Positions 1 to 64,000 of a stretch of 64,000 nt of DNA are shown here, piece by piece. The notes beneath the pieces were generated by a model. The model was not told where the DNA came from. It ran no database searches and saw only the letters and a program-made list of their open reading frames with translations. Every line of letters starts with the position of its first letter. Position 1 is the first letter of the stretch. The stretch spans positions 1,178,001-1,242,000 of the forward strand of contig NZ_FQLR01000004.1 in NCBI RefSeq assembly GCF_900119895.1, written 5' to 3'. This DNA comes from Collinsella phocaeensis (GTDB lineage: Bacteria; Actinomycetota; Coriobacteriia; Coriobacteriales; Coriobacteriaceae). A program made the position numbers and the translations under genes.

Positions 1-1934
1 ACCGGCATCAAGGGCCAGAGCGCCGTCGCAACGTACCGGCCGCACGCGAGCGCATCACCGCGCCGCAGCTCAACGACGGGCCCACGATATGCGCGCTCGA
101 TATCCGCCGGCATGGACGAGGCGGCGCCCTCCGCCACCACAAGCCTTTCGACCGACACGGTGCGCAGCAAGGTATCGAGTCCTCCGCAGTGGTCGCGATC
201 CCAATGGGTGATGACCACCGCGTCAAGAACATAGACGTGGTTGCGCGCGAGCGCTCGTGCACACTTTTCGTCGACACCCGCATCGATGAGAACGGAAGAA
301 GAACCGTCGCGTATCAAGATGGCATCCGCCTGCCCAACATCCATGACCACGACTTGCGGCGGGGCTAATCGCGTCCACAGCAACCCCCACATCATCGTAA
401 GCGCTGCGCAGGCAAGCGCCCCTGCACGCACCCGACTCCCCCGAGCGAAACGCCAACGCATGTAGACGACCGCCGCCGCGCCGTACAACGGCAGCGCGAT
501 CCACGAGCCCGCCTCGACTCCGATGCACGCGGCGGGAACCCGTGAAAGCAGCTCCGCGGCAAAGAGCGCGATGCGCGCGAGCGCGACCGCCAGACAACCG
601 GCATCTTGAAACACGGGCGCGAAGGCAGCAAGGGGAAAGGCTGCGATTCCCGCTGCAAGCACCCCATTCATCACCGGGGCCACGATAAGATTGGCCAATG
701 GTGCCACGAGCGACAACTCACCGAAGACGGGAAGCGTTATCGGAATCGTCGCCCATTGGGCGCACAGCGTGCACGACAACGCCTCACTCAGGCCCTCGGG
801 AAGACCGGCGGACAAAAGATGCCATCGGACGTACCCCGAATACAAGCCAAGGAACAGCACGCTCAGGGCGCTGAGCTGAAACCCCATATCGAACACGCAG
901 GCCGGGTCCGCAACGGCCATGCAAATAACCGCGATCGATAATCCGGAAATGCCATGCGGGCGGCGGCCGCCAACGGAAGCAGCGGATGACGTCAGCACCA
1001 TCGCCGCCGAGCGGACCGCAGAGGGCGCGCAGCCGGTAAGCGCGGCGTACGAACAGCAGACGACGGCGAGCAGGGAGATGCGGAGCGGACGACGAAGGCG
1101 CATCGCGGTGAGCATGCGCTGAAGAAAGGATGAGATAAGGACCAGATGGCCACCGGAGACCGCGACGAGGTGACTCAGCCCGCATACTGAAAACACCTCG
1201 GATGCCTCGCTGCCCGACAGGTACGTCGTGTTCCCGCACACGATGCCCGCACATAGAGCCCGAGCATCGTCGCGCTGCGGCTCGATGACGGCGAGCACGG
1301 TCGACCGAAGCGAATCGAGCAAGGAGGCATCCATGCGCTCGACCGTGAAGCGGCGAACGGAGACGACACCGACCTCGCCGCGCACGAACCTCGACCGTCC
1401 CCACGCGCTGTCGGGAAGCTCCTCAAGCGACCCATAGAGCCGTACCACCGAGCCGCGCGAGAGCTCATCTGACGACGAGATGCGGAGCCGCACCGCGCCT
1501 TCCGGAGCATCGTTGACGACACCGCTCGCCGACCACCCCGTCGCGGACTTGGCGGCATCGCCGGAAACGGCGATCGAAAGAGGCATGGACAGGTGGGCAC
1601 GGGCGCTTCGCGACGCATCCATGCGCACAAGCCAACCCGTGCTCGCGAGCGCAGCGAGCGCACATCCCGCCGCCATGAAGCGAAGGATCGAGGCCGATGC
1701 GGCAAAGGAGGCGGCGGGCCCGGTCGATGACAAGCGCCACGCAGCCGCCGCGAACAGGCAGGAAAGCACGGCGACGCACGCCAGGCGCCGTACATCAACA
1801 AGCGAAGCGGCCCCCTCGAGATAGGCGACCCATCCCCCATCGATCACATAGGCGCAGGAGCCGACCATGGCCGCAGCGGCAAGAGCGGCCGGAGGGAGAA
1901 GGGGCCGAACGGGAACTCCGTCCTCGCCCCTCAT
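1..1934 (-). CDS. comEC: ComEC competence DNA channel, 3' end cut by window edge
   Basis: ComEC is the inner-membrane channel that passes single-stranded DNA into the cytosol during natural transformation. About 644 residues are present; the frame is still open at the window edge, so roughly the last 100 or more residues of a typical ComEC are missing here. The ATG overlaps the comEA stop in an ATGA junction, so translation is probably coupled. A hydrophobic N-terminal segment is followed by the competence domain with the signature HLVAVSGGHLVLI at residues 255-267 and many membrane helices up to about 530. A metallo-beta-lactamase-like domain then begins at VMDVGQADAIL and carries the ligand-like motif HWDRDH at 577-582. 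Whether the strain is transformable cannot be read from this segment. Confidence 0.93.
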   Translation of the reverse strand, partial: MRGEDGVPVRPLLPPAALAAAAMVGSCAYVIDGGWVAYLEGAASLVDVRRLACVAVLSCLFAAAAWRLSSTGPAASFAASASILRFMAAGCALAALASTGWLVRMDASRSARAHLSMPLSIAVSGDAAKSATGWSASGVVNDAPEGAVRLRISSSDELSRGSVVRLYGSLEELPDSAWGRSRFVRGEVGVVSVRRFTVERMDASLLDSLRSTVLAVIEPQRDDARALCAGIVCGNTTYLSGSEASEVFSVCGLSHLVAVSGGHLVLISSFLQRMLTAMRLRRPLRISLLAVVCCSYAALTGCAPSAVRSAAMVLTSSAASVGGRRPHGISGLSIAVICMAVADPACVFDMGFQLSALSVLFLGLYSGYVRWHLLSAGLPEGLSEALSCTLCAQWATIPITLPVFGELSLVAPLANLIVAPVMNGVLAAGIAAFPLAAFAPVFQDAGCLAVALARIALFAAELLSRVPAACIGVEAGSWIALPLYGAAAVVYMRWRFARGSRVRAGALACAALTMMWGLLWTRLAPPQVVVMDVGQADAILIRDGSSSVLIDAGVDEKCARALARNHVYVLDAVVITHWDRDHCGGLDTLLRTVSVERLVVAEGAASSMPADIERAYRGPVVELRRGDALACGRYVATALWPLMP

Positions 1935-2665
1935 ATGCATACGAGATCCCTGAGGCGCTCCAGCTTCTTCTCGCCGATGCCGCTGACACGCAGCAAATCG
2001 TCCACGGAGGCATACGGGCCGTTTGCCGTGCGCTCCTCCACGATGGCGGCGGCGGTCGCCGGCCCCACACCGGGCAGCTCGTCCAATTCAGCCTCGGAGG
2101 CAGAATTGATATTGGTGCGCGATGCCGCGCCTGCGCCCGCGTCCGACACGACCCCGGCGGCAGGCGCCTTATCACCGCGCGCGGGCACATGCACCTTGGA
2201 CCCATCGGCGACCGTACTCGCTTGGTTGATTCCGGAGGTGTCGGCATCGTCGCGCAAGCCGCCCGCGGCCTCGATCGCATCGCGCACCCGCGCATCAGAC
2301 GCCAGCTCGTACACACCCGGCGCGAGCACGGCACCGTCTACGTCGACAAGTATCGGACTCGCATCCGCCTTGCCGGCAGCGCTCGAGGTCGACGACGCAT
2401 GAGGTGAATCGGTTCCGTCATCTTCAGCCCCGGGACCGTCATCTGCGGCACCCGAGGCCTGATCCCCAGATTCAGCTTGATCATCAAGCGCCTCGCTGCG
2501 GACGATCGAGAACGAAGCGTCCCCGTCCGCCTGAACCGCCCCGAAGACACAGGCGCAGATACAAGTTGCGAACAGCAGCAGGGCGAGCACGACGCGGGAA
2601 GGGTCCCCGAACGAAGCGCGCAGCGAGGACACGATGCCGGATGTCCTATCGAGTCGTTGAACCAT
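1931..2665 (-). CDS. comEA: ComEA DNA-binding competence protein
   Basis: ComEA is the membrane-anchored double-stranded DNA receptor that feeds ComEC. The 244-residue frame has one N-terminal membrane helix (about residues 20-42), an acidic Asp/Ser/Ala-rich spacer, a SLBB domain that opens with ILVDVDGAVLAPGVYEL, and a C-terminal helix-hairpin-helix pair with TNINSASEAELDELPGVG and SGIGEKKLERL. This is the usual domain order for Gram-positive ComEA. I chose the ATG at 2665 because GGAGGTGAT lies just upstream; an in-frame start further up would run back through thiI with no ribosome site. It overlaps comEC by four bases and forms a two-gene competence operon behind thiI. Confidence 0.92.
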   Translation of the reverse strand: MVQRLDRTSGIVSSLRASFGDPSRVVLALLLFATCICACVFGAVQADGDASFSIVRSEALDDQAESGDQASGAADDGPGAEDDGTDSPHASSTSSAAGKADASPILVDVDGAVLAPGVYELASDARVRDAIEAAGGLRDDADTSGINQASTVADGSKVHVPARGDKAPAAGVVSDAGAGAASRTNINSASEAELDELPGVGPATAAAIVEERTANGPYASVDDLLRVSGIGEKKLERLRDLVCI

Positions 2666-2803
2666 GCCGATCACCTCCTCCCCCCATCCTGAAGGATTGG
2701 ATCGGAGGTCGGGGGCCGCGGACAAAATTCCCGAAGGCCACCTAACGAATATGGTCATGCGACCTTGCAGGGTAAGCAAGATTCTGGCAAGCATGCGCAC
2801 GAC

Positions 2804-2837
2804 CATGCCCGCCGGCCTGTTGGCGCCGACGGGCATG
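2804..2837 (-). terminator. Hairpin downstream of thiI
   Basis: A 13-bp stem with one G-T pair (arms 2804-2816 and 2825-2837) and an 8-base loop lies between the thiI stop and comEA. There is no U-run on the minus strand after it, so it is a terminator-like or mRNA-stabilising structure rather than a textbook intrinsic terminator. Confidence 0.45.
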
Positions 2838-2861
2838 ACGGGATACATGGGAAAGGTTGGG

Positions 2862-4163
2862 CTAAAGCGGCGTCTCCACGTCGGATACCGAATCCGAAGG
2901 CGATGCCGAACGCAGAACCTCGCGATCCGGAATGACTGAACGAGGCGCGAGCTCATCATGGCGAGCCCGAAGGAAACGCGGAGGCTTGTAGCAAACATGA
3001 TCGAAGTCGATGTACTCGACTTCATCGAGCAGGCGCTCGATCATGGCCTCATGGTCGAACATCTCCCAAGCGGAGTGGACCTCGTCCAGCTTCGCATGCG
3101 TCTCGGGACGACGCGGCATGAACAGCGTACAGCAATCCGGCGCCGTCTCGCAGGAGATGTCATAGGTCCCGATCTGCTGGGAGCGGACGATGATCTCCTG
3201 CTTATCGGACCCGATGAGCGGGCGAAAGACGGGCAGGTCGACGACTTCGTTGACCGCCATGATGTTTTCAAGCGTCTGCGAAGCGACCTGACCGAGGGAT
3301 TCCCCCGTCACGATCGCCTTCGCGCCCTCCATGCGGGCGATGCGCTCGGCGACGGCGTACATCACCCGTCGATACATGATCACCCTCAGCTTTCCGGGGC
3401 AGGCAAGGGAGATCTCCCGTTGGCAGTCCCCGAAGGGTACCACATAGAGCCGTCCGATCTGCACGGACGGCGCGAGCACGCGCACGATGTCCTGCGTGAG
3501 GTACTCGCTCGTATCGGCAGTCTGGGGGCGACCCGAGAAGTGGACCGGAACCGGAACGGCGCCACGGCGAGCAAGCATCCAGGTCGCGACGGGGGAATCT
3601 ATACCGCTCGAAAGCAAGGTGACGACCTTGCCGGCGCTGCCCTGCGGTAGACCGCCGACGCCCGGCTCGCTCTTGGCGTAAACGTAGACGCTCCCCTGGA
3701 CCACCAGCACATGGACGGTCACGTCGGGCCCGTGCATCTGGACCTTCTTGTCGGGAAACGCCTCGCAGAGGACCTCGCCGACCTGACGGTTGAGGTCGAG
3801 CGAGGAGAGCTCGTAATCGGTGTTGGACCGACGGGCAGAGACCTTGAAGGTCTCGAACTCCCCCGCCTCGCGCATGGCCGAAACCGCCGCCCGGCAGTAC
3901 TCAGTCGGTTCGCGGTTGGTGTGGAACGCAAGCGAGACGCGAGCGACGCCCGGGGTACGCGCGATCGTGTCGAACGCATCCTCGGCCAGACCGTTAGCGG
4001 AAAACGTCACGAGTATATGCCCGGAGATACGCGTGATGCAGGAAACAGAGAAGGCGGCCAGGGCCGCCTTCAGGTTATCCATGAGGATGCGCTCGAAACG
4101 GGCACGGTTCTTGCCCTTCAGTCCGATCTCGTGATAATGGACCAGGCAGACGCGGCTCGCCAT
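2862..4163 (-). CDS. thiI: ThiI tRNA 4-thiouridine synthetase
   Basis: ThiI adenylates and thiolates tRNA uridine 8 and, in many bacteria, also serves thiazole (thiamine) synthesis. The 433-residue protein shows an N-terminal ferredoxin-like/THUMP region (residues 1-165) and a PP-loop ATPase starting with SSGIDSP at 185-191. It ends soon after the ATPase domain, so it lacks the C-terminal rhodanese domain of the Escherichia coli enzyme and resembles the shorter Bacillus form. The sulfur must then come from a separate cysteine desulfurase not seen in this window. The start MASRVCLVHYHEIGLKGKN matches the family; the longer upstream frame overlaps rpoZ and is not used. The gene starts one base after the rpoZ stop. 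Confidence 0.93.
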   Translation of the reverse strand: MASRVCLVHYHEIGLKGKNRARFERILMDNLKAALAAFSVSCITRISGHILVTFSANGLAEDAFDTIARTPGVARVSLAFHTNREPTEYCRAAVSAMREAGEFETFKVSARRSNTDYELSSLDLNRQVGEVLCEAFPDKKVQMHGPDVTVHVLVVQGSVYVYAKSEPGVGGLPQGSAGKVVTLLSSGIDSPVATWMLARRGAVPVPVHFSGRPQTADTSEYLTQDIVRVLAPSVQIGRLYVVPFGDCQREISLACPGKLRVIMYRRVMYAVAERIARMEGAKAIVTGESLGQVASQTLENIMAVNEVVDLPVFRPLIGSDKQEIIVRSQQIGTYDISCETAPDCCTLFMPRRPETHAKLDEVHSAWEMFDHEAMIERLLDEVEYIDFDHVCYKPPRFLRARHDELAPRSVIPDREVLRSASPSDSVSDVETPL

Positions 4164-4164
4164 G

Positions 4165-4446
4165 CTACGCTTCCGCCACCTTGTGACGCAGGGCCGTCTC
4201 GAAGCGGTCGGAGTCGTAGGAGATGCCGCCGTCGATAATCTCCTCCATAGCCATGGAAATCGCGTCCTCGCCGGAGAGGGCGATGGTGATGTCGTCGACA
4301 TCCTGGACAGCAAGCACGCGGTTATGCTGACCGCGCAGCATGCTGTTGATGTCGCAGGCGCGCTTGGAGGCGACGGAGGCCAGCAGGAAGCGGTTGTTAT
4401 CGGTCTTTTCGAGCAGATCGTCGATACGAGGCTTAGTTACAGACAC
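4165..4446 (-). CDS. rpoZ: RNA polymerase omega subunit
   Basis: This is the small omega subunit that helps assemble the beta-prime subunit of RNA polymerase. The 93-residue frame carries the family pattern: an N-terminal PRIDDLLEKTDNNRFLLASV segment, then the ASKRACDIN helix, and a central helix around ALSGEDAISMAMEEI. The start is GTG with GAGGT just upstream. It sits six bases after gmk and is followed immediately by thiI. The order gmk-rpoZ is widely conserved in Gram-positive bacteria, which supports the call. Nothing is odd about it apart from the non-ATG start. Confidence 0.95.
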   Translation of the reverse strand: MSVTKPRIDDLLEKTDNNRFLLASVASKRACDINSMLRGQHNRVLAVQDVDDITIALSGEDAISMAMEEIIDGGISYDSDRFETALRHKVAEA

Positions 4447-4452
4447 GTGACC

Positions 4453-5022
4453 TCAATTCCTTTCGTGCTTCTCGATCACGCTCGCAAGCTCGGCGCATGC
4501 GCAATCGAGATCGTCGTTGATAACAACATCATCGTAACGGTCGGCGAGCGCCATCTCGCGCTCGGCGTTGGCGAGGCGGACGGAGAGGGTCTCCGCGGTC
4601 TCGGTGCCGCGCATCTCCAGACGCTCACGCAAAACATCAAGCGAGGGCGGCATGATGAAGATCAGGACCGCCTCGGGAAAGCGCTCCTTGACCTGGAACG
4701 CACCCTGGACATCGATCTCGAGAATCAACGATGAACCCGCGGCGAGCTTGGAGGAGACCTCGCTCACCAGCGTCCCGTACCGATGTCCGTGAACGGACGC
4801 CCATTCGACGAATTGATCGGCGTCGATGCGGCGGCTGAACTCCTCTTCGCTCAGGAAGTAATAGCTGACCCCATCGACTTCGCCCTCGCGCGGCTCCCTC
4901 GTGGTAGCGGAAACCGTCAGGCCCAGGTTGGGACGGCTGGCGCGGATACGCGCGACGATCGTGCCCTTTCCTGCGCCTGACGGCCCGGAGATCACAAAGA
5001 GCTTGGGCTCGATGCGGTCCAC
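4453..5022 (-). CDS. gmk: Guanylate kinase
   Basis: Guanylate kinase phosphorylates GMP to GDP with ATP. The 189-residue protein has the P-loop GPSGAGKGT at residues 13-21, the GMP-binding segment with SATTREPREGEVDG and SYYFLS, and the lid region further on. The length is typical. The start is GTG and shares one base with the mihF stop (TAGTG), so translation is probably coupled to mihF. Placement directly after mIHF and before rpoZ is the usual actinobacterial arrangement. Confidence 0.96.
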   Translation of the reverse strand: MDRIEPKLFVISGPSGAGKGTIVARIRASRPNLGLTVSATTREPREGEVDGVSYYFLSEEEFSRRIDADQFVEWASVHGHRYGTLVSEVSSKLAAGSSLILEIDVQGAFQVKERFPEAVLIFIMPPSLDVLRERLEMRGTETAETLSVRLANAEREMALADRYDDVVINDDLDCACAELASVIEKHERN

Positions 5023-5330
5023 TACTTGGACAGCTGCTCGAGCAGCTGCTCGCGCTGACGGACGCCGAGGCCCTGAACGCGACGGGTCGCGGAGATGCCG
5101 AGCTCGTCCATGATCTTGGCGGCCTTGGCCTTGCCGTAGCCCGGCAGGGACTCGATGAGCGTGGAGACCTTCATGCGGGAAGCGATGGGGTCCTCGGAAT
5201 TGAGGACGGACTCGAGGGTGATCTCACCCTTCTTGATCTTCTCGCGCAGCTCGGCACGAGCGTGACGTGCGGCGGCGGCCTTCTCGAGAGCGGCCTTGCG
5301 CTGCTCGTCGGTGAGCTGAGGAAGGGCCAT
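5022..5330 (-). CDS. mihF: Actinobacterial integration host factor (mIHF-type)
   Basis: This is a small nucleoid-associated DNA-binding protein of the actinobacterial mIHF family, which bends DNA and shapes global transcription. The 102-residue protein begins MALPQLTDEQRKAALEKAA, with a long basic N-terminal helix rich in Ala, Lys and Arg. It is followed by a helix-two-turn-helix segment with LPGYGKAKAAKIMDELGI and RRVQGLG. The ATG at 5330 is preceded by GGAGG; an upstream in-frame ATG at 5366 lacks a ribosome site. It heads the mihF-gmk-rpoZ-thiI operon and has a promoter at 5417-5445. It is unrelated to the HU/IHF-alpha fold of proteobacteria. Confidence 0.92.
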   Translation of the reverse strand: MALPQLTDEQRKAALEKAAAARHARAELREKIKKGEITLESVLNSEDPIASRMKVSTLIESLPGYGKAKAAKIMDELGISATRRVQGLGVRQREQLLEQLSK

Positions 5331-5416
5331 GAGAACCTCCAAAAATCGTGGTGCAAGAATCATCATACGACGTCTGAGCAGGCAAGATGCCTTCTAGGCG
5401 TCAGGTGCGACTGAAT

Positions 5417-5445
5417 ACATTAGTCGATGTGGACGGAAAGTTCAA
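5417..5445 (-). promoter_or_regulatory. Housekeeping promoter for mihF operon
   Basis: On the minus strand TTGAAC, a 17-base spacer and TAATGT form a good primary-sigma promoter about 85 bases before the mihF ATG. A small GCC-tagaa-GGC hairpin lies in the leader. Location and spacing are seen; activity is inferred. Confidence 0.6.
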
Positions 5446-5525
5446 GCAAACATGCAGGAAGAAGCGATAATCGGCCACTTTTTCACGAAATGGATGCCTT
5501 AAAACCCGCTGGTAGGGCGCGAGGC

Positions 5526-6248
5526 CTAGATTTCATCGACAAGCTCGGAGACGATGCGCTCGAACGCCTCGACCGGATCGGCCGCACCGGTGATGGGACG
5601 TCCCACGACGATGTGGCTCGCCCCCCGCACGATAGCCTGGGAGGGCGTCGCGACGCGCGACTGATCGCCCAAGGCGGCCCCGGCGGGACGGACGCCCGGA
5701 GTGACGATGAGCGCGTCGGGACCGAGCAGCGCGCGCATGGACTCCGCCTCCATGGGCGAGCACACGATGCCGTCGATGCCGTTGCGCTGCGCGAGCACGG
5801 CGAGGCGCGCGGCCTCGTCGGCGACGGGGGCCTCGATGCCGATCTCGCCGAGCGCATCCTGGTTCATGCTGGTGAGCACGGTTATCGCGACCAGGCTGGG
5901 ACGGTCCCCGCACACGGATGCCGCATCTTCGGCGCCTTCGCGACAGGCGGCAAGCATGTCCCCGGACCCCAAACCGTGAACGGAGAGCAGATCAGCCCCG
6001 GCAAGGGCCGCCGAACGGGCGGCCCCGCGCACCTGATGCGGAATATCGTGGAACTTGAGGTCGAGGAACACCTTGAACCCACGCTCTTTGAACGTGCGGA
6101 CGATCTGCGGCCCCTCGGCGTAAAAGAGCGTCATGCCGACCTTGAGCCACCGAGCGTGGCCGGACAGGGAGTCGGCGAGCTCGAGGGCGCGATCGCGGTC
6201 GCAATCGATGGCGACGATAACGCGGTCGCGCGCATCTGCCTCTAGCAT
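5526..6248 (-). CDS. pyrF: Orotidine 5'-phosphate decarboxylase
   Basis: PyrF converts OMP to UMP, the last step of de novo pyrimidine synthesis. The 240-residue protein carries the catalytic group DLKFHDIP with Asp63, Lys65 and Asp68, and Lys36 in LKVG. The phosphate-binding end has VTPGVRP and VVGRPIT. This is the short bacterial TIM-barrel form (group I). The ATG at 6248 overlaps the pyrD stop by seven bases. It is the last gene of the pyr operon in this window; pyrE and the carbamoyl phosphate synthetase genes are not here and must lie elsewhere. Confidence 0.96.
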   Translation of the reverse strand: MLEADARDRVIVAIDCDRDRALELADSLSGHARWLKVGMTLFYAEGPQIVRTFKERGFKVFLDLKFHDIPHQVRGAARSAALAGADLLSVHGLGSGDMLAACREGAEDAASVCGDRPSLVAITVLTSMNQDALGEIGIEAPVADEAARLAVLAQRNGIDGIVCSPMEAESMRALLGPDALIVTPGVRPAGAALGDQSRVATPSQAIVRGASHIVVGRPITGAADPVEAFERIVSELVDEI

Positions 6249-7165
6249 TCGAAAGCTCCAATCAGCTCGTTGATATCGCGGACACCCTGGCTCTCGGCCC
6301 ACTCCTCCAGCTCGTGCAGGATGCGGACGGACGCATCGGGCTCGATGAAGCTTGCCATGCCGACTGCAACGCAGCATGCGCCGGCGAGGATGAACTCGGC
6401 GGCATCCTCGCCCGTCATGACGCCGCCCACGCCGCAGACCGGGATATCGACCGCGTTCGCGGCCTCCCAGACCATGCGCACCGCGATCGGATGGCACAAG
6501 GGGCCGGACAGGCCGCCGGTGGGCTTGGACAGCTTGGACCGACGCGTATGCACATCGATCGCCATACCGGGGATGGAGTTGATCACCGTGAGGCCGTCTG
6601 CACCCTCGGCCTCCAGCGCGCGAGCGATCTCGGGGATGCGGACGGGGGCCATCTTGACGAAGAGCGGGCGATCGGTGACCTTGCGACAGGCCCGCATGAC
6701 CTCGGCGGCGCCTTCCGGGGTGGAGCCGCAGGCGGCGCCCCCCGCCGCGATATTGGGACAGCTCACGTTAATCTCAAAGCCCGCCGCCCAGGGGGTGAGC
6801 TCGCAGAACATCTCGAGAGCCCGGACGTACTCCTCGGTCGAATGCCCGGCGACCTGGCAGATCACCTGCGTGCCGGCGTCGGTGAGATCGGCCAGCCAAG
6901 GACCGTAATCGCGCGCGAAGGCCTCGACGCCCGGGTTCTGAAGCCCGACGGAGTTCATCATGCCGCCGCGGACCTCGGTCATGCGCGGGGCGGGGTTGCC
7001 CGGCCAGGGCTCCGCAGCGCACCCCTTCGTGGTGATGGCACCGAGCTGGCTCACATCCATGAGCTCGCTGAACTGCCACCCCTGCCCGAACGTGCCGGAC
7101 GCGGTGTTGATGGGGTTCTTCATCTTGACGCCGCCGAAATCGACGGCCATGCTCACCTGGCTCAC
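6242..7165 (-). CDS. pyrD: Dihydroorotate dehydrogenase, class 1B catalytic subunit
   Basis: PyrD oxidises dihydroorotate to orotate with FMN. The active-site loop reads INVSCPNIAAGG, with cysteine as the catalytic base, which is the soluble class 1 type; class 2 membrane enzymes have serine. Class 1B enzymes pass electrons to NAD through PyrK, and pyrK lies directly upstream, so the two should form the usual heterotetramer. The frame of 307 residues starts at a GTG that overlaps the pyrK stop (GTGA). FMN and orotate contacts such as INTASGTFGQG and NSVGLQNPG are present. The overlap implies matched production of the two subunits. Confidence 0.95.
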   Translation of the reverse strand: MSQVSMAVDFGGVKMKNPINTASGTFGQGWQFSELMDVSQLGAITTKGCAAEPWPGNPAPRMTEVRGGMMNSVGLQNPGVEAFARDYGPWLADLTDAGTQVICQVAGHSTEEYVRALEMFCELTPWAAGFEINVSCPNIAAGGAACGSTPEGAAEVMRACRKVTDRPLFVKMAPVRIPEIARALEAEGADGLTVINSIPGMAIDVHTRRSKLSKPTGGLSGPLCHPIAVRMVWEAANAVDIPVCGVGGVMTGEDAAEFILAGACCVAVGMASFIEPDASVRILHELEEWAESQGVRDINELIGAFEC

Positions 7166-7956
7166 CAGACCACCACCTTGGTCGCATCGAACACGGGGCC
7201 GCACATGCAGGCCCCCTTCATGCCGTCCGTCGTCTCGACGTTGCAGGTGCTGCAGGCGCCGAAACCGCAGCTCATCATGCGCTCGAGCGAAGCCTCGCAG
7301 AAGACGCCCGCGGAAGTGGCGGCTTCGGCGACCTTGCTCATCATGATGCCTGGGCCGCAGGTCGCGACGTAGTCGTACGCCCCTGAGGCGAGCAGCTCGG
7401 AAGCAGGCTCGGTGACGAAACCGGCGAAACCCGCGGTGCCGTCATCGGTAGCGATGCGGATCTCGCCGCACCCGAGGCCCTCGAACTCATGCACGCCCAC
7501 GAGCTTGTCCCCGCTCGCGGCGCCGAAGCAGGCGTCCACGCGGACGCCGGCGGAGGCGAGCTCGCGCGCGAGGCAGAGCACGGGGGGCACGCCGATCCCG
7601 CCGCCCACGACGAGCGCGCGGCGGCAGCCCTCCGGCGCGGACCAGCCATGGCCGCCGGGCCCCAGCAGGTCGCTTTTGAACCCGGGCTCCCAAGCGGACA
7701 TGCGGCGGGTTCCGTTGCCCACCACCGCGTACCAGAGCTCGACGGTGCCGGCCTCGGCATCGCTGGAGACGTAGCTCAACGGAATGCGAAGCAGCTCGCT
7801 GGCATCCCCGGGAATGCGGATGTTGACGAACTGACCGGGCTTGAGCGCAGATGCCAGACGCGGGGCCAAAATGACGAGCGAGAAGATGCCCTCGGCGATC
7901 TTCTCGTTCGATACGACCTCGAAATCGTGCATGCGCGCAGGTGAAGGACTCGGCAT
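7162..7956 (-). CDS. pyrK: Dihydroorotate dehydrogenase electron-transfer subunit
   Basis: PyrK is the FAD and [2Fe-2S] subunit that carries electrons from PyrD to NAD. The 264-residue protein has an FAD-binding beta-barrel with RIPLSYVSSD, an NAD-binding fold with VVGGGIGVPP, and a C-terminal cluster site CGFGACSTC followed by further cysteines in GACMCGPVF. This is the CX4CX2C...C pattern of the family. ATG at 7956 is preceded by GGGAG. A 95-base gap with a strong hairpin separates it from pyrC, while its stop overlaps pyrD. Confidence 0.95.
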   Translation of the reverse strand: MPSPSPARMHDFEVVSNEKIAEGIFSLVILAPRLASALKPGQFVNIRIPGDASELLRIPLSYVSSDAEAGTVELWYAVVGNGTRRMSAWEPGFKSDLLGPGGHGWSAPEGCRRALVVGGGIGVPPVLCLARELASAGVRVDACFGAASGDKLVGVHEFEGLGCGEIRIATDDGTAGFAGFVTEPASELLASGAYDYVATCGPGIMMSKVAEAATSAGVFCEASLERMMSCGFGACSTCNVETTDGMKGACMCGPVFDATKVVVW

Positions 7957-7997
7957 GTATGCTCCCTTCCCCATGCGAAGCATGGTGCGAAAGATGC

Positions 7998-8033
7998 GCG
8001 CGGCCCTCCAGCCGGGAAGCCGAAGGGCCGCGC
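7998..8033 (-). other. Hairpin between pyrC and pyrK
   Basis: A perfect 10-bp GC stem (arms 7998-8007 and 8024-8033) lies in the 95-base gap between pyrC and pyrK. No U-run follows on the minus strand, so it more likely affects mRNA processing or stability, or causes partial termination, than full termination. Confidence 0.5.
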
Positions 8034-8051
8034 AGCGTGTACGGTGCTATG

Positions 8052-9341
8052 TTAGCAAACAACCCCGTCCGCGAGCGTGCGCTTACCGCCGACGAAGACG
8101 TCCGTGGCGCGACCGAGCAGCTCGGCGCCCTTGAAGCCGGAGTTCTTCGCGTGGCTCGCGAACTCGTCCTCGGAGACGGTCCAGGCGGCATCGGCGTCGA
8201 ACACCGTGATGTCGGCGAGGCTGCCGGCAGCGATGCTCACCGGCTCGAGGCCGAGGATCTCGCGGGGCTTGGAGCTCATCAGCTCGACCATGCGGCCATA
8301 GCCCATCTTGCCGGTCTTCACGAGGTTCGTGTTGATCAGGGCGAGAGAGGTCTCCAGGCCGATCATGCCGAAGGGGGCGAGCTCGAACTCGCGGGACTTC
8401 TCCCAATCGGCATGCGGCGCGTGGTCGGTGACGATGGCGTCGACGGAGCCGTCGAGAACGCCCTCGATCAGGGCCTCCGCGTCGGCAGCGGTGCGCAGGG
8501 GCGGATTGACCTTGAGGCACGTGTCGTAGGTGCCGTCGATGGCGTCCTCGGTAAGGAACAGGTGATGCGGGGTCGCCTCGCAGGTGACGGGCAGGCCCTT
8601 GGCCTTGGCGGCGCGAACCATGTCCAGACCGCGAGCGGTGGAGATGTGCTGGATGTGCAGCTTGGCGCCAGTGAGCTCGGCGATCATGATGTCGCGCGCG
8701 ATCTGGAGCTCCTCGCCCTCCGCCGGCCAGCCGAGCAGGCCGAGGCGGGTGGAGACGGCGCCCTCGTTGATCTGGCCGTCGCCGACCAGGTCTTCATCCT
8801 GGCAATGGCTCATGAACACCTTGTCGAACATCTTGCCGTAATCCATAGCCCGGCGCATCATGCCGGCACCCTGGATACCGCGCCCGTCGTCGGTGAACGC
8901 GACGCAGCCGTGAGCGACCATGTCGCCCATCTCGGAGATGATCTCACCCTTGAGGCCGCGGGTCATCGCGCCGGAAGGATACACGCGGCAGTGGCCCTTG
9001 GCCGCGGCGACGGACTTGATGTACTCGATGACCACCCCGTTGTCGGTCACCGGGTCGGTGTTGGGCATCGAGCAGACGCCGGTGAAGCCGCCCTTGGCGG
9101 CGGCAGCGGTCTCGCTCTCGATGTCCCCCTTGGTCTCGAAGCCGGGCTCGCGCAGGTGCACGTGCATGTCGACGAGACCGGGGACGAGGTACTTGCCGGT
9201 AAGGTCGACGACCTCGGCGCCTTCGGCCGAAAGACCCTCCCCGACGTTCACGATGCGGTCGTTCTCGATGAGGACGTCGACGATGCCGTCGAGCTCGACG
9301 GACGGGTCGACGACGTGAGCGTTCTTAAGAAGCAAGGCCAT
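8052..9341 (-). CDS. pyrC: Dihydroorotase
   Basis: PyrC cyclises carbamoyl aspartate to dihydroorotate. The 429-residue protein is a class I dihydroorotase of the amidohydrolase superfamily. It shows the metal-binding HVHLREPG near residues 58-65, the histidines in HIQHIST and PHHLFLT, and the catalytic Asp in DHAPH. The ATG at 9341 follows GGAGGTGCC and lies inside the last codons of pyrB, a 17-base overlap. In many Gram-positive operons PyrB and PyrC are likewise adjacent. Confidence 0.96.
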   Translation of the reverse strand: MALLLKNAHVVDPSVELDGIVDVLIENDRIVNVGEGLSAEGAEVVDLTGKYLVPGLVDMHVHLREPGFETKGDIESETAAAAKGGFTGVCSMPNTDPVTDNGVVIEYIKSVAAAKGHCRVYPSGAMTRGLKGEIISEMGDMVAHGCVAFTDDGRGIQGAGMMRRAMDYGKMFDKVFMSHCQDEDLVGDGQINEGAVSTRLGLLGWPAEGEELQIARDIMIAELTGAKLHIQHISTARGLDMVRAAKAKGLPVTCEATPHHLFLTEDAIDGTYDTCLKVNPPLRTAADAEALIEGVLDGSVDAIVTDHAPHADWEKSREFELAPFGMIGLETSLALINTNLVKTGKMGYGRMVELMSSKPREILGLEPVSIAAGSLADITVFDADAAWTVSEDEFASHAKNSGFKGAELLGRATDVFVGGKRTLADGVVC

Positions 9342-10269
9342 TGTCGGCACCTCCAAGCAGCAGATACAGGGCAGCCATGCGCACGCAGATACCGGCGTAG
9401 ACCTGGTCGAGGATGACCGAGCGCTCCGGATGGTCGGGCATGTAGGAATCGAACTCGACGCCACGGTTGATCGGGCCGGGATGGCACACGATGGCGTCGG
9501 GCTTCATGAGGCGCTCGCGCTTCTTGGTGAGGCCGAACAGCTGATGGTACTCGCGCAGGCTCGGGAACGGCGCACCCTCGAGGCGCTCGCGCTGGATGCG
9601 CAGCATGTAGACGACATCGAGCTCGGGCAGGACGTCGTCGAGGCAGTACGCGACGTGATCGGCACCAAGGACGTCGGGGCGCGGCGGCAGCAGCGTGCCC
9701 GGGGCGACGACGGTCACCTCGGCGCCCATGATCTTGAGCGCGGGGATGAGCGAGCCGCAGACGCGGGAATGCCCGATATCGCCGACGACGCCGACCTTCA
9801 GGCCCTCGAAGCTCTGCTTGCGCTCCCAGATGGAATACAGGTCGAGCAGGGCCTGCGTGGGATGGCCGTGCTTGCCGTCACCCGCGTCGATGACGACGGC
9901 GGGGCTGGCCTGGGAAACGATATGCGGGGCGCCGGCGTGCTTGTCGCGGACGACGATGCAGTCGATCTTGTAGGCATCGAGCGTCATGACGGTGTCGATG
10001 AGGCTCTCGCCCTTCACCGTGGAGGTGGAGGAGCCGCCGAAGTTCAACGTGTCAGCGGACAGGCGCTTCTCGGCGAGCTCGAAGGAGCTGCGGGTGCGCG
10101 TAGAGGGCTCGTTGAACATGTTGACGATGGTCTTGCCCTTGAGGGTCGGAACCTTCTTGATGACGCGCTCGTTGACCTCGGAGAAGGCCTTGGCGGTCTG
10201 AAGGATCGTCATGAGCTCCGAGTCGGAGTACTCGGAGATGTCGATCAGGTGCTTATGGTTGTTGAACAC
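9325..10269 (-). CDS. pyrB: Aspartate carbamoyltransferase catalytic subunit
   Basis: PyrB condenses carbamoyl phosphate with aspartate, the committed pyrimidine step. The 314-residue protein has the carbamoyl-phosphate motif STRTR, the HPTQ motif and HPGPINRG. No pyrI regulatory chain is present, so control is expected at the transcript through PyrR rather than by allostery. The start is GTG at 10269, three bases after the pyrR stop, with GGGAGG upstream. It overlaps pyrC at its 3' end. Confidence 0.96.
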   Translation of the reverse strand: MFNNHKHLIDISEYSDSELMTILQTAKAFSEVNERVIKKVPTLKGKTIVNMFNEPSTRTRSSFELAEKRLSADTLNFGGSSTSTVKGESLIDTVMTLDAYKIDCIVVRDKHAGAPHIVSQASPAVVIDAGDGKHGHPTQALLDLYSIWERKQSFEGLKVGVVGDIGHSRVCGSLIPALKIMGAEVTVVAPGTLLPPRPDVLGADHVAYCLDDVLPELDVVYMLRIQRERLEGAPFPSLREYHQLFGLTKKRERLMKPDAIVCHPGPINRGVEFDSYMPDHPERSVILDQVYAGICVRMAALYLLLGGADNGLAS

Positions 10270-10272
10270 GGG

Positions 10273-10857
10273 TTACTCGCCTCCCAAAGGAGCGGAGCCT
10301 ACATGGGAACCGGGCTCCACGTCCGAGATCTCGACGGACGTGCGACCGTCCACTTCCTTGCAGAACAGGCGAACACTCTCGTCGCGGGACGAGGGGACGT
10401 TCTTGCCAACGAAATCAGGGCTGATGGGAAGCTCGCGATGACCGCGATCGACCAGGACGGCCAGCTCGATACGGCTCGGGCGCCCCAGGTCCATGATGGC
10501 GTCGAGCGCGCAGCGGATGGTGCGCCCGGTGTACAGGATATCGTCGACGAGGACGATGCGCTTGCCGTCCACGTTGAACGGAATGTCGGTCGCGTGGACC
10601 TCCGGCGAGATATGCGTGGCGAAGTCGTCGCGGTAGAAGCTGATATCCAGGCTCCCCAGCGGGACATCCACCCCCTCGATCTCGCGGATCTCGTCGACAA
10701 GTTGCTTGGCGAGCAGGTCGCCGCGGGTGACGATGCCCACGATGGCGAGGTTCTCGCAGCCCTCGTTGCGCTCGAGGATCTCATGCGCGATGCGCGTCAT
10801 GGCACGGGAGATGCTGATCTCATCCATGATCACGGCCTTGGGTGAAGAGGTGCCCAT
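10273..10857 (-). CDS. pyrR: PyrR attenuator / uracil phosphoribosyltransferase homologue
   Basis: PyrR senses UMP/UTP and PRPP and binds pyr mRNA to promote termination or block translation; it also has weak uracil phosphoribosyltransferase activity. The 194-residue protein has the PRPP loop VLVDDILYTGRT and the flanking GIVTRGDLLAKQL segment of the family. ATG at 10857 is preceded by GGAAGGAG. An in-frame ATG at 10977 would run through the leader terminator and is rejected. PyrR heads the operon it is expected to control. Confidence 0.95.
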   Translation of the reverse strand: MGTSSPKAVIMDEISISRAMTRIAHEILERNEGCENLAIVGIVTRGDLLAKQLVDEIREIEGVDVPLGSLDISFYRDDFATHISPEVHATDIPFNVDGKRIVLVDDILYTGRTIRCALDAIMDLGRPSRIELAVLVDRGHRELPISPDFVGKNVPSSRDESVRLFCKEVDGRTSVEISDVEPGSHVGSAPLGGE

Positions 10858-10900
10858 CGATCTCCTTCCCTTCTCACGGCGGACGGCGGGCCGTCGCGCC

Positions 10901-10937
10901 AAAAAAATAGATGCCAACCGCGCAGCGGTGAGACATC
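10901..10937 (-). terminator. Intrinsic terminator in pyr operon leader (attenuator)
   Basis: Upstream of pyrR the minus strand forms a two-part stem: GATGTC pairs with GGCATC, and ACCGC pairs with GCGGT around a three-base loop. The tract TATTTTTTT follows. It sits after the promoter at 11013-11040 and before the pyrR ribosome site, so it can stop transcription before the operon. This is the position of PyrR-controlled attenuators in Bacillus. Confidence 0.8.
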
Positions 10938-10939
10938 CA

Positions 10940-10966
10940 CACAGAAAGGCCCTCGATAGGGCTATG
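10940..10966 (-). promoter_or_regulatory. Candidate PyrR-binding hairpin in pyr leader
   Basis: Just 5' of the terminator the transcript can fold CATAG with CTGTG and GCCC with GGGC around a loop with a GAGGG run. This recalls the anti-antiterminator consensus CCNGNGAGG, but the loop is one base longer and the internal bulge is on the other side. The structure is visible; PyrR binding is inference. Confidence 0.35.
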
Positions 10967-11012
10967 TAGCAATCCATGCGAGCATCTCGTACTGCGCTTA
11001 ATGGTCATAACC

Positions 11013-11040
11013 AGTGTAAGCGCAGCGCAGGCGGTGTCAA
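11013..11040 (-). promoter_or_regulatory. Promoter of the pyr operon
   Basis: A perfect -35 TTGACA, a 16-base spacer and TACACT on the minus strand give a strong primary-sigma promoter. Transcription would start near 11005 and read the hairpin and terminator before pyrR. The remaining bases between here and ftsH hold only the ftsH terminator. Confidence 0.7.
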
Positions 11041-11175
11041 GCGCGAAGGCAAGAAATGCCGCAAGTGAACGGACGCCGATGTTCAGCGCGCGGCGCTGGA
11101 TCCGCAGCGTCGGCGTGGATCCGGCGCCGCGCCTCGGCGTCGCGATCGGGGACGCCTTGCGACAAGGCCGCAAGG

Positions 11176-11210
11176 AAACAACGGGCCCGCCCAAACCGGC
11201 AGGCCCGTTG
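11176..11210 (-). terminator. Terminator downstream of ftsH
   Basis: A 9-bp stem, CAACGGGCC with GGCCCGTTG, has a 14-base loop and is followed on the minus strand by TTTCC. It lies 31 bases after the ftsH stop and upstream of the pyr promoter. Confidence 0.65.
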
Positions 11211-11240
11211 CACACGTGATGAATCAGCCGGATCAGGCCG

Positions 11241-13145
11241 CTACTGCTGAGCCTGCGGAGGCTGGAAGGGGTTCTCGCGGCGCATGAGGGTCATGAACTC
11301 CTCGCCCGTGATCGTCTCCTTCTTGTAGAGGTAGTGCGCGAGCTCGTGCAGCTTGAACTTGTTCTCGCGCAGCGTCTGGAGGGCGCTGGCATGCGCCTCC
11401 TCGATGATCCGCTTCACGACCTCGTCCACGCGCTCGGCGGTGCCGGGGGCGCAGGTGAGCGAGGTGTCCTGGTTCAGGTAGGCGTTCTGGACCGTGCCGA
11501 GCGCCATCATGCCGAACTCCTCGGACATGCCGAAGCGGGTCACCATGTTGCGCGCGAGCTTGGTCGCCTGCTCGATATCGTTCGCGGCGCCGGTGGTCAT
11601 CTCGCCGAAGATGAGCTCTTCCGCGGCACGTCCGCCGCAGTAGACGGCGAGCTTGTTCAGGACCTCCTGGCGCGTCGTCAGGAACTTCTCGTCCTGCTCG
11701 ACCTGCATGGTGTAGCCGAGCGCTCCGGACGTGCGCGGAACGATGGTGATCTTGGTGACCGGGGCACCGTCGCTCTGGCTCGCGGCAACGATCGCGTGGC
11801 CGATCTCGTGGTACGAGACGACCTGCTTCTCATGGTCGGAAAGCACCGTGGACTTGCGCTGCTGTCCAGCGATGACGACCTCCACCGACTCCTCGAAATC
11901 CTCCTGCGTAGCGCGCTTGCGGCCCAGTCGGACGGCGCGGAGGGCGCCCTCGTTGATGATGTTGGCAAGGTCGGCGCCGGAGGCGCCGGGAGTCGCGCGC
12001 GCGATGGCCGTGAGGTCGATGGGCGGCTGGATCTTGACGTCCTTGGAATGCAGCTCGAGGATCGCCTTGCGACCGGTGAGGTCCGGAAGCTCGACGGGCA
12101 CCCGTCGGTCGAAGCGACCGGGACGCAGCAGCGCCGGATCGAGGCTATCGGGGCGGTTCGTTGCCGCGAGGACGACGATGCCCTTCTGGTTGTCGAAGCC
12201 GTCCATCTCGGTGAGAAGCTGGTTGAGCGTCTGCTCGCGCTCATCATTGCCGGAGAAGCCGCCCCCGTCGCGCTTCTTGCCGATCGTGTCGATCTCGTCG
12301 ATGAAAACGATGCAGGGAGCTTTCTCCTTCGCCTGCTTGAAGAGGTCGCGCACCTTCGCGGCTCCGCGACCGACGAACATCTCGACGAATTCGGAACCCG
12401 ATATGCTGAAGAAAGGGACGCCCGCCTCGCCGGCGACCGCCTTTGCGAGCAGCGTCTTGCCCGTGCCCGGAGGACCGACGAGCAGCGCGCCGCGCGGCAG
12501 CTTGGCCCCGATCTCCTCATAGCGCTGCGGGTTCTCCAAGAAGTCGACGACCTCCTTCAGGGACTCCTTCGCCTCCTCCTGCCCGGCGACATCCTTGAAC
12601 GTAACCCCTACGTCCTTGCTGGCGACGATGCGCGCGCCGGACTTGCCGAGGCCGCCGCCGCCGAGACCTCCGAACCCGCCGGAAAAATCCATCGAGGGGT
12701 TATCGTCGCCCATGGCCTTCTTCATGCGACGGTTGAGCCACCAGCCGAGCAGCACGAAGATGATCAGCGGGCCGAAGACCGTGATCAGATAATAGACCCA
12801 CAGGCCCGAATCGCGATCGGGCACCACCGAGGTCAGGGCGGCACCGGCGTCGACGACGCGGTCGGTGAACCCGGAATCGTTCGGCATGCCGGTGGTCTTG
12901 TACGCGACGTCGTCGCCCTCGCCCTTCTTGGTCCACAGAATCTCGTACGAATCGGTGTTGTACTCGACCTTATCGACCTCCTTCTTGTCGAGCGCGTCGA
13001 CGAGCGTCGTGTAATCGGTCTCCGTGATCTTCTGCTGGTAGCGCATGCTAGGGAACAGCACGTTGCTCAGCACGAGATACACAGCGAACGCGATCAGCAC
13101 GTAGAGGATCATGTTCCTCCGGCGCTTGTTGTCGTTCATCTCCAT
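11241..13145 (-). CDS. ftsH: FtsH ATP-dependent membrane zinc protease
   Basis: FtsH degrades misassembled membrane proteins and selected regulators. The 634-residue protein has two membrane helices (about residues 12-32 and 118-136) flanking an extracytoplasmic domain. The AAA module has Walker A GPPGTGKT at about 224-231, Walker [10 protein letters not shown] and the second region of homology [17 protein letters not shown]. The zinc site is HEIGH at about 446-450; most relatives have HEAGH, but the HEXXH ligands are intact. I prefer ATG 13145 (GGAG upstream) over an in-frame GTG at 13157 without a ribosome site. It stands alone between terminators and has a SigB-type promoter motif at 13188-13213, suggesting stress control. 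Confidence 0.95.
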
Positions 13146-13187
13146 CTTGGTCTCCACACGTGTCGATTGCTTGAAACTTGCTTTAGG

Positions 13188-13213
13188 GTACCCCGTTCCC
13201 CGTCAGATAAACC
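13188..13213 (-). promoter_or_regulatory. SigB/SigF-type promoter motif before ftsH
   Basis: The minus strand shows GGTTTA, 14 bases, then GGGTAC, matching the general-stress sigma pattern GTTT-N13-16-GGGTA. It lies about 43 bases before the ftsH ATG. A sigma factor of that class is encoded at 37819-38607. Motif seen; recognition inferred. Confidence 0.5.
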
Positions 13214-13336
13214 CGGAGCGTCCACGAAAGACCGTCGCGGAACCATGGGCCGCATCGTTCCGGTGCCCGCTATCGAACTGGCGATAACGCCACGAGATCG
13301 ACGCAGCGCGCGAAAAGCAAGGGCGACGCCCCGGGA

Positions 13337-14719
13337 TCACACGACGAGATCGAGCTTCTCGGCGCGGCGCTGCGCATGGGTGAGCCAGTGCCCGAAATGA
13401 TGGTAGGCCACGAACAGCGTGGCGGTCAGTATCCACGTCACCGGATACACGAGCAGCATCGTCTCGAGCGTATGGTGTAAGGGCACCACGGCAAGCAGCC
13501 ACCCCACGCGGAACATGACGGTGCCCACGACGGTGAGCAGCATGGGTCGAAGGCTCTCGCCGGAGCCGCGGATGGCTCCGGAGGTGTTGTCGACCACCGA
13601 GTAGAACAGGTAAAACGGAGCGATGAAGTGGATCATCTTCGACGTGAACCCAACCACGACGTCATCATCGATGAAGAAGCGGGCGAGCGGGTCGACGAAA
13701 GCGATCAGGAGCAGGGCCATGCCGCCGATAAGCGCGACGGTGATCATCAGGGAGGTATGGTATCCGCGTCGCATGCGCGCATAGTTGCGCGCGCCGAAGT
13801 TCTGCGCGGCGAACGTCGTCATCGCGACGCCGAGCGCCTCGGTCACCATCCAGACGATGCCGTCCAGGCGCGCCGCAAGGCCCCAGCCGGTGACGGCATC
13901 GGCGCCGAACGAGTTGACCGTGGACTGCACGATGATATTCGAGATCGAGTACAGGGACGACTGGATGGCGAGGGGCACCCCGGTCGAAAGCATGCTCCGG
14001 CAGATACGCCGATCGATTCCCAGCCTACGCAGCTCAAGCCGCCAGGGGCCCTCGGCCCGCATGAGGCGCAGAAGAACCATCGACGCGTTGACCGTGATGG
14101 TGAGCGCGGTCGCGATGCCGCAACCGAGCGCCTCCATGCGCAACGCGACAACGAAGACGAGGTCGAACAGCACGTTGAGCACGCATCCGCTCGCGATGAT
14201 GAGGGCAGGCGCCCGGGTATCTCCGACGGCGCGCAGCAACGCGGTCCCCATATTGAGCACGAGCGAGCAGACCATCACACCGAAATAGCATCGCGAGTAC
14301 GCAATGGCCTCCGCCAAGAGCTCGCTCGGCGTGCCCATGATTCTCAGGATCGCGGGTAGGAAGATGACGCCCGCGACCGAAATGGCGCCACCGAGCACAA
14401 GGGCTATCGTCATGGCGGTATGCACGGAGCGCGCGAGGCGCTCGTCATCGCGCTGACCGAAAAACTGCCCCGTGATGACGGCGCAGCCCGCACCGAGACC
14501 GACGCAGAACCCGATGGCGAGCTCGGACAGCGCAGAGGTGGACTGAATGCCGCCGAGGGCGATCTTTCCGCCGAACTGCCCGACGATAAACGTGTTTACG
14601 AGGTTGTACGCCTGCTGGAAGAACGAGGCGAAGAAGATCGGTATACACAACGACAGGAGCTGCCGCCAGATGACGCCCTCGGTGACGTCGATCGATCCGC
14701 TCTTCCCCTGACCCGCCAT
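13337..14719 (-). CDS. MATE-family multidrug/cation exporter
   Basis: This 460-residue integral membrane protein belongs to the MATE (MatE) family of proton- or sodium-driven exporters. About twelve hydrophobic helices are visible in two halves. The first half begins IWRQLLSLCIPIFFASFFQQAYN and the second repeats a similar start near LSTGVPLAIQSSLYS. The pattern AVGDTRAPALIIASGCVLNVLFD in the first half, and its counterpart IRGSGESLRPMLLT in the second, are typical of bacterial MATE proteins of the Gram-positive DinF/NorM-like type. The substrate cannot be predicted. The ATG at 14719 is chosen over an upstream TTG. It is a single gene with no obvious partner. Confidence 0.9.
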   Translation of the reverse strand: MAGQGKSGSIDVTEGVIWRQLLSLCIPIFFASFFQQAYNLVNTFIVGQFGGKIALGGIQSTSALSELAIGFCVGLGAGCAVITGQFFGQRDDERLARSVHTAMTIALVLGGAISVAGVIFLPAILRIMGTPSELLAEAIAYSRCYFGVMVCSLVLNMGTALLRAVGDTRAPALIIASGCVLNVLFDLVFVVALRMEALGCGIATALTITVNASMVLLRLMRAEGPWRLELRRLGIDRRICRSMLSTGVPLAIQSSLYSISNIIVQSTVNSFGADAVTGWGLAARLDGIVWMVTEALGVAMTTFAAQNFGARNYARMRRGYHTSLMITVALIGGMALLLIAFVDPLARFFIDDDVVVGFTSKMIHFIAPFYLFYSVVDNTSGAIRGSGESLRPMLLTVVGTVMFRVGWLLAVVPLHHTLETMLLVYPVTWILTATLFVAYHHFGHWLTHAQRRAEKLDLVV

Positions 14720-14816
14720 AGGCAACCCCAGCCCCTCGCAGCTTTCACACCAAGAAGGAGTCTACACCAGGCGCGCCGAGACGATGCGGGCAAGCTCGGC
14801 ATGGCAGACGAGTCGC

Positions 14817-15734
14817 TTACGCGAACATGCCGGGCCGATAGGTGTAGCCGTTGTCGACATGGGGGCAGAGCTGCCAGAACGCGACGGCGCTCGCCGCCGC
14901 GACATTCAGCGAGTCGACACCGTGGGCCATGGGGATGCGGACGGTCCTGTCGCACCCGGCGATGGTCGCCGGCGAGAGACCGGATCCCTCCGTGCCCATG
15001 AAGAGCGCGAGCCTGTCGATCGCCTTCAGCGAGGGCTCGTCCAGGGAGACCGAGTCGTCGGCGAGCGCCATGGCGGCGCAGGTGAACCCGGCGCCGTGCA
15101 GCACCGCCAGCCCGTCATGGGGCCAGGAGGCGGCGTCGCGGCCGATCCGGCACCAGGGGACCTGGAAGACCGTGCCCATGCTGACGCGCACGGAGCGGCG
15201 GTACAACGGGTCGCAGCACGTCGGGCTGACCAGGATGCCGTCCACGTTGAGCGCCGCGGCGCTGCGAAAGATCGCTCCCACGTTGGTGTGGTCGACGATG
15301 CCTTCGAGGACGCAGACGCGGACGGGTCTCCCCGCGCCGCGCTCGATGAGCGCATCGAGGAATGCGGCCGGATCGGGCATGGGCGGGCGGTGAAACGCCG
15401 CGAGCGCCCCGCGCGTCACCTTGAACCCGCACAGCGTCTCCATGAGGTCCATGGGGGCGACGAACACCGGGATGTCGAGTCCGGGGTTCGCGGCTGAAAC
15501 CTCCCGAAGGAGCGGGAGTAGCTGATCGAGCCAGCGCTCCCCCAGCAGGAAGCTCTCGGGAACCAGACCCGCACGGACCGCACGCTCGATGACCTTCGCG
15601 CTCTCGGCGATGAAGATCCCGCGCTCGGGCTCGAGCACGCAGCGGAGCTCGCGTTCGGTCAGGCGGGTATATGCGTACAGGCGGGGGTCGTCGAGCGAGT
15701 CGATCCGCAGGACGGAGGGCTCGTGGCTACTCAT
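14817..15734 (-). CDS. TrmH/SpoU-family RNA 2'-O-methyltransferase
   Basis: This protein is a SPOUT-class enzyme that methylates a ribose 2'-OH in tRNA or 23S rRNA using S-adenosylmethionine. The 305-residue frame has an N-terminal substrate-binding domain with AESAKVIERAVRAGL and a C-terminal knotted domain. The three family motifs are visible: DHTNVGAIFRSAAAL, then FMGTEGSGLS, then IPMAHGVDSLNVAAASAV. The exact nucleotide target is not predictable. Its start overlaps the upstream flavodoxin stop by eight bases, implying cotranscription, although no functional tie is obvious. Confidence 0.9.
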   Translation of the reverse strand: MSSHEPSVLRIDSLDDPRLYAYTRLTERELRCVLEPERGIFIAESAKVIERAVRAGLVPESFLLGERWLDQLLPLLREVSAANPGLDIPVFVAPMDLMETLCGFKVTRGALAAFHRPPMPDPAAFLDALIERGAGRPVRVCVLEGIVDHTNVGAIFRSAAALNVDGILVSPTCCDPLYRRSVRVSMGTVFQVPWCRIGRDAASWPHDGLAVLHGAGFTCAAMALADDSVSLDEPSLKAIDRLALFMGTEGSGLSPATIAGCDRTVRIPMAHGVDSLNVAAASAVAFWQLCPHVDNGYTYRPGMFA

Positions 15735-16347
15735 CGCTGTCCTCAGCGGAACCCTTGGAGCCCGCACGGGGCCCGACGATCTTCTTGACGGTCCGCTTGA
15801 CGTCGGCGAGCAGCCCGCCTGCAGGGTGCGCCGCCGCCCAGGCCGCACGCCTCTTGTACTGCTCGTGCTGCTCGAGGAAGATGTCCTCGTACTCATCCAT
15901 GAGGCGCTGGTAATGGTCGACGGCTCCCTGGATCTCCTCGTCCGTCGGGTGCCCCTTCTGGACGCCGCCCATGAGCTTGTACGGGCCCCAGGTGTCGAAC
16001 CCGAGGCATCCGTACGACGTGATGAAGTTCGCGCGCTGCATGCGGCAGAGGGCATCGATGTCCTTGCCGTACCATTTGTCCTGGCCGCCGTAGGTCATGA
16101 GCGCGAAGACCTGCTGGCCCTCGTGCAGCACGTTGGAGAGAACCCGCGAGAGGTCGGCGTCGATCTTGCCGTAATAGATGCCGGATGCGACCCCGACGAG
16201 CGGATAGTCGGATAGGTCGGGATACTCGTTCTTCCCGAGCGTCGCCACGTCGATGGACTCGACCTCGGGAAACGCGGCGGTGACCGCGTCCACGAGCTTC
16301 TTCGTGTTCCCGTGGTGCTTGGAACGGTACAGAATCATGGTCTTCAT
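15727..16347 (-). CDS. Flavodoxin-like FMN protein
   Basis: This 206-residue protein has a flavodoxin fold and is likely an FMN-binding electron carrier or oxidoreductase. The N-terminus ILYRSKHHGNTKKLVDAV corresponds to the phosphate loop SxTGNT of flavodoxins, with two histidines replacing the usual residues. YGGQDKWYGKD sits where the FMN isoalloxazine loop is expected. The C-terminal 50 residues are a basic helix-rich extension with RRAAWAAAHPAGG, longer than in plain flavodoxins. ATG at 16347 has AAGGG upstream. It is located between glyoxalase I and a TrmH-type methyltransferase. The redox partner is unknown. Confidence 0.75.
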   Translation of the reverse strand: MKTMILYRSKHHGNTKKLVDAVTAAFPEVESIDVATLGKNEYPDLSDYPLVGVASGIYYGKIDADLSRVLSNVLHEGQQVFALMTYGGQDKWYGKDIDALCRMQRANFITSYGCLGFDTWGPYKLMGGVQKGHPTDEEIQGAVDHYQRLMDEYEDIFLEQHEQYKRRAAWAAAHPAGGLLADVKRTVKKIVGPRAGSKGSAEDSDE

Positions 16348-16392
16348 GCAGATGCCCTTCATGCGTGCCGGGGACGCCCGGCCCCTCGCGCC

Positions 16393-16761
16393 CTAGCGGG
16401 CGGGGATGATCTCGATGTAGAACCCGTCCGGGTCGGTGATGAAGTAGATGCCCATGGAGGGGTTCTCCTTGGCGATGCAGCCCATGGAGGCATGCAGATC
16501 GTGCGCAGCCTCCATGTCGTCGACGGCGAATGCGAGGTGGATGTCGCGGCCGCCCTGGTTGTACGGCTCGGTCCGCCCCTCGTTCCATGTCAGCTCGAGC
16601 TGATGAGGGCTTACGCCGTCACCCAGGAAGACGAGCTTCCAAGAGCCGTCTTCGGGCCCCTTCTCCCGCACGGGGACCAGACCGAGCGCCTTCTCGTAAA
16701 ACGCGAGCGAGGCTTCGAGGTCAAGTACGTGAATCTCGGTGTGCGCCATGGTGAACTGCAT
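16393..16761 (-). CDS. gloA: Glyoxalase I-like lyase
   Basis: This protein likely isomerises the methylglyoxal-thiol hemithioacetal, or belongs to the wider vicinal oxygen chelate superfamily. The 122-residue frame has two beta-alpha-beta modules. Metal-ligand candidates are His11 in EIHVLDLEASLAFYEKALGL, Glu in HQLELTWN, His in DIHLAFAVDD and the terminal Glu in YIEIIPAR. The length is that of small glyoxalase I enzymes. ATG at 16761 follows AGGAAGG. Coriobacteria often lack glutathione, so the thiol cofactor may differ; that is inference. Confidence 0.85.
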   Translation of the reverse strand: MQFTMAHTEIHVLDLEASLAFYEKALGLVPVREKGPEDGSWKLVFLGDGVSPHQLELTWNEGRTEPYNQGGRDIHLAFAVDDMEAAHDLHASMGCIAKENPSMGIYFITDPDGFYIEIIPAR

Positions 16762-16832
16762 GGTATGTCCTTCCTGGTTGCAGATTATATGTCCCTCGTC
16801 CAGTCGTGCGCCCTCGGCGTCCCGCAGGCAGC

Positions 16833-17441
16833 CTAGAGCAGCTCGGACGCGACGATGGCGATATCGGAGGCGGTATCCAGGAACTTGAGCAGCCCCGGGC
16901 GGACATCGTCGCGTTCGCGGCCGGACCGTCGATATGTCACGAACTCGTAGCGAAGACCGGCGTCGCCCTGGCCCTCGCCCACGACGCACTCGCCTTGCCG
17001 ATCGACGGCGAGCCAATCCGGGTCCTCGTCGAGGTTGGGAAAGAAGGTGTCGACAGCATGCGTCACGTGGTTGTGCGTGACCTCCGCCTCGACGCAATGC
17101 GGCAGGAGCTGCCGATAGACCGCTCCCCCGCCGATCACCCAGGCGACGTCCTCGTCGCAGACGGCGGCGAGCGCCTCGTCTATCGAATGGACGGTCTCGA
17201 TCCCTTCGCGGGAGAACGACGCGTCGCTCGTGAGGACGATATTCCGGCGGTCCTTCAGCGGCTTCCCGCCGGGGAAGCTCTCGAGCGTCTTGCGACCCAT
17301 GATGACGGGGTGCCCCTTGGTGCATGCGACGAAATGGCGCATGTCGGCGCGGTTGGAAACCACCATGTCGCCATCGCGCCCGATACCCCAGTCGTCGCAG
17401 ACCGCGACGATCGCTTTCAATGTGCACGTCAACGCAACCAC
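16833..17441 (-). CDS. folA: Dihydrofolate reductase
   Basis: FolA reduces dihydrofolate to tetrahydrofolate with NADPH. The 202-residue protein shows the expected pattern: AIVAVCDDWGIGRDGDMV near the N-terminus, GHPVIMGRKTLESFPGGKPL, and VIGGGAVYRQLLPHCVEAEVTHNHV. A C-terminal tail of about 35 residues extends beyond a minimal DHFR. The GTG at 17441 directly follows the thyA stop; a TTG at 17432 with AGGTGG upstream is an equally likely start and would remove three residues. Pairing with thyA closes the folate cycle, because ThyA oxidises the cofactor that FolA regenerates. Confidence 0.93.
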   Translation of the reverse strand: MVALTCTLKAIVAVCDDWGIGRDGDMVVSNRADMRHFVACTKGHPVIMGRKTLESFPGGKPLKDRRNIVLTSDASFSREGIETVHSIDEALAAVCDEDVAWVIGGGAVYRQLLPHCVEAEVTHNHVTHAVDTFFPNLDEDPDWLAVDRQGECVVGEGQGDAGLRYEFVTYRRSGRERDDVRPGLLKFLDTASDIAIVASELL

Positions 17442-18290
17442 CTACACCGCGATAGGGATGTTCTTGACCTGGGGGCCGTGCTCGTATCCCTCGACGACGA
17501 GGTCGTCGGTCGTGAAATCGTAGAAATTGGTGACTTCGGGGTTAAGGGAGACCCTGGGCGCCGGGAACTGGGGCCGCTCGATGAGCTCGCGCACGATGTC
17601 GACATGGCGGTCGTAGATGTGCGCGTCGACGATCACGTGCAGTAGCTCACCGGCGACCATATCGCAGTGGCGGGCGACCATCATGAGCAGGATCGCATAC
17701 TGGCAGACGTTCCAGTTGTTCGCCGCGAGGATGTCCTGGCTCCGCTGCATGAGCACCATGTTGAGGACGGGCTTATCGCACCCGGGTTCCGCGGTCACGT
17801 TGTACGTGACCGAATAGGCGCATGGATACAGGTGCATCTCGCAGAGGTCGGAGAACGTGTACATGTTCGTCATGATGCGACGCGAGTACGGCGTGTGGGT
17901 GAGGTCGAACAGCACGCGGTCCATCTGGTCGAAGTCGCCCTCCTTGTAGTGCGACTTCTGCGCGATCTGGTATCCGTAGGCCTTCCCGATGGACCCCGAC
18001 TCATCGGCCCACTGGTCCCAGATATGGCTCTTGAGGTCGTTGATGTTGTTCGACTTCTTCTGGTATATCCAAAGGATCTCGTCCATGGCGGACTTGAGGG
18101 CCGTGCGGCGAAGCGTCAGCGCGGGAAACTCCTCCCGAAGGTCGTAGCGGTTGGTGACTCCGAAGCCCTTGATGGTGTAGGCGGGGATGCCGTCCTCCCA
18201 ATGAGGACGGACGAGCTCCCCCTCAGTCGTGGTGCCGTGGTCGAGGATGCCGCGGCACATAGACACGAACAGCTCGTCTGCCTTGCTCAT
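17442..18290 (-). CDS. thyA: Thymidylate synthase ThyA
   Basis: ThyA methylates dUMP to dTMP using methylenetetrahydrofolate. The 282-residue protein contains the nucleotide-binding and catalytic segments of the ThyA family. The active-site cysteine lies in LYPCAYSVTYNVT, where most enzymes have PCH; histidine is replaced by alanine. RRIMTNMYTFSDLCEMHLYPC precedes it, and QRSQDILAANNWNVCQYAILL, also typical, follows. ATG at 18290 has AGGAG upstream. It is followed without a gap by folA. The overall conservation argues for an active enzyme of a divergent subgroup rather than a dead copy. Confidence 0.92.
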   Translation of the reverse strand: MSKADELFVSMCRGILDHGTTTEGELVRPHWEDGIPAYTIKGFGVTNRYDLREEFPALTLRRTALKSAMDEILWIYQKKSNNINDLKSHIWDQWADESGSIGKAYGYQIAQKSHYKEGDFDQMDRVLFDLTHTPYSRRIMTNMYTFSDLCEMHLYPCAYSVTYNVTAEPGCDKPVLNMVLMQRSQDILAANNWNVCQYAILLMMVARHCDMVAGELLHVIVDAHIYDRHVDIVRELIERPQFPAPRVSLNPEVTNFYDFTTDDLVVEGYEHGPQVKNIPIAV

Positions 18291-18370
18291 GCGCGCTCCT
18301 TGCCTAGATAGGTGTATCGAGGACCCATTGTACGGCACGGGGCGCGACAGGAGGCTCCCACTCGGGCGAT

Positions 18371-19036
18371 TCAGGAACGCTCCACCGCGGCCTCCCGCCC
18401 CGCCTCCCCTTGCGGCTCGACGCCCCACGATGAGACCGCCTCGATGAGCGCAGACGAGATGAAGACCGTCACCAGCGAGAACGCGATGCGCGTCAGCGGG
18501 ATGTAGCTCAGGGAGAGAAAGAGGACGGTGACGTCCGAGATGAGGTAGCAGGCGCTCAGGCGCCACCCGCTCAGGCGCTCGATGGAGAGCGCGAGGGCGT
18601 CGTCACCGCCCGACGAGGCCCCTTGGCGGACGATGACGCCCACCCCTAAGCCCACGAACGCCCCACCGAGCACGGCGGCCGTCAGCGGATGGGCCGTGAG
18701 GTCGGGGAGCATGTAGGGAAGGTGCTCCCACAGGGAATAGAACGCCGACACGATGGCGGAGCACACGAGCGACCACCCGAGAAACGCGCCGCCGAGCACG
18801 CGGAACGCGAGCGCGTAGCAGGCGATGTCGACGAGCGGGGCGGCGATCGAGGCGGGAATCCCGAACCAGTGGCCAGCGAGCAGCAGGGCGCCGATCGCGC
18901 CGCCCTCGGTGATGCCCACCACCTGATGGATGTTGTGGATGCCGAACGTGGCGACGCCGGCGCCAACGGCTATGACCGCAACGCGCCTGCCTGCGCCGAG
19001 GCTCCAAGAGCGGAGTTTGCAGACGAGACGACCCAT
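18371..19036 (-). CDS. YitT/YczE-type membrane protein
   Basis: This 221-residue protein has about six hydrophobic helices and belongs to the YitT (DUF161)-like group. The short motif GASSGGDDALALSIERLSG matches the conserved GGSTGGTD-type loop. Function in this family is unknown; transport has been suggested. The ATG at 19036 is preceded by AAAGGAAG; an in-frame ATG at 19075 lacks a ribosome site and falls in the promoter. It is transcribed divergently from a MerR regulator, and its promoter carries a MerR-type operator, so the two likely form a ligand-controlled pair. Confidence 0.78.
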   Translation of the reverse strand: MGRLVCKLRSWSLGAGRRVAVIAVGAGVATFGIHNIHQVVGITEGGAIGALLLAGHWFGIPASIAAPLVDIACYALAFRVLGGAFLGWSLVCSAIVSAFYSLWEHLPYMLPDLTAHPLTAAVLGGAFVGLGVGVIVRQGASSGGDDALALSIERLSGWRLSACYLISDVTVLFLSLSYIPLTRIAFSLVTVFISSALIEAVSSWGVEPQGEAGREAAVERS

Positions 19037-19077
19037 GATGCACGCTTCCTTTCCAACGCTCCTTTTGCTCGTCATCT

Positions 19078-19108
19078 ACGCTAAACTCTAGTACCGTACC
19101 AGGGTCAA
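19078..19108 (-). promoter_or_regulatory. MerR-type promoter and operator for the YitT-like gene
   Basis: On the minus strand TTGACC and TAGCGT are separated by 19 bases, the overlong spacer typical of MerR-activated promoters. The spacer holds the dyad ACCCTGGTAC-G-GTACTAGAGT (19085-19105), matching in 8 of 10 positions per arm. The merR gene starts 18 bases beyond the -35 on the other strand. Confidence 0.75.
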
Positions 19109-19125
19109 GCGCCTTTGATGGAGAG

Positions 19126-19974
19126 ATGGTGACGATGAGCGAACGGCCGAAGCGAAGCTATCGAATCGGGGAGATCGCGAAGCTTTTCGGTATCGGGATA
19201 GATTCGCTGCGGTATTACGAGCGCATCGGGATCTTGAGCCCGCGGCGCGAGGTCAACGGCTACCGGACCTACGCGCTCGAGGACATGTGCCGTATCGCGC
19301 TCATCAAGGAGCTCCGCCGGCTCGACGTCCCCATGCAGCAGATCAAGGACTACGTCGACGACCAGACGGTCGAGGGCACGGTGCGCCTGATCGGGCGCGA
19401 GATCGAGCTCGTGGACCAGCGCATCGAGGAGCTTCAGGAGCGAAAGCGGACGATGCGCGAGCGGCTCGAGGGCATCGAGCGTGCGCAGGCGCAAAAGACG
19501 GGTGGGTTCTCGCTCGTGCACCATCCGGCCCGACGGTGCGTGGAGCTCGCCGCGCGCCTCGAGCGAGACGAGGAGATGGACTTCGCGATCCAGCGGCTTC
19601 ACAAGCGGCATGAAGACGAGATCCCCCACCTGGGCACCCTCGCCATCGGGGCTTTCCTGTCCACCGAGGACCTGTGCTCCGGAAAGACGAACATCTACGA
19701 AGCGGTCTTCTTCGTCCTACCCGACGACGCCGTGGCATGCGATTTCGAGCTGTCGGCGGGCCCCTATCTCACCTACTGGTATAGAGGCAGCTATCAGCAG
19801 AACGGCACCATCCTGAACCGCATGCTCCGCTATGCCGACGAGCATGCCCTGAACGTCGTCGGCGACCCCTTCGAGATCTACGCGGTGGACAACCGCGACA
19901 CGTCGGTCGAGGAGGAGTTCCTCACCAGGGTCGAACTGCCCGTTGCGCTTCCCTGTCGCGCGGGCTCAAAATAA
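19126..19974 (+). CDS. MerR-family regulator with GyrI-like effector domain
   Basis: This 282-residue transcription regulator has a MerR winged-helix domain at its N-terminus, with YRIGEIAKLFGIGIDSLRYY and GYRTYALEDMCRI. A dimerising coiled coil (about residues 85-125) and a C-terminal domain of about 150 residues follow. The C-terminal domain resembles the GyrI-like ligand-binding fold of BmrR/BltR-type drug sensors. It lacks the cysteine triad of metal sensors. Starts at 19126 (ATG), 19129 (GTG) and 19135 (ATG) are all possible; GGAG at 19120-19123 fits the GTG best. It is divergent from the YitT-like gene and probably activates it when it binds an organic ligand. Confidence 0.88.
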   Translation: MVTMSERPKRSYRIGEIAKLFGIGIDSLRYYERIGILSPRREVNGYRTYALEDMCRIALIKELRRLDVPMQQIKDYVDDQTVEGTVRLIGREIELVDQRIEELQERKRTMRERLEGIERAQAQKTGGFSLVHHPARRCVELAARLERDEEMDFAIQRLHKRHEDEIPHLGTLAIGAFLSTEDLCSGKTNIYEAVFFVLPDDAVACDFELSAGPYLTYWYRGSYQQNGTILNRMLRYADEHALNVVGDPFEIYAVDNRDTSVEEEFLTRVELPVALPCRAGSK

Positions 19975-20010
19975 GCGGCGCCCGGCCGCACGAGGCTGGC
20001 CGGGCGCCGC
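19967..20010 (-). terminator. Strong terminator of ffh, convergent with merR
   Basis: A perfect 13-bp stem (19975-19987 with 19998-20010) has a 10-base loop. On the minus strand it is followed by TTATTTTG, which includes the merR stop codon. It ends ffh transcription, and the stem may also stop readthrough from merR. Confidence 0.85.
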
Positions 20011-20043
20011 GGCGCATCGCAGTCTGCGTCGACGGGACGGACG

Positions 20044-21516
20044 CTATTTGCGCATCTGGCGCTCCATCTCGCGCAGCATGTCCATCTCGGACCCCCCGAA
20101 GGGGTTCGCGCCCCCCATGCCGGGCATACCGCCCATGCCGGGCATGTTGCCGAGGCCGGGGATTCCGGGCATGCGGCCCTTCTTCCCCTTCTTGCCCTTC
20201 TTGCCCGCAGCGGCCTGCTGCTGCATCGAGCGCATCTTCCCCATCACCTTGTTCATCTCTCCCCACTGCTTCATGAGGAGGTTGACGTCGGCCGGCGTGG
20301 TGCCCGAACCGCGAGCGATGCGAGCGCGGCGCTGGCCGTTGATGATCGACGGGCGGGCGCGCTCCTCGGCGGTCATGGAGTTGATCATGGCTTCGCAGCG
20401 ATCGAAGACGCCCTCGTCGAGGTTGTCGAGGTTGCCCATCTGGCGCGTGACCCGGCTTCCGAGCATGCCGAGGATGCCCTTGGCGCCGCCCATCTTCTTG
20501 ATCATGCGAAACTGGTCGAGCATGTCGTTCATGGTGAGGCCGTCGCGCAGCATGCGCTGGGCTGCCTCGATCTGCTCGGCGTCGGCGGCCTCCTGGGCCT
20601 TCTCGATGATGCCGACGACGTCGCCCATGCCGAGGATGCGCTTGGCCATGCGCTCGGGATCGAACGTCTCGAGCGAGTCGGGCTTCTCGCCCATCGAGAC
20701 GAACTTGATGGGCTTGCCGGTGACCGCGCGGACCGAGAGCGCTCCGCCGCCGCGCGCGTCGCCGTCGAGCTTGGAGATGATGACGCCGTCGAACTCGGTG
20801 CGCTCGGCGAACGTGGAGACGACGTTCACGATGTCCTGGCCCGTCATGGCGTCGACGACCATGAGCACCTGGTCGGGCTTGACCGCGCGCTTGATGTCGA
20901 CGGCCTCCTGCATCATCTGCTCATCGATCTGGAGTCGGCCGGCGGTATCGACGATGACCACGTCGCGCAGGTTGTCGACGGCCTCCCGGATGGCGCCGCG
21001 GGCGATCTCGACGGGATGGGCGCCGTCGCCGCGAAAGACCGGGACGCCGATCTCGCCGCCGAGCGTGGCGAGCTGGTCGGCAGCGGCGGGGCGGTACACG
21101 TCGCATGCGGCGAGCATCGGGCTTCTGCCCTGCTTCTTGAGCATGTACGCGAGCTTCGCCGCGGCGGTCGTCTTACCCGAGCCCTGGAGGCCGACGAGCA
21201 TGATGACGTTGGGGATGCGGCTGGAGAAGACGAGCTTGCTCTCGCTCGCGCCGAGCAGGGAGATGAGCTCGTCCAGCACGATCTTGACGACGTTTTGCGC
21301 AGGGGTCAGGGAGTCCATGACCTCGGCGGTGAGGCAGCGCTCCTTCGTCTTGGCGACGAAATCCTTGACGACCTTGAAGTTGACGTCGGCCTCCAGCAGC
21401 GCCATGCGGATATCGCGCATCGCGCTCGTGATGTCGGCCTCGGTGAGCTTGCCCTTCCCGCGCAGGCGGTCGAAGGTATCGTTGAGCCGATCGGACAGGG
21501 ATCCGAAAGCTGCCAT
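20044..21516 (-). CDS. ffh: Signal recognition particle protein Ffh
   Basis: Ffh binds signal peptides of nascent membrane proteins and, with 4.5S RNA, docks on FtsY. The 490-residue protein has an N domain, a GTPase domain with GLQGSGKTTAAAKLA and DTAGRLQID, and a methionine-rich M domain. The tail is a run of GMGG/GMP repeats rich in Met, Gly and Pro, as in actinobacterial Ffh. ATG at 21516 is preceded by AAAGGAGAG. It is followed by a strong terminator and preceded by ftsY with an 86-base gap, so the two SRP partners are probably made together. Confidence 0.97.
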   Translation of the reverse strand: MAAFGSLSDRLNDTFDRLRGKGKLTEADITSAMRDIRMALLEADVNFKVVKDFVAKTKERCLTAEVMDSLTPAQNVVKIVLDELISLLGASESKLVFSSRIPNVIMLVGLQGSGKTTAAAKLAYMLKKQGRSPMLAACDVYRPAAADQLATLGGEIGVPVFRGDGAHPVEIARGAIREAVDNLRDVVIVDTAGRLQIDEQMMQEAVDIKRAVKPDQVLMVVDAMTGQDIVNVVSTFAERTEFDGVIISKLDGDARGGGALSVRAVTGKPIKFVSMGEKPDSLETFDPERMAKRILGMGDVVGIIEKAQEAADAEQIEAAQRMLRDGLTMNDMLDQFRMIKKMGGAKGILGMLGSRVTRQMGNLDNLDEGVFDRCEAMINSMTAEERARPSIINGQRRARIARGSGTTPADVNLLMKQWGEMNKVMGKMRSMQQQAAAGKKGKKGKKGRMPGIPGLGNMPGMGGMPGMGGANPFGGSEMDMLREMERQMRK

Positions 21517-21602
21517 GTGAACTCTCCTTTATTCATGAAGGCGCGCGCCGGGACGAAGCCGGCGCGGCCGGGTGTGCTGGTGACGTCCTGAGGGGACGGG
21601 CC

Positions 21603-22514
21603 CTATTCGCCCACGAGGGCGCGGGCGAAGTCCTCGGGATCGAAGGCCTGGAGGTCATCGACCTGCTCGCCCACCCCGATGCGCAGGATCGGGAGCTTGA
21701 GCCGGCTCGCCACCGCGAGCGCGATGCCGCCTTTCGCCGTGCCGTCGAGCTTGGTCATGATGATGCCGTCGAGACCGAGCGCGTCGTTGAACTCGAGCGC
21801 CTGGCTGAGGCCGTTCTGGCCCGTGCCGGCATCGATGACGAGCACGACGTGGACCGCCATGGGGCCCGCCTGCATCTGGGCGGCGCGCTTGCGCGTGACG
21901 TTCACGACCTTGGCGAGCTCGCGCATGAGGTCGGCGGACGTATGCAGGCGCCCAGCCGTATCGATCAGGACGAGGTCGCTTCCCGCCCGGTCGGCTTCGT
22001 CCAGGACGTCGTAGCAAACGCTCGCGGGGTCGGCCCCGCGCTCGCGCTTGATCACGGGCACACCGGCGCGGGATCCCCACACGTCGAGCTGCTCGATGGC
22101 GGCGGCGCGGAAGGTGTCCGCGCTGCCGATCACCACGCGCTTGCCGCGGTGCGCCATGTCGCTCGCGATCTTGCCGACCGTGGTGGTCTTGCCGGCGCCG
22201 TTGATGCCGACGAAGAGCACGCAGCTGGGGGTGTCGCAGAAGAAGTCTGAGCCGGGCTCGACGAACTCCTGTGCCAGTCGGGCCGCGAGCGCACGGCGGA
22301 GCTGCGGGGCGGTCGTCAGGTTCTTGCGGGCGGCCTCGTCGCGGAGGTCGTCCGTGACCGAGCAGGCGATGTCGGCGCCCATGTCTCCCATGACGAGCGT
22401 GTCCTCGAGGTCCTCCCAGAAATCCTCATCGACGTCGCCGCCGAAGTAGAAGACCTCGTTCAGGGCCTCGCGGCTGCGCTCCAGCCCGCGCTTGAGGGAA
22501 ACGAACAGACCCAT
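21603..22514 (-). CDS. ftsY: SRP receptor FtsY
   Basis: FtsY is the membrane-associated GTPase that receives the SRP-ribosome complex. The 303-residue protein has the NG core only: GINGAGKTTTVGKIA, DTAGRLHTSADLM and TKLDGTAKGG are all visible. It lacks the long acidic A domain of Escherichia coli FtsY and starts with a short lipid-binding helix, MGLFVSLKRGLERSREAL. ATG shares one base with the smc stop (TAATG), so translation is coupled. The smc-ftsY-ffh order is common in Gram-positive bacteria. Confidence 0.97.
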   Translation of the reverse strand: MGLFVSLKRGLERSREALNEVFYFGGDVDEDFWEDLEDTLVMGDMGADIACSVTDDLRDEAARKNLTTAPQLRRALAARLAQEFVEPGSDFFCDTPSCVLFVGINGAGKTTTVGKIASDMAHRGKRVVIGSADTFRAAAIEQLDVWGSRAGVPVIKRERGADPASVCYDVLDEADRAGSDLVLIDTAGRLHTSADLMRELAKVVNVTRKRAAQMQAGPMAVHVVLVIDAGTGQNGLSQALEFNDALGLDGIIMTKLDGTAKGGIALAVASRLKLPILRIGVGEQVDDLQAFDPEDFARALVGE

Positions 22515-25500
22515 TATGCATTCACGACCTTTCCGGTTTCGCGGTCCAAGCGCTGGCTGACGACGCGGCTGACGCCGTCGGCCTGCATGGACACGCCGTA
22601 GAGCACGTCGGCGTCCTCCATGGTGCGCCGCTGGTGCGAGATGACTAGGAGCTGCGTGCTGCGACGCAGGACGTCGATTGCGCCGATCAGCTTCGAGAGG
22701 TTGGAGTCGTCGAGTGCGGCCTCGACCTCGTCGAGCACGTAGAACGGCACGGTACGGGTACGGTACACGGCAAACAGAAGCGCGAGCGCCGTGAGGCTCT
22801 TCTCGCCGCCGCTCATGAGCATCATCTTGGTGATGCGCTTGCCGCGGGGCTGGGCGACGACCTCGATCCCGGTATCGGCGGGATGGTCGGGATCGGTCAT
22901 CTCCAAGTGGGCCGAGCCGCCGGGGAACAGCATCTCGAACACCTCCCGGAAGTTGGCGTCCACCTTCTGGAAGGTCGAGATGAAGGATGCGCGCATCTTT
23001 CGGTCGATCGCCGCGGTGATCTTCGTCAGCGCGGCGCGAGCGCCCTCGAGGTCGGCGAGCTGAGCTGAGATATAGTCTGCCCGCTCACGCAACCGCTCGT
23101 ACTCCTCGAACGCCACCTGGTTCACGGGACCAAGGTTGTTGATCTTGCGAACAAGCTCGGAGAGCTCGCGCTCGCAGGCGGCGCGGTCCGAAGGGGCCGG
23201 AAGGGCCAACGCCTCCTCAAGCACGGTGGTTCCGTCGGCAGTGATGGCCGAGACGGCATTTTCCACCTGCACCTCGAGCTTGCCGCGCTCGACTTTCGCC
23301 TCGTTCACCGCGGCGGCGGCGCACTCGACCTCCCGCCTGGCGGATTCGACCTGGCCACGGGCGTCTTCGATGGTCCGCTTGAGCGAAGCGGAGTCGGCCT
23401 CCTCGATCGACGCCTGGTCGCGCAGGCGCGCAGCCCAATCCATGGCGCGCTCCGAGAGCGCCTGGTACCGATCGTGCAAGGGATCGACCCGAAGGCGCAG
23501 CACCTCGAGCGAACGGGCGGCCTGACTCGTCGCGCGGATGCGGCGGTCGAGGCCCTCGAGCCGGCGCTCGAGCTCGGGGGCGCGAGCGGAGAGACTGCGG
23601 ATGCGTTCGGCGGCCTGCGCCAGGCGAACCTTCGCGTCGCTCAGCTTGCCCGCAGCCTCCGCATCCTGGACGCGGACGCGCTCGAGCTCGTCGTTCACCT
23701 CGTCGACCTTGCGGGAGATGCGCTCGACCTCGGCCGACGCCGCATCCCGGGCGCTCGCCAACTCCTCGAGCTGGGGCTGCGCGTCCCGGACGGACTCGGC
23801 AGCCTGGGAGCGACGGCGCGCGACCTGGGTGCGCTCGGCCTGGGCCTTCGAAAGGCTCTGCTCGAGACGCCCGATCTCGGACAGCAGCGAGCGGCGCTCG
23901 CCCTCAAGGCGCGCGATCTCTCCGGCGGCCTCAGAATCCTTGGCCCGAGCGTCCGCGAGCGCGGCAGCGGCCTCCTCCGCGCGCTGGGCAGCGGTGTCGA
24001 ACAGGCACGAGAGCTCAGGCTCGAGCTCCTCGAGCTCGCGGATGCGGCGCTTGCGCTCAAGGACGCCGTCGGCGGCATCGCCCAAGCTGCCGATGCGGAC
24101 CGTGGGCCCCGCCACCCGGGCGCCATCGGGCGTGACGTAGACGACGCCGGGGAACCTGGGGGCGGCGACGGCGTCGCCTACGGAATCGACGACGTACACG
24201 CCTCCGAGCAGTGCCGCGACGGCCTGCGCATACCCGTCGCGCACGCGCAGGCGCTCCACGAGCCGATACCCCGCGGCGGGAACCTCGGGGGAACGCTCGG
24301 AGGAGCAGGACAGGAGCAGCGCCTGCCCGGTGGCGTCGAGACCCTGGGCGTAGGCTCCGAGCCGGGCCAGCTCCTCGTCGCCCGCGACGAGGAGGGCGTC
24401 GATATCGGCGCCGAGCAGATGCTCCACGAGGGACTCGAGCTCGGATGGCGCCTCGATGACGTCGCCGAGGCGCGCGAGGACGTCCTCGGCGCGGCCGCGC
24501 GAAATCTGGGCGGCGAGCGGCGAGGCGTCGGCGGCGCGCTCGTCGAGGCGCTCGAGGCTGGAAAGCTCGCTGCGAACATCCGACAGCCTCCCGCGCGCCT
24601 CGCCCTCCTGGGCGCGGCGGGCATCCTGGGCGTCGCGCGCGGCCTTGATGGCCTCCTGCATGTCATCGCGTTGGGCGCGCGCGTCGGCGAGCAGCTCCTC
24701 GACCTCGTCGGCGCGGTCGCGACGGCTCTCGAGGGACGCCGCGACCTCTTCCGCCTGAGCGTCTATCTGCTCGAGCCGGGAGGCGTACATGGAGTCCTCG
24801 AGCTCGGCGTTCGACAAGGCCTCCTTGACCTTCACGTAGTCGAGCGCGCAAGAATCGGCAACCGAGCGCTGCTCCCGCATGTCCCGCGTGAGCGCCCGCA
24901 GCTGCTCATCCAAGTCGACGCGCCGGGCATGGAGATCGTCGCTCGCCGGCTCCGCCTTCTCAACGTCCGCGCGGGCGACCTCGGCGGCGGCGCGCGCGTC
25001 GTCCAATCGGGCTCGCAGGTCGTCGAGCTCCTCGACGACGCGGCGGCGCTGATGCTCCGACCCCGACAGCGTTCCCCGCATCTCGGAGAGGCGCGCGACC
25101 ATGTTGCGCCCCTTCTCCTCGAGCAGGCGCATATCCGAGCCGATGCGGCCGACGACATCCTGCATATGGCGGCGCTGCTCGCCCAGGTCTCCGACGAACA
25201 GGCCTTTTTCCTCAAGCATGACCTGGAGCTTCTCGAGTTCGCGCTCCTTCTCGGACAACCGGTACCGCGCGAGCTCCGAGCCCGCCTCGGCCTCCTTGCC
25301 GCGGATCTCGAGGTCGGACCACGCCGCCTGGAGGCGCCTCAGCTCGTCGACGGCGAGGATCTGGGTCAACTCGTTGGCGCGGGCCGTGAGCTCGCGATGC
25401 TTGCGAGCGCGGTCGACCTGGCGCTCGAGAGGGCGAAGCTGGCGGGCTATCTCGCGATTGATGTCGCGAGCTCGCGTGAGATGCTCGTCCATGGACGCGA

Positions 25501-26041
25501 TCTTGCGCAGGGCGCGCTCCTTGCGGCGCTTGTGCTTGGAGATTCCCGCGGCCTCCTCGATGAGGCTGCGCCGCTCCTCGGGCCGGCTCTGGAGGATCGC
25601 GTCGAGCTTGCCCTGGGAGATGATCGAATGCGTGTCCTTGCCCATGCCTGAATCGTGCAGGATGTCCTGGATGTCCATGAGCCTGCACGGGCTCGAGTTG
25701 ATGAGGTACTCGCTCTCCCCCGATCGGTACATTCGCCGGGTGATGGCCACTTCGTTGAAATCGACGGGCAGGACGTGGTCCGAGTTGTCGAGCACGAGCG
25801 TGACCTCGGCAACACCCACGGGCTTGCGGGCGGAAGAGCCGGAAAAGATGACGTCCTCCATGGCCTGACCGCGCAGCTGCTTCGCAGACTGCTCACCGAG
25901 CACCCAGAGGATGGCGTCGGAGACGTTCGACTTGCCCGAGCCGTTCGGCCCCACGATGACCGTGAGACCGGGCTCGAACGTCATATGGGCGCGGTCCGCG
26001 AAGGACTTGAAGCCTTTGAGGGTGAGGGACTTGAGGTACAC
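22514..26041 (-). CDS. smc: Chromosome segregation ATPase SMC
   Basis: SMC, with ScpA and ScpB, organises and segregates the chromosome. The 1175-residue length is standard. The head has Walker A GPNGSGKSN at about residues 32-40, the ABC signature LMSGGEKSLTALALL near the C-terminus, and Walker B FYVLDEVEAALDD. Two long coiled coils rich in Glu, Arg and Ala surround a hinge around residues 500-650. Start is GTG with AAGGAG upstream, 14 bases after rnc. The scpAB genes are not in this window. Confidence 0.97.
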   Translation of the reverse strand: MYLKSLTLKGFKSFADRAHMTFEPGLTVIVGPNGSGKSNVSDAILWVLGEQSAKQLRGQAMEDVIFSGSSARKPVGVAEVTLVLDNSDHVLPVDFNEVAITRRMYRSGESEYLINSSPCRLMDIQDILHDSGMGKDTHSIISQGKLDAILQSRPEERRSLIEEAAGISKHKRRKERALRKIASMDEHLTRARDINREIARQLRPLERQVDRARKHRELTARANELTQILAVDELRRLQAAWSDLEIRGKEAEAGSELARYRLSEKERELEKLQVMLEEKGLFVGDLGEQRRHMQDVVGRIGSDMRLLEEKGRNMVARLSEMRGTLSGSEHQRRRVVEELDDLRARLDDARAAAEVARADVEKAEPASDDLHARRVDLDEQLRALTRDMREQRSVADSCALDYVKVKEALSNAELEDSMYASRLEQIDAQAEEVAASLESRRDRADEVEELLADARAQRDDMQEAIKAARDAQDARRAQEGEARGRLSDVRSELSSLERLDERAADASPLAAQISRGRAEDVLARLGDVIEAPSELESLVEHLLGADIDALLVAGDEELARLGAYAQGLDATGQALLLSCSSERSPEVPAAGYRLVERLRVRDGYAQAVAALLGGVYVVDSVGDAVAAPRFPGVVYVTPDGARVAGPTVRIGSLGDAADGVLERKRRIRELEELEPELSCLFDTAAQRAEEAAAALADARAKDSEAAGEIARLEGERRSLLSEIGRLEQSLSKAQAERTQVARRRSQAAESVRDAQPQLEELASARDAASAEVERISRKVDEVNDELERVRVQDAEAAGKLSDAKVRLAQAAERIRSLSARAPELERRLEGLDRRIRATSQAARSLEVLRLRVDPLHDRYQALSERAMDWAARLRDQASIEEADSASLKRTIEDARGQVESARREVECAAAAVNEAKVERGKLEVQVENAVSAITADGTTVLEEALALPAPSDRAACERELSELVRKINNLGPVNQVAFEEYERLRERADYISAQLADLEGARAALTKITAAIDRKMRASFISTFQKVDANFREVFEMLFPGGSAHLEMTDPDHPADTGIEVVAQPRGKRITKMMLMSGGEKSLTALALLFAVYRTRTVPFYVLDEVEAALDDSNLSKLIGAIDVLRRSTQLLVISHQRRTMEDADVLYGVSMQADGVSRVVSQRLDRETGKVVNA

Positions 26042-26055
26042 GGCTGGCTCCTTGG

Positions 26056-26781
26056 CTACTTGAGCTTCCGCTTGAGGACGACGCCGTTGTGCGTATAGCC
26101 CATGCGCTCAAGCGCATCGAGCGCGGCGGCCGCCTCGGCCTCTTTTTTAGAGGACCCGCTTCCCCGGCCCCGTCGCACGCCGTCGACGAGCGTGACCGCC
26201 GTGAACGTCGGCTCATGGGCGGGACCGGTCGTGTCGACGAGCTTGTAGGCGGGTGCCTCCATGTGGTCGCGCTGGACGCATTCCTGGAGGTAGGACTTGG
26301 GGTTCGTGGGATGCTCCGCGCGCTCGGTCGCAAGATGGGGCTTGAGCGTACGCAGGACGAACGCTTCGGCGGCGTCCCAGCCGGCATCGAGATAGAGCGC
26401 GCCCACAAGCGACTCGTACACGTTCTCGAGCGCCGAATGCAGGCCTCGTGCACCGGTCCCCATCTCGGAGGAGCCGAAGATGATGCATTTGTCGATCCCG
26501 AGCTCGAGGCCGACGTCGGACAGGGTCATGCCCGAGACGAGCGAGACCTTGAGGCGGGTGAGCTTGCCCTCATCGAACTGGGGATAGGACCTGAACAAAG
26601 ACAGCGCGACGATGGACCCGAGGATGGAATCGCCCAGGAACTCGAGGCGCTCGTACGAGGCCGAGACAGGCTGGCCCTCGACGGCGGAGGGATGCGTGAT
26701 GGCGGAGCGGAGCAGCGAGTGGTCTGAGAACTCGTGGCCGCAGATCGCCTCTGCGCGGGAAAGCTTATCGGACAGGGCCAC
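26056..26781 (-). CDS. rnc: Ribonuclease III
   Basis: RNase III cleaves double-stranded RNA, including rRNA precursors. The 241-residue protein has the nuclease signature ERLEFLGDSILG with the metal-binding acidic residues, the second acidic site ENVYESLVGALYLDAG, and a C-terminal double-stranded RNA binding domain ending with GRGSGSSKKEAEAAAALDAL. Start is GTG with GGAGG in the end of acpP. The order acpP-rnc-smc-ftsY is conserved in many Gram-positive bacteria. Confidence 0.96.
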   Translation of the reverse strand: MALSDKLSRAEAICGHEFSDHSLLRSAITHPSAVEGQPVSASYERLEFLGDSILGSIVALSLFRSYPQFDEGKLTRLKVSLVSGMTLSDVGLELGIDKCIIFGSSEMGTGARGLHSALENVYESLVGALYLDAGWDAAEAFVLRTLKPHLATERAEHPTNPKSYLQECVQRDHMEAPAYKLVDTTGPAHEPTFTAVTLVDGVRRGRGSGSSKKEAEAAAALDALERMGYTHNGVVLKRKLK

Positions 26782-26784
26782 GCC

Positions 26785-27027
26785 TTACGCCTCCAGGGCG
26801 GCAGCGAGGGCGTTGACGGCGTCGGCCACGGAATTGATCGACTCGAGCTGGTCGTCGGGAAGCTCGAGGTCGAACTCATCCTCCATGGCGGTCACGAGCT
26901 GCAAGCGGTCAAGGGAATCGGCGTCGAGGGTGTCGAACGTCGTCTCCTCGGTCACATCCTCCGCAGCGACACCGAGGACGTCGGACGCAATCTCGCATAC
27001 CTTGTTGAAGATATCGGCACGCTCCAT
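26785..27027 (-). CDS. acpP: Acyl carrier protein
   Basis: AcpP carries growing fatty acyl chains on a phosphopantetheine arm. The 80-residue acidic protein shows the attachment serine in DADSLDRLQL, the family DSL motif, near residue 40. ATG at 27027 follows AAAGGAG; an in-frame ATG at 27072 is not supported by a ribosome site. It follows plsX by 83 bases and precedes rnc by three, so lipid synthesis and RNA processing genes share a transcript. Confidence 0.96.
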   Translation of the reverse strand: MERADIFNKVCEIASDVLGVAAEDVTEETTFDTLDADSLDRLQLVTAMEDEFDLELPDDQLESINSVADAVNALAAALEA

Positions 27028-27110
27028 GGCGGCGCTCCTTTCAATCATCGCGGACCCGTGCGTCCGCGCCATACGCTTGAAGATTTTACCCTATGGATGC
27101 GGCGCGGGCA

Positions 27111-28130
27111 TCAGCGGACGATGTTGTCCATCGAGGCCGCAAGCATCTCGACCAGGTTGCTCCGAGCCGCCTCGGCGGCGGCCAGCGTGCCGTTCTTCAC
27201 CGCTTCGGCCGACGTTGCCCCGTGACCGATGAGCACGACGCCCCGAAGGCCGAGGAGGACGGCACCGCCCCGGGCATCACCGGAGAGCTTTGCCTTGAGC
27301 TCGCGCAAGCGCCCGCGCAGGATGAGCGCGGCGAGCTTGGAGGCAGGACCGCATGACAGCATGCCCTTGAGCTCAGCCATGAGGAACTTCGCGGCGCCCT
27401 CCGTGGATTTGAGCGCGATGTTGCCCGAAAAGCCGTCGGCTACGACCACATCGAAGGCCCCCGACGTGAGGTCGCCGCCCTCGCAGTTGCCGACGAATCC
27501 GGGAACCGACTGCCGCATGGGCTCGAAGCATGACTTGGTGAAGTGAGACCCCTTCGAATCCTCGGTGCCGTTGGAGAGCAGGCCGACGCGGGGCGCCGCG
27601 ATGCCGAGGACGATCCGCGCGTAGGTGGATCCCATCTGGGCGAAGCGGACCATGTCGCCGGGCTCGACATCGGGGTTGGCCCCCATGTCGCACAGGACGG
27701 TCTCGCCGCCGAGCCGATTGGGCAGCGCGTTGACGATGCAAGGGCGGATGGGGCGGCGCTCTCCGTCCTCTTCATATTTGAACGGGGTGACGTAGGCCGT
27801 GGCCGCAGCGGTGACGGCGCCGGTGGCGCCGGCGGAAAAGAACCCGTCCGCGTTGCCGCGCTTGACGGCACGGCACCCGATGACGATAGAGGATTTGCGC
27901 TTACGCATGACCGCCGTGATGGGGTCGTCCTCCATCGTGATGACATCGGGAGCGACCAGGGGCTCGACGCGATCACGCTCGGCGGCGAAGGGGCACACGA
28001 CCTCTTCGGGGCCCACGGCCAGGACGATGAGGTCCGGATCGGCGGAAATCGCCGCATCGATGCCGGCGAGCACCACCTCGGCCGGCTCGTCGCCGCCCAT
28101 GACGTCGACGCAGATCGTTACGTGCTTCAT
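27111..28130 (-). CDS. plsX: Phosphate acyltransferase PlsX
   Basis: PlsX makes acyl phosphate from acyl-ACP, the first step of phospholipid synthesis in most Gram-positive bacteria. The 339-residue protein begins MKHVTICVDVMGGDEP, with the characteristic DxMGGD motif, and has GFFSAGATGAV and ADGFSGNIALKSTEG. Start ATG at 28130 is preceded by GGAGACC. PlsY is not in the window. The gene lies downstream of rpmF across an intrinsic terminator, so its expression may depend on readthrough, and it is followed by acpP, its substrate carrier. Confidence 0.96.
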   Translation of the reverse strand: MKHVTICVDVMGGDEPAEVVLAGIDAAISADPDLIVLAVGPEEVVCPFAAERDRVEPLVAPDVITMEDDPITAVMRKRKSSIVIGCRAVKRGNADGFFSAGATGAVTAAATAYVTPFKYEEDGERRPIRPCIVNALPNRLGGETVLCDMGANPDVEPGDMVRFAQMGSTYARIVLGIAAPRVGLLSNGTEDSKGSHFTKSCFEPMRQSVPGFVGNCEGGDLTSGAFDVVVADGFSGNIALKSTEGAAKFLMAELKGMLSCGPASKLAALILRGRLRELKAKLSGDARGGAVLLGLRGVVLIGHGATSAEAVKNGTLAAAEAARSNLVEMLAASMDNIVR

Positions 28131-28151
28131 GAGGGTCTCCCCCATCCATAG

Positions 28152-28180
28152 AAAAATGGCCGACTCCTCGAGCCGGCCAT
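28152..28180 (-). terminator. Intrinsic terminator between rpmF and plsX
   Basis: ATGGCCG and CGGCCAT form a 7-bp stem around an 11-base loop, followed by TTTTTC on the minus strand. It lies between the rpmF stop and the plsX ribosome site, so it would separate high ribosomal-protein expression from lower lipid gene expression by partial termination. Confidence 0.75.
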
Positions 28181-28242
28181 GCGGTTGCTTGTCGGGCGCG
28201 CTCGCACGCGGACAGGCGGTCTTACAAACGGGAAGCTCTACG

Positions 28243-28422
28243 CTACTCGGTGACGATGACCTCGCGGTCCTTATAGAAACCGCAGTTGCCGCACACGTGG
28301 TGCGGGAGCTTGACGGCACCGCAACGCGGGCACACGGAACGGGCGGGGGCGTCGATCTTCATGTTGGCGGAACGACGGGTGTGGACGGCGCCGCGGCCCT
28401 TCTTCTGCTTAGGTACTGGCAT
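28243..28422 (-). CDS. rpmF: 50S ribosomal protein L32
   Basis: L32 is a small protein of the large ribosomal subunit. The 59-residue frame starts MPVPKQKKGRGAVHTRRSAN, the usual L32 N-terminus, and has the zinc ribbon CPRC and CGNC (residues 31-46). Because all four cysteines are kept, this is the zinc-containing form. ATG follows AGGAAGG and a promoter lies at 28475-28502. In many bacteria a DUF177 gene precedes rpmF; here there is none, and the upstream neighbour is pepQ. plsX follows, as usual. Confidence 0.96.
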   Translation of the reverse strand: MPVPKQKKGRGAVHTRRSANMKIDAPARSVCPRCGAVKLPHHVCGNCGFYKDREVIVTE

Positions 28423-28474
28423 GATGACCTTCCTTACAAGAACTATCTATCTGGTGCGATATGCGCAAGTAGCG

Positions 28475-28502
28475 ATATTAGCACAGTTAACGCACATGTA
28501 CA
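28475..28502 (-). promoter_or_regulatory. Promoter of rpmF
   Basis: The minus strand has TGTACA, a 16-base spacer and the extended -10 TGC-TAATAT. It lies about 50 bases before the rpmF ATG, in an AT-rich interval between pepQ and rpmF. Confidence 0.6.
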
Positions 28503-28562
28503 GACCTATTTAATCTCCACAAGGCTTAACCACAAGATGCGGCCGCATGGGACGCAAGGGGC

Positions 28563-29693
28563 TTAACAGGGCACGACCTGGAGCTCATGGGTGCTCTTCG
28601 TGAAGGGCTCATAGCCATCCGGGGTGACGACGCCGAAGTCCTCGAGGCGGACGCCGCCGACACCGGGCAGGTAGACGCCGGGCTCCACCGTGATGACGGC
28701 ACCGGCCTCGACGGTGTTGCTCGTGCGGCCGAAGACGGGGCGCTCGTGGATATCGATGCCGACGCCGTGGCCCAGGCCGTGATCATAATAGGCGCCATAC
28801 CCGGCATCTCCGATGATCTTACGGGAAAGCATGTGGATGTCGTGCCCGTCAACGCCCGCATGGATCGCCTTGACGCACTCCTCGTGCGTATGGCGGACGA
28901 GGTCGTAGAGGGCGCGCTGCTCGTCGGTGGGCTCGCCCATGACGACCGTGCGGGTCATGTCGCTGCGGTAGTCGCAGAAGGACGCGCCGTAATCCATGAG
29001 GACGAAGTCGCCCTTCTCGATGACCCGGTCGCTCGGTATCGCATGCGGGTTGGCCGTATTGGGCCCGGAGGCGACGATGGAGCCGAAGGCGAGGCCGTCG
29101 GCGCCGTGCTCGAACATGAAGTTCTCGAGTTCGGTCCGCGCCTGCTTCTCGGTCATGCCCGGACGCAAGACGCCCAGCATGTGCTGGAAGGCGGCGTCGG
29201 TGATCTCCTGCGCGCGCCGCATGAGCTCGATCTCCTCGGCATCCTTGACGGCGCGCATGATCTGCAGGTCCTCATGCATGAGCGGCAGCGCGACGCTCAC
29301 GGACAGGTCCTCGAGGGCGCGCTCGAGGGCGCGGAAGAACCCGATCTGCATGTCGTCCTCGACCGCCATCACGCGGCAGCGCGCATCGCGGGCTCTGGCG
29401 GCGACCCAGCCCGGGATATCGTGGCCGTCCATATCGACCTTCCAGGGGTGGCCCGACGGAAGGTTCTCCTCGAAGGAGTTGAAGTACCTCGAGTCGGTGT
29501 GGAGAAAGCAGGCGTCACGGGTGATGACGGCAGCATGGGGATACTCCCCGGTGTAATCGAACACGCCCTTAGCGCCAGTCAGCCAGCGGAGGTTCGCCTC
29601 GTCGCGAACGACCACGGCGTCGTAGCCGCGCTCATCCATCAACGAGCGAACGCGTGCGATGCGGCCGGCGGGGCCGGTGAGATCTTGGGTCAT
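28563..29693 (-). CDS. pepQ: Xaa-Pro aminopeptidase/dipeptidase (M24 family)
   Basis: This metallopeptidase removes residues preceding proline from peptides. The 376-residue protein has an N-terminal creatinase-like domain and a C-terminal pita-bread domain. The five metal ligands of M24 enzymes are visible: Asp in LMDYGA, Asp in SDMTRTV, His in GLGHGVGIDIHE, Glu in ITVEPGVY and Glu in RLEDFG. Whether it acts as an aminopeptidase (PepP) or dipeptidase (PepQ) is not decided by sequence. ATG at 29693 follows AAAGGAAG. It ends the alaS-ruvX-mltG-yqeG-aroK-aroB-like series, a position where pepQ commonly follows aroB in other Gram-positive genomes. Confidence 0.92.
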   Translation of the reverse strand: MTQDLTGPAGRIARVRSLMDERGYDAVVVRDEANLRWLTGAKGVFDYTGEYPHAAVITRDACFLHTDSRYFNSFEENLPSGHPWKVDMDGHDIPGWVAARARDARCRVMAVEDDMQIGFFRALERALEDLSVSVALPLMHEDLQIMRAVKDAEEIELMRRAQEITDAAFQHMLGVLRPGMTEKQARTELENFMFEHGADGLAFGSIVASGPNTANPHAIPSDRVIEKGDFVLMDYGASFCDYRSDMTRTVVMGEPTDEQRALYDLVRHTHEECVKAIHAGVDGHDIHMLSRKIIGDAGYGAYYDHGLGHGVGIDIHERPVFGRTSNTVEAGAVITVEPGVYLPGVGGVRLEDFGVVTPDGYEPFTKSTHELQVVPC

Positions 29694-29737
29694 GGCTCTT
29701 CCTTTCTATTCGCCATACGGCCTACAGCATATCCCAA

Positions 29738-30817
29738 TCACGCCCTGCGGGCGGCGACGAATGCGGCGGCATGGCGCTCGAGGACATCATCGTCGACCGT
29801 GGTGAGCCTGACCGTGCCGGGAAACTTGGGCAACGGCAGCATGAAGCGGTTCGAGCTGCGGAACCGCTCGGCGCGAAGCGCCCCGACAAGATCGTCGGGC
29901 TCGAAGTCGAACGTGAGCTCGCCGATGCCGAGCGCCTCGAAGGCATCGTCCTGGTCGAAGATGACCTCGGGGTCGAGACCGAACGCATCGTGGGCGACGC
30001 GCGCCTCGAAGCGCATGCCCTCTGCGACGCACAGATACCAGGGGGCCTCGGGCCCCATGAGCCCCTTCAGGGCGGCGGCGGTCGTGAGGCCGAAGGCGAG
30101 GGCGCTGCGCGCCGACGGGCTCGAGGATTTGATCGATCCCGAGCGCGAGGTCTGACACATGCAGAGCAGGTCGATCAGGGCGATGGGGTCGCCCTCGAGC
30201 ATCCGATCGATGTTCTCGGCGAGCTTGTCCCACACGCGACGGCTCTCGGACAGGGCGCTGCGCACGATGACGGTGTACCCGAGCCCGAGCTGCTCGACGT
30301 CTCCGTCGGCGACGAGGTCGAGATCGCACGCGACCATGTCGACGCGGGGCTGGATGCTCACGCACCCCGGAGCCTCTCCGCACGAGAGGGGCACCATGCC
30401 CGTCGCGAGCGAAGCCATGCCGTCGAGCGAGGTGGGGACCAAGACGCACGCGGTGCCAGCGCACCACGAGCGGGAGCACCAGATGGCAAGGGAGCACGCG
30501 GCGGTCTGGCCGACCCCGAGGATGAGGTCATCGGAGGTGATGCCGGCAGAAGACAGATCCCGCATGGCGGCGAGCGCAGCGTCCATAGACGGGTCGTCGG
30601 ACTCCGTCAGCGTGATCGAGAACCCGGCGTCGGCGAGCGCGCGGCGAACCGCCACGCGGACGCGCGCATCGGTACCCGGCGACACGATCGCATGCGCGCG
30701 CTTAGGAGAGCCCACCACGTTCTTGAGAATACGGGGGAGTTCGTCGAGCAGGCCCGACCCCAAGCGGAAATCGGTGCAGGTGCTTCCGAAGTTGACGAGT
30801 TGGCGACGAATGGTCAT
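29738..30817 (-). CDS. Degenerate AroB homologue, predicted non-catalytic
   Basis: The 359-residue protein aligns along its length with 3-dehydroquinate synthase (AroB), but its active site is lost. The NAD loop GGGxxxD is GVGQTAACSL (residues 101-110) and lacks the aspartate. The segment that carries the catalytic lysine, GGKxxxN in AroB, reads ATGMVPLS (138-145). The metal glutamate site GLAEVIK is replaced by LGYTVIVR (179-186), and the paired histidines of GHTxGHAxE are GLTTAAAL (243-250). It overlaps aroK by four bases (ATGA), so it is cotranslated. It may be a structural partner, a regulator, or an enzyme with a new activity. Whether another intact aroB exists in the genome is unknown. 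Confidence 0.8.
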   Translation of the reverse strand: MTIRRQLVNFGSTCTDFRLGSGLLDELPRILKNVVGSPKRAHAIVSPGTDARVRVAVRRALADAGFSITLTESDDPSMDAALAAMRDLSSAGITSDDLILGVGQTAACSLAIWCSRSWCAGTACVLVPTSLDGMASLATGMVPLSCGEAPGCVSIQPRVDMVACDLDLVADGDVEQLGLGYTVIVRSALSESRRVWDKLAENIDRMLEGDPIALIDLLCMCQTSRSGSIKSSSPSARSALAFGLTTAAALKGLMGPEAPWYLCVAEGMRFEARVAHDAFGLDPEVIFDQDDAFEALGIGELTFDFEPDDLVGALRAERFRSSNRFMLPLPKFPGTVRLTTVDDDVLERHAAAFVAARRA

Positions 30818-31347
30818 AGCAATCCACGCTCCAACAATATCTCGGCACAGGTATAGGACACCTCGGTAAACGAACGGCCGCGAATGTCGACGGTGATGTC
30901 GGCGGCGGCGCGGTACAGAGGACGGCGATGCTCGTAGAGCCGAGCGGCATGGCGCTTCGAGCGAAAATCGGGACGCGTGTCGGCACGGCGAATCTGGCGC
31001 AGGGAGTCATCGAAATCCCCATCGAGGTAGACGCACCAGCCCATCTCGTGCATGAGCTCGATGTTCTGCGGCATCTCGACGATTCCCCCGCCGCAGGAGA
31101 CGAGCAGGCTGCGCTCCCCCATGAGAGAGCGGAGCGCCTCGGTCTCAAGCTCCCTGAAGGCGGGCTCGCCTTCGCGCTGGAAGATCTTGGTGACGCTCAT
31201 GCCCTTCTCTCGCTCCACCATGCGATCGGTGTCGACGAAAGGGCGACGGAACATGCGTCCCAGGTTGCGCGCGAGCGTCGACTTGCCGGCACCGAGAAAC
31301 CCGATGAAGAAGATATGGTCGCAGCCGCGTTTGATCGACGAGGCCAT
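30814..31347 (-). CDS. aroK: Shikimate kinase
   Basis: AroK phosphorylates shikimate at C3. The 177-residue protein keeps the functional residues: P-loop GFLGAGKST at 16-24, the shikimate-binding Asp in VDTDRMVEREKGM, the FRELE arginine, the SCGGGIV glycine triplet, and RPLY in the lid region. It is therefore probably active, in contrast to the AroB-like neighbour that overlaps its stop by four bases. ATG at 31347 follows GAGGAG, which lies in the end of yqeG. Confidence 0.93.
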   Translation of the reverse strand: MASSIKRGCDHIFFIGFLGAGKSTLARNLGRMFRRPFVDTDRMVEREKGMSVTKIFQREGEPAFRELETEALRSLMGERSLLVSCGGGIVEMPQNIELMHEMGWCVYLDGDFDDSLRQIRRADTRPDFRSKRHAARLYEHRRPLYRAAADITVDIRGRSFTEVSYTCAEILLERGLL

Positions 31348-31352
31348 AGACG

Positions 31353-31850
31353 CTACTCCTCGCAGGGCAGGCCGCGGAGCGCGCGGCGCTCGAAGATCCG
31401 GAAGATCTGCGTGTACCAGAGGTCCACCGTCGTCTGCGGCTTCACGAGCACGGTGTCCACGCCCGCCAGGTTGCCTCCCCAGACATCCGTGTAGAGCTGG
31501 TCTCCGATCATGACGGACTCGTGCGCGCGCGCACCGAGCCTCCGCATGCCCGCACGTATGGCAAACGGAAGCGGCTTGCAGGCGAACAGGATGAAGTCCA
31601 TCCCGAGTTCGCGCGCAGAGCGCTCGACCTGATCCTTATGCCAGTTGTTGGACACCATGATGAGCTCGAAGCCGAGCGTGCGCGCCCGGTCGAGCCATGC
31701 CAAGACGGCATCGGGCGCGCAGGAGCGGTCGCGCGGAACGAGCGTATTGTCCCGATCGAGCAGGATCGCGCGCTTGCCGCGCACCCAGAGCTCGTCGAGG
31801 TCGATGCGCTCGACGCACGAGACGTAGCGTGTCGGTGAGAAAAAACTCAT
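31353..31850 (-). CDS. yqeG: YqeG-type HAD phosphatase
   Basis: YqeG proteins are HAD-superfamily phosphatases of class IIIA; phosphatidylglycerophosphate phosphatase activity is known for related eukaryotic and cyanobacterial proteins. The 165-residue protein has the nucleophile motif LLDRDNTLV, motif II VSNN, the lysine in KPLPFAIRA, and motif III MIGDQLYTDVWGGN. Substrate in this bacterium is not established. The ATG overlaps the mltG stop (ATGA). In many Firmicutes yqeG lies near aroE and yqeH; here it sits next to aroK. Confidence 0.9.
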   Translation of the reverse strand: MSFFSPTRYVSCVERIDLDELWVRGKRAILLDRDNTLVPRDRSCAPDAVLAWLDRARTLGFELIMVSNNWHKDQVERSARELGMDFILFACKPLPFAIRAGMRRLGARAHESVMIGDQLYTDVWGGNLAGVDTVLVKPQTTVDLWYTQIFRIFERRALRGLPCEE

Positions 31851-33115
31851 GAAAGGGACTCCGAATACTCCTGACTGAACTGCTCGAACTCCTCGTAATC
31901 AGCGGTGAACCGGTGGCTTCCGTCACCGGCGGCGGAGGCGACGTAGTAGAGGTAATCGGTCTGCGCCGGGGCAAGGGCGGCCTCGATCGCGGAGATCGAG
32001 GGGCTGCAGATGGGCCCGGGCGTCAGGCCGAGATGCTCGTAGACGTTGTACGGCGAATCGATCTCGAGATCGGCGTAGGTGACCCCCTGATTGCCGCCGC
32101 CGCGCGCATAGACGATCGCGGCATCGATCTGCAACGGCATATCGAGGGCGAGGCGATTGCAGATGACGCTCGCCACGAGCGGGCGCTCGTCGGCCACGGC
32201 CGTCTCGCGCTCGATGAGCGACGCCATGGTCACGACCTGTTGGGCGGTCAGGCCCTGAGGCCTGGCATCGAGATCGAGCGAAGCGGTCTCGACCTCGAAC
32301 TGATCAAGGCAGGCGCGAATGATCTGATCGACCGTGGGCGACTCGCCCAGGTTATAGGTCTTGGGGTACAGATACCCCTCAAGAGAATCCTCGTAGGCGC
32401 CCGAGAGGAACGGGTACTCGGCGGCGTAGGCGGAAGCCTTGGCCTGCGCAAGGAACTCGTCCGCGGGGATGCCGTAGGTCTCCTCGACGCGTTGAGCCGT
32501 CTGCGCGACCGTAAGCCCCTCTTGGATGGTGAGGGTCAACGTATCGGCGTTGGGGCCTTCCACGAGCTGACGGACAACGTCCTCGGGGTCCTGCAGGGTA
32601 TACAGGATATAGGAACCGGGCTTGAGGGAAGACTCGGCGCCGAGCTTGGTGACAGCGGCATAGTAATCTTTGGGATTATCGATGACATGGTTCTCAGCAA
32701 GCAGGGAGGCGATGGCGTCTCCCGATGCGCCCTCGGGAATCGTGACCTCGACCTCGAGACCGGCCTCGGCGGAAGAGGAGGGAAACAAGAGACCCTTCAC
32801 GACGGGGAACGCGAAGACCGCGACGGCGATGAGCGCGATGACGGCGACCGCGACGGCCGCGGGACCGGCGAGGGAGCGTCGCGAAGGGCGAGCTCGGCGA
32901 GAAGCCGAGGAGCTGTAGCTCGACCGAGTCGCCGCGGGGACCGGACGGGCGGCCCGATGGGCGCTCCCGGGCGCGCAATGGGCGCCGGATCTCGCGGAAC
33001 GCGCAACGGGCCGGCGCTGCGCCTGCACGGAGTCATCACGAAAGCGGGTGCCGGCGGGACGGTCACCGGACCCCGTGGAGCGGCGGCTGAAACCGTCGTC
33101 TGGGCGGTTACTCAC
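31847..33115 (-). CDS. mltG: Endolytic murein transglycosylase MltG
   Basis: MltG cleaves nascent glycan strands and is thought to end their elongation. The 422-residue protein has a cytoplasmic N-terminus of about 85 residues rich in Arg, Ser and Pro, one membrane helix (about 85-107), a LysM-like region with EGLTVAQTAQRVEETYGIP, and the catalytic domain with MASLIERET, whose Glu near residue 303 is the expected catalytic acid. SPYNVYEHLGLTPGPICSPS is also typical. I chose GTG at 33115 because AGGA lies eight bases upstream; the ATG at 33142 would overlap ruvX by 35 bases. Confidence 0.93.
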   Translation of the reverse strand: MSNRPDDGFSRRSTGSGDRPAGTRFRDDSVQAQRRPVARSARSGAHCAPGSAHRAARPVPAATRSSYSSSASRRARPSRRSLAGPAAVAVAVIALIAVAVFAFPVVKGLLFPSSSAEAGLEVEVTIPEGASGDAIASLLAENHVIDNPKDYYAAVTKLGAESSLKPGSYILYTLQDPEDVVRQLVEGPNADTLTLTIQEGLTVAQTAQRVEETYGIPADEFLAQAKASAYAAEYPFLSGAYEDSLEGYLYPKTYNLGESPTVDQIIRACLDQFEVETASLDLDARPQGLTAQQVVTMASLIERETAVADERPLVASVICNRLALDMPLQIDAAIVYARGGGNQGVTYADLEIDSPYNVYEHLGLTPGPICSPSISAIEAALAPAQTDYLYYVASAAGDGSHRFTADYEEFEQFSQEYSESLS

Positions 33116-33539
33116 GGTCGTCGTCCTTTCTCGTACGGGCATCGAGCCACGCCTGCAAGAAAAGCGAGGCGGCGATCATATCGACCTTGCCGCGCATCTG
33201 GCGCTCCGACAACCCCTGCTCCCGCAGGATGCGCTTGGCCTCGGAGGAGGACAGGCGCTCGTCGACGAGCTCGAGCGGCAACTCGCAGCGCTCCGCGATG
33301 GAGCGCGCCTGGCTGACGACGCGCTCGGCCTGGGGGCCGTCCTCGCCGGCGAGCGTCCGAGGACGCCCGCACACGAGGACGTCGGGCTCATAGTCCTCGA
33401 GGACCATGCGGAAACTTCGCGCATGGGCGAGGACCTCATCGGCGGGCAGGACCTTCACCGGCATCGCTACGCGTCCGGCGCTATCGGACGCAGCGATGCC
33501 GATGCGGGTCTGCCCGATGTCAAGCGCAAGCGCGACCAT
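33108..33539 (-). CDS. ruvX: RuvX/YqgF RNase H-fold nuclease
   Basis: RuvX (YqgF) is a small RNase H-like protein, essential in several bacteria, implicated in 16S rRNA maturation and possibly Holliday-junction resolution. The 143-residue protein begins MVALALDIGQTRIGIAASD, with the first catalytic Asp, has VCGRPRTLAGEDGPQ and VDERLSSSEAKRIL, and ends with KVDMIAASLFLQAWLD containing the last acidic residue. It follows alaS by eight bases and precedes mltG, the order seen in many Gram-positive genomes. Confidence 0.93.
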   Translation of the reverse strand: MVALALDIGQTRIGIAASDSAGRVAMPVKVLPADEVLAHARSFRMVLEDYEPDVLVCGRPRTLAGEDGPQAERVVSQARSIAERCELPLELVDERLSSSEAKRILREQGLSERQMRGKVDMIAASLFLQAWLDARTRKDDDRE

Positions 33540-33547
33540 GCCGGCCC

Positions 33548-36202
33548 CTAGAGGCCGAGCAGGGCTCGAGCGGCGTCAAGGGCCGCAGGGATGCCGGATG
33601 CATCCTTGCCGCCGGCCTGGGCCATGGTGGGCTTGCCGCCGCCACGCCCGCCGACATGCGCGGAGATCTCCTTGATGACGTCGCCGGCCTTGAATCCCGC
33701 GGAGACCGCGTCGTCGGTAGCGGCGGCCAGAAGCGCAGGTGTGCCCTTTTCGGTCACCGTGGCGACCACGCAGGCGACGGGACCTGAGACCTTCTGGCGG
33801 ATGGTGTCCCAAACGTTGCGGAGCTCGGAGCCCTCAAGGCCTGAAAGCTGGGCGAGGACGAGCTTGTAGCCGTCGGCATCGAGCGCGCCCTCGATAGCGG
33901 AGGAGATGGCATCGGAGCTGGCGCCGGTGAGCGCGGCCTTGAGCTTCTGGTTGACTTCGCGCACATCGGCCTGAAGTGACGCGATGCGGGCCGGAACCTC
34001 GTCGATGCGGCACTTGAGCGCACCCGCAGCCTGCTCGGCGAGGGCGGCGCGGTTCTCGAGCCACTCGATGGCTCCGGCGCTCGTCGCGGCCTCGATGCGG
34101 CGGATGTTGGAACCCGTGGAGGACTCGGAGATGATCTTGAACAGACCGAGCTCGGCGGTGTTGGCAGCATGCGTTCCGCCGCAGAGCTCGCGGGAGAAGG
34201 GCCGGTCCTCCTCGCCGACCGACACGACGCGGACGACGTCGCCGTACTTCTCGCCGAACAGCGCGACGGCTCCGGACGCCTTGGCCTCCTCGATGCCCAT
34301 GACGCGGGTCACGACAGGCTTCGCGGCGAGGATCTCGCGGTTGACCAGGCGCTCGACCGCCTTGATCTGATCGGAGCTCAGAGCCTCGAAATGCGTGAAG
34401 TCGAAACGGAGGTAGTCGTGCGCGACAAGCGAGCCGGCCTGGTTCACATGGTCGCCGAGGACCTCCTTGAGGGCGGCGTCGAGCAGGTGCGTCGCCGTGT
34501 GGTTGCGACGGACGAGGGCGCGGCGCTCGAGGTCGTAGCCGGCGAAAACGGTATCGCCCTCGGAAAGCGTGCCGGAAAGCGTTCCCTCGTGGACGTACAG
34601 CCCGCCCTTGGAGACGGTGTCGCGCACGAGGACCTGCCCGCTATCGGAATCGATCAGGCCGCGATCGCCCTTCTGGCCGCCCATCTCGGCATAGAACGGG
34701 GTGCGGTCGAGCACGACCTGGACGTCGACGCCGCCCTCGGCGGTCTTCACGCGCGCACCGTCGACCACGATGGCGAGAACGCGGGCGCCCTCGACGCTCT
34801 CGTGGTCATAGCCCATGAACTCGGTGGCGGGAAGCTCGTCGGACAGCTCGGTCCAGACATCGTTGAAGGAGCCCCAGGCATCGCCCTTCGCGGCGGCGCG
34901 GGCGCGAGCCTTCTGCTCGGCCATCTCGGCATCGAAGCCCTCGATATCGACCGCGTGGCCCGCGCCCTCGGCGATCTCGACCGTGAGGTCGATGGGGAAC
35001 CCGAAGGTGTCGTGCAGCATGAACGCGGCCTTGCCGGGAAGCTGCTCGCCCGCCGCCAGGGCGGCAAGCTGCTCGTCAAGGTAGACGCGACCGTTGTTGA
35101 GCGTGTTGGAGAAACGCTCCTCCTCGGCGCTCACGATGCCTTTGACCAGCGCGGCGTTCTCGATGAGGTTGGGGTAGGCCTCGCCCATGACGTCGTTGAC
35201 GGCATCGATGAAACGGCCCAGGAAGGCGTCCTCGATGCCCAGAAGGCGGCCGTGGAAGACGGCGCGGCGGAGCAGGCGGCGCAGGACGTAACCGCGCCCC
35301 TCGTTGCCGGGCAGGACGCCGTCGGAGATCAGGAAGTTCACCGAGCGGGCGTGGTCGGCGATGATGCGGAGGCTGCGGGAGGCGCCGCTATAGTCGTCAT
35401 CGACGTACGTCGCGCCGGAGATCTCCTCGCCGAGCTTGATGAGGCTCTGCATGACGTCGCCGTCGAAAAACGAGCTCTTGTGCTGCATGATCGCGGCCAT
35501 GCGCTCGAGACCCATGCCGGTATCGAGGTTGCGATGGGGCAGCTCGGGCATGGAGCCGTCCTCCTGGCGATCGAACTGCGTGAAAACGAGGTTCCAGAAC
35601 TCCAGGAAGCGATCGCAGTCGCAGCCCGGCGCGCAGCCCTCGCGGCCGCAGCCCACTTCCTCACCGAGATCGAAGTAGATCTCGGAGCAGGGGCCGCAGG
35701 GGCCGGTGGGGCCGGCGGCCCAGAAGTTGTCGTCCTCGCCGAGGCGCGTGATATGGTCCTCGGCGACGCCCAGGTCGCGCCACACGTCGTGCGTCTCGTC
35801 ATCGTCGGTGAAAACGGTGAAGTGCAGGCGCTCCTTCGGGAGCTTGAACACCTCGGTGATGAGCTCGTAGGCCCAGGCGCAAGCCTGCTCCTTGGTGACG
35901 CCGCCGAAGGCGAAGTTGCCGAGCATCTCGAAGAACGAGGCGTGGCGCCCGTCGGCGCCGATGATGTCGATATCGTTGGTGCGCACGCACTTCTGGCACG
36001 AGCAGGCACCGATCTCCTTCATCGTCTTCTTGCCCTGGTAGTACTCCTTGAACTGGTTCATGCCGGCGTTGGCGAGCAGCAGCGAGGGGTCGTCGGGAAC
36101 GAGCGAGGAACTCGGGTAGAGCTTGCAGCCCTTCTCCTTGAAGAAGTTGAGATAAGCCGAACGGATCTCGGCGGTTGTCATGGTGGGATAGTCAGCGCTC
36201 AT
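33548..36202 (-). CDS. alaS: Alanyl-tRNA synthetase
   Basis: AlaS charges tRNA-Ala and edits mischarged Ser and Gly. The 884-residue protein has the class II catalytic core (start IRSAYLNFFKEKGCKLYPSS, motif with NAGMNQFKEYY), the editing domain with NHTATHLLDAAL and CGGTHAANTAELG, and the C-Ala domain ending with GRGGGKPTMAQAGGKD. ATG at 36202 (MSADYPTM) has GGAG upstream. The longer in-frame ATG at 36250 lacks one. No T-box is visible in its leader. The gene heads a run that continues through ruvX, mltG, yqeG and aroK. Confidence 0.97.
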   Translation of the reverse strand: MSADYPTMTTAEIRSAYLNFFKEKGCKLYPSSSLVPDDPSLLLANAGMNQFKEYYQGKKTMKEIGACSCQKCVRTNDIDIIGADGRHASFFEMLGNFAFGGVTKEQACAWAYELITEVFKLPKERLHFTVFTDDDETHDVWRDLGVAEDHITRLGEDDNFWAAGPTGPCGPCSEIYFDLGEEVGCGREGCAPGCDCDRFLEFWNLVFTQFDRQEDGSMPELPHRNLDTGMGLERMAAIMQHKSSFFDGDVMQSLIKLGEEISGATYVDDDYSGASRSLRIIADHARSVNFLISDGVLPGNEGRGYVLRRLLRRAVFHGRLLGIEDAFLGRFIDAVNDVMGEAYPNLIENAALVKGIVSAEEERFSNTLNNGRVYLDEQLAALAAGEQLPGKAAFMLHDTFGFPIDLTVEIAEGAGHAVDIEGFDAEMAEQKARARAAAKGDAWGSFNDVWTELSDELPATEFMGYDHESVEGARVLAIVVDGARVKTAEGGVDVQVVLDRTPFYAEMGGQKGDRGLIDSDSGQVLVRDTVSKGGLYVHEGTLSGTLSEGDTVFAGYDLERRALVRRNHTATHLLDAALKEVLGDHVNQAGSLVAHDYLRFDFTHFEALSSDQIKAVERLVNREILAAKPVVTRVMGIEEAKASGAVALFGEKYGDVVRVVSVGEEDRPFSRELCGGTHAANTAELGLFKIISESSTGSNIRRIEAATSAGAIEWLENRAALAEQAAGALKCRIDEVPARIASLQADVREVNQKLKAALTGASSDAISSAIEGALDADGYKLVLAQLSGLEGSELRNVWDTIRQKVSGPVACVVATVTEKGTPALLAAATDDAVSAGFKAGDVIKEISAHVGGRGGGKPTMAQAGGKDASGIPAALDAARALLGL

Positions 36203-36310
36203 CGATTGCGACTCCTGGTTCGGAAGAACGGTACGGTCAAACTCAATCATTCTATACTGAAAGCTCGCTGCTCAGGCATCCCACCGCACCAATCCACATT
36301 TCGAACGGCA

Positions 36311-36333
36311 CCGATGGGCGTCCAGCCCATCGG
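36311..36333 (-). other. Hairpin in the alaS upstream region
   Basis: CCGATGGGC pairs with GCCCATCGG (9 bp, 5-base loop) in the 246-base gap between the permease gene and alaS. It could end the permease transcript; no U-run follows on the minus strand. A TATAGAAT sequence near 36245 is a possible -10 for alaS, without a clear -35. Confidence 0.4.
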
Positions 36334-36448
36334 AAAACCGAGACGCGCTCGCGCGGTGCGCAAAATACAGGCGCCCCGGAACCGTGGGGCCCTGCGAATG
36401 CGGCGCGCATGCGTCGGGCAGTCGGCGCGAAGGCAAAGAGGGTTCGGA

Positions 36449-37822
36449 TCAGCGACCGTCGTCCTGCTCGGCATCGTCGGAGGTGTCCTGGGCGAACGGG
36501 TTTCGGAACACGCCCGTAGCGCCGGGCTGGAGCGATGCGAGCCGAGCCCAGGGGTTGTCGAGCTCGGGCTTGGGAAGCGCGGTCGCCTCCGGGACGGAAT
36601 CGGTGTCGATGAGCTCCGAATCCACCACGAAGCGGTCATCGCCGAGCGCGTCGAAGGCGGGAACGGGCTCACCTTGCTCGTTGCGGAAAGGCGTGCCCTT
36701 GAATATGGCCCCATCGTAGGCGACGAGCTGGCGCTTCGTCTCTTTCTCGAAATAGAACACGAACAGGCCCTTCAACGCCGCGCACAAAGGGATCGCGACG
36801 ACCATGCCCAGAGCGCCCATGAGCGAGGAGCCCACGACGAGAGCGGTGAGGCTCATGGCGGGATGGACCTGGACGGCGGACTGCATGACCTTGGGGCTCA
36901 CGATGTTATCGGTGACGTTCTGGGCTACGACCGTGACGATCAGCGTCCAAAGCGCGAGCATGGGTGCCGTGAAGAAGGCGAGCAGGCAGGCGATCACCGA
37001 CGAGAAACAGGGGCCGATGACGGGGATCAGGTGGAACAGGCCGGTGACGACGCCCATCAAGGCGGCGTACGGGTGCCCGATGACGACGAACCCGATGAAT
37101 GCGAGCAGGCCGCCGACGAACGACGTGATGATCATGCCGCGCATGTAGCCGCCGACCGAGCTGGAAAGAATCGCGATCATGAAGCGGTAGCTCGTCTCGC
37201 GGTCCTCGCCCACGATGGTTCCGATCTCGCGGTGAATGACCGGGTAATCGCGAGCAAGCCAGTACGCGAGGACCAGGGCCAGGAACACGACGAAGATCTG
37301 CGAGGCGAACTGCGAGATGAACGGGACCATGCCCTTGCCGACATCGCCGGCGAGCTGCGTCACGAAGCGCGAGGCGGCGTCCGCGAGCGACGAGAGCATC
37401 GTATCGATATCGGATGCCCAGGTCCCCTGCGACAGCGCCTTGAAATCATGGGCGATCTGCGACGCGAGGTCACCGAGCATGCGGAGCTGACCGGGGAGCC
37501 GGGTGAGGATCTCCATGACCTGCTCGGTGAAGATGGGCACGATGACCATGACGACGCAGGCGATGACCGCGAGCACGACAACGAGCCCGACGAGCGATCC
37601 GATGCCCCGGGAGACACCGCGGTGCTCGAGCGAGTTCACGATCGGCGACGCGACGAACGCGATGAGCGAGCCCACTGCCAGAAACTCGATGACCGGCGCG
37701 AGCACGCCGAAGACGTTGAGCAACGCTATGCCGATGATGATCAGGCCGACGACGGTCCAGACGCGAAACGCCGCGGTTCGCGCGTCCGAGCCGCCGCGGA
37801 CGGAAGCTTGGGGATAGCTCAT
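36449..37822 (-). CDS. AI-2E/PerM family membrane transporter
   Basis: This 457-residue protein belongs to the AI-2E transporter (PerM/YtvI) family. Members have been linked to autoinducer-2 or sodium/lithium-proton export, but the substrate is uncertain. It has about seven to eight membrane helices, the family motif GHPYAALMGVVTGLFHLIPVIGP, and TDNIVSPKVMQ further on. A hydrophilic C-terminal tail of about 90 residues (after FVFYFEKETKRQ) is longer than usual and acidic. Its ATG overlaps the stop of the SigB-like sigma factor gene (ATGA), so it is part of the same stress-linked operon. Confidence 0.88.
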   Translation of the reverse strand: MSYPQASVRGGSDARTAAFRVWTVVGLIIIGIALLNVFGVLAPVIEFLAVGSLIAFVASPIVNSLEHRGVSRGIGSLVGLVVVLAVIACVVMVIVPIFTEQVMEILTRLPGQLRMLGDLASQIAHDFKALSQGTWASDIDTMLSSLADAASRFVTQLAGDVGKGMVPFISQFASQIFVVFLALVLAYWLARDYPVIHREIGTIVGEDRETSYRFMIAILSSSVGGYMRGMIITSFVGGLLAFIGFVVIGHPYAALMGVVTGLFHLIPVIGPCFSSVIACLLAFFTAPMLALWTLIVTVVAQNVTDNIVSPKVMQSAVQVHPAMSLTALVVGSSLMGALGMVVAIPLCAALKGLFVFYFEKETKRQLVAYDGAIFKGTPFRNEQGEPVPAFDALGDDRFVVDSELIDTDSVPEATALPKPELDNPWARLASLQPGATGVFRNPFAQDTSDDAEQDDGR

Positions 37823-38607
37823 TCTGCCGCCATGAGCCCTTCGGGGTCGATCTTATCCTGAATCTTCTTGAGCGTCCGCCTCAGCAGACGGCTGACCTGG
37901 ACCTGGGAGATGCCGAGCTTCTGGGCGATCTCGATTTGCGTCATGCCCTTGACGAACCTGAGCTCGATGACCTCGCGCTCGCGCGGAGAGAAGCCCGCAA
38001 GCGCCTCCTCGATGACCAGGCGGTCATCGGTGAACGCAAGCTCGCTGTCCTCGGAGGCATAGCGGTCGAGCACGGACGGAGCGTCGTCGGAATCGGACGA
38101 GCCGGGGGCCTCGAGCGGCACGGAGCTGTACGCAGAAGAGGACTCCATGGCCTCGAGGACCTCGTCCACGGTCACATCGAGGTACCGGGCGATCTCCTCG
38201 ACCGTAGGCGACCGCTGCAGCTCCGTCGTAAGCTCATCGGTGGCCTGATTGACCTTGGCGGAAAGCTCCTGAAGCCTCCGGGGGACGCGAACGCTCCAGC
38301 CCTTGTCGCGAAAATGGCGCTTGATCTCGCCCATGATGGTCGGCGTGGCGTACGTGGTGAACTCGAGCCCGCGGGCAGGGTCGAAGCGGTCGATCGCCTT
38401 CAGCAGACCGAGGTAGCCGACCTGCATGAGATCATCGATGGGCTCGCCGCGGTTCTTGAATTTATTGGCAAGGAAGCGAACAAGATTGAGATGGGACATG
38501 ACGAGCTTCTCGCGCGCGTCCATATCTCCCTCTTCCTTGTAGCGTCGGAAGAGCTCGTGCGTGCGCTCCTTGTCCCATGCAGTCTTGCCGGTCGCCCTAT
38601 CGGTCAT
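37819..38607 (-). CDS. SigB/SigF-type alternative sigma factor
   Basis: This 262-residue protein is a sigma-70 family factor of the SigB/SigF/SigG group that controls general stress or developmental genes. Region 2 is clear (DLMQVGYLGLLKAIDRFDP, then EFTTYATPTIMGEIKRHFRDKGWSVRVPRRL). Region 3 includes LQRSPTVEEIARYL, and region 4 is the helix-turn-helix TQIEIAQKLGISQVQVSRLL. There is no region 1.1. It overlaps an RsbW-like gene upstream and a permease downstream. Its likely target motif GTTT-N14-GGGTA occurs before ftsH. The ATG at 38607 is better spaced from AAGG than the ATG at 38613. Confidence 0.92.
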   Translation of the reverse strand: MTDRATGKTAWDKERTHELFRRYKEEGDMDAREKLVMSHLNLVRFLANKFKNRGEPIDDLMQVGYLGLLKAIDRFDPARGLEFTTYATPTIMGEIKRHFRDKGWSVRVPRRLQELSAKVNQATDELTTELQRSPTVEEIARYLDVTVDEVLEAMESSSAYSSVPLEAPGSSDSDDAPSVLDRYASEDSELAFTDDRLVIEEALAGFSPREREVIELRFVKGMTQIEIAQKLGISQVQVSRLLRRTLKKIQDKIDPEGLMAAE

Positions 38608-38986
38608 ACACATCAGCCTTCAGCTCGAGGAGAAGCGCGGAGGGGTTCTCGCGCTTCTCGTACGAATCGCAGACGGAAGCCAGGATGAGGTCGGCATATG
38701 CAGCCACCTCGCCGTCAGCCGCGTCGCCGCTAAAGCTGCCGCAACCGAGCGAGAAGGACATGGCGACGGCCTCGGCGCTCGCGCGGAACTCGATGGAGAG
38801 CGACCCTCCGGGGCAAACGGAGCACGCGTAGATGAAGGCCTCCTCGGCCGCCATGCGGATATCCTCGACGCGGTCGACGGACATGGAGGAGAGCATGGCG
38901 ACGTTGGCGGCGGTCATGCGCACCAGGCGGGCGAGATCGGGGTCGGCGACGACCGAAAGCGCGATCGGGGCATCGGCGTTACTCAT
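38597..38986 (-). CDS. RsbW/SpoIIAB-like anti-sigma protein with degraded ATP site
   Basis: The 129-residue protein resembles the RsbW/SpoIIAB anti-sigma kinases: the segment RVEDIRMAAEEAFIYACSVC aligns with the N-box region (family SEAxTNA). The Mg-binding asparagine is replaced by Tyr53, the DxGxG motif reads SLGCGSFSGD, and the glycine-rich GGxGL motif is absent. It therefore probably does not bind ATP in the standard way. Context is strong: it overlaps both DUF948 upstream (8 bases) and the sigma gene downstream (11 bases). No RsbV-type antagonist is nearby. It could be a constitutive sigma partner, a kinase-dead switch, or a SigB-type regulator with unknown input. ATG at 38986 has GGGGAG upstream. 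Confidence 0.72.
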   Translation of the reverse strand: MSNADAPIALSVVADPDLARLVRMTAANVAMLSSMSVDRVEDIRMAAEEAFIYACSVCPGGSLSIEFRASAEAVAMSFSLGCGSFSGDAADGEVAAYADLILASVCDSYEKRENPSALLLELKADVYDR

Positions 38987-39539
38987 GGGACTGCTCCCCT
39001 TCGGTTGCAACGGACTGGTCGTCACCGTAAACGAAGTACCTGCTGGCATCGTTCTCCTCCGCAGTCCCATCGTCCCCGCACGCGGCGTCGCCTTGGCAAG
39101 CGTCGTCGGAAACGGGATGGGAGAGGCTCTTCGCATCCTCATGATGCCGCTTGGCGAAGAACCCCTGAACCTTATCGGAGGCGGCCTGGGCGATACCGCT
39201 CACCGAGCTGGAGGCGGAGGACACGGTCCCGGTAACCGCGGAGACGTCGCGCAGCACGCCGTTGATTTCCAGCAGGTCGGCGGACAGGGCCTCCACGGCG
39301 ACCGTGCCCTGCTTGAGCAGCGGGTCGATCTGCTCGAGCGCGGGGGCGACGGCATCGAGGGCGGCATCGAGCTTCACGATGACCGGACGCGCCTCCCCGA
39401 CGACGTCGTTGACGTCGGAAACGGTGCGATCGAGGGACTCGACCGTGGCGCGTGCGCGTTTGAGCATGAGTGCGAGCTCGACGAGCGCCCAAACGCCGAC
39501 GAGCGCGAGTACGATCAGTGCGATCCGAAGGGGATCCAT
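38979..39539 (-). CDS. DUF948-like membrane-anchored helical protein
   Basis: This 186-residue protein has one N-terminal membrane helix (residues 5-25, RIALIVLALVGVWALVELAL) and a long helical segment with heptad-like hydrophobics (30-125). The acidic C-terminal tail has Asp/Glu/Ala clusters. This is the layout of DUF948 proteins such as the general-stress protein YtxG. Function is unknown. It is the first gene of the unit DUF948-rsbW-like-sigma-permease and overlaps the RsbW-like gene. ATG at 39539 follows GGGAGG. A GGGTAGTATGAT sequence near 39595 may contain its -10. Confidence 0.7.
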   Translation of the reverse strand: MDPLRIALIVLALVGVWALVELALMLKRARATVESLDRTVSDVNDVVGEARPVIVKLDAALDAVAPALEQIDPLLKQGTVAVEALSADLLEINGVLRDVSAVTGTVSSASSSVSGIAQAASDKVQGFFAKRHHEDAKSLSHPVSDDACQGDAACGDDGTAEENDASRYFVYGDDQSVATEGEQSHE

Positions 39540-39665
39540 GGTGCCTCCCAACGTGACGGTTCATGACAGGCGCCGCGATGGGCGCACGACTGTCCATCAT
39601 ACTACCCAGCGCGCCGGCTTCCATGCCCCGCGGCACCGCGAGCACGTTCCGACACGACGAGCCCA

Positions 39666-41036
39666 TCAATCGCAGCGAGGCGCGCGGCCGCTGCGATCGC
39701 GCGCGGACTGCTCGGCGCGCCACTGCTCCCAGCCACGGCCCGAAGGACCCCAGAACGCCCCGCGTTCCAGACCTTCGGGAAGGTAGCGCTGGTCCACCCA
39801 GCCCTCTGGATAATCGTGCGGATACCGATAGGTCCCGTACTCCTCCGAGCCCGGGCGATGCCGATCGCGAAGATACGACGGAACCTCGCGCATGCCGCTT
39901 GTGCGCACGTCCTCGAGCGCCGCATCGATAGCGGCCTCGCACGCGTTCGACTTGGGCGCCAACGCATTGTAGATGGCAGCCTGGGCGAGGATGATGCGGC
40001 ACTCCGGATAGCCGATGACCTCGGCTGACTTGAACGCCGCCTCGGCGACGAGCAGGGCGCAGGGGTCGGCGTTGCCGATATCCTCGGCTGCCTGGATCAT
40101 GATGCGCCGGGCGATGAACTTCGGGTCCTCGCCCGCATCGATCATGCGGGCGAGCCAGTAGACGGCGGCGTCGGGGTCGCTCCCGCGCATCGACTTGATG
40201 AACGCCGATATGACGTCGTAGTGCATGTCGCCGGTTTTATCGTAGGCGAGGCCGCGCCTCGGGTTTGCGACCTGGACGTCCTCGACGGTTATGGCGACCG
40301 GTTCCCACTCGGAATCCCCGCCGTCGACAACCTGCTCGCCGGCATCCGCATGGCAGCGCGACCACGCGACCTCGCTGGCGAGCTCGAGACTCGTCAGCGC
40401 GCTGCGAGCGTCGCCGGCGGCAAGGGTGCAGATGGCGCGCACGACCTCGTCCGACGCGTTGAACCGACCTCCCAGCCCGCGCTCGTAGGCAAGGGCGCGG
40501 CGCACGAGGACGGCAATGTCCTCGTCCGTGAGATGCTCGAGCTCGACCACGCGGCTCCGCGAGATGAGCGCCGAGTTGACCTCGAAATACGGGTTTTCCG
40601 TCGTGGCGCCGATCAGGATGACGGTGCGATTCTCCACGGCATGGAGCAATGCGTCCTGCTGAGAACGGGAGAACCGGTGTATCTCATCGATGAACAGGAT
40701 AGTGCGCCTGCCGTACGCCATGAGCCTCCGCTGCGCCTCGTCTATCTCGCGGCGCAGATCCTTGACCGTGCCCGTGACCGCGGAGACCTCGACGAACTCG
40801 CTGCGCGTATGCGCGGCGACGATATGCGCGAGCGTCGTCTTCCCCGTTCCCGCCGGGCCGTAGAGGATGACGCTGGAGAGCACGTCGTGCTCGATCGCCG
40901 AGCGAAGCCAGGAGCCGGGTCCCACGGCTTTCCGCTGCCCCACGTACTCATCGAGCGTGGACGGCCTCATGCGGACGGCGAGCGGCGCATAACTCAGCCG
41001 CTTGGCCGATTCTGCCTGGCTGAACAGGGTTTCCAT
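39666..41036 (-). CDS. rarA: RarA/MgsA replication-associated AAA ATPase
   Basis: RarA (MgsA) is a clamp-loader-like AAA+ ATPase that acts at stalled replication forks with SSB and RecA. The 456-residue protein begins with an SSB- or PCNA-type N-terminus and RMRPSTLDEYVGQ, has Walker A GPAGTGKTT at 60-68, Walker B RRTILFIDEIHRF, and SRSRVVEL. The tetramerisation domain has GSDPDAAVYWLARMIDAGEDP and ends with GWVDQRYLPEGL. ATG at 41036 follows GGAGG. A 126-base gap separates it from the downstream DUF948 gene. Confidence 0.95.
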   Translation of the reverse strand: METLFSQAESAKRLSYAPLAVRMRPSTLDEYVGQRKAVGPGSWLRSAIEHDVLSSVILYGPAGTGKTTLAHIVAAHTRSEFVEVSAVTGTVKDLRREIDEAQRRLMAYGRRTILFIDEIHRFSRSQQDALLHAVENRTVILIGATTENPYFEVNSALISRSRVVELEHLTDEDIAVLVRRALAYERGLGGRFNASDEVVRAICTLAAGDARSALTSLELASEVAWSRCHADAGEQVVDGGDSEWEPVAITVEDVQVANPRRGLAYDKTGDMHYDVISAFIKSMRGSDPDAAVYWLARMIDAGEDPKFIARRIMIQAAEDIGNADPCALLVAEAAFKSAEVIGYPECRIILAQAAIYNALAPKSNACEAAIDAALEDVRTSGMREVPSYLRDRHRPGSEEYGTYRYPHDYPEGWVDQRYLPEGLERGAFWGPSGRGWEQWRAEQSARDRSGRAPRCD

Positions 41037-41152
41037 GGGACCTCCGAATCGTATACGTACATATGTTCTTATAGTACACGGTACGCCGGCGGCCGGCAAC
41101 CGGGGCATGTGCGCGCACCCCGGATGCGACCCGCCCGGACGAAGCGGGGACG

Positions 41153-42394
41153 TCAGCGTTCGTTGATATAGGTGCGCTGCGGAAACCTGACCTCATCGAA
41201 CAGCTTGGTGGCAAGCTCGATGAAATACCCGTCGGTCATGCTCGCGATGTAGTCGACGACGGTCTGGTCCGGATCGGACTCCCAGTCATAGGTGCGGTCG
41301 TAATACGCGAGCGCGCGCTCGATGCGGGCGATATGGTGCCTGAAGATCGGACTGGCCTCGTCGCGCGCGCGAAGATCGCTCAAGAAGCGCTCGTACATGA
41401 GCTCGAAGGCTCGGGCCATCATGGCGCCGTGCTCCTCCTCGACACCGGCGGAGCGGTAGATCTTCGCATAGTTCTCACGCTTGGCGCGCGAGATCTCGCG
41501 AAAGAGCCCCTCGCTCATCTCGATGCGGTTCCGACCGTAGCTGTGCTCGACGATATCGATCGACGCGCGCGTGAGGATCCAGGAGTTATACCCCCCACCC
41601 ATACCGTCGTCGAAGGCGCCGGCATCGATGAACCCCGCCTCGATCGCATCCTGCCGATCGCGCCCGACATAGGCGATGATGTCGGAGATCCGCACCACGC
41701 ACCCCTCGAGGGTCATGGGCCGCAAGGTCTTAACGTAGTCGAAGCCGCTCGTACGGCAGCGCTCGACGATCGCGTCGAACTCGTCGAACCCGGACAGACC
41801 GGAGAGCTCGAACACCCGCTGCTCGTACTCCCCGTTGTGACACAGGATGCCATCGAGCGTCTGCAGCGTGGCGTTGCGCCCGTATAGGACATCGAGGACC
41901 CGCACGGAATGGACGTTATGGAAAAAAGAGCGGCCGCAACGCGCCTGAAGAATATCGTTGAGGTGCTTCTCGCCCGCATGGCCGAACGGCGTGTGGCCCA
42001 GGTCGTGCCCCAGCGCGATGGCCTCGATAAGGTCGCAGTTGAGGCCGAGTGCGCGACCGATGTCGCGCGCGATGCGCGCCACGAGCTGAACGTGCAGCCC
42101 GCGACGCGAAAGATCGTCGTTGCTGCGGAAGCTGAACACCTGCGTCTTGCCGTTATAGCGGCTGTATGCGGGAAGATGCATGATCTTCTCGGCATCGCGC
42201 ACATACGCGGGGCGCCAGATGCTTCCTGCGTCGGAGGGACGTGCGATACGTCGCACGGCCGCCGAGTCGAGCGCGCGGTACGGATTGAGCCAGCCCGCGG
42301 CGCGATCAGACTCCATGCGGGCGACGAGACCGTCACTCAGATGGTCGGGCATCGCGCGGAGGCGGGCGCCCAGGGTGGTATCGCTTGCTGTCAT
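41153..42394 (-). CDS. dgt: Deoxyguanosinetriphosphate triphosphohydrolase-like protein
   Basis: This 413-residue HD-domain enzyme is predicted to hydrolyse dGTP or other dNTPs to the nucleoside and triphosphate. The motifs match type-2 dGTPase-like proteins: SRYNGKTQVF, HVQLVARIARDIGRALGLN, and the HD pair GHDLGHTPFGHAGE at about 129-142, with CHNGEYE and the aspartate in RISDIIAYVGRD further on. It limits dNTP pools. ATG at 42394 follows GGGAGG. In many Gram-positive bacteria dgt precedes dnaG; here it stands alone upstream of rarA. Confidence 0.9.
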   Translation of the reverse strand: MTASDTTLGARLRAMPDHLSDGLVARMESDRAAGWLNPYRALDSAAVRRIARPSDAGSIWRPAYVRDAEKIMHLPAYSRYNGKTQVFSFRSNDDLSRRGLHVQLVARIARDIGRALGLNCDLIEAIALGHDLGHTPFGHAGEKHLNDILQARCGRSFFHNVHSVRVLDVLYGRNATLQTLDGILCHNGEYEQRVFELSGLSGFDEFDAIVERCRTSGFDYVKTLRPMTLEGCVVRISDIIAYVGRDRQDAIEAGFIDAGAFDDGMGGGYNSWILTRASIDIVEHSYGRNRIEMSEGLFREISRAKRENYAKIYRSAGVEEEHGAMMARAFELMYERFLSDLRARDEASPIFRHHIARIERALAYYDRTYDWESDPDQTVVDYIASMTDGYFIELATKLFDEVRFPQRTYINER

Positions 42395-42753
42395 GCGACC
42401 TCCCATCTTAGATGCTTCTTGCCGACCATCATCTCACAGCGCGAAGACGGTGAGACGGAAAACCGTCCGATGTGGCTATCCGCCACATAGAGCCGCCGAG
42501 CAGGGAGCCGCAGCGGATGCGGTCGCCGCGATGAGGACCCCGCAGGCCAGACGATGCGCGGACGGCCCGGCTCGGAGCGCCTCCACGCGCATCCCGCACG
42601 CACCCCCATTCCACCTGTCGCGCAATCATCGGCCGCGAGCTGGCCTGTTAGGCCGTTGGGTCGATTTTGTTAGCCGGGGTGACGGAAATCCGAATTCCGC
42701 GCTGCACGGCACGTCCGGACCCCTACGCTTGAAGCGGAGCGAAAGGAGGTCAC
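42395..42753. other. Intergenic region between dgt and the prepilin peptidase
   Basis: No convincing gene or RNA is visible in this divergent 359-base gap. It holds one short hairpin ATGTGGC-tatcc-GCCACAT at 42470-42488 and, close to the right end, the excellent ribosome site AAAGGAGG before the prepilin peptidase. The open frames crossing it are rich in arginine and lack ribosome sites. Confidence 0.6.
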
Positions 42754-43191
42754 ATGGAAAGCCTGCAGTCGCCCGACGTGGCGCTTGGGGCGCTTCTGGT
42801 CGTCGCGTCGGTTGTGGACATACGTGAGAGGATCCTGCCCGACCCACTCGCCTACTCGATAGCGCTGTGCTCGCTGCTCTCCGCTTGCATGGCAGAAGGT
42901 ATCCGCGGCATGGCATGCAATCTCTTCTGGGGAGGGTTCGCGGGCGCCGTCGTGATGCTGGTGGAGCTGACATGGAGGCGCATCAAGGGCGCTCCGGGCA
43001 TCGGCGGAGGGGATATCAAGCTCCTGCTCGCCTGCATGGCGCGCGACCCGTTCTGGGGGTTGGCAAGCTTCAGCGTGGGCCTCATCGCGCTCGCAGGGGC
43101 AGGCTGCGCCCTCTCGAGGCGAAGCCTGCCCCTAATTCCGTTTTTCACGGCAGCCTCGATCGTCACGGCGCTATGGCTCGGCCCCGGATGA
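42754..43191 (+). CDS. Prepilin peptidase (A24 family), short orphan form
   Basis: This 145-residue membrane protein is a minimal type IV prepilin peptidase. The two catalytic aspartates of the family lie in DIRERILPD (Asp22) and GIGGGDIKLL (Asp87). About four hydrophobic helices are present. It lacks the N-terminal methyltransferase domain of PilD/ComC, like the CpaA/TadV type. AAAGGAGG precedes the ATG. It is one of only three plus-strand protein genes here and has no pilin, ATPase or secretin next to it, so its substrate must be encoded elsewhere. ComEA and ComEC in the same window make a competence pilus a plausible client. Confidence 0.85.
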   Translation: MESLQSPDVALGALLVVASVVDIRERILPDPLAYSIALCSLLSACMAEGIRGMACNLFWGGFAGAVVMLVELTWRRIKGAPGIGGGDIKLLLACMARDPFWGLASFSVGLIALAGAGCALSRRSLPLIPFFTAASIVTALWLGPG

Positions 43192-43199
43192 AAAATTCG

Positions 43200-43535
43200 C
43201 TAGAGGCGACTCGAGACAGATGCGCGCCCGTAGAACACGCCCGGCTCATCGTCCTGGTAACCGTACTCCTCGTACAGCTCGTCGTCCCAGCCGTTCTGGC
43301 CGAAACGGTCCTCCTCCCAGGTGTAATACCGAGCCGTCGCGTCGTAGTCGTACGCGGCGGAGGCGATCTCGACGACAAGGAGCGCCATCGAGATCACGAA
43401 CGCAGCGATGACGGCGAGGACGACAGCCGCAAAACCGTACGCGAACCGGGACGGCGATGTCTGGCACGCCGTGCTCGCGCTGGCGCTCTCGACGACAGGC
43501 GCTGCCCCGGAGACAGCCTGGGTTTGGTTCGTCAT
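43200..43535 (-). CDS. Small single-pass membrane protein with acidic tyrosine-rich tail
   Basis: I do not recognise this 111-residue protein. It has a Ser/Ala-rich N-terminus, one membrane helix (about residues 31-57), and a tail with dense Tyr, Asp and Glu (DATARYYTWEEDRFGQ, then DELYEEYGYQDDEPG). AAGGG lies upstream of the ATG, and codon use matches the genome. It is transcribed after a GT2 glycosyltransferase with a 33-base gap and ends facing the prepilin peptidase eight bases away. It may be part of a surface-polymer system, but that is only context. Confidence 0.65.
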   Translation of the reverse strand: MTNQTQAVSGAAPVVESASASTACQTSPSRFAYGFAAVVLAVIAAFVISMALLVVEIASAAYDYDATARYYTWEEDRFGQNGWDDELYEEYGYQDDEPGVFYGRASVSSRL

Positions 43536-43568
43536 GGCGGGTCCCTTCGGTAGATTCCAGGATGGGGG

Positions 43569-44843
43569 CTACTTCGCGCCCTCCATCACCTCCTCGAGCG
43601 AAACGCTGACGTCATGGGGCGTCGGAACCCAGTCGACCTTGAGGAAGAGCGCCGCGACGGTCAAGGGGATGTAGGTGAACATGAACAGCGGGAAGGTAAA
43701 CAGGTTGGCGACGACGCGCCACGCCTGCTTGCAATGGATGTGCTTGCGCTCGGCGACCGTCGTGATGAAGCCCATGAAGAAGAACGTCGCGTACATATAG
43801 CCTAGCATCATGACGACCGAGCCTATGCACATGGTGAGCTCGGCATCGGTCGCGAGAAATCCGTGACTCAGGTACCCGACGGCGATGAAGGTGACGTTGG
43901 CGAGCAGGCAGACCAGGGAGATAAGCATGGCAGGACCCACGACCATCAACATGTCGTACGCGGCGAAGCGATGATACCTGCGGATCGAGGTGAGCAACTG
44001 GCCGCCATAGGTGAACAGGACCTGGTAGAACCCCTTCGTCCACCGCATCCGCTGCTTGATGGACGCCTTGAGCGTGACGGGCTGCTCGTCGAAAAACTCG
44101 GCGGGGGCGTACCCGATGCGAACGCCGTGCACGGCGCAGAACGTCGTGAACTGGATATCCTCGGTAAGCGTATGGAAATCCCATCCGTGCATGCCCTCGA
44201 CGAGCTTGGCGGAGATCAGGTAGCCCGAACCCGAGACGGCGCACGAGGTGCCGCACATCATGCGGGCGTTGTTGAGGAAACGGGCCTCGCGCAAAAACCA
44301 GATGGCGTTGGCGGCGCTCACCCAGGAACTGCCGAAGTTCTTGGAGTTGCGGTAGCTGGTAAGGGCGAGGTATCCCTGGTCGAACGCATCGTTCATGACC
44401 GAGACGTAGTTCCTGGACAGCAGGTTGTCCGCGTCGAAGATGAAAAACGCCTCATACGTATCGGGATACTCGCGGAGGATGCGATCGAACCCGTAGTCCA
44501 TGACCCAGCTTTTACCCTTACGGGACAAGTCGTTGCGCTCGTAGACGATGGCGCCGGCCTCGCGCGCCGCCTGGGCGGTTCCGTCCGTGCAGGCATCCGC
44601 GACCACGAAGATGTCGATGAGCTCCGAAGGGTAATCCTGGTCCTTGATGGACTTGACGAGATTTGCGATGACGGGCTCTTCGTTATGGGCGGCGATGAAG
44701 AAGGCGTACCTGTGGAGACGCCGGGCGCGAGGGATCTTGACCTGACCGCGCACGAGACCGATCAGGAAGAAGATACCCTGGTATAGAAAGCAGAGGCTGA
44801 ACAGAATGCCCACGAGTGAGTTGAAGAAGACGATAGGCGTCAC
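43569..44843 (-). CDS. Membrane GT2 glycosyltransferase
   Basis: This 424-residue enzyme is a processive-type family 2 glycosyltransferase, similar to cellulose, hyaluronan or poly-N-acetylglucosamine synthases. An N-terminal membrane helix (5-32) leads to a cytosolic catalytic domain with ADACTDGT, FDADN (DxD at 137-139), TED at 227-229 and QRMRW at 264-268. Four to five helices follow at the C-terminus. It could make an exopolysaccharide or a glycolipid sugar chain; the sugar is not predictable. Start is GTG with GGGAG upstream. The small membrane protein downstream may be its partner. Confidence 0.9.
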   Translation of the reverse strand: MTPIVFFNSLVGILFSLCFLYQGIFFLIGLVRGQVKIPRARRLHRYAFFIAAHNEEPVIANLVKSIKDQDYPSELIDIFVVADACTDGTAQAAREAGAIVYERNDLSRKGKSWVMDYGFDRILREYPDTYEAFFIFDADNLLSRNYVSVMNDAFDQGYLALTSYRNSKNFGSSWVSAANAIWFLREARFLNNARMMCGTSCAVSGSGYLISAKLVEGMHGWDFHTLTEDIQFTTFCAVHGVRIGYAPAEFFDEQPVTLKASIKQRMRWTKGFYQVLFTYGGQLLTSIRRYHRFAAYDMLMVVGPAMLISLVCLLANVTFIAVGYLSHGFLATDAELTMCIGSVVMMLGYMYATFFFMGFITTVAERKHIHCKQAWRVVANLFTFPLFMFTYIPLTVAALFLKVDWVPTPHDVSVSLEEVMEGAK

Positions 44844-44958
44844 GAAGGCTCCCTCGATCTCAAAGGTCTAAATCGCTAGAAGTGTAGCGCGTTCACCATA
44901 CGGCATGGTGGAGCGCCTATGGCGTTTGCCGCCTGCCGCACAGAACCAGCACGGCAGA

Positions 44959-45975
44959 TCAATCCTCGAACAAGCCGAGCTGGGGGATGATGGACGCGCC
45001 CGCCGCGGTGCGGCCCAGCGAACGGCCTCCGAGCTCGTCCAACGCCGCCGCGAGGTCCCACGGAAGCTCGTCACGGCATTCGACGTGCTCGCCCGTGACC
45101 GGATGGTCGAACTGCACGCGCCAAGAATGAAGGAACTGGCGGTCGAGCTCGAGGTTGGCACGAGGACTCCCCTTTCCATACAAAGGATCTCCGACGAGCG
45201 GATGATGTATATGGCGCATGTGCACGCGGATCTGATGCGTACGCCCGGTGTAAAGGTGACACTCAACGAGCGTGTAGCCCTCATCCGAGCGCCCTGCATC
45301 GAATCGCTCGAGGACGCGAAAGGTCGTGATGGCCTGCCGCGCAAAGGGATCATCGGACACGGCCATCTTGATGCGGTCGCGTGTCGAGCGCGCGATCCCG
45401 GTGTTGACGGTGCCTTCATCCATGGCGATGTATCCATGCACGAGCGCGATGTAGCGCCGATCGAGCGTGCGCGTGCGGATGAGGTTCTGCAGCTCGCGCT
45501 GCGTATCGTCGTCCTTGGCGGCAAGCATGAGGCCAGAGGTGTCACGGTCCAGGCGGTGGACGATGCCCGGACGGTCCTCACCCTGGACGGTACCGAGGTG
45601 GTCGAGGCCGCAATGGTAGGCCAGGGCGTTGGCGAGCGTTCCGTCCACGTGCCCATGGGCCGGATGGCACACGAGCCCGCGCTGCTTGGAGAGCACGATG
45701 AGGTAGTCGTCCTCATAGCGGATGTCGAGCGGAATGGCCTGCGGAACGATCGCGCCGGGCTCGGGCTCGTCCGGAAGCTCGACGGAAATGCGATCGCCGT
45801 TGGCCACCTGCTGCTTTTTGGACAGGCAGGTTTCTCCGTTGAGGACGACCGCCCCCGCCTCGACGAGGCGGGCGCACGCGGATCGGGAGGGGCAGGAAGC
45901 CTGGGCGCCGAGAAAGGCATCGAGACGGTCGCCGGAGGCTTCCGCAGGAACGAGAAGGTGCAGATCGAGCGACAT
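44959..45975 (-). CDS. rluD: RluD-type 23S rRNA pseudouridine synthase
   Basis: This RsuA/RluA family enzyme isomerises uridines in 23S rRNA. The 338-residue protein has an N-terminal S4 domain (about 15-65) and a catalytic domain with HRLDRDTSGLML, in which Asp143 is the nucleophile, plus YIALVHG and the GRTHQIRVHM motif. It probably corresponds to RluD, although the exact target is inferred by family. The ATG shares one base with the lspA stop (TGATG), the usual lspA-rluD coupling seen in Gram-positive bacteria. Confidence 0.93.
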   Translation of the reverse strand: MSLDLHLLVPAEASGDRLDAFLGAQASCPSRSACARLVEAGAVVLNGETCLSKKQQVANGDRISVELPDEPEPGAIVPQAIPLDIRYEDDYLIVLSKQRGLVCHPAHGHVDGTLANALAYHCGLDHLGTVQGEDRPGIVHRLDRDTSGLMLAAKDDDTQRELQNLIRTRTLDRRYIALVHGYIAMDEGTVNTGIARSTRDRIKMAVSDDPFARQAITTFRVLERFDAGRSDEGYTLVECHLYTGRTHQIRVHMRHIHHPLVGDPLYGKGSPRANLELDRQFLHSWRVQFDHPVTGEHVECRDELPWDLAAALDELGGRSLGRTAAGASIIPQLGLFED

Positions 45976-46598
45976 CAGCGACCGTTCCTCTCGCGCCACG
46001 CGCGCGCCCGGTCGCCGCGCGCCTTCGCGCGGCGCGCCCGGTCGGCTTCGTCGCGACGGTTGAGCTCGGCGGTGGCGTCGACCCTGTTGGCCGGAGAAAC
46101 CAAGAATCCGATGAAGGCGATGACCACTCCGCAGGTGATACCGATATCCGCGACGTTGAATACGGGAAAGTCGATGAATTCGGTCGCGATGAAGTCGACC
46201 ACGTATCCGAAGACGGCGCGGTCGACGGCGTTTCCGATCGCTCCCCCTACGACCAGAGCGAGACCGACGACCTCGAGCTTGGACACGACCTCGGCACGAA
46301 GGAGGTACGCGAAGGCACCGACCGTAACGACGAGGGCGAGGAGGACGAAGGCCCCGCCGAAGCCCTCACCCATGCTGAAGGCGGCACCGGTGTTCTCGAC
46401 ATAGGACAGACCGAGAAACCCGGGGATGAGCGGCATCTCGAAACGTGAGCCGACGAAAGGAGCAGGGTCCAGACTCATCTGGACGGCGAGCTTGGTCGCG
46501 CGGTCGAGCGCGAAGCACGCGATCGCGACCACGGAGGCGACGCAGAGGCGCCACCTCAAAGCCGGCTGAAACTGAGATTTCGCAGTGGTAGATGCCAC
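45975..46598 (-). CDS. lspA: Lipoprotein signal peptidase LspA
   Basis: LspA removes the signal peptide from diacylglyceryl-modified prolipoproteins. The 207-residue protein has four membrane helices and the family motifs LDRATKLAV, ENTGAAFS, GNAVDRAVFGYVVDFI and FNVADIGI, which contain the two catalytic aspartates. A basic, arginine-rich C-terminal tail of about 40 residues is present. I chose GTG at 46598 because AAGGGGG lies just upstream; an ATG at 46616 adds six residues. It shares a start-stop base with rluD. Confidence 0.93.
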   Translation of the reverse strand: MASTTAKSQFQPALRWRLCVASVVAIACFALDRATKLAVQMSLDPAPFVGSRFEMPLIPGFLGLSYVENTGAAFSMGEGFGGAFVLLALVVTVGAFAYLLRAEVVSKLEVVGLALVVGGAIGNAVDRAVFGYVVDFIATEFIDFPVFNVADIGITCGVVIAFIGFLVSPANRVDATAELNRRDEADRARRAKARGDRARAWRERNGR

Positions 46599-46673
46599 AG
46601 GTCCCCCTTCACGCATAGGCCCGACCCGCGATGCGGAGTGGGCGTAGGTACACGAACATATAGAAACGATACC

Positions 46674-46708
46674 CGAACGGGGCGGACCCGAAGTGTCCGC
46701 CCCGTTCG
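46674..46708. terminator. Long GC hairpin upstream of lspA
   Basis: A perfect 13-bp stem (46674-46686 with 46696-46708) has a 9-base loop. On the minus strand it is followed by GGTATCGTTTCTAT. It may end transcripts from ileS or protect the lspA leader. The weak U-tract leaves its role open. Confidence 0.55.
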
Positions 46709-46842
46709 AAACCACGGATTGCAGATGGATGCGGCAGGGCGCGATGCCCCGTGCGCGCCACGCGACGGAAGGCGCGTGGGACAGCAAACCGCTTCGAGCA
46801 TGTAAGCCGAAGCGACTCAGCTCCAGACGACCGAAGGCAACG

Positions 46843-46940
46843 GCGCGCCATGAGGGACGCGCCCCTTTGGCACATGGATGGACAATTCACGCGGAAAGCA
46901 GCGGGGCGCGTGCCAAAAGGGTACGTCCCCCATGGCACGC
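46843..46940. repeat. Inverted pair of REP-like palindromes (BIME-like)
   Basis: Two imperfect palindromes lie in opposite orientation: 46908-46940 on the plus strand and 46843-46875 on the minus strand. Over a 31-base core (GTGCCAAA...CATGGCRCGC) they match at 26 positions, and all five differences are transitions. Each can fold on itself. The pair lies directly after the ileS stop. The arrangement is that of bacterial interspersed mosaic elements. Confidence 0.6.
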
Positions 46941-46952
46941 GGCACCGAGCGA

Positions 46953-49757
46953 CTACACCCCCAGGGCAGCGGCGCAGCGGTCGCAGATGTGCGCGTGCTC
47001 CCCGTGGACGCCCGTGCTCTCGCGGAAGTTCCAGCAGCGGTCGCACGCCTCGCCGTGGGCTGCCTCGATCTCGGCGGACAACGAATCGCCGCAGGCGAGC
47101 TCGACCTCGGAGACGATGTAGAACTCTGCCAGGTCGACAGCCTTGTCACCCGTGAGCAGGGCGTAGGTCTCGGCGGGCGCGGTCGCCTTCACGCGGACCT
47201 GCTGGCTCTTGGTGAAGGTGCCCGCAGCGCGCGCCTCCTCGATCGCCTTGGTGACCACGCCGCGCAGCTCGAGGGACGCCTCGAGGACGCCTGCGAACTC
47301 GTTGGCCTGCTCGAGCGTGATGGGGCTCTTGTACCAATCGAGCAGCGCGCCGTACTCCTGGTTGTCGCGGCAACCGGCCGGAGCGAACTCCATGGCCTCG
47401 TCGACCGTGTAGGACAGAATGGGCTGCAGGTCGCGCATGAGCATGGAGAGCAGCTCGGCCGCGACGGTCTGGGCGCTGCGCATCTCGTGGCTACCGGGCT
47501 TCTCGCAGTACAGGCGGTCTTTCAGCGCGTCGAGGTACACGTTGGAGAGCTCGGTGACCACGAAGTCGTAGAGCGTGCGGTACGCGCGGTTGAACTCGTA
47601 GCCGGCGTAGGCCTCGTCGACCTCTGCCTGGACCTGCGTGAGGCGGGCGAGCATGAGCTTGTCGAGCGGCATGAGCCCGTCGAACGAGACGCCGTCGGTC
47701 GAGGGCTCGAACTGACCCTCGAGCACGGACAGCAGGAAGCGCAAGGTGTTGCGGAAGCGGCGGTACGCGTCGGAGGTGCGGGCGAGGATCTCGTGGTCGC
47801 AGGCGACGTCGGTGGAGGTGTCCACGGAGGCGACCCACAGGCGGATGATGTCGGCGCCCATCTCTTCGCAGATCTTGTTGGGGTCGATCACGTTGCCGAG
47901 CGACTTGGACATCTTGCGGCCCTGGCCGTCCAAGGTGAAGCCCTGGGAGATGACGGCCTTGTACGGCGCGACGCCGTTGGTGCCCACAGAGGTCAGCAGC
48001 GAGGACTGGAACCAGCCGCGGTGCTGGTCGGAGCCCTCGAGGTAGACGTCAGCCGGGTACTTGAGCTCGGGGCGGTACTCGCAGACGGCCTTCCAGGACA
48101 CGCCGGAGTCCCACCACACGTCGAGGATGTCGCGGTCGGCCTTGAGGTGATGGCCGCCGCACTTGGGGCAGACGCAGGCGTCGCCGAGATAGGACTCGGG
48201 CGCATCGGTGAACCAGGCGTCGGAGCCCTTCTCGTGGAACAGCGCGATGACGGCGTCGAGCGTGTCGTCGTTCATGATCTTCTCGCCGCAGTCGGCGCAG
48301 GTGAACGACGGGATCGGCACGCCCCAGTTGCGCTGGCGGGAGATGCACCAGTCGGGACGCTGCTCGACCATGGCGCCGATGCGGTTGACAGCGTGCTCGG
48401 GATACCAGGAGACGTGGTTGCGCACCTGGTCGAGCGCCTGCTCGCGCAGGCCGGTCTTGTCCATGGAGACGAACCACTGGTCCGTCGCGCGGAAGAGCAC
48501 CGGGTTCTTGCAGCGCCAGCAGTGCGGGTAGCTGTGGGTGATCTTCACCTCGGCCACGAGCATGCCGCGGTCGCGCAGGAACTGGATGATGTGCGGGTTG
48601 GCCTCGTCGGTGTCCATGCCGGAGAACGGGCCGCCGGTGCCGAACTCCTCGCCATTGTAGAAGCGGCCGTCGTCGTCGACGGGCATGCAGACGTCCATGC
48701 CCTCCTTCATGCAGACGTAGTAGTCGTCGACGCCGTGGCCGGGCGAGTTGTGGACGATACCGGTACCGTCCTCGGTGCCCACGTAGTCGGCCAGCAGGGC
48801 CACGCCCTCGACCCCGTCGAAGACGGGCTGCTTATAGTGCAGGTGGTCGAGGACCTCGGCGGGAACCTCGTACGGCTTGCCATCAACCATCACGGGCGTG
48901 ACGTCCCAGCCGGCGATGCCGCAGACCTTCTGGCTGAGGTCCTTCAGCATGATCTCGGCGCGGCCGTCGTGCTCGATGGCGGTGTAGATCGCCTCGGGCT
49001 TGAGGGAGACCGCCTGGTCGGACGGGATGGTCCAGGGGGTGGTGGTCCAGATCACGAAGTCCACGGGGCCGTCAAAGGACTCGAGGCCGGCGGGCTTGCT
49101 CGCGAGCTCGAAGCGCACGTAGATGGACGGGCTCGTCTCGTCGCCGTACTCGATCTCGGCCTCGGCGAGCGCGGTGTGGCAGTGCTTGCACCAGTGCACG
49201 GGCTTGTGGCCGCGATAGATCATGCCGCGATCGAACATGGCCTTGAAGGCCTCGATGTCAGCCGCGTCGTGCTGATGGTAAAGCGTGAGGTACGGGTTGT
49301 CCCAGTCGCCCAGGACGCCCAGGCGCTTGAAGCCCTCGCGCTGCAGGTCGATGTTCTCGACGGCGAACTGGTTGCACAGCTCGCGGATCTTCGCGACGCT
49401 CGTCTGGTTGAACTTCTCCGTGCCGAGCTTCTCCTCGACCTTGTGCTCGATGGGCTGGCCGTGGCAGTCCCAACCGGGAACGTAGGGGGTCTCATAGCCC
49501 TGCATCGCCTTGTAGCGGTTGATCATGTCCTTGGCGATCTTGTTCATCGCGTGGCCCAGGTGGATGGGGCCGTTGGCGTACGGAGGACCGTCGTGCAGCA
49601 CGAACTTCTCGTGGCCCTCGTTCTTCTTGAGCATGAGCTCGTAGACGTGGTTCTGCTGCCAGCGCTTGAGGCGCTCCGGCTCGCGCTGCGCCAGGGCCGC
49701 CCGCATGGGGAACTTGGTCTTGGGCAGGTTCATGGTCTGCTTGTACTCGTTTGCCAC
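46953..49757 (-). CDS. ileS: Isoleucyl-tRNA synthetase
   Basis: IleS charges tRNA-Ile and edits valine. The 934-residue protein has HLGH at 66-69 (the class I HIGH motif), the editing domain with WTTTPWTIPS, and KMSKS near residue 600. The C-terminal zinc site has CDRCWNF and CDRC. This is the bacterial type 1 form. Start is GTG at 49757 with AAGGGGG upstream; in-frame codons further up lie in the T-box terminator. Expression should respond to uncharged tRNA-Ile through the leader T-box. A REP-like pair follows the stop, then lspA and rluD. Confidence 0.97.
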   Translation of the reverse strand: MANEYKQTMNLPKTKFPMRAALAQREPERLKRWQQNHVYELMLKKNEGHEKFVLHDGPPYANGPIHLGHAMNKIAKDMINRYKAMQGYETPYVPGWDCHGQPIEHKVEEKLGTEKFNQTSVAKIRELCNQFAVENIDLQREGFKRLGVLGDWDNPYLTLYHQHDAADIEAFKAMFDRGMIYRGHKPVHWCKHCHTALAEAEIEYGDETSPSIYVRFELASKPAGLESFDGPVDFVIWTTTPWTIPSDQAVSLKPEAIYTAIEHDGRAEIMLKDLSQKVCGIAGWDVTPVMVDGKPYEVPAEVLDHLHYKQPVFDGVEGVALLADYVGTEDGTGIVHNSPGHGVDDYYVCMKEGMDVCMPVDDDGRFYNGEEFGTGGPFSGMDTDEANPHIIQFLRDRGMLVAEVKITHSYPHCWRCKNPVLFRATDQWFVSMDKTGLREQALDQVRNHVSWYPEHAVNRIGAMVEQRPDWCISRQRNWGVPIPSFTCADCGEKIMNDDTLDAVIALFHEKGSDAWFTDAPESYLGDACVCPKCGGHHLKADRDILDVWWDSGVSWKAVCEYRPELKYPADVYLEGSDQHRGWFQSSLLTSVGTNGVAPYKAVISQGFTLDGQGRKMSKSLGNVIDPNKICEEMGADIIRLWVASVDTSTDVACDHEILARTSDAYRRFRNTLRFLLSVLEGQFEPSTDGVSFDGLMPLDKLMLARLTQVQAEVDEAYAGYEFNRAYRTLYDFVVTELSNVYLDALKDRLYCEKPGSHEMRSAQTVAAELLSMLMRDLQPILSYTVDEAMEFAPAGCRDNQEYGALLDWYKSPITLEQANEFAGVLEASLELRGVVTKAIEEARAAGTFTKSQQVRVKATAPAETYALLTGDKAVDLAEFYIVSEVELACGDSLSAEIEAAHGEACDRCWNFRESTGVHGEHAHICDRCAAALGV

Positions 49758-49786
49758 GAATACCCCCTTCTCGTTATGGACGCATG

Positions 49787-50086
49787 AAAAAAGCGCCCGT
49801 CCTAGCTCAAGCTGGGACGAAGCGCCAAGAATCACGGAAAGCAGAACCCGCATGCGTTTCGCTATACCACCCAGCTCAAAGGATCGTGCCGTGGCACTCC
49901 CCCGTACTCGGCTGGCCTGTGACGACGGCCATCCCGGCGGTGTCTACTGAGCTGGCCATGGCAGCCGTTCGGACCGCGGCTCCGGGGTGATGTTCGAATC
50001 GGCCGCACGCACCCGGATCACAGCATCCCGAGCTCTCTTTACCGTGCGGGTCCGATCTACTCGTCCCCATCAACGCCTGTGATTCA
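49787..50086 (-). promoter_or_regulatory. T-box riboswitch controlling ileS, with its terminator
   Basis: The ileS leader has the parts of a T-box. An AGTA element lies at 50058-50061, and 3' of it GAA-C-ATC-A places an isoleucine codon (49989-49991) as specifier. The T-box sequence TGGGTGGTA is at 49865-49873. Its UGGU bulge complements the ACCA end of tRNA-Ile (discriminator A). AGCTGGG (49870-49876) can pair with CCCAGCT (49810-49816) as antiterminator. This pairing competes with the terminator, whose arms are 49793-49802 and 49815-49825 and which is followed by TTTTTT. Uncharged tRNA-Ile should therefore switch ileS on. Confidence 0.85.
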
Positions 50087-50088
50087 GG

Positions 50089-50116
50089 ATGATAGCACGT
50101 GGGGCACGTCCCTTAA
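50089..50116 (-). promoter_or_regulatory. Promoter of the ileS T-box transcript
   Basis: An extended -10, TGC-TATCAT (-10 at 50089-50094), lies just upstream of the T-box. The matching -35 is weak (TTAAGG, 16-base spacer). The position fits a start a few bases before stem I. Confidence 0.5.
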
Positions 50117-50150
50117 GCAGTAAGACGCGCATCCTTAAGGTAATCATCCT

Positions 50151-50194
50151 CAAAAGATTCCGATGCCGGCAAACCATGCTTGACCATGCATCGG
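50151..50194 (-). terminator. Terminator downstream of the DUF3784 gene
   Basis: CCGATGC and GCATCGG close a stem of 7 bp with a partly paired 21-base interior, followed by AATCTTTTG on the minus strand. It lies 78 bases after the DUF3784 stop and before the ileS promoter. Confidence 0.5.
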
Positions 50195-50271
50195 GCAGAT
50201 GAGCATTGGCATGTAGATACTTGAACACGACTTAGCAGCACATCGTGCGAAAAGCAACCCCACCGTCGATC

Positions 50272-50613
50272 TCAAGATCGAAAGCACTTCGCCCTGACAT
50301 ACCACACGCCAGCGACAACATCGACGATAAGGGCCACGACGGCGAACAGGTTCAGCCAGTCCGCCAGACCGCAGGCTCCCGTTGAATGAGCCTCGAGCAC
50401 GGCGGCACATGCCATCAGGGAGAACGCGATGGAGACGCCAAGCAACATGCATCCCGTAGCGCGACAAAGCTTGCGCTCATCGTACTGCGCTCGCTGGCTG
50501 GGCGTCATGGTGTTATAACCCGCTACAAGCCAGGACCCACGACCCGCAAGCAGCGGAATGCTCAGAACCAGAAACGCCAGCGCGAAGATCGAGAGAGGCA
50601 CTTCAGAACCCAT
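50272..50613 (-). CDS. DUF3784 small membrane protein
   Basis: This 113-residue protein belongs to the DUF3784 family of small integral membrane proteins. The family loop GRGSWLVAGYNTMTPSQR is present, followed by YDERKLCRATGCMLLG. Three hydrophobic helices are visible (about 6-25, 56-80 and 88-106). Function is unknown. ATG at 50613 follows AAGGAG. The region has lower GC than its neighbours, which may mean recent acquisition. No partner gene is evident. Confidence 0.82.
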   Translation of the reverse strand: MGSEVPLSIFALAFLVLSIPLLAGRGSWLVAGYNTMTPSQRAQYDERKLCRATGCMLLGVSIAFSLMACAAVLEAHSTGACGLADWLNLFAVVALIVDVVAGVWYVRAKCFRS

Positions 50614-50696
50614 AAGAGCGGCTCCTTCCACACGACCGTTTCATGCAGACGATCAACCCGCCACCATGCACCACGCGGCTTGTTTTCGGAATCGAT

Positions 50697-50942
50697 CTAC
50701 CCAAGCAAAGCCCGGCTCATAATGTAGAACTCCTCCTGGTTTGACTGCCATCGCTTCTCCATGGGAGGAAGCTTGGCGTCGAACGCCTCGGCGTCCTTTT
50801 CGCTGATATGCATGGCGGGACTGTCGCGATAAGTCCATCCACCGACCGAAAGGACGCCCTCGCGCACGAGCATCGCGGCAGGGTATACGCCTCCCTCCGC
50901 GCGCATGCCATTCTTTTTGCAACTCACGAAACCGTATCCCAC
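50697..50942 (-). CDS. Uncharacterised short ORF, possibly a gene fragment
   Basis: I do not recognise this 81-residue frame. It has balanced composition (RAEGGVYPAAMLVREGVLSV, then HISEKDAEAFDAKL), which is more protein-like than the chance frames nearby. No ribosome site precedes the GTG at 50942 or the internal ATG near 50906. It may be a truncated remnant or a leaderless small gene. It shares the softer base composition of the DUF3784 region. Confidence 0.4.
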   Translation of the reverse strand: MGYGFVSCKKNGMRAEGGVYPAAMLVREGVLSVGGWTYRDSPAMHISEKDAEAFDAKLPPMEKRWQSNQEEFYIMSRALLG

Positions 50943-51007
50943 ATAATATTTACGCTATGGATGCGCATGAAATATCACCATGTTGAAGGCCTGGCGTGAA
51001 TACGACC

Positions 51008-51445
51008 CTACACCTCGGACGCATCGACCAACATGACGCTCGCCGCGGCGAGCGCCTGGGCGAACAGGCCGCGGCCAGAGACGAGCGTTCCCGTAAAGGT
51101 CCCGTCGTACACCTCGTGCACGCCGCAGCTGGGGCTTCGAGACTGCAGGACGGCGGCGGCGAGTTCGCCGGACTCGATCGCAGGCGAGAGCCGCACCATC
51201 TCGGCAGCGACACCCGCCCGGTACGCGGCGTCCACGCTTTCACCGAGATCGTTGACGACCTCGCCGTCCACGATCTCCGCGGGCGGACGCGGCGTGGGGA
51301 GGCCTCCCGCAACCTCGGGGCATACGGGAATCACCTCGATATCGGGACGGGCGCGCAGCGCCTCCAGCAGGCGTTCGCAACGGTTGCTGCCACCGCTGTA
51401 CTTGCAGCTCTCTCCCAGCAGGCAAGCGCTCACCGCAACCTTCAT
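51008..51445 (-). CDS. DUF523 family protein
   Basis: This 145-residue protein is a DUF523 (YbbK-like) member. The family features are the N-terminus VAVSACLLGESCKYSGGSN with two cysteines and the C-terminal RSPSCGVHEVYDGTFTG with another. Conserved cysteines suggest metal or iron-sulfur binding, but the activity is not known. ATG at 51445 follows GAAGGGCGG. It is divergent from the iron-dependent alcohol dehydrogenase gene. Confidence 0.88.
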   Translation of the reverse strand: MKVAVSACLLGESCKYSGGSNRCERLLEALRARPDIEVIPVCPEVAGGLPTPRPPAEIVDGEVVNDLGESVDAAYRAGVAAEMVRLSPAIESGELAAAVLQSRSPSCGVHEVYDGTFTGTLVSGRGLFAQALAAASVMLVDASEV

Positions 51446-51570
51446 CGCAACCGCCCTTCTTCTTTGAACGAACATCTCACGTTAACACTTTTTTTCCGAT
51501 TTCGATACAGAACGACAAGCGTGAACGCCATCCTAGAATGTCACGAATGACAGCTCGTCAAGGAGGTCTC

Positions 51571-52659
51571 ATGCGCACCGTTCAAATGAGCAACTACACG
51601 GTCGGAGAGGACTGCTTCGAAGCGATTCCGGAAGCCCTTGAGGCGTACGGCGCGCGCACGGTCGTCCTTGCGGGCGGGGCCCGCGCCCTCGCCGCGGCGG
51701 CGCCCGGAATCAAGAAGGCGATCGAGGGATCCAAGGCCTACGTGCTCGACACGATCGTCTACGGCACGGATTCAACCCAGAGCGCCATCGACGAACTCGA
51801 GGCGAACCCGGCGTTCCACGACGCCGACATCGCCTTCGCCGTCGGCGGCGGCAAGGCGATCGATACGGTCAAGACGGCAGCGAAGCGCCTGCGCAAGACG
51901 GTCTTCTCCGTACCGACGATCTGCTCCAACTGCTCGAGTGCGACGGCGATAGCCGTCGTGTACAACGACGACCATTCCCTCAAGGGCTACGCCTATCCGG
52001 ATGCGCCGGCGCACATCTTCATCAATCCTGCGATCATCGCCGCCGCGCCCGAAGAGTACTTCTGGGCCGGAATCGGCGACGCGCTCTCGAAGCAGCCCGA
52101 GGTCGAGTACGCGACCAGCGGCGGCGGCCTCACCCACACCGGCGCCCTCGGGCTCGCCCTGGCGCACACCTGCACGGAGCCGCTCATGACCTTTGGCGCG
52201 CAGGGGCTCGCCGACGTGCGCGCGAACCGCGCGAGCGAGGCGGTGAAGCAGATCGCGCTCGACATCGTGGTCAACACCGGCTACGTCTCCAACCTCACCA
52301 ACCAGCCGGATTTCTACTACAACTCGTCGCTCGCGCACGCGTTCTACAATGCCACGACGGGCATTCCGCGCGGCGAGCGCCCGTACCTGCATGGCGAGGT
52401 CGTCAGCTTCGGCGTGCTCGTGCTGCTCGCCTACATCGGAGACACCGAGCAGCTCGAACGGTACGCAGCCTTCAACAAGAAGCTCGGATTGCCCGTCACG
52501 CTGGCAGAGCTCGATCTCGATGAAAGCCATCTGCCCCGCATAGCAGAGCTTGCCCAAAACACCAACGAGTGGAAGCAGGGCAACCCCGAGCCCTTCACGC
52601 CCGAAGCCTTCATCGAGGCCATCAAGGCCGCCGACGCCTTCGGCAAGAACCTGGCGTAG
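51571..52659 (+). CDS. Iron-containing alcohol/glycerol dehydrogenase-like enzyme
   Basis: This 362-residue protein belongs to the iron-containing alcohol dehydrogenase superfamily, nearest in style to GldA and related hydroxyacid or polyol dehydrogenases. The NAD loop is GGGKAIDT at 92-99. Metal ligands appear as Asp170 (IGDALSK), His256 (LAHAFYN) and His274 (YLHGEVVSFG). The usual second histidine spacing is kept, so it should be active. The substrate cannot be told. AAGGAGGTCTC precedes the ATG at 51571. It is transcribed alone and ends at a strong terminator. Confidence 0.9.
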   Translation: MRTVQMSNYTVGEDCFEAIPEALEAYGARTVVLAGGARALAAAAPGIKKAIEGSKAYVLDTIVYGTDSTQSAIDELEANPAFHDADIAFAVGGGKAIDTVKTAAKRLRKTVFSVPTICSNCSSATAIAVVYNDDHSLKGYAYPDAPAHIFINPAIIAAAPEEYFWAGIGDALSKQPEVEYATSGGGLTHTGALGLALAHTCTEPLMTFGAQGLADVRANRASEAVKQIALDIVVNTGYVSNLTNQPDFYYNSSLAHAFYNATTGIPRGERPYLHGEVVSFGVLVLLAYIGDTEQLERYAAFNKKLGLPVTLAELDLDESHLPRIAELAQNTNEWKQGNPEPFTPEAFIEAIKAADAFGKNLA

Positions 52660-52690
52660 CACCCCGCACGCCCCGCAATCGACTTGAGAG

Positions 52691-52723
52691 AAGCACCCGT
52701 CGGCTCGATGCCGACGGGTGCTT
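52691..52723 (+). terminator. Terminator of the alcohol dehydrogenase gene
   Basis: A perfect 14-bp stem (52691-52704 with 52710-52723) with a 5-base loop ends in GTGCTTTGTG. It lies 31 bases after the stop codon, between convergent genes, and may serve both. Confidence 0.85.
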
Positions 52724-52808
52724 TGTGTCGCAGGAGGCAGCTGAGCTGATGCAAGTCAGACGCACAGCCACACCACACGCGACGAGAGAGGAGCATGGAC
52801 CTCCAGGG

Positions 52809-53864
52809 CTACTGCTCGCGGACGCGAAGGTAGATCTGACGCGCACCCGACTCACCCGAGGGCTCGTTGAACTCGTAGACTCCCAGGCTCTTCAAGAACG
52901 GGCGCAGCTTCTTGAAGCCGTAGTTGCGCACGTCGAAATCAGGAAGGCGGCGGGAGAGCTGGTCGCCGAGCTGCCCGAGGGAGACCCATCCGTCATCATC
53001 GGAGAACTTGTCCACGATCGTATTGATAGTGAGCCTGATCTTCTGCATGTGTCGGCGGCGATCGGCCTTGCTCATCTCACCGAACGCGACGTCGACGACC
53101 TCCGGCTCCGCCTCGGCAGTCGGATCCAAGCCCTCGGAGGCTGGAATCTGACGCGCCCCACCGGCATCGCCCGGCCGGCGGCGAGGGGCGCGGGGGGCAT
53201 CCTCCACGCCATCGGCACCGGAAGCGGAATCGGGCTCAAGCTCCTCATCGGGCTCCGGTTCGCCCTGATCGGCGGCAAGGGAATCCGATACCTGGTCGAC
53301 AGATTTCCTCTTGCCTCGCCCTCCACGGCGACGGCGCCCCCTTCCCTGCTGTTCGGAAGAAGGCTGCTCCTCGTCAGCCTCATCATCCCGCGCAGCGTCT
53401 TCCTCGGCCTTCTGGGCCGCGTACAGCAGGTCGAGGTACTTGAACTGATTGCATGCGGATATAAAGGGCTGAGGGGTCTTCTGCTCGCCCATTCCAATGA
53501 CGGTCATACCGCTTTCGCGCAAGCGTGCGACAAGCCTCGTGAAATCGGAATCGGAACTCACGATCGCGAATCCGTCGACGGTGCCCGAATACAGAATATC
53601 CATGGCATCGATGATCATCGCCGAATCGGTCGCGTTCTTGCCGTACGTGTAGCTGTACTGCTGCATCGGGATGATCGAATTATCCAGCAGGCAACTCTTC
53701 CAGCTCGCGAGGCGCGGACTCGTCCAGTCGCCGTAGATGCGCTTGTACGTCGCGGTGCCGGCGTTGGCGACTTCCTGCAAAACGACCTTGATGTACTTCT
53801 CGGAGATGTTGTCGGCATCGATAAGGATGGCGAACCGGAGGTCCGAATCGAACGTGGTGGACAT
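52809..53864 (-). CDS. NYN-domain nuclease-like protein with OST-HTH/LOTUS domain
   Basis: This 351-residue protein joins an N-terminal NYN/LabA-like domain to a C-terminal OST-HTH (LOTUS) domain. The NYN domain has FAILIDADNIS (Asp16, Asp18), a second acidic site in NATDSAMIIDAMDILYSG, and the third in IVSSDSDFTRL, the PIN-like metal triad. Residues about 165-265 form a low-complexity linker, acidic with an RGRGRRRRGGRGKRK patch. The C-terminal domain has DDGWVSLGQLGDQLSRRLP. Such proteins are predicted RNases or RNA-binding regulators; the target is unknown. ATG at 53864 follows GAGGAGG. It lies just downstream of the tRNA-Asn terminator. Confidence 0.88.
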   Translation of the reverse strand: MSTTFDSDLRFAILIDADNISEKYIKVVLQEVANAGTATYKRIYGDWTSPRLASWKSCLLDNSIIPMQQYSYTYGKNATDSAMIIDAMDILYSGTVDGFAIVSSDSDFTRLVARLRESGMTVIGMGEQKTPQPFISACNQFKYLDLLYAAQKAEEDAARDDEADEEQPSSEQQGRGRRRRGGRGKRKSVDQVSDSLAADQGEPEPDEELEPDSASGADGVEDAPRAPRRRPGDAGGARQIPASEGLDPTAEAEPEVVDVAFGEMSKADRRRHMQKIRLTINTIVDKFSDDDGWVSLGQLGDQLSRRLPDFDVRNYGFKKLRPFLKSLGVYEFNEPSGESGARQIYLRVREQ

Positions 53865-53892
53865 GAGCCTCCTCTGCATTAGCTTCTATAAC

Positions 53893-53924
53893 GAAAAACC
53901 CCGCCGGTTCTTCCACCGACGGGG
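53893..53924 (-). terminator. Terminator after tRNA-Asn
   Basis: CCCCGTCGGT and ACCGGCGGGG form a 10-bp stem (one G-T pair) followed by TTTTTCG on the minus strand, shortly after the tRNA 3' end. It separates the tRNA from the NYN gene. Confidence 0.85.
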
Positions 53925-53934
53925 CATAAGATTC

Positions 53935-54009
53935 TGGCTCCTCGAGTAGGACTCGAACCTACAACAACGCGGTTAACAGCCGCGGGCTCTACCATTGAGC
54001 TATCGAGGA
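53935..54009 (-). tRNA. tRNA-Asn (anticodon GTT)
   Basis: A full cloverleaf is visible on the minus strand. The acceptor stem is TCCTCGA with TCGAGGA, the D-arm GCTCAATGGTAGAGC, the anticodon loop CTGTTAACC with anticodon GTT, and the T-arm has GGTTCGAGTCC. The CCA end is encoded (53935-53937). It is flanked by its own promoter and terminator, so it is a single-gene unit. Confidence 0.96.
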
Positions 54010-54037
54010 ATTCGGTTGCGGCTAAGCAACAAGGAAT

Positions 54038-54065
54038 AGTATAGGGACTCGAAAAAGATATGCAA
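54038..54065 (-). promoter_or_regulatory. Promoter of tRNA-Asn
   Basis: TTGCAT, a 16-base spacer and TATACT on the minus strand lie 29 bases before the tRNA, in an AT-rich segment. Confidence 0.7.
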
Positions 54066-54149
54066 GCAAGAATTCGAAAAAAGTTGGAATTATTTTTTGG
54101 CAACGAAATCCGCAGGTAGAAGGCGTTCTTTCCGCCGTGCGAAAGCCTC

Positions 54150-54186
54150 GAAACAAAATACGGCCCGAGATGCATCTCGGGCCGTA
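54150..54186 (-). terminator. Terminator of rpoD
   Basis: TACGGCCCGAGA and TCTCGGGCCGTA form a perfect 12-bp stem with loop TGCA, followed by TTTTGTTT on the minus strand, 17 bases after the rpoD stop. Confidence 0.9.
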
Positions 54187-54202
54187 AAGTCTAGATCGCA
54201 AA

Positions 54203-55525
<1,323 letters not shown>

Positions 55526-55575
55526 AGACTCTCCCTTCATAAACCACAGGACTCATTACTCTACCACACACTTCT

Positions 55576-55600
55576 ATACCCTATTGGGAACATTGCAACC
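55576..55600 (-). promoter_or_regulatory. Weak SigB-type promoter motif before rpoD
   Basis: GGTT, 15 bases and GGGTAT occur on the minus strand about 50 bases before the rpoD start. The -35 is incomplete. The -10 overlaps TATAGA, which could also serve the primary sigma. Confidence 0.3.
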
Positions 55601-55636
55601 GAAGTACCTAAATTCCCATGTGAGCGCGACGTGGTC

Positions 55637-57622
55637 TCAGGATTCGGACCGGAACGGATCGGCTACGCCTTCGACCGCATCGGCGAGCTCGCGCGCGCGG
55701 ACTGCGTCCCGCGTCGCCGAGACCGCGAGCTCGCGGCGCTCTTCGGCGGTGAGCGCGCGGTCGCTTCTCAGACGGGCCTGGACGGACCGCATGCGCCTTC
55801 GGATCGTCGTGAGCTCGAGCGTGTCGAGGAGAAACGCGATGTTGGTCTCCGTCGGGTGCGAGGAGGTGCTCGCTATGGTCCCGGCGGCGACGAGCTCGGC
55901 GGCCTCGGAGCAGACCGCGCGGGCGGCGGCGAGCGCCTCGGCCGGAGGCGTGCCCTCCGGCGTCGCGAGAATCGCCCAGGCGATCGACTCGCCGCGGGGG
56001 TCTACCCAATCTATCGAGCATATCCTCTCGGCATGGGGACGAAACGCGTCGGGATGGCTCGACAGCAGGCACAGCAGCTCGCGCTCCCCGGCCAGCGACC
56101 GGCGCTCGAGCTCGGTGAGCTGGGACATGCTGAACGGCGCGGCGGCGGGAGCGGACGCGGGGGCGTCGGCGTCGACCGGTACGTAGTCGTAGGGCGCGTC
56201 CTCCACCCATTCGTCGGCGTACGAGGGCATGAGCGACGGCGCCGGGGCCGGGCGGGAGGGTTCAGAGGGGGCAGCCGGCTCGCGCCGCGTCGCCTGGTCG
56301 CGCATGCGCTCGCGGCTGCGGGCCTGCTCCTCGGCGCGAGCGACCTCGCGGAAGACGCCCGTCGACGAGGCGCGGACCATCTCCGCGTCGACGCCGAGCC
56401 GGTCGGCGATCTGGACGAAGTAGCTGTCGATCATATAGCTTGCACGCAGCGGGTAGATGAGCTTCAGCGCATCCTCCAGCGCACGGGCGCGGCCGGCGGG
56501 CGTGGAGACGTCGCTCCTCCCCTCCAGCTTGCGGAAGACGAAGTCCATCAACGGTTCGGCCTCGTCCAGGAGCTTGCGCAGCGGCTCGCCCCCATGGGCA
56601 GCGATGTAGTCGTTGGGGTCCATGTCGTCGGGAAGGGTGACGCACCGCAGGTCGACGGAACCCGTCTCGACGAACTGAAGCGCGCGCTCGGCCGCCTTCT
56701 GGCCCGCGGCGTCGCCGTCGAACAGGTAGACGATACGCTTGGCGAAGCGCGTCAGCGTCTTCACATGGTGCTCGGTGAGCGCGGTGCCCAGCGTGGCGAC
56801 GACGTTGCCGATACCTGCCTCCCAGCAGGCGATCGCGTCGGTGTAGCCCTCGACGACGACGGCCTCGTCGCGCGCGACGATATGCTCCTTGGCCCAGTTG
56901 AACCCGTAGAGGTTGCGCTTCTTGTGGAACAGCGCGGTCTCGGCCGTATTGAGGTACTTGGGCTCCCCGGCACCCATGATGCGCCCGCCGAAGGCTATGC
57001 ATTTGCCCCGCTCGTCGAAAATGGGAAACATGACGCGCCCGAAGAAGCGGTCGACGAGGCCGCCGCCGTCGCGCTTGAAGGCGACGTTGGCGTCGACCAT
57101 CTCTCGCGGGGTGAACCCGAGCGAACCGAGATGGGCCGTAAGCGCGCCGCGCCCCGGCGCGTAGCCGATGCGGTACCGCCGGCAGACGGCGGCATCCAGA
57201 CCCCGCTGCTTGCAGTAGTCGCGCCCGCGGCCGTCCTTGCCGCGCATGAGCATGGTGTGATAGAAGTCGCAGGTAGCCTCGCAGACGTCGACGAGACGCG
57301 TGCGCTTGGTGCCCGAGCGGGCGGCCCGCCGGTCATCCGCGAGCTCGATGCCCGCGCGGTCGGCGAGGTACCGGATGGACTCGGGAAAGGAGAGGTTCTC
57401 TCGGCGCATCACATAGGTGAAGACGTCTCCTCCCTCGCCGCAGCCGAAGCAATGCCACACCTGGGTCGACGGGATGATATGGAATGAGGGCGTCTTCTCC
57501 CCGTGAAAGGGGCAGCATCCCCAGAACTCCTGGCCGCGCGGCTTGAGCTCGACCGTCTCCTGGACGAGCTGGACCAGGTCGGTCGCCGCGCGAACGCGGT
57601 CCCTGTCCTCATCGCTGATCAT
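55637..57622 (-). CDS. dnaG: DNA primase
   Basis: DnaG makes RNA primers for replication. The 661-residue protein has the CHC2 zinc finger (CCPFHGEKTPSFHI, later HCFGCGEGG), the catalytic core with YLNTAETALFHKKRNLYG, the TOPRIM domain with VVEGYTDAIACW and FDGDAAGQKAA, and a C-terminal helicase-binding domain after a Pro/Ala-rich linker. ATG at 57622 follows GGAGG. It is followed by rpoD with a 111-base gap that may contain an rpoD promoter. Confidence 0.96.
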   Translation of the reverse strand: MISDEDRDRVRAATDLVQLVQETVELKPRGQEFWGCCPFHGEKTPSFHIIPSTQVWHCFGCGEGGDVFTYVMRRENLSFPESIRYLADRAGIELADDRRAARSGTKRTRLVDVCEATCDFYHTMLMRGKDGRGRDYCKQRGLDAAVCRRYRIGYAPGRGALTAHLGSLGFTPREMVDANVAFKRDGGGLVDRFFGRVMFPIFDERGKCIAFGGRIMGAGEPKYLNTAETALFHKKRNLYGFNWAKEHIVARDEAVVVEGYTDAIACWEAGIGNVVATLGTALTEHHVKTLTRFAKRIVYLFDGDAAGQKAAERALQFVETGSVDLRCVTLPDDMDPNDYIAAHGGEPLRKLLDEAEPLMDFVFRKLEGRSDVSTPAGRARALEDALKLIYPLRASYMIDSYFVQIADRLGVDAEMVRASSTGVFREVARAEEQARSRERMRDQATRREPAAPSEPSRPAPAPSLMPSYADEWVEDAPYDYVPVDADAPASAPAAAPFSMSQLTELERRSLAGERELLCLLSSHPDAFRPHAERICSIDWVDPRGESIAWAILATPEGTPPAEALAAARAVCSEAAELVAAGTIASTSSHPTETNIAFLLDTLELTTIRRRMRSVQARLRSDRALTAEERRELAVSATRDAVRARELADAVEGVADPFRSES

Positions 57623-57651
57623 GTGTGCCGGCACCTCCCAGAACCGATAAC

Positions 57652-58659
57652 CTACGCTTCCGGCTGAAGCCGGATAGGACCCGGGACAAGCGACCCGGCG
57701 ACATGCGAGATGTCCGCAAGGACCGTCTCGATGAGCTCCTCGGTGGACGCGAAGCGGACCGAGGGCCGTAAAAAGCAGTCGAACGCGATAGCCATGCGCT
57801 TCCCGTAGAGGTCGCCCGTGAACCCGAGCAGGTTCGCCTCGAGGCGCGCGGAAGCGGAGGAAGAGGCGAACATAGGCGGGATGCCGACGTTGACCGCAGC
57901 GGGCCAAGCCGCGCCGTCGACGAGCGCGTACGCGGAGTAGACCCCGTCGGCCGGCATCTGCATGCCGTACGGCACGGCGACGTTCGCCGTGGGGAAGCCC
58001 ATGCCCGTGCCCTGCCCGCGCCCGGGACCCACGACCCCCTCGATCATCGGCCGACGGCCGAGCTCGCGGCGGGCTTCATCGAGGCGTCCCTCGGACAGCG
58101 CGGCGCGGATGCGCGTGGCGCACACGCACCTGCCGCCGTCGAGCACGAGGCTGTGCCCGACGATGTCGACCCCGTGCGCAGCGCCCCAGGCGGCCATGAC
58201 GTCGACGGTGGAGGCCCCTCCGCGCCCGAGCCGGAAATCGCTTCCGACATGGACCGAGACGACGTTCATGGCCGCAGCGAGCACGCGCTCGAAGAATGCG
58301 GCGTGGTCGAGCGCGGCGAGTTCAGCCGTGAAGGGAACGACGAGCACCGCATCGACCCCAGAAGCGGCAAGCGCCCGCAGGCGCCCGGACGAACCGAGCA
58401 GCTTGAGGGACGGCCCCGGGCCCACGACGCAGTCGGGGTCGGGGTCGAAGGTCACCGCGACGCAGGAGACGCCTCGGGACCTGGCGTCATCGACGGCTTC
58501 GGCTATGAGCCGGGCGTGCCCGATATGGAATCCGTCGAAGGCGCCGATCGCTATGCTGCAGGCGCCGAGCCCGCGTCCGGGCACATCGTCCAGCCAGACG
58601 ACGGGGGCGCCGTCCCGCAGCAGGAAGTCGTCGCGCAGGCGCTCGAGCTCCTCCCTCAT
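57652..58659 (-). CDS. ribF: Bifunctional riboflavin kinase/FAD synthetase
   Basis: RibF phosphorylates riboflavin to FMN and adenylates it to FAD. The 335-residue protein has the adenylyltransferase signature GAFDGFHIGHARLI at about residues 39-52 and the kinase motif GTGMGFPTANV in the C-terminal half, followed by GVYSAYALV. The ATG overlaps the truB stop (ATGA), matching the widespread truB-ribF pair. FMN and FAD made here serve PyrD, PyrK and the flavodoxin in this window. Confidence 0.95.
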   Translation of the reverse strand: MREELERLRDDFLLRDGAPVVWLDDVPGRGLGACSIAIGAFDGFHIGHARLIAEAVDDARSRGVSCVAVTFDPDPDCVVGPGPSLKLLGSSGRLRALAASGVDAVLVVPFTAELAALDHAAFFERVLAAAMNVVSVHVGSDFRLGRGGASTVDVMAAWGAAHGVDIVGHSLVLDGGRCVCATRIRAALSEGRLDEARRELGRRPMIEGVVGPGRGQGTGMGFPTANVAVPYGMQMPADGVYSAYALVDGAAWPAAVNVGIPPMFASSSASARLEANLLGFTGDLYGKRMAIAFDCFLRPSVRFASTEELIETVLADISHVAGSLVPGPIRLQPEA

Positions 58660-59597
58660 AGGCAGGCACCGTCGATCGGCTGCGGAAACACATCGGTCAT
58701 CGCGATGCGGCAGGAGTCCATGCGCCCGAGGGCGACGAGCCTGCCCCCCGCGACCAGGCAGAGCCTTGCGCCCTCGGAAAGGTCGGGGCACCGTCCCTCC
58801 GCCAGCGAGGCCGGCAGCGGGCGGCCGCAGGAGATTGCCTCGAGATCGCGTGCGCCCACCGGCACGGCGGGGAGCCCGAGCACGCGCACCGGGTCGAGCG
58901 CACGGGAGCGCACCGTCGCGGCGTCGAGCGAATCGACTTCGCTGCAGGCGCCGACGGTGACGCAGCCCGACGCCGTGCGGCGCAGCGAGACGAGGTGCGC
59001 GGCGGACCCCACGGAACGCCCGAGGTCGCGGGCGAGCGCGCGGATATACGTCCCCTTGCTCACCGTGTAGGCAACGGTCCATACCGCACCCTCCCCGTCG
59101 GGGCGCACGGCGATGAGGTCGGCGGCGAGCACGTCGACGGGACGCGCGGGAAGGTCGACCGCATCGCCCTGCCGGGCACGCTTGTACGAGCGGACGCCGT
59201 CCACGCTGACCGCGGAGTACGCAGGCGGGACCTGCATCTGCTTCCCGCGGGTACGGGCAAGGGAGTCGCGCGCGAACTCCATGTCGAGCACGCGCCCGTC
59301 GACGGGGGCCGTGCGCACGATCCGCCCCTCGGCGTCGTCGGTGTCGGTCTCGGAACCGAAGGCGATATCGGCGATGTAGCTCTTGGTGTCCTGCGTGATG
59401 AGGCCGAGCAGGCGCGTCGCCTGGCCGACGCCGAGCACCATGACGCCCGAGGCGAGCGGATCGAGCGTCCCGGCGTGGCCGATGCGACGCTCGCCCAGAG
59501 CGCGGCGGCACATGCCCACGACGTCGTGGGAGGTGCACCCCACCGGCTTGTCGACGGCAAACAGGAGATTCAGCGCTGAAGGTTGACGCTTTGCCAT
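58656..59597 (-). CDS. truB: tRNA pseudouridine-55 synthase TruB
   Basis: TruB isomerises U55 in the T-loop of tRNAs. The 313-residue protein has the catalytic motif IGHAGTLDPLASGVM, in which the Asp is the nucleophile, and SYKRARQGD and GTYIRALARDLG, also typical of TruB. A C-terminal extension follows the catalytic domain. ATG at 59597 is preceded by AAAGGTGG. It overlaps ribF by four bases and is separated from nrnA by 106 bases with a hairpin. Confidence 0.95.
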   Translation of the reverse strand: MAKRQPSALNLLFAVDKPVGCTSHDVVGMCRRALGERRIGHAGTLDPLASGVMVLGVGQATRLLGLITQDTKSYIADIAFGSETDTDDAEGRIVRTAPVDGRVLDMEFARDSLARTRGKQMQVPPAYSAVSVDGVRSYKRARQGDAVDLPARPVDVLAADLIAVRPDGEGAVWTVAYTVSKGTYIRALARDLGRSVGSAAHLVSLRRTASGCVTVGACSEVDSLDAATVRSRALDPVRVLGLPAVPVGARDLEAISCGRPLPASLAEGRCPDLSEGARLCLVAGGRLVALGRMDSCRIAMTDVFPQPIDGACL

Positions 59598-59660
59598 AGC
59601 CCACCTTTCATGCAGAAGGGAGGGGACGCGATACGACGTCACCCTCCGTTTCAGATACAG

Positions 59661-59681
59661 CGCCCGGATCCCATCCGGGCG
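59661..59681 (-). other. Hairpin between nrnA and truB
   Basis: CGCCCGGAT and ATCCGGGCG form a perfect 9-bp stem with a 3-base loop in the intergenic gap. No U-run follows. It may be a processing or stability element, or mark an extra transcript end. Confidence 0.45.
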
Positions 59682-59703
59682 AAATCGGTTTGCCGCGCAG
59701 GCG

Positions 59704-60750
59704 TCAGAGCTCGACGGCCACGTCCTCCGGGTCGTCACCGACCAGTTCGGCGAGCATCGGCAGCGCGGCGCGCAGCGTCTCGACGATCGACCCCTCGTAG
59801 GTGAAACCGGCCGCGGCGGAATGGCCGCCGCCGCCGAAGCGGTTCGCGACCCCGCTCACATCGAGCCTGCCCTTGGAGCGCAGGTTCCCGCGCACCGCGC
59901 GGACCGAATCCGTCTCCTTGAGGAAGAGGCAGACCTCCACGCCCAGCACGGACCGGACCACGTCCACGAGCCCGTCGCACTCGTCCGCGGAGACCCCGCA
60001 CTGCGTGAGGTCCGACGCGTACGCGTAGCTGTAGGCGACGCGGCCGTGGGCGACGGTCCGGATGCGGCTCATCACGATGGATTCGAGCTTGAGGTACTCG
60101 ATGCGCTGGCTCTGGTACACCTCGAGGGCGATGCGCGCGGGCTGCGCGCCGGCATCGACGAGGCGCGAGGCGCACGCGAACGCCGACGGGTCCGCATTCT
60201 GGTACTGGAAACGACCGGTGTCGGTGACGAGGCCGGTGAGGAGGCAGTCGGCGATCTGCGGCGTCAGCGTCCAGCCGCCGGCCTGCAGGAGCTCCTCGAC
60301 CAAGACGGCCGTCGCCGCCGCCGACGTGACGCGGACGGCAGCGTCGGCAAACTCCTCGCGCGCGGGATGATGATCGATCACCACGCGCGCGCGGGCGCGC
60401 TTGGCGACCGCCGCGGAGTCGGCGAGCCGCTCCATGACCGGAACGTCGACCGAGATGAACAGGTCGGGCGCCTCGAGGTAAGAGCGCGCGGGAACCAGCC
60501 GCTCCACGCCGGGAAGGAACCGGTAGATCCGGGGAACCGGGGCGTCGTCGGCCAGCAGCAGCACGATGCGCTTCGACGGAAACGCACCGATCAGCGCCTG
60601 GCCGAGACCCAGGACGGAACCCAAGGCGTCGCCATCGGGGCTGGTATGCCCCGATATGGCGATCGTCTGGGAGCCGACGATGCACTCGATGACGGACTCC
60701 CACATGTCGGGCGTCGTCGAGCGCACCGAGCAACACGAGGTGGTACTCAT
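59704..60750 (-). CDS. nrnA: NrnA-type DHH phosphoesterase (nanoRNase/pAp phosphatase)
   Basis: NrnA-like DHH/DHHA1 proteins degrade short oligoribonucleotides and in many species dephosphorylate 3',5'-pAp. The 348-residue protein has the metal motifs GHTSPDGDALGS and IDHHPARE, and the DHHA1 substrate motif RFGGGGHSAAAGF. ATG at 60750 overlaps the rbfA stop (ATGA). The rbfA-nrnA-truB order is common in Gram-positive genomes. Which activity dominates here is not predictable. Confidence 0.93.
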   Translation of the reverse strand: MSTTSCCSVRSTTPDMWESVIECIVGSQTIAISGHTSPDGDALGSVLGLGQALIGAFPSKRIVLLLADDAPVPRIYRFLPGVERLVPARSYLEAPDLFISVDVPVMERLADSAAVAKRARARVVIDHHPAREEFADAAVRVTSAAATAVLVEELLQAGGWTLTPQIADCLLTGLVTDTGRFQYQNADPSAFACASRLVDAGAQPARIALEVYQSQRIEYLKLESIVMSRIRTVAHGRVAYSYAYASDLTQCGVSADECDGLVDVVRSVLGVEVCLFLKETDSVRAVRGNLRSKGRLDVSGVANRFGGGGHSAAAGFTYEGSIVETLRAALPMLAELVGDDPEDVAVEL

Positions 60751-61193
60751 CGACCGCCTTCTTCGTCGACAGCGTCGTCCCCGTCGTCGGGCCAGTCGTC
60801 GACGGGCTCCTCCGGGACGAGGGGGTAGCCCTCCTCGTCCTTCTCGACGACAAGCGTCTCGGGGACGTTCTCGAGGGCGCGCGCGATGCGCTCGGCCTCG
60901 TCGGTGGAGCGGTCGATGCGGAAATCGAGCTCGGGGACGATGCGCCAATCGAGCGCACGCGAGAGCAGCGTGCGAATGCGGCCGCGAGCGCTCGCGAGGG
61001 CCTCGAGGACCTCTTCGTAGCGCCCGGGCTCGCAGCTCACGAACACGCGGGCGTACGCGCGGTCCACGCTGACCTCGCACCCGGTGAGGGTGACGAGGTC
61101 GAGGCGCGGATCGGCGATCTCGAACAGAAGGATGTAGCCGAGCTTCTCGCGAAGCTGCTCGGCGGTGCGGCGTGTCGCAGCGGTCTGCTTCAC
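60747..61193 (-). CDS. rbfA: Ribosome-binding factor A
   Basis: RbfA helps mature the 30S subunit near the 5' end of 16S rRNA. The 148-residue protein has the KH-like fold: EIADPRLDLVTLTGCEVSVD, then ARVFVSC and RIVPELDFRIDRSTDEAERI. The C-terminal tail is acidic. Start is GTG with AAGGGGG upstream. It follows infB by 15 bases and overlaps nrnA, in the usual translation-linked order. Confidence 0.95.
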   Translation of the reverse strand: MKQTAATRRTAEQLREKLGYILLFEIADPRLDLVTLTGCEVSVDRAYARVFVSCEPGRYEEVLEALASARGRIRTLLSRALDWRIVPELDFRIDRSTDEAERIARALENVPETLVVEKDEEGYPLVPEEPVDDWPDDGDDAVDEEGGR

Positions 61194-61208
61194 GACGTGC
61201 CCCCTTCC

Positions 61209-63887
61209 CTACTCGGTGCGGGCGACCTCGACGACCTTGTAGGCCTCGAGCTGGTCGCCAACCTTGATGTCCTGGTACTTCTCGATGCCGAGGCCGCATT
61301 CGTAACCGTTCTTGACGGTCTTGACGTCATCCTTGAAGCGGCGCATGGACCCGAAGTGGCCGTCGAAGATGACGACGCCGTCGCGCACGACGCGGACGTT
61401 GTCGTCGCGGCTGATCTCACCCTCGATGACCATGCAGCCGGCGATGACGCCGGCCTTCGGCACGCGGAAGGTGTCGCGGACCTCGGCGATACCGGTCTGG
61501 ACCTCTTCCTCGGTGGGAGCGAGCATGCCGATGCGCGCGGCATCGATGTCCTCGATCGCCTTGTAGATGATCGAGTAGGTCTTGATCTGCACGCTCTCCT
61601 TCTCCGCGGCGTCGCGGGCCTTGCCCTGAGGGCGCACGCCGAAGCCGATGATGATGGCGTTGGACGCGGCTGCCAGCGAGACGTCCGTCTCGGAGATGGC
61701 GCCGACGGCGGAGTGGATGATGTTGATGCGGACCTCGGACTGGTCCATCTTGCCGATGGAGTCCGCGAGGGCCTCGATGGTGCCCTGCGTGTCGGCCTTG
61801 ACCACGAGGTTGAGCTCCTTGAGCTCGTTTTTGCTCATCTCGTCGAACAGGGTCTCGAGGGTGACGTGCTTGACCTTGTTCTGCTCCTCGATGCGGGCCT
61901 TGAGCGCGCGCTCGTCGGCGAGGTTGCGCGCATCGCGCTCATCCTCGAAGACGCGGAACTCGTCGCCCGCGGCGGGAACGGAGTTGAGGCCCAGGATCTC
62001 GACGGCATCGGAGGGGCGCGCCTCGTCCTTGGGCTGGCCGTGCTGGTCGAGCATCGCACGAACGCGGCCATAGCTCATGCCGGCGACGATGGTGTCGCCC
62101 ACGCGCAGGGTGCCGCGGGTCACCAGCACCGTGGCGACCGGGCCGCGCCCGCGGTCGAGCTTGGCCTCGATGATGTTGCCCGAAGCGAAGGTGTCCGGGT
62201 TGGCCTTGAGCTCGAGGACGTCAGCCTGGAGCAGGATGGTCTCGAGCAGCTCGTCGATACCGATGTGCTGCTTGGCGGACACGTTCACGAACATGTTCTG
62301 GCCGCCCCACTCCTCGGGGATGATGCCGTACTCGGTGAGCATCTGGCGCACGCGGTCGGGATTGGCCTCGGGCTTATCGCACTTGTTGACGGCGACGATG
62401 ATGGGCACGCCGGCAGCCTTGGAGTGGTTGATGGCCTCGATGGTCTGCGGCATGACGCCGTCGTCGGCAGCGACGACCAGCACGACGACGTCGGTGATCT
62501 TGGCGCCGCGGGCGCGCATGGCGGTGAAGGCCTCGTGGCCCGGGGTATCGACGAAGGTGATCTGGCGGCCGTTGATCGTGACCTCGGAAGCGCCGATGTG
62601 CTGGGTGATGCCGCCGGCCTCGCCGCTCCACACGTTGGTGTGGCGGATGGCGTCGAGCAGGCTCGTCTTACCGTGGTCGACGTGGCCCATGACGGTGACC
62701 ACGGGAGGACGGGGCTTGAGGTCCGCCGGATCGTCGTAGAAGCTGAAGGAGTTCTCCTCCTCCGCCGTGACGATGCGGACCTTGCGGCCCAGGTCGTCGG
62801 CGACGAGCTCGACGAGGTCGTTGCTCATGGTCTGGGTCATGGTGAGCGGGGTGCCCAGCAGGAACAGGCGCTTGATGATGTCGTTGGCGGGGACGTCGAG
62901 GGCCTCGGCGAGCTCTGCCACGGTCACGCCCTCGGAGACCTTGACGGCGTCGAGGTCCTCGGGGTTGATGCCCTGGGCCAGCGCCTCCTCGATCTTGCGC
63001 TCCTCGGCAGCGGCGGCAGCCTCGGCCTGGCGCTTCTCCTTGCGCTTCTTGCGGCGGCCGGAGGACTCGCGGGAGGCCTCCTCGACGGCGGCGCGGGCCT
63101 CCTCGAGGACCTTCTCGCGGCTGTACTCCTCCGCCTCGCGCGCCATGCGGGTGTAGCGGTCGCCGGTCTCCTCGTGGGCCCCGCGACGCTTCTTGCCGCC
63201 GCGGGACGCCTTGTCGGGATTGGGGACGTCCATGCCGGCGGGGACAACGGGCACGGCGTTGGAGCGACGGGTGCGCGCGGGCGCATCGGAAGACGTGCGC
63301 TCGGCGCGGCCGCGACCGCGGCCGCGATCGGACCCGCGGCGGCTGTCGGCGGACTCCGCGCGGCGCTTGGACTCCTCCTCCTTCTTCTCCTTCAGCACGA
63401 CCTCCTGGGCCGCGATCTGGTCGAGCAGGGAGCGGAAGCGCGAACCCGAATCGGACGCGGGGACGGCGCGACGCTTGGCCTCGAGCTCCGCCTCGCGAGC
63501 CTCGGCGGCAGCCTTCTCGCGGGCGGCGCGCTCGGCCTCCTCGCGGGCGGCGCGGGCGGCCTCCTCGGCAGCCTGGGCGGCCATGGAGAGACGACGCTCC
63601 TCCTCGCGGCGGGCCTCGGCAGCGATGCGCTCGGCCTCGGCTGCGGCGCGGGCCTCGGCGGCCTCCTTCTCGGCAGCCTCCTCCTCAGCACGGCGGGCGG
63701 CCTCGACCGCCGCGGCGCGCGCCTCGATGACGGGAGCGAGCTGCTTCTTGACCATCGCGACATATGCGTCCTCGAGCGCGGAGGATGCGGACTTCGCGGG
63801 GATCTTCATCTCCGCGAGGTGGTCCAGCAGCTCCTTGGAGGACAAACCAAATTCCTTGGCCAGGGTCGAAACGCGAACTTTCGCCAT
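61209..63887 (-). CDS. infB: Translation initiation factor IF-2
   Basis: IF-2 is the GTPase that brings fMet-tRNA to the 30S subunit. The 892-residue protein starts with a small IF2-N domain ([20 protein letters not shown]), then a long Ala/Glu/Arg-rich charged helical region (about 50-210), a second IF2-N domain, and the G domain with [12 protein letters not shown] near residue 400, DTPGHE and NKCD. Domains II-IV follow. The long N-terminus is typical of actinobacterial IF-2. AGGTG precedes the ATG. nusA and a ylxR-like gene normally lie upstream, outside the window. Confidence 0.97.
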
Positions 63888-64000
63888 GGGCCATTCACCT
63901 ACCTCTCGGGCGCGCGGCGCCCCAAATCAACGATCGAAACGGCTACGGGCGCGCGACATGCGAGACGCCGCCGCGCGCGCCGTGCGCTAGATCAGGTCCT

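Follow-up and report, generated by a model that had tools for sequence, protein, structure and literature searches.

A DHQS-fold protein that lacks nearly all DHQS active-site residues and is kept beside a second shikimate kinase in two families of gut Coriobacteriales

The residues upon which 3-dehydroquinate synthase (DHQS, AroB) depends are known in part from mutagenesis. In the M. tuberculosis enzyme a single alanine at the equivalent of K152, N162, N268, H271 or K356 (A. nidulans numbering, which is used for the residue comparison below) abolishes activity (PMC6262012). The same fold is found in other sugar phosphate cyclases, including the 2-deoxy-scyllo-inosose, 2-epi-5-epi-valiolone and desmethyl-4-deoxygadusol synthases, and those that have been solved bind NAD and/or a divalent metal. 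In the shikimate kinase MtSK, the shikimate pocket is lined in part by L119, and R110 moves onto the nucleotide (PMC7144000). Domains of this pathway are also found where catalysis is absent or doubtful. For instance, the DHQase domain of Candida albicans Aro1 is catalytically inactive yet kept (PMC9074039), and the AROM-derived repressors QutR, GaaX and TanX of Aspergillus carry pathway domains that are thought to be inactive and to bind the inducer (PMC10512348). For DHQS itself, no description of a non-catalytic form was found in the literature searched, the coverage of which was partial. Why would a bacterium retain a DHQS fold once the residues associated with its chemistry have gone? The question is raised by a gene of Collinsella phocaeensis, here called AroB*, which lies within the window, that is, the whole stretch of 64,000 nucleotides that was analysed (Table 1).

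Table 1. Features of the AroB* locus, with positions counted from the first letter of the window
Feature	Position	Strand	Basis or remark
pepQ-like M24 peptidase, conserved downstream neighbour	28563..29693	(-)	PF00557/PF01321; synteny
AroB*, DHQS-fold protein	29738..30817	(-)	359 aa, ATG start; lacks metal, NAD-loop and nearly all substrate residues
ATGA overlap, aroK2 stop / AroB* start	30814..30817	(-)	sequence
aroK2, second shikimate-kinase-family protein	30814..31347	(-)	177 aa; PF01202 E 3e-39
yqeG, HAD phosphatase, conserved upstream neighbour	31353..31850	(-)	TIGR01668 above cut-off; synteny
mltG, ruvX, alaS	31847..36250	(-)	ORFs, synteny; names from sequence and cross-genome matches

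The homology of AroB* to AroB is weak by sequence and certain by profile and fold. With TIGR01357 the protein scores 35.7 bits (E 5e-9), far under the equivalog cut-off of 305 bits, the AroB of M. tuberculosis in the PDB is matched at E 9e-5 (3qbd), and no named family was matched beyond weak hits to AroB and Fe-ADH. The AroB* profile, when aligned by HHalign with that of the coriobacterial AroB encoded at the corresponding locus (the in-locus AroB), gives a probability of 100% (E 7e-55). An AlphaFold model built with 32 homologues as input has a mean pLDDT of 95.8 and adopts the DHQS fold: its nearest solved structures in Foldseek are all DHQS (E 6.7e-21, TM 0.87), and against a solved AroB it gives a Z score of 39.5 over 348 aligned residues, with values of 31-36 for the other sugar phosphate cyclases. 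The first-pass annotation, which was made from the letters of the window, had described an AroB homologue along its whole length in an intact frame of normal composition, and all three points hold. The frame is a single ORF that begins and ends exactly as tabulated, and its GC (0.681), GC3 (0.872) and codon usage are like those of the neighbouring genes, which speaks against horizontal gain or an odd composition.

The annotation went further in claiming that every catalytic element had been replaced, and here the profile alignments bear out the greater part. All three metal ligands are changed in the window protein (E194>V183, H271>L244 and H287>W260), and their columns are variable across the 55 + 22 homologues examined. 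Within the NAD loop, GGG..GD, the aspartate has become a serine (D119>S109) and the second and third glycines are not conserved. Further changes are R130>A, D146>S, K197>R, N268>A, H275>A and K356>F, and the equivalents of K152 and N162 are lost. What does not stand is the word every, since the pocket arginine R264 is retained as R237 and two of the lysines have become arginine. K250 is conservatively replaced by R225, an arginine in 54/55 family members, and the H275 column is frequently Arg within the family. R264 is nevertheless the sole residue kept of the DAHP pocket (D146, K152, N162, K197, K250, R264, N268, H275, K356), and no intact Lys, Glu or His ligand is placed elsewhere in the protein by the alignments. 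The catalytic-residue losses recur in all 55 + 22 homologues, whereas in canonical coriobacterial AroBs all 22 checked positions are invariant or nearly so; of the 75 columns that are invariant in the in-locus canonical AroB only 17 are kept at >=80% in AroB*. DHQS activity is very unlikely on this basis, because alanine at any of five of the lost positions is sufficient to abolish it in the M. tuberculosis enzyme.

The gene is neither an assembly error nor a pseudogene of one genome, as AroB* is present in 66/67 sampled Coriobacteriaceae genomes, from Collinsella, Enorma and other members of the family. Within an order-wide sample of 299 genomes, 91 belong to a second family, f5, which is probably Atopobiaceae since the named records with such proteins are Atopobiaceae; 89 of these have strong matches to both AroB* and canonical AroB, and one divergent copy (G242) brings the AroB* carriers to 90/91. 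A further f5 genome, G152, gave no AroB* match and has apparently lost both the AroB* and AroK2 genes. A few loci are irregular. In Collinsella vaginalis (G048; L088, the same record as L187) AroB* is split between two places, through a break or a misassembly, within a rearranged block that also holds another copy each of mltG and yqeG as well as 5 N. In an 81%-complete MAG (G055, L084:2385-4586) the AroB* frame continues into PepQ to give 734 aa, through fusion or frameshift, and in G242 (L236:7919-8479) a membrane ORF, which by eye resembles a prepilin peptidase, lies between AroB* and yqeG.

AroB* is under purifying selection. Its dN/dS across eight close pairs ranges from 0.05 to 0.29, with a median of 0.10 and each pair at p<1e-9 against neutral, in agreement with the earlier suggestion that the gene is kept under selection; values for distant pairs (~0.5) were set aside as synonymous sites are near saturation. 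The constraint is looser than on AroK2, the dN/dS of which has a median of 0.036, some 2-3 times lower, and AroB* diverges much faster (40-51% against 68-80% identity). The overlap between the two genes, which had been reported together with an intact AroK, is conserved across both families: the stop-start overlap and a GGAG ribosome-binding-like site, which sits within the 3' end of aroK2 (LLERGLL*), are kept in Coriobacteriaceae, in the Atopobiaceae-like f5 and in one further family, including in G073. Certain canonical in-locus aroB genes show the same ATGA overlap, so the coupling may be ancestral and merely inherited. That AroB* is a DHQS-fold protein, is not a DHQS, and is held by selection is a statement we make with high confidence.

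The surroundings of the gene point to its origin. In both families the order is alaS-ruvX-mltG-yqeG-aroK-aroB-pepQ, with aroE, aroC and aroQ absent from the locus. The same slot in families f2, f4, f7, f9 and f10 holds a canonical aroB among aroC, aroK, pepQ and, in many cases, aroQ; upstream, as far as the contig extends, come alaS-ruvX-mltG-yqeG. The genome of the window has an intact canonical aroB as well, ~145 kb from AroB*, within a second cluster (L002) that encodes DAHP synthase, prephenate dehydrogenase, AroB, AroA, AroC, prephenate dehydratase, an AroE-shikimate kinase fusion and AroQ. This second copy, for which the first-pass annotation had advised a search, is found in 65/67 Coriobacteriaceae genomes, and it removes the notion that AroB* might be active as the only AroB of its genome. 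The fusion is one frame at L002:2104-3615 and, judged by open-frame length, occurs in most of the family. The AroB* profile scores 146-183 bits against in-locus AroBs and 52-94 bits against those of the second cluster, and in a tree AroB* stands apart from the second-cluster AroB clade. On the strength of synteny, profile scores and tree separation AroB* is best read as a descendant of the in-locus AroB, its exact placement being unsure because the branches are long; descent as a duplicate of the second-cluster AroB is ruled out by the better in-locus match and the separate clade.

Since the second cluster encodes the AroE-shikimate kinase fusion, the AroK of the window is a second copy, and two are found in nearly all genomes of the family. 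Walker A, D32/D34, R58, GGG, R117 and R136 are kept in AroK2, with the catalytic residues intact in 72 sequences. In the lid, R110>Q (K in one case) and L119>D are common to every one of the 72 sequences from the two families, at the two positions which in MtSK meet the nucleotide and the shikimate pocket, and it is possible that the substrate has changed.

A role outside chorismate synthesis is supported most strongly by two genomes that have lost the pathway, the loss in the first being judged on aroB, aroC, aroA, aroE and shikimate kinase. The genome G058, a single contig of 2,115,681 bases that is 99% complete, retains the coupled AroK2 and AroB* and lacks a canonical aroB, chorismate synthase (aroC) and the aroE N-domain; its search for aroA returned a MurA-level match only, and AroK2 is its sole shikimate kinase. 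The second, G073 (94% complete), keeps the pair and lacks aroA, aroE and aroC. A third genome, G037, was left out of the count as it has a partial aroE and its contig stays open over 24,363 aa, which probably reflects masked sequence. Because a relative without the pathway keeps the pair, the role of AroK2-AroB* probably lies outside chorismate synthesis. With the active site lost, selection maintained and the pair surviving loss of the pathway, AroB* very probably does another job than DHQS. It can also exist without an adjacent kinase, as no shikimate kinase was found in G242, which retains its divergent AroB*, and G233 has a degenerate AroB without an adjoining aroK.

The reading that we prefer, to which we would give a probability of roughly 0.45, is that AroB* is a pseudoenzyme derived from the AroB of the locus and acts as a non-catalytic partner of the coupled AroK2. 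Synteny and profile similarity indicate that the ancestral AroB was encoded in an alaS-ruvX-mltG-yqeG-aroE-aroC-aroK-aroB-aroQ-pepQ locus, and the second, complete aro cluster with its canonical pathway enzymes would have freed it. DHQS chemistry would then have disappeared, if the published mutants are a guide, with the loss of the metal, NAD-loop and most pocket residues. Through the conserved stop-start overlap AroB* would be made in step with AroK2, perhaps in stoichiometric amounts, and would serve it as a non-catalytic partner or ligand-sensing subunit, with an anionic ligand perhaps bound by the basic residues left in the pocket (R225, R237 and often R248), and with the pair acting outside chorismate synthesis. 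A bolder version, in which the two proteins form a kinase/DHQS-fold-pseudoenzyme module that is near-universal in the two families and has a substrate outside the shikimate pathway, is put forward more tentatively.

The conserved shikimate site of AroK2 bears on the foremost alternative, namely that AroB* still belongs to aromatic biosynthesis, with AroK2 as an auxiliary shikimate kinase under the control of AroB*, itself a sensor of DAHP, shikimate or a related acid. With one or two exceptions among 73 sequences the contacts D34, R58, G80 and R136 are kept, most genomes bearing the pair have the whole pathway, and the inactive, AROM-like repressors of the fungal quinate pathway offer a precedent for inducer binding (PMC10512348). 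In G058 and G073, without aroA, aroE and aroC, shikimate 3-phosphate would however be a dead end, and the fused AroE-shikimate kinase already provides for the step, so this explanation is unlikely. Rather less likely again is a new enzyme, its cleft rebuilt for a different reaction that is independent of metal and NAD. Seven new or switched residues (R5, T94, D97, S109, W118, R225 and R324) are fixed across both families, which together with purifying selection is in its favour, but the columns of E194, N268, H271, H287, K152 and N162 are variable with no new fixed set, and such variability at the former metal and most catalytic positions is unusual for an active site. Moreover, the other structural relatives listed for which ligands are described use NAD and metal.

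Degenerate in-locus AroBs are also found outside both families, in G102/G213, G233 and, partly, G071. In G213 and G102 the degenerate protein (L238, L243) has aroK and aroC as neighbours, and each genome encodes a canonical AroB at another locus (L239, L242). The in-locus protein of G071 (L215:6278-7393) keeps the NAD loop and has lost E194, N268, H271 and R264, an intermediate-looking state. Taxonomy suggests several independent losses, which are not claimed here as a single clade of degenerate AroBs is not rejected (AU p 0.47). If the in-locus AroB had an ancestral, non-catalytic second job, such as stabilising an AroK complex, that outlives its chemistry, then degenerate in-locus copies accompanied by another AroB, as in G102/G213, G233 and G071, would be expected; the single origin that the tree allows and a truncated copy, the only in-locus AroB of G249, which looks like decay, make this slightly less probable than a new enzyme. 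Finally, a slowly decaying relic, held open because its translation serves neighbours in a compact operon, would suit the fast divergence, the broken copy in G048 and the absence from G152, but is improbable given strong amino-acid-level purifying selection in close pairs, a frame that is open in nearly all of >150 genomes, new fixed residues and a confident, compact model.

AroB* is a near-universal, well-folded probable pseudoenzyme of common gut bacteria, Collinsella and its relatives, in which its weak AroB score invites the wrong pathway annotation. The pathway-less genomes that carry the kinase-pseudoenzyme pair make a separate function directly testable.

In comparison with known systems, AroB* shares with AroB (TIGR01357; PF01761/PF24621) a recognisable homology, the fold from end to end and the slot beside aroK, and differs in that the metal ligands and NAD-loop Asp are gone and that 1/11 DAHP-pocket residues is kept, plus the K>R changes. 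The residues through which the solved sugar phosphate cyclases hold NAD and metal are likewise absent. AroK2 has all the catalytic and shikimate-contact residues of shikimate kinase and is set apart by R110>Q/K and L119>D, both fixed, and by being a second genomic copy. The inactive DHQase domain of Candida albicans Aro1 resembles AroB* in being kept, although it is another enzyme and part of a multidomain protein. QutR, GaaX and TanX are eukaryotic and derive from the shikimate kinase-DHQase-SDH half of AROM; by description, they are like AroB* in that pathway domains thought to be inactive have been retained, in their case as regulators.
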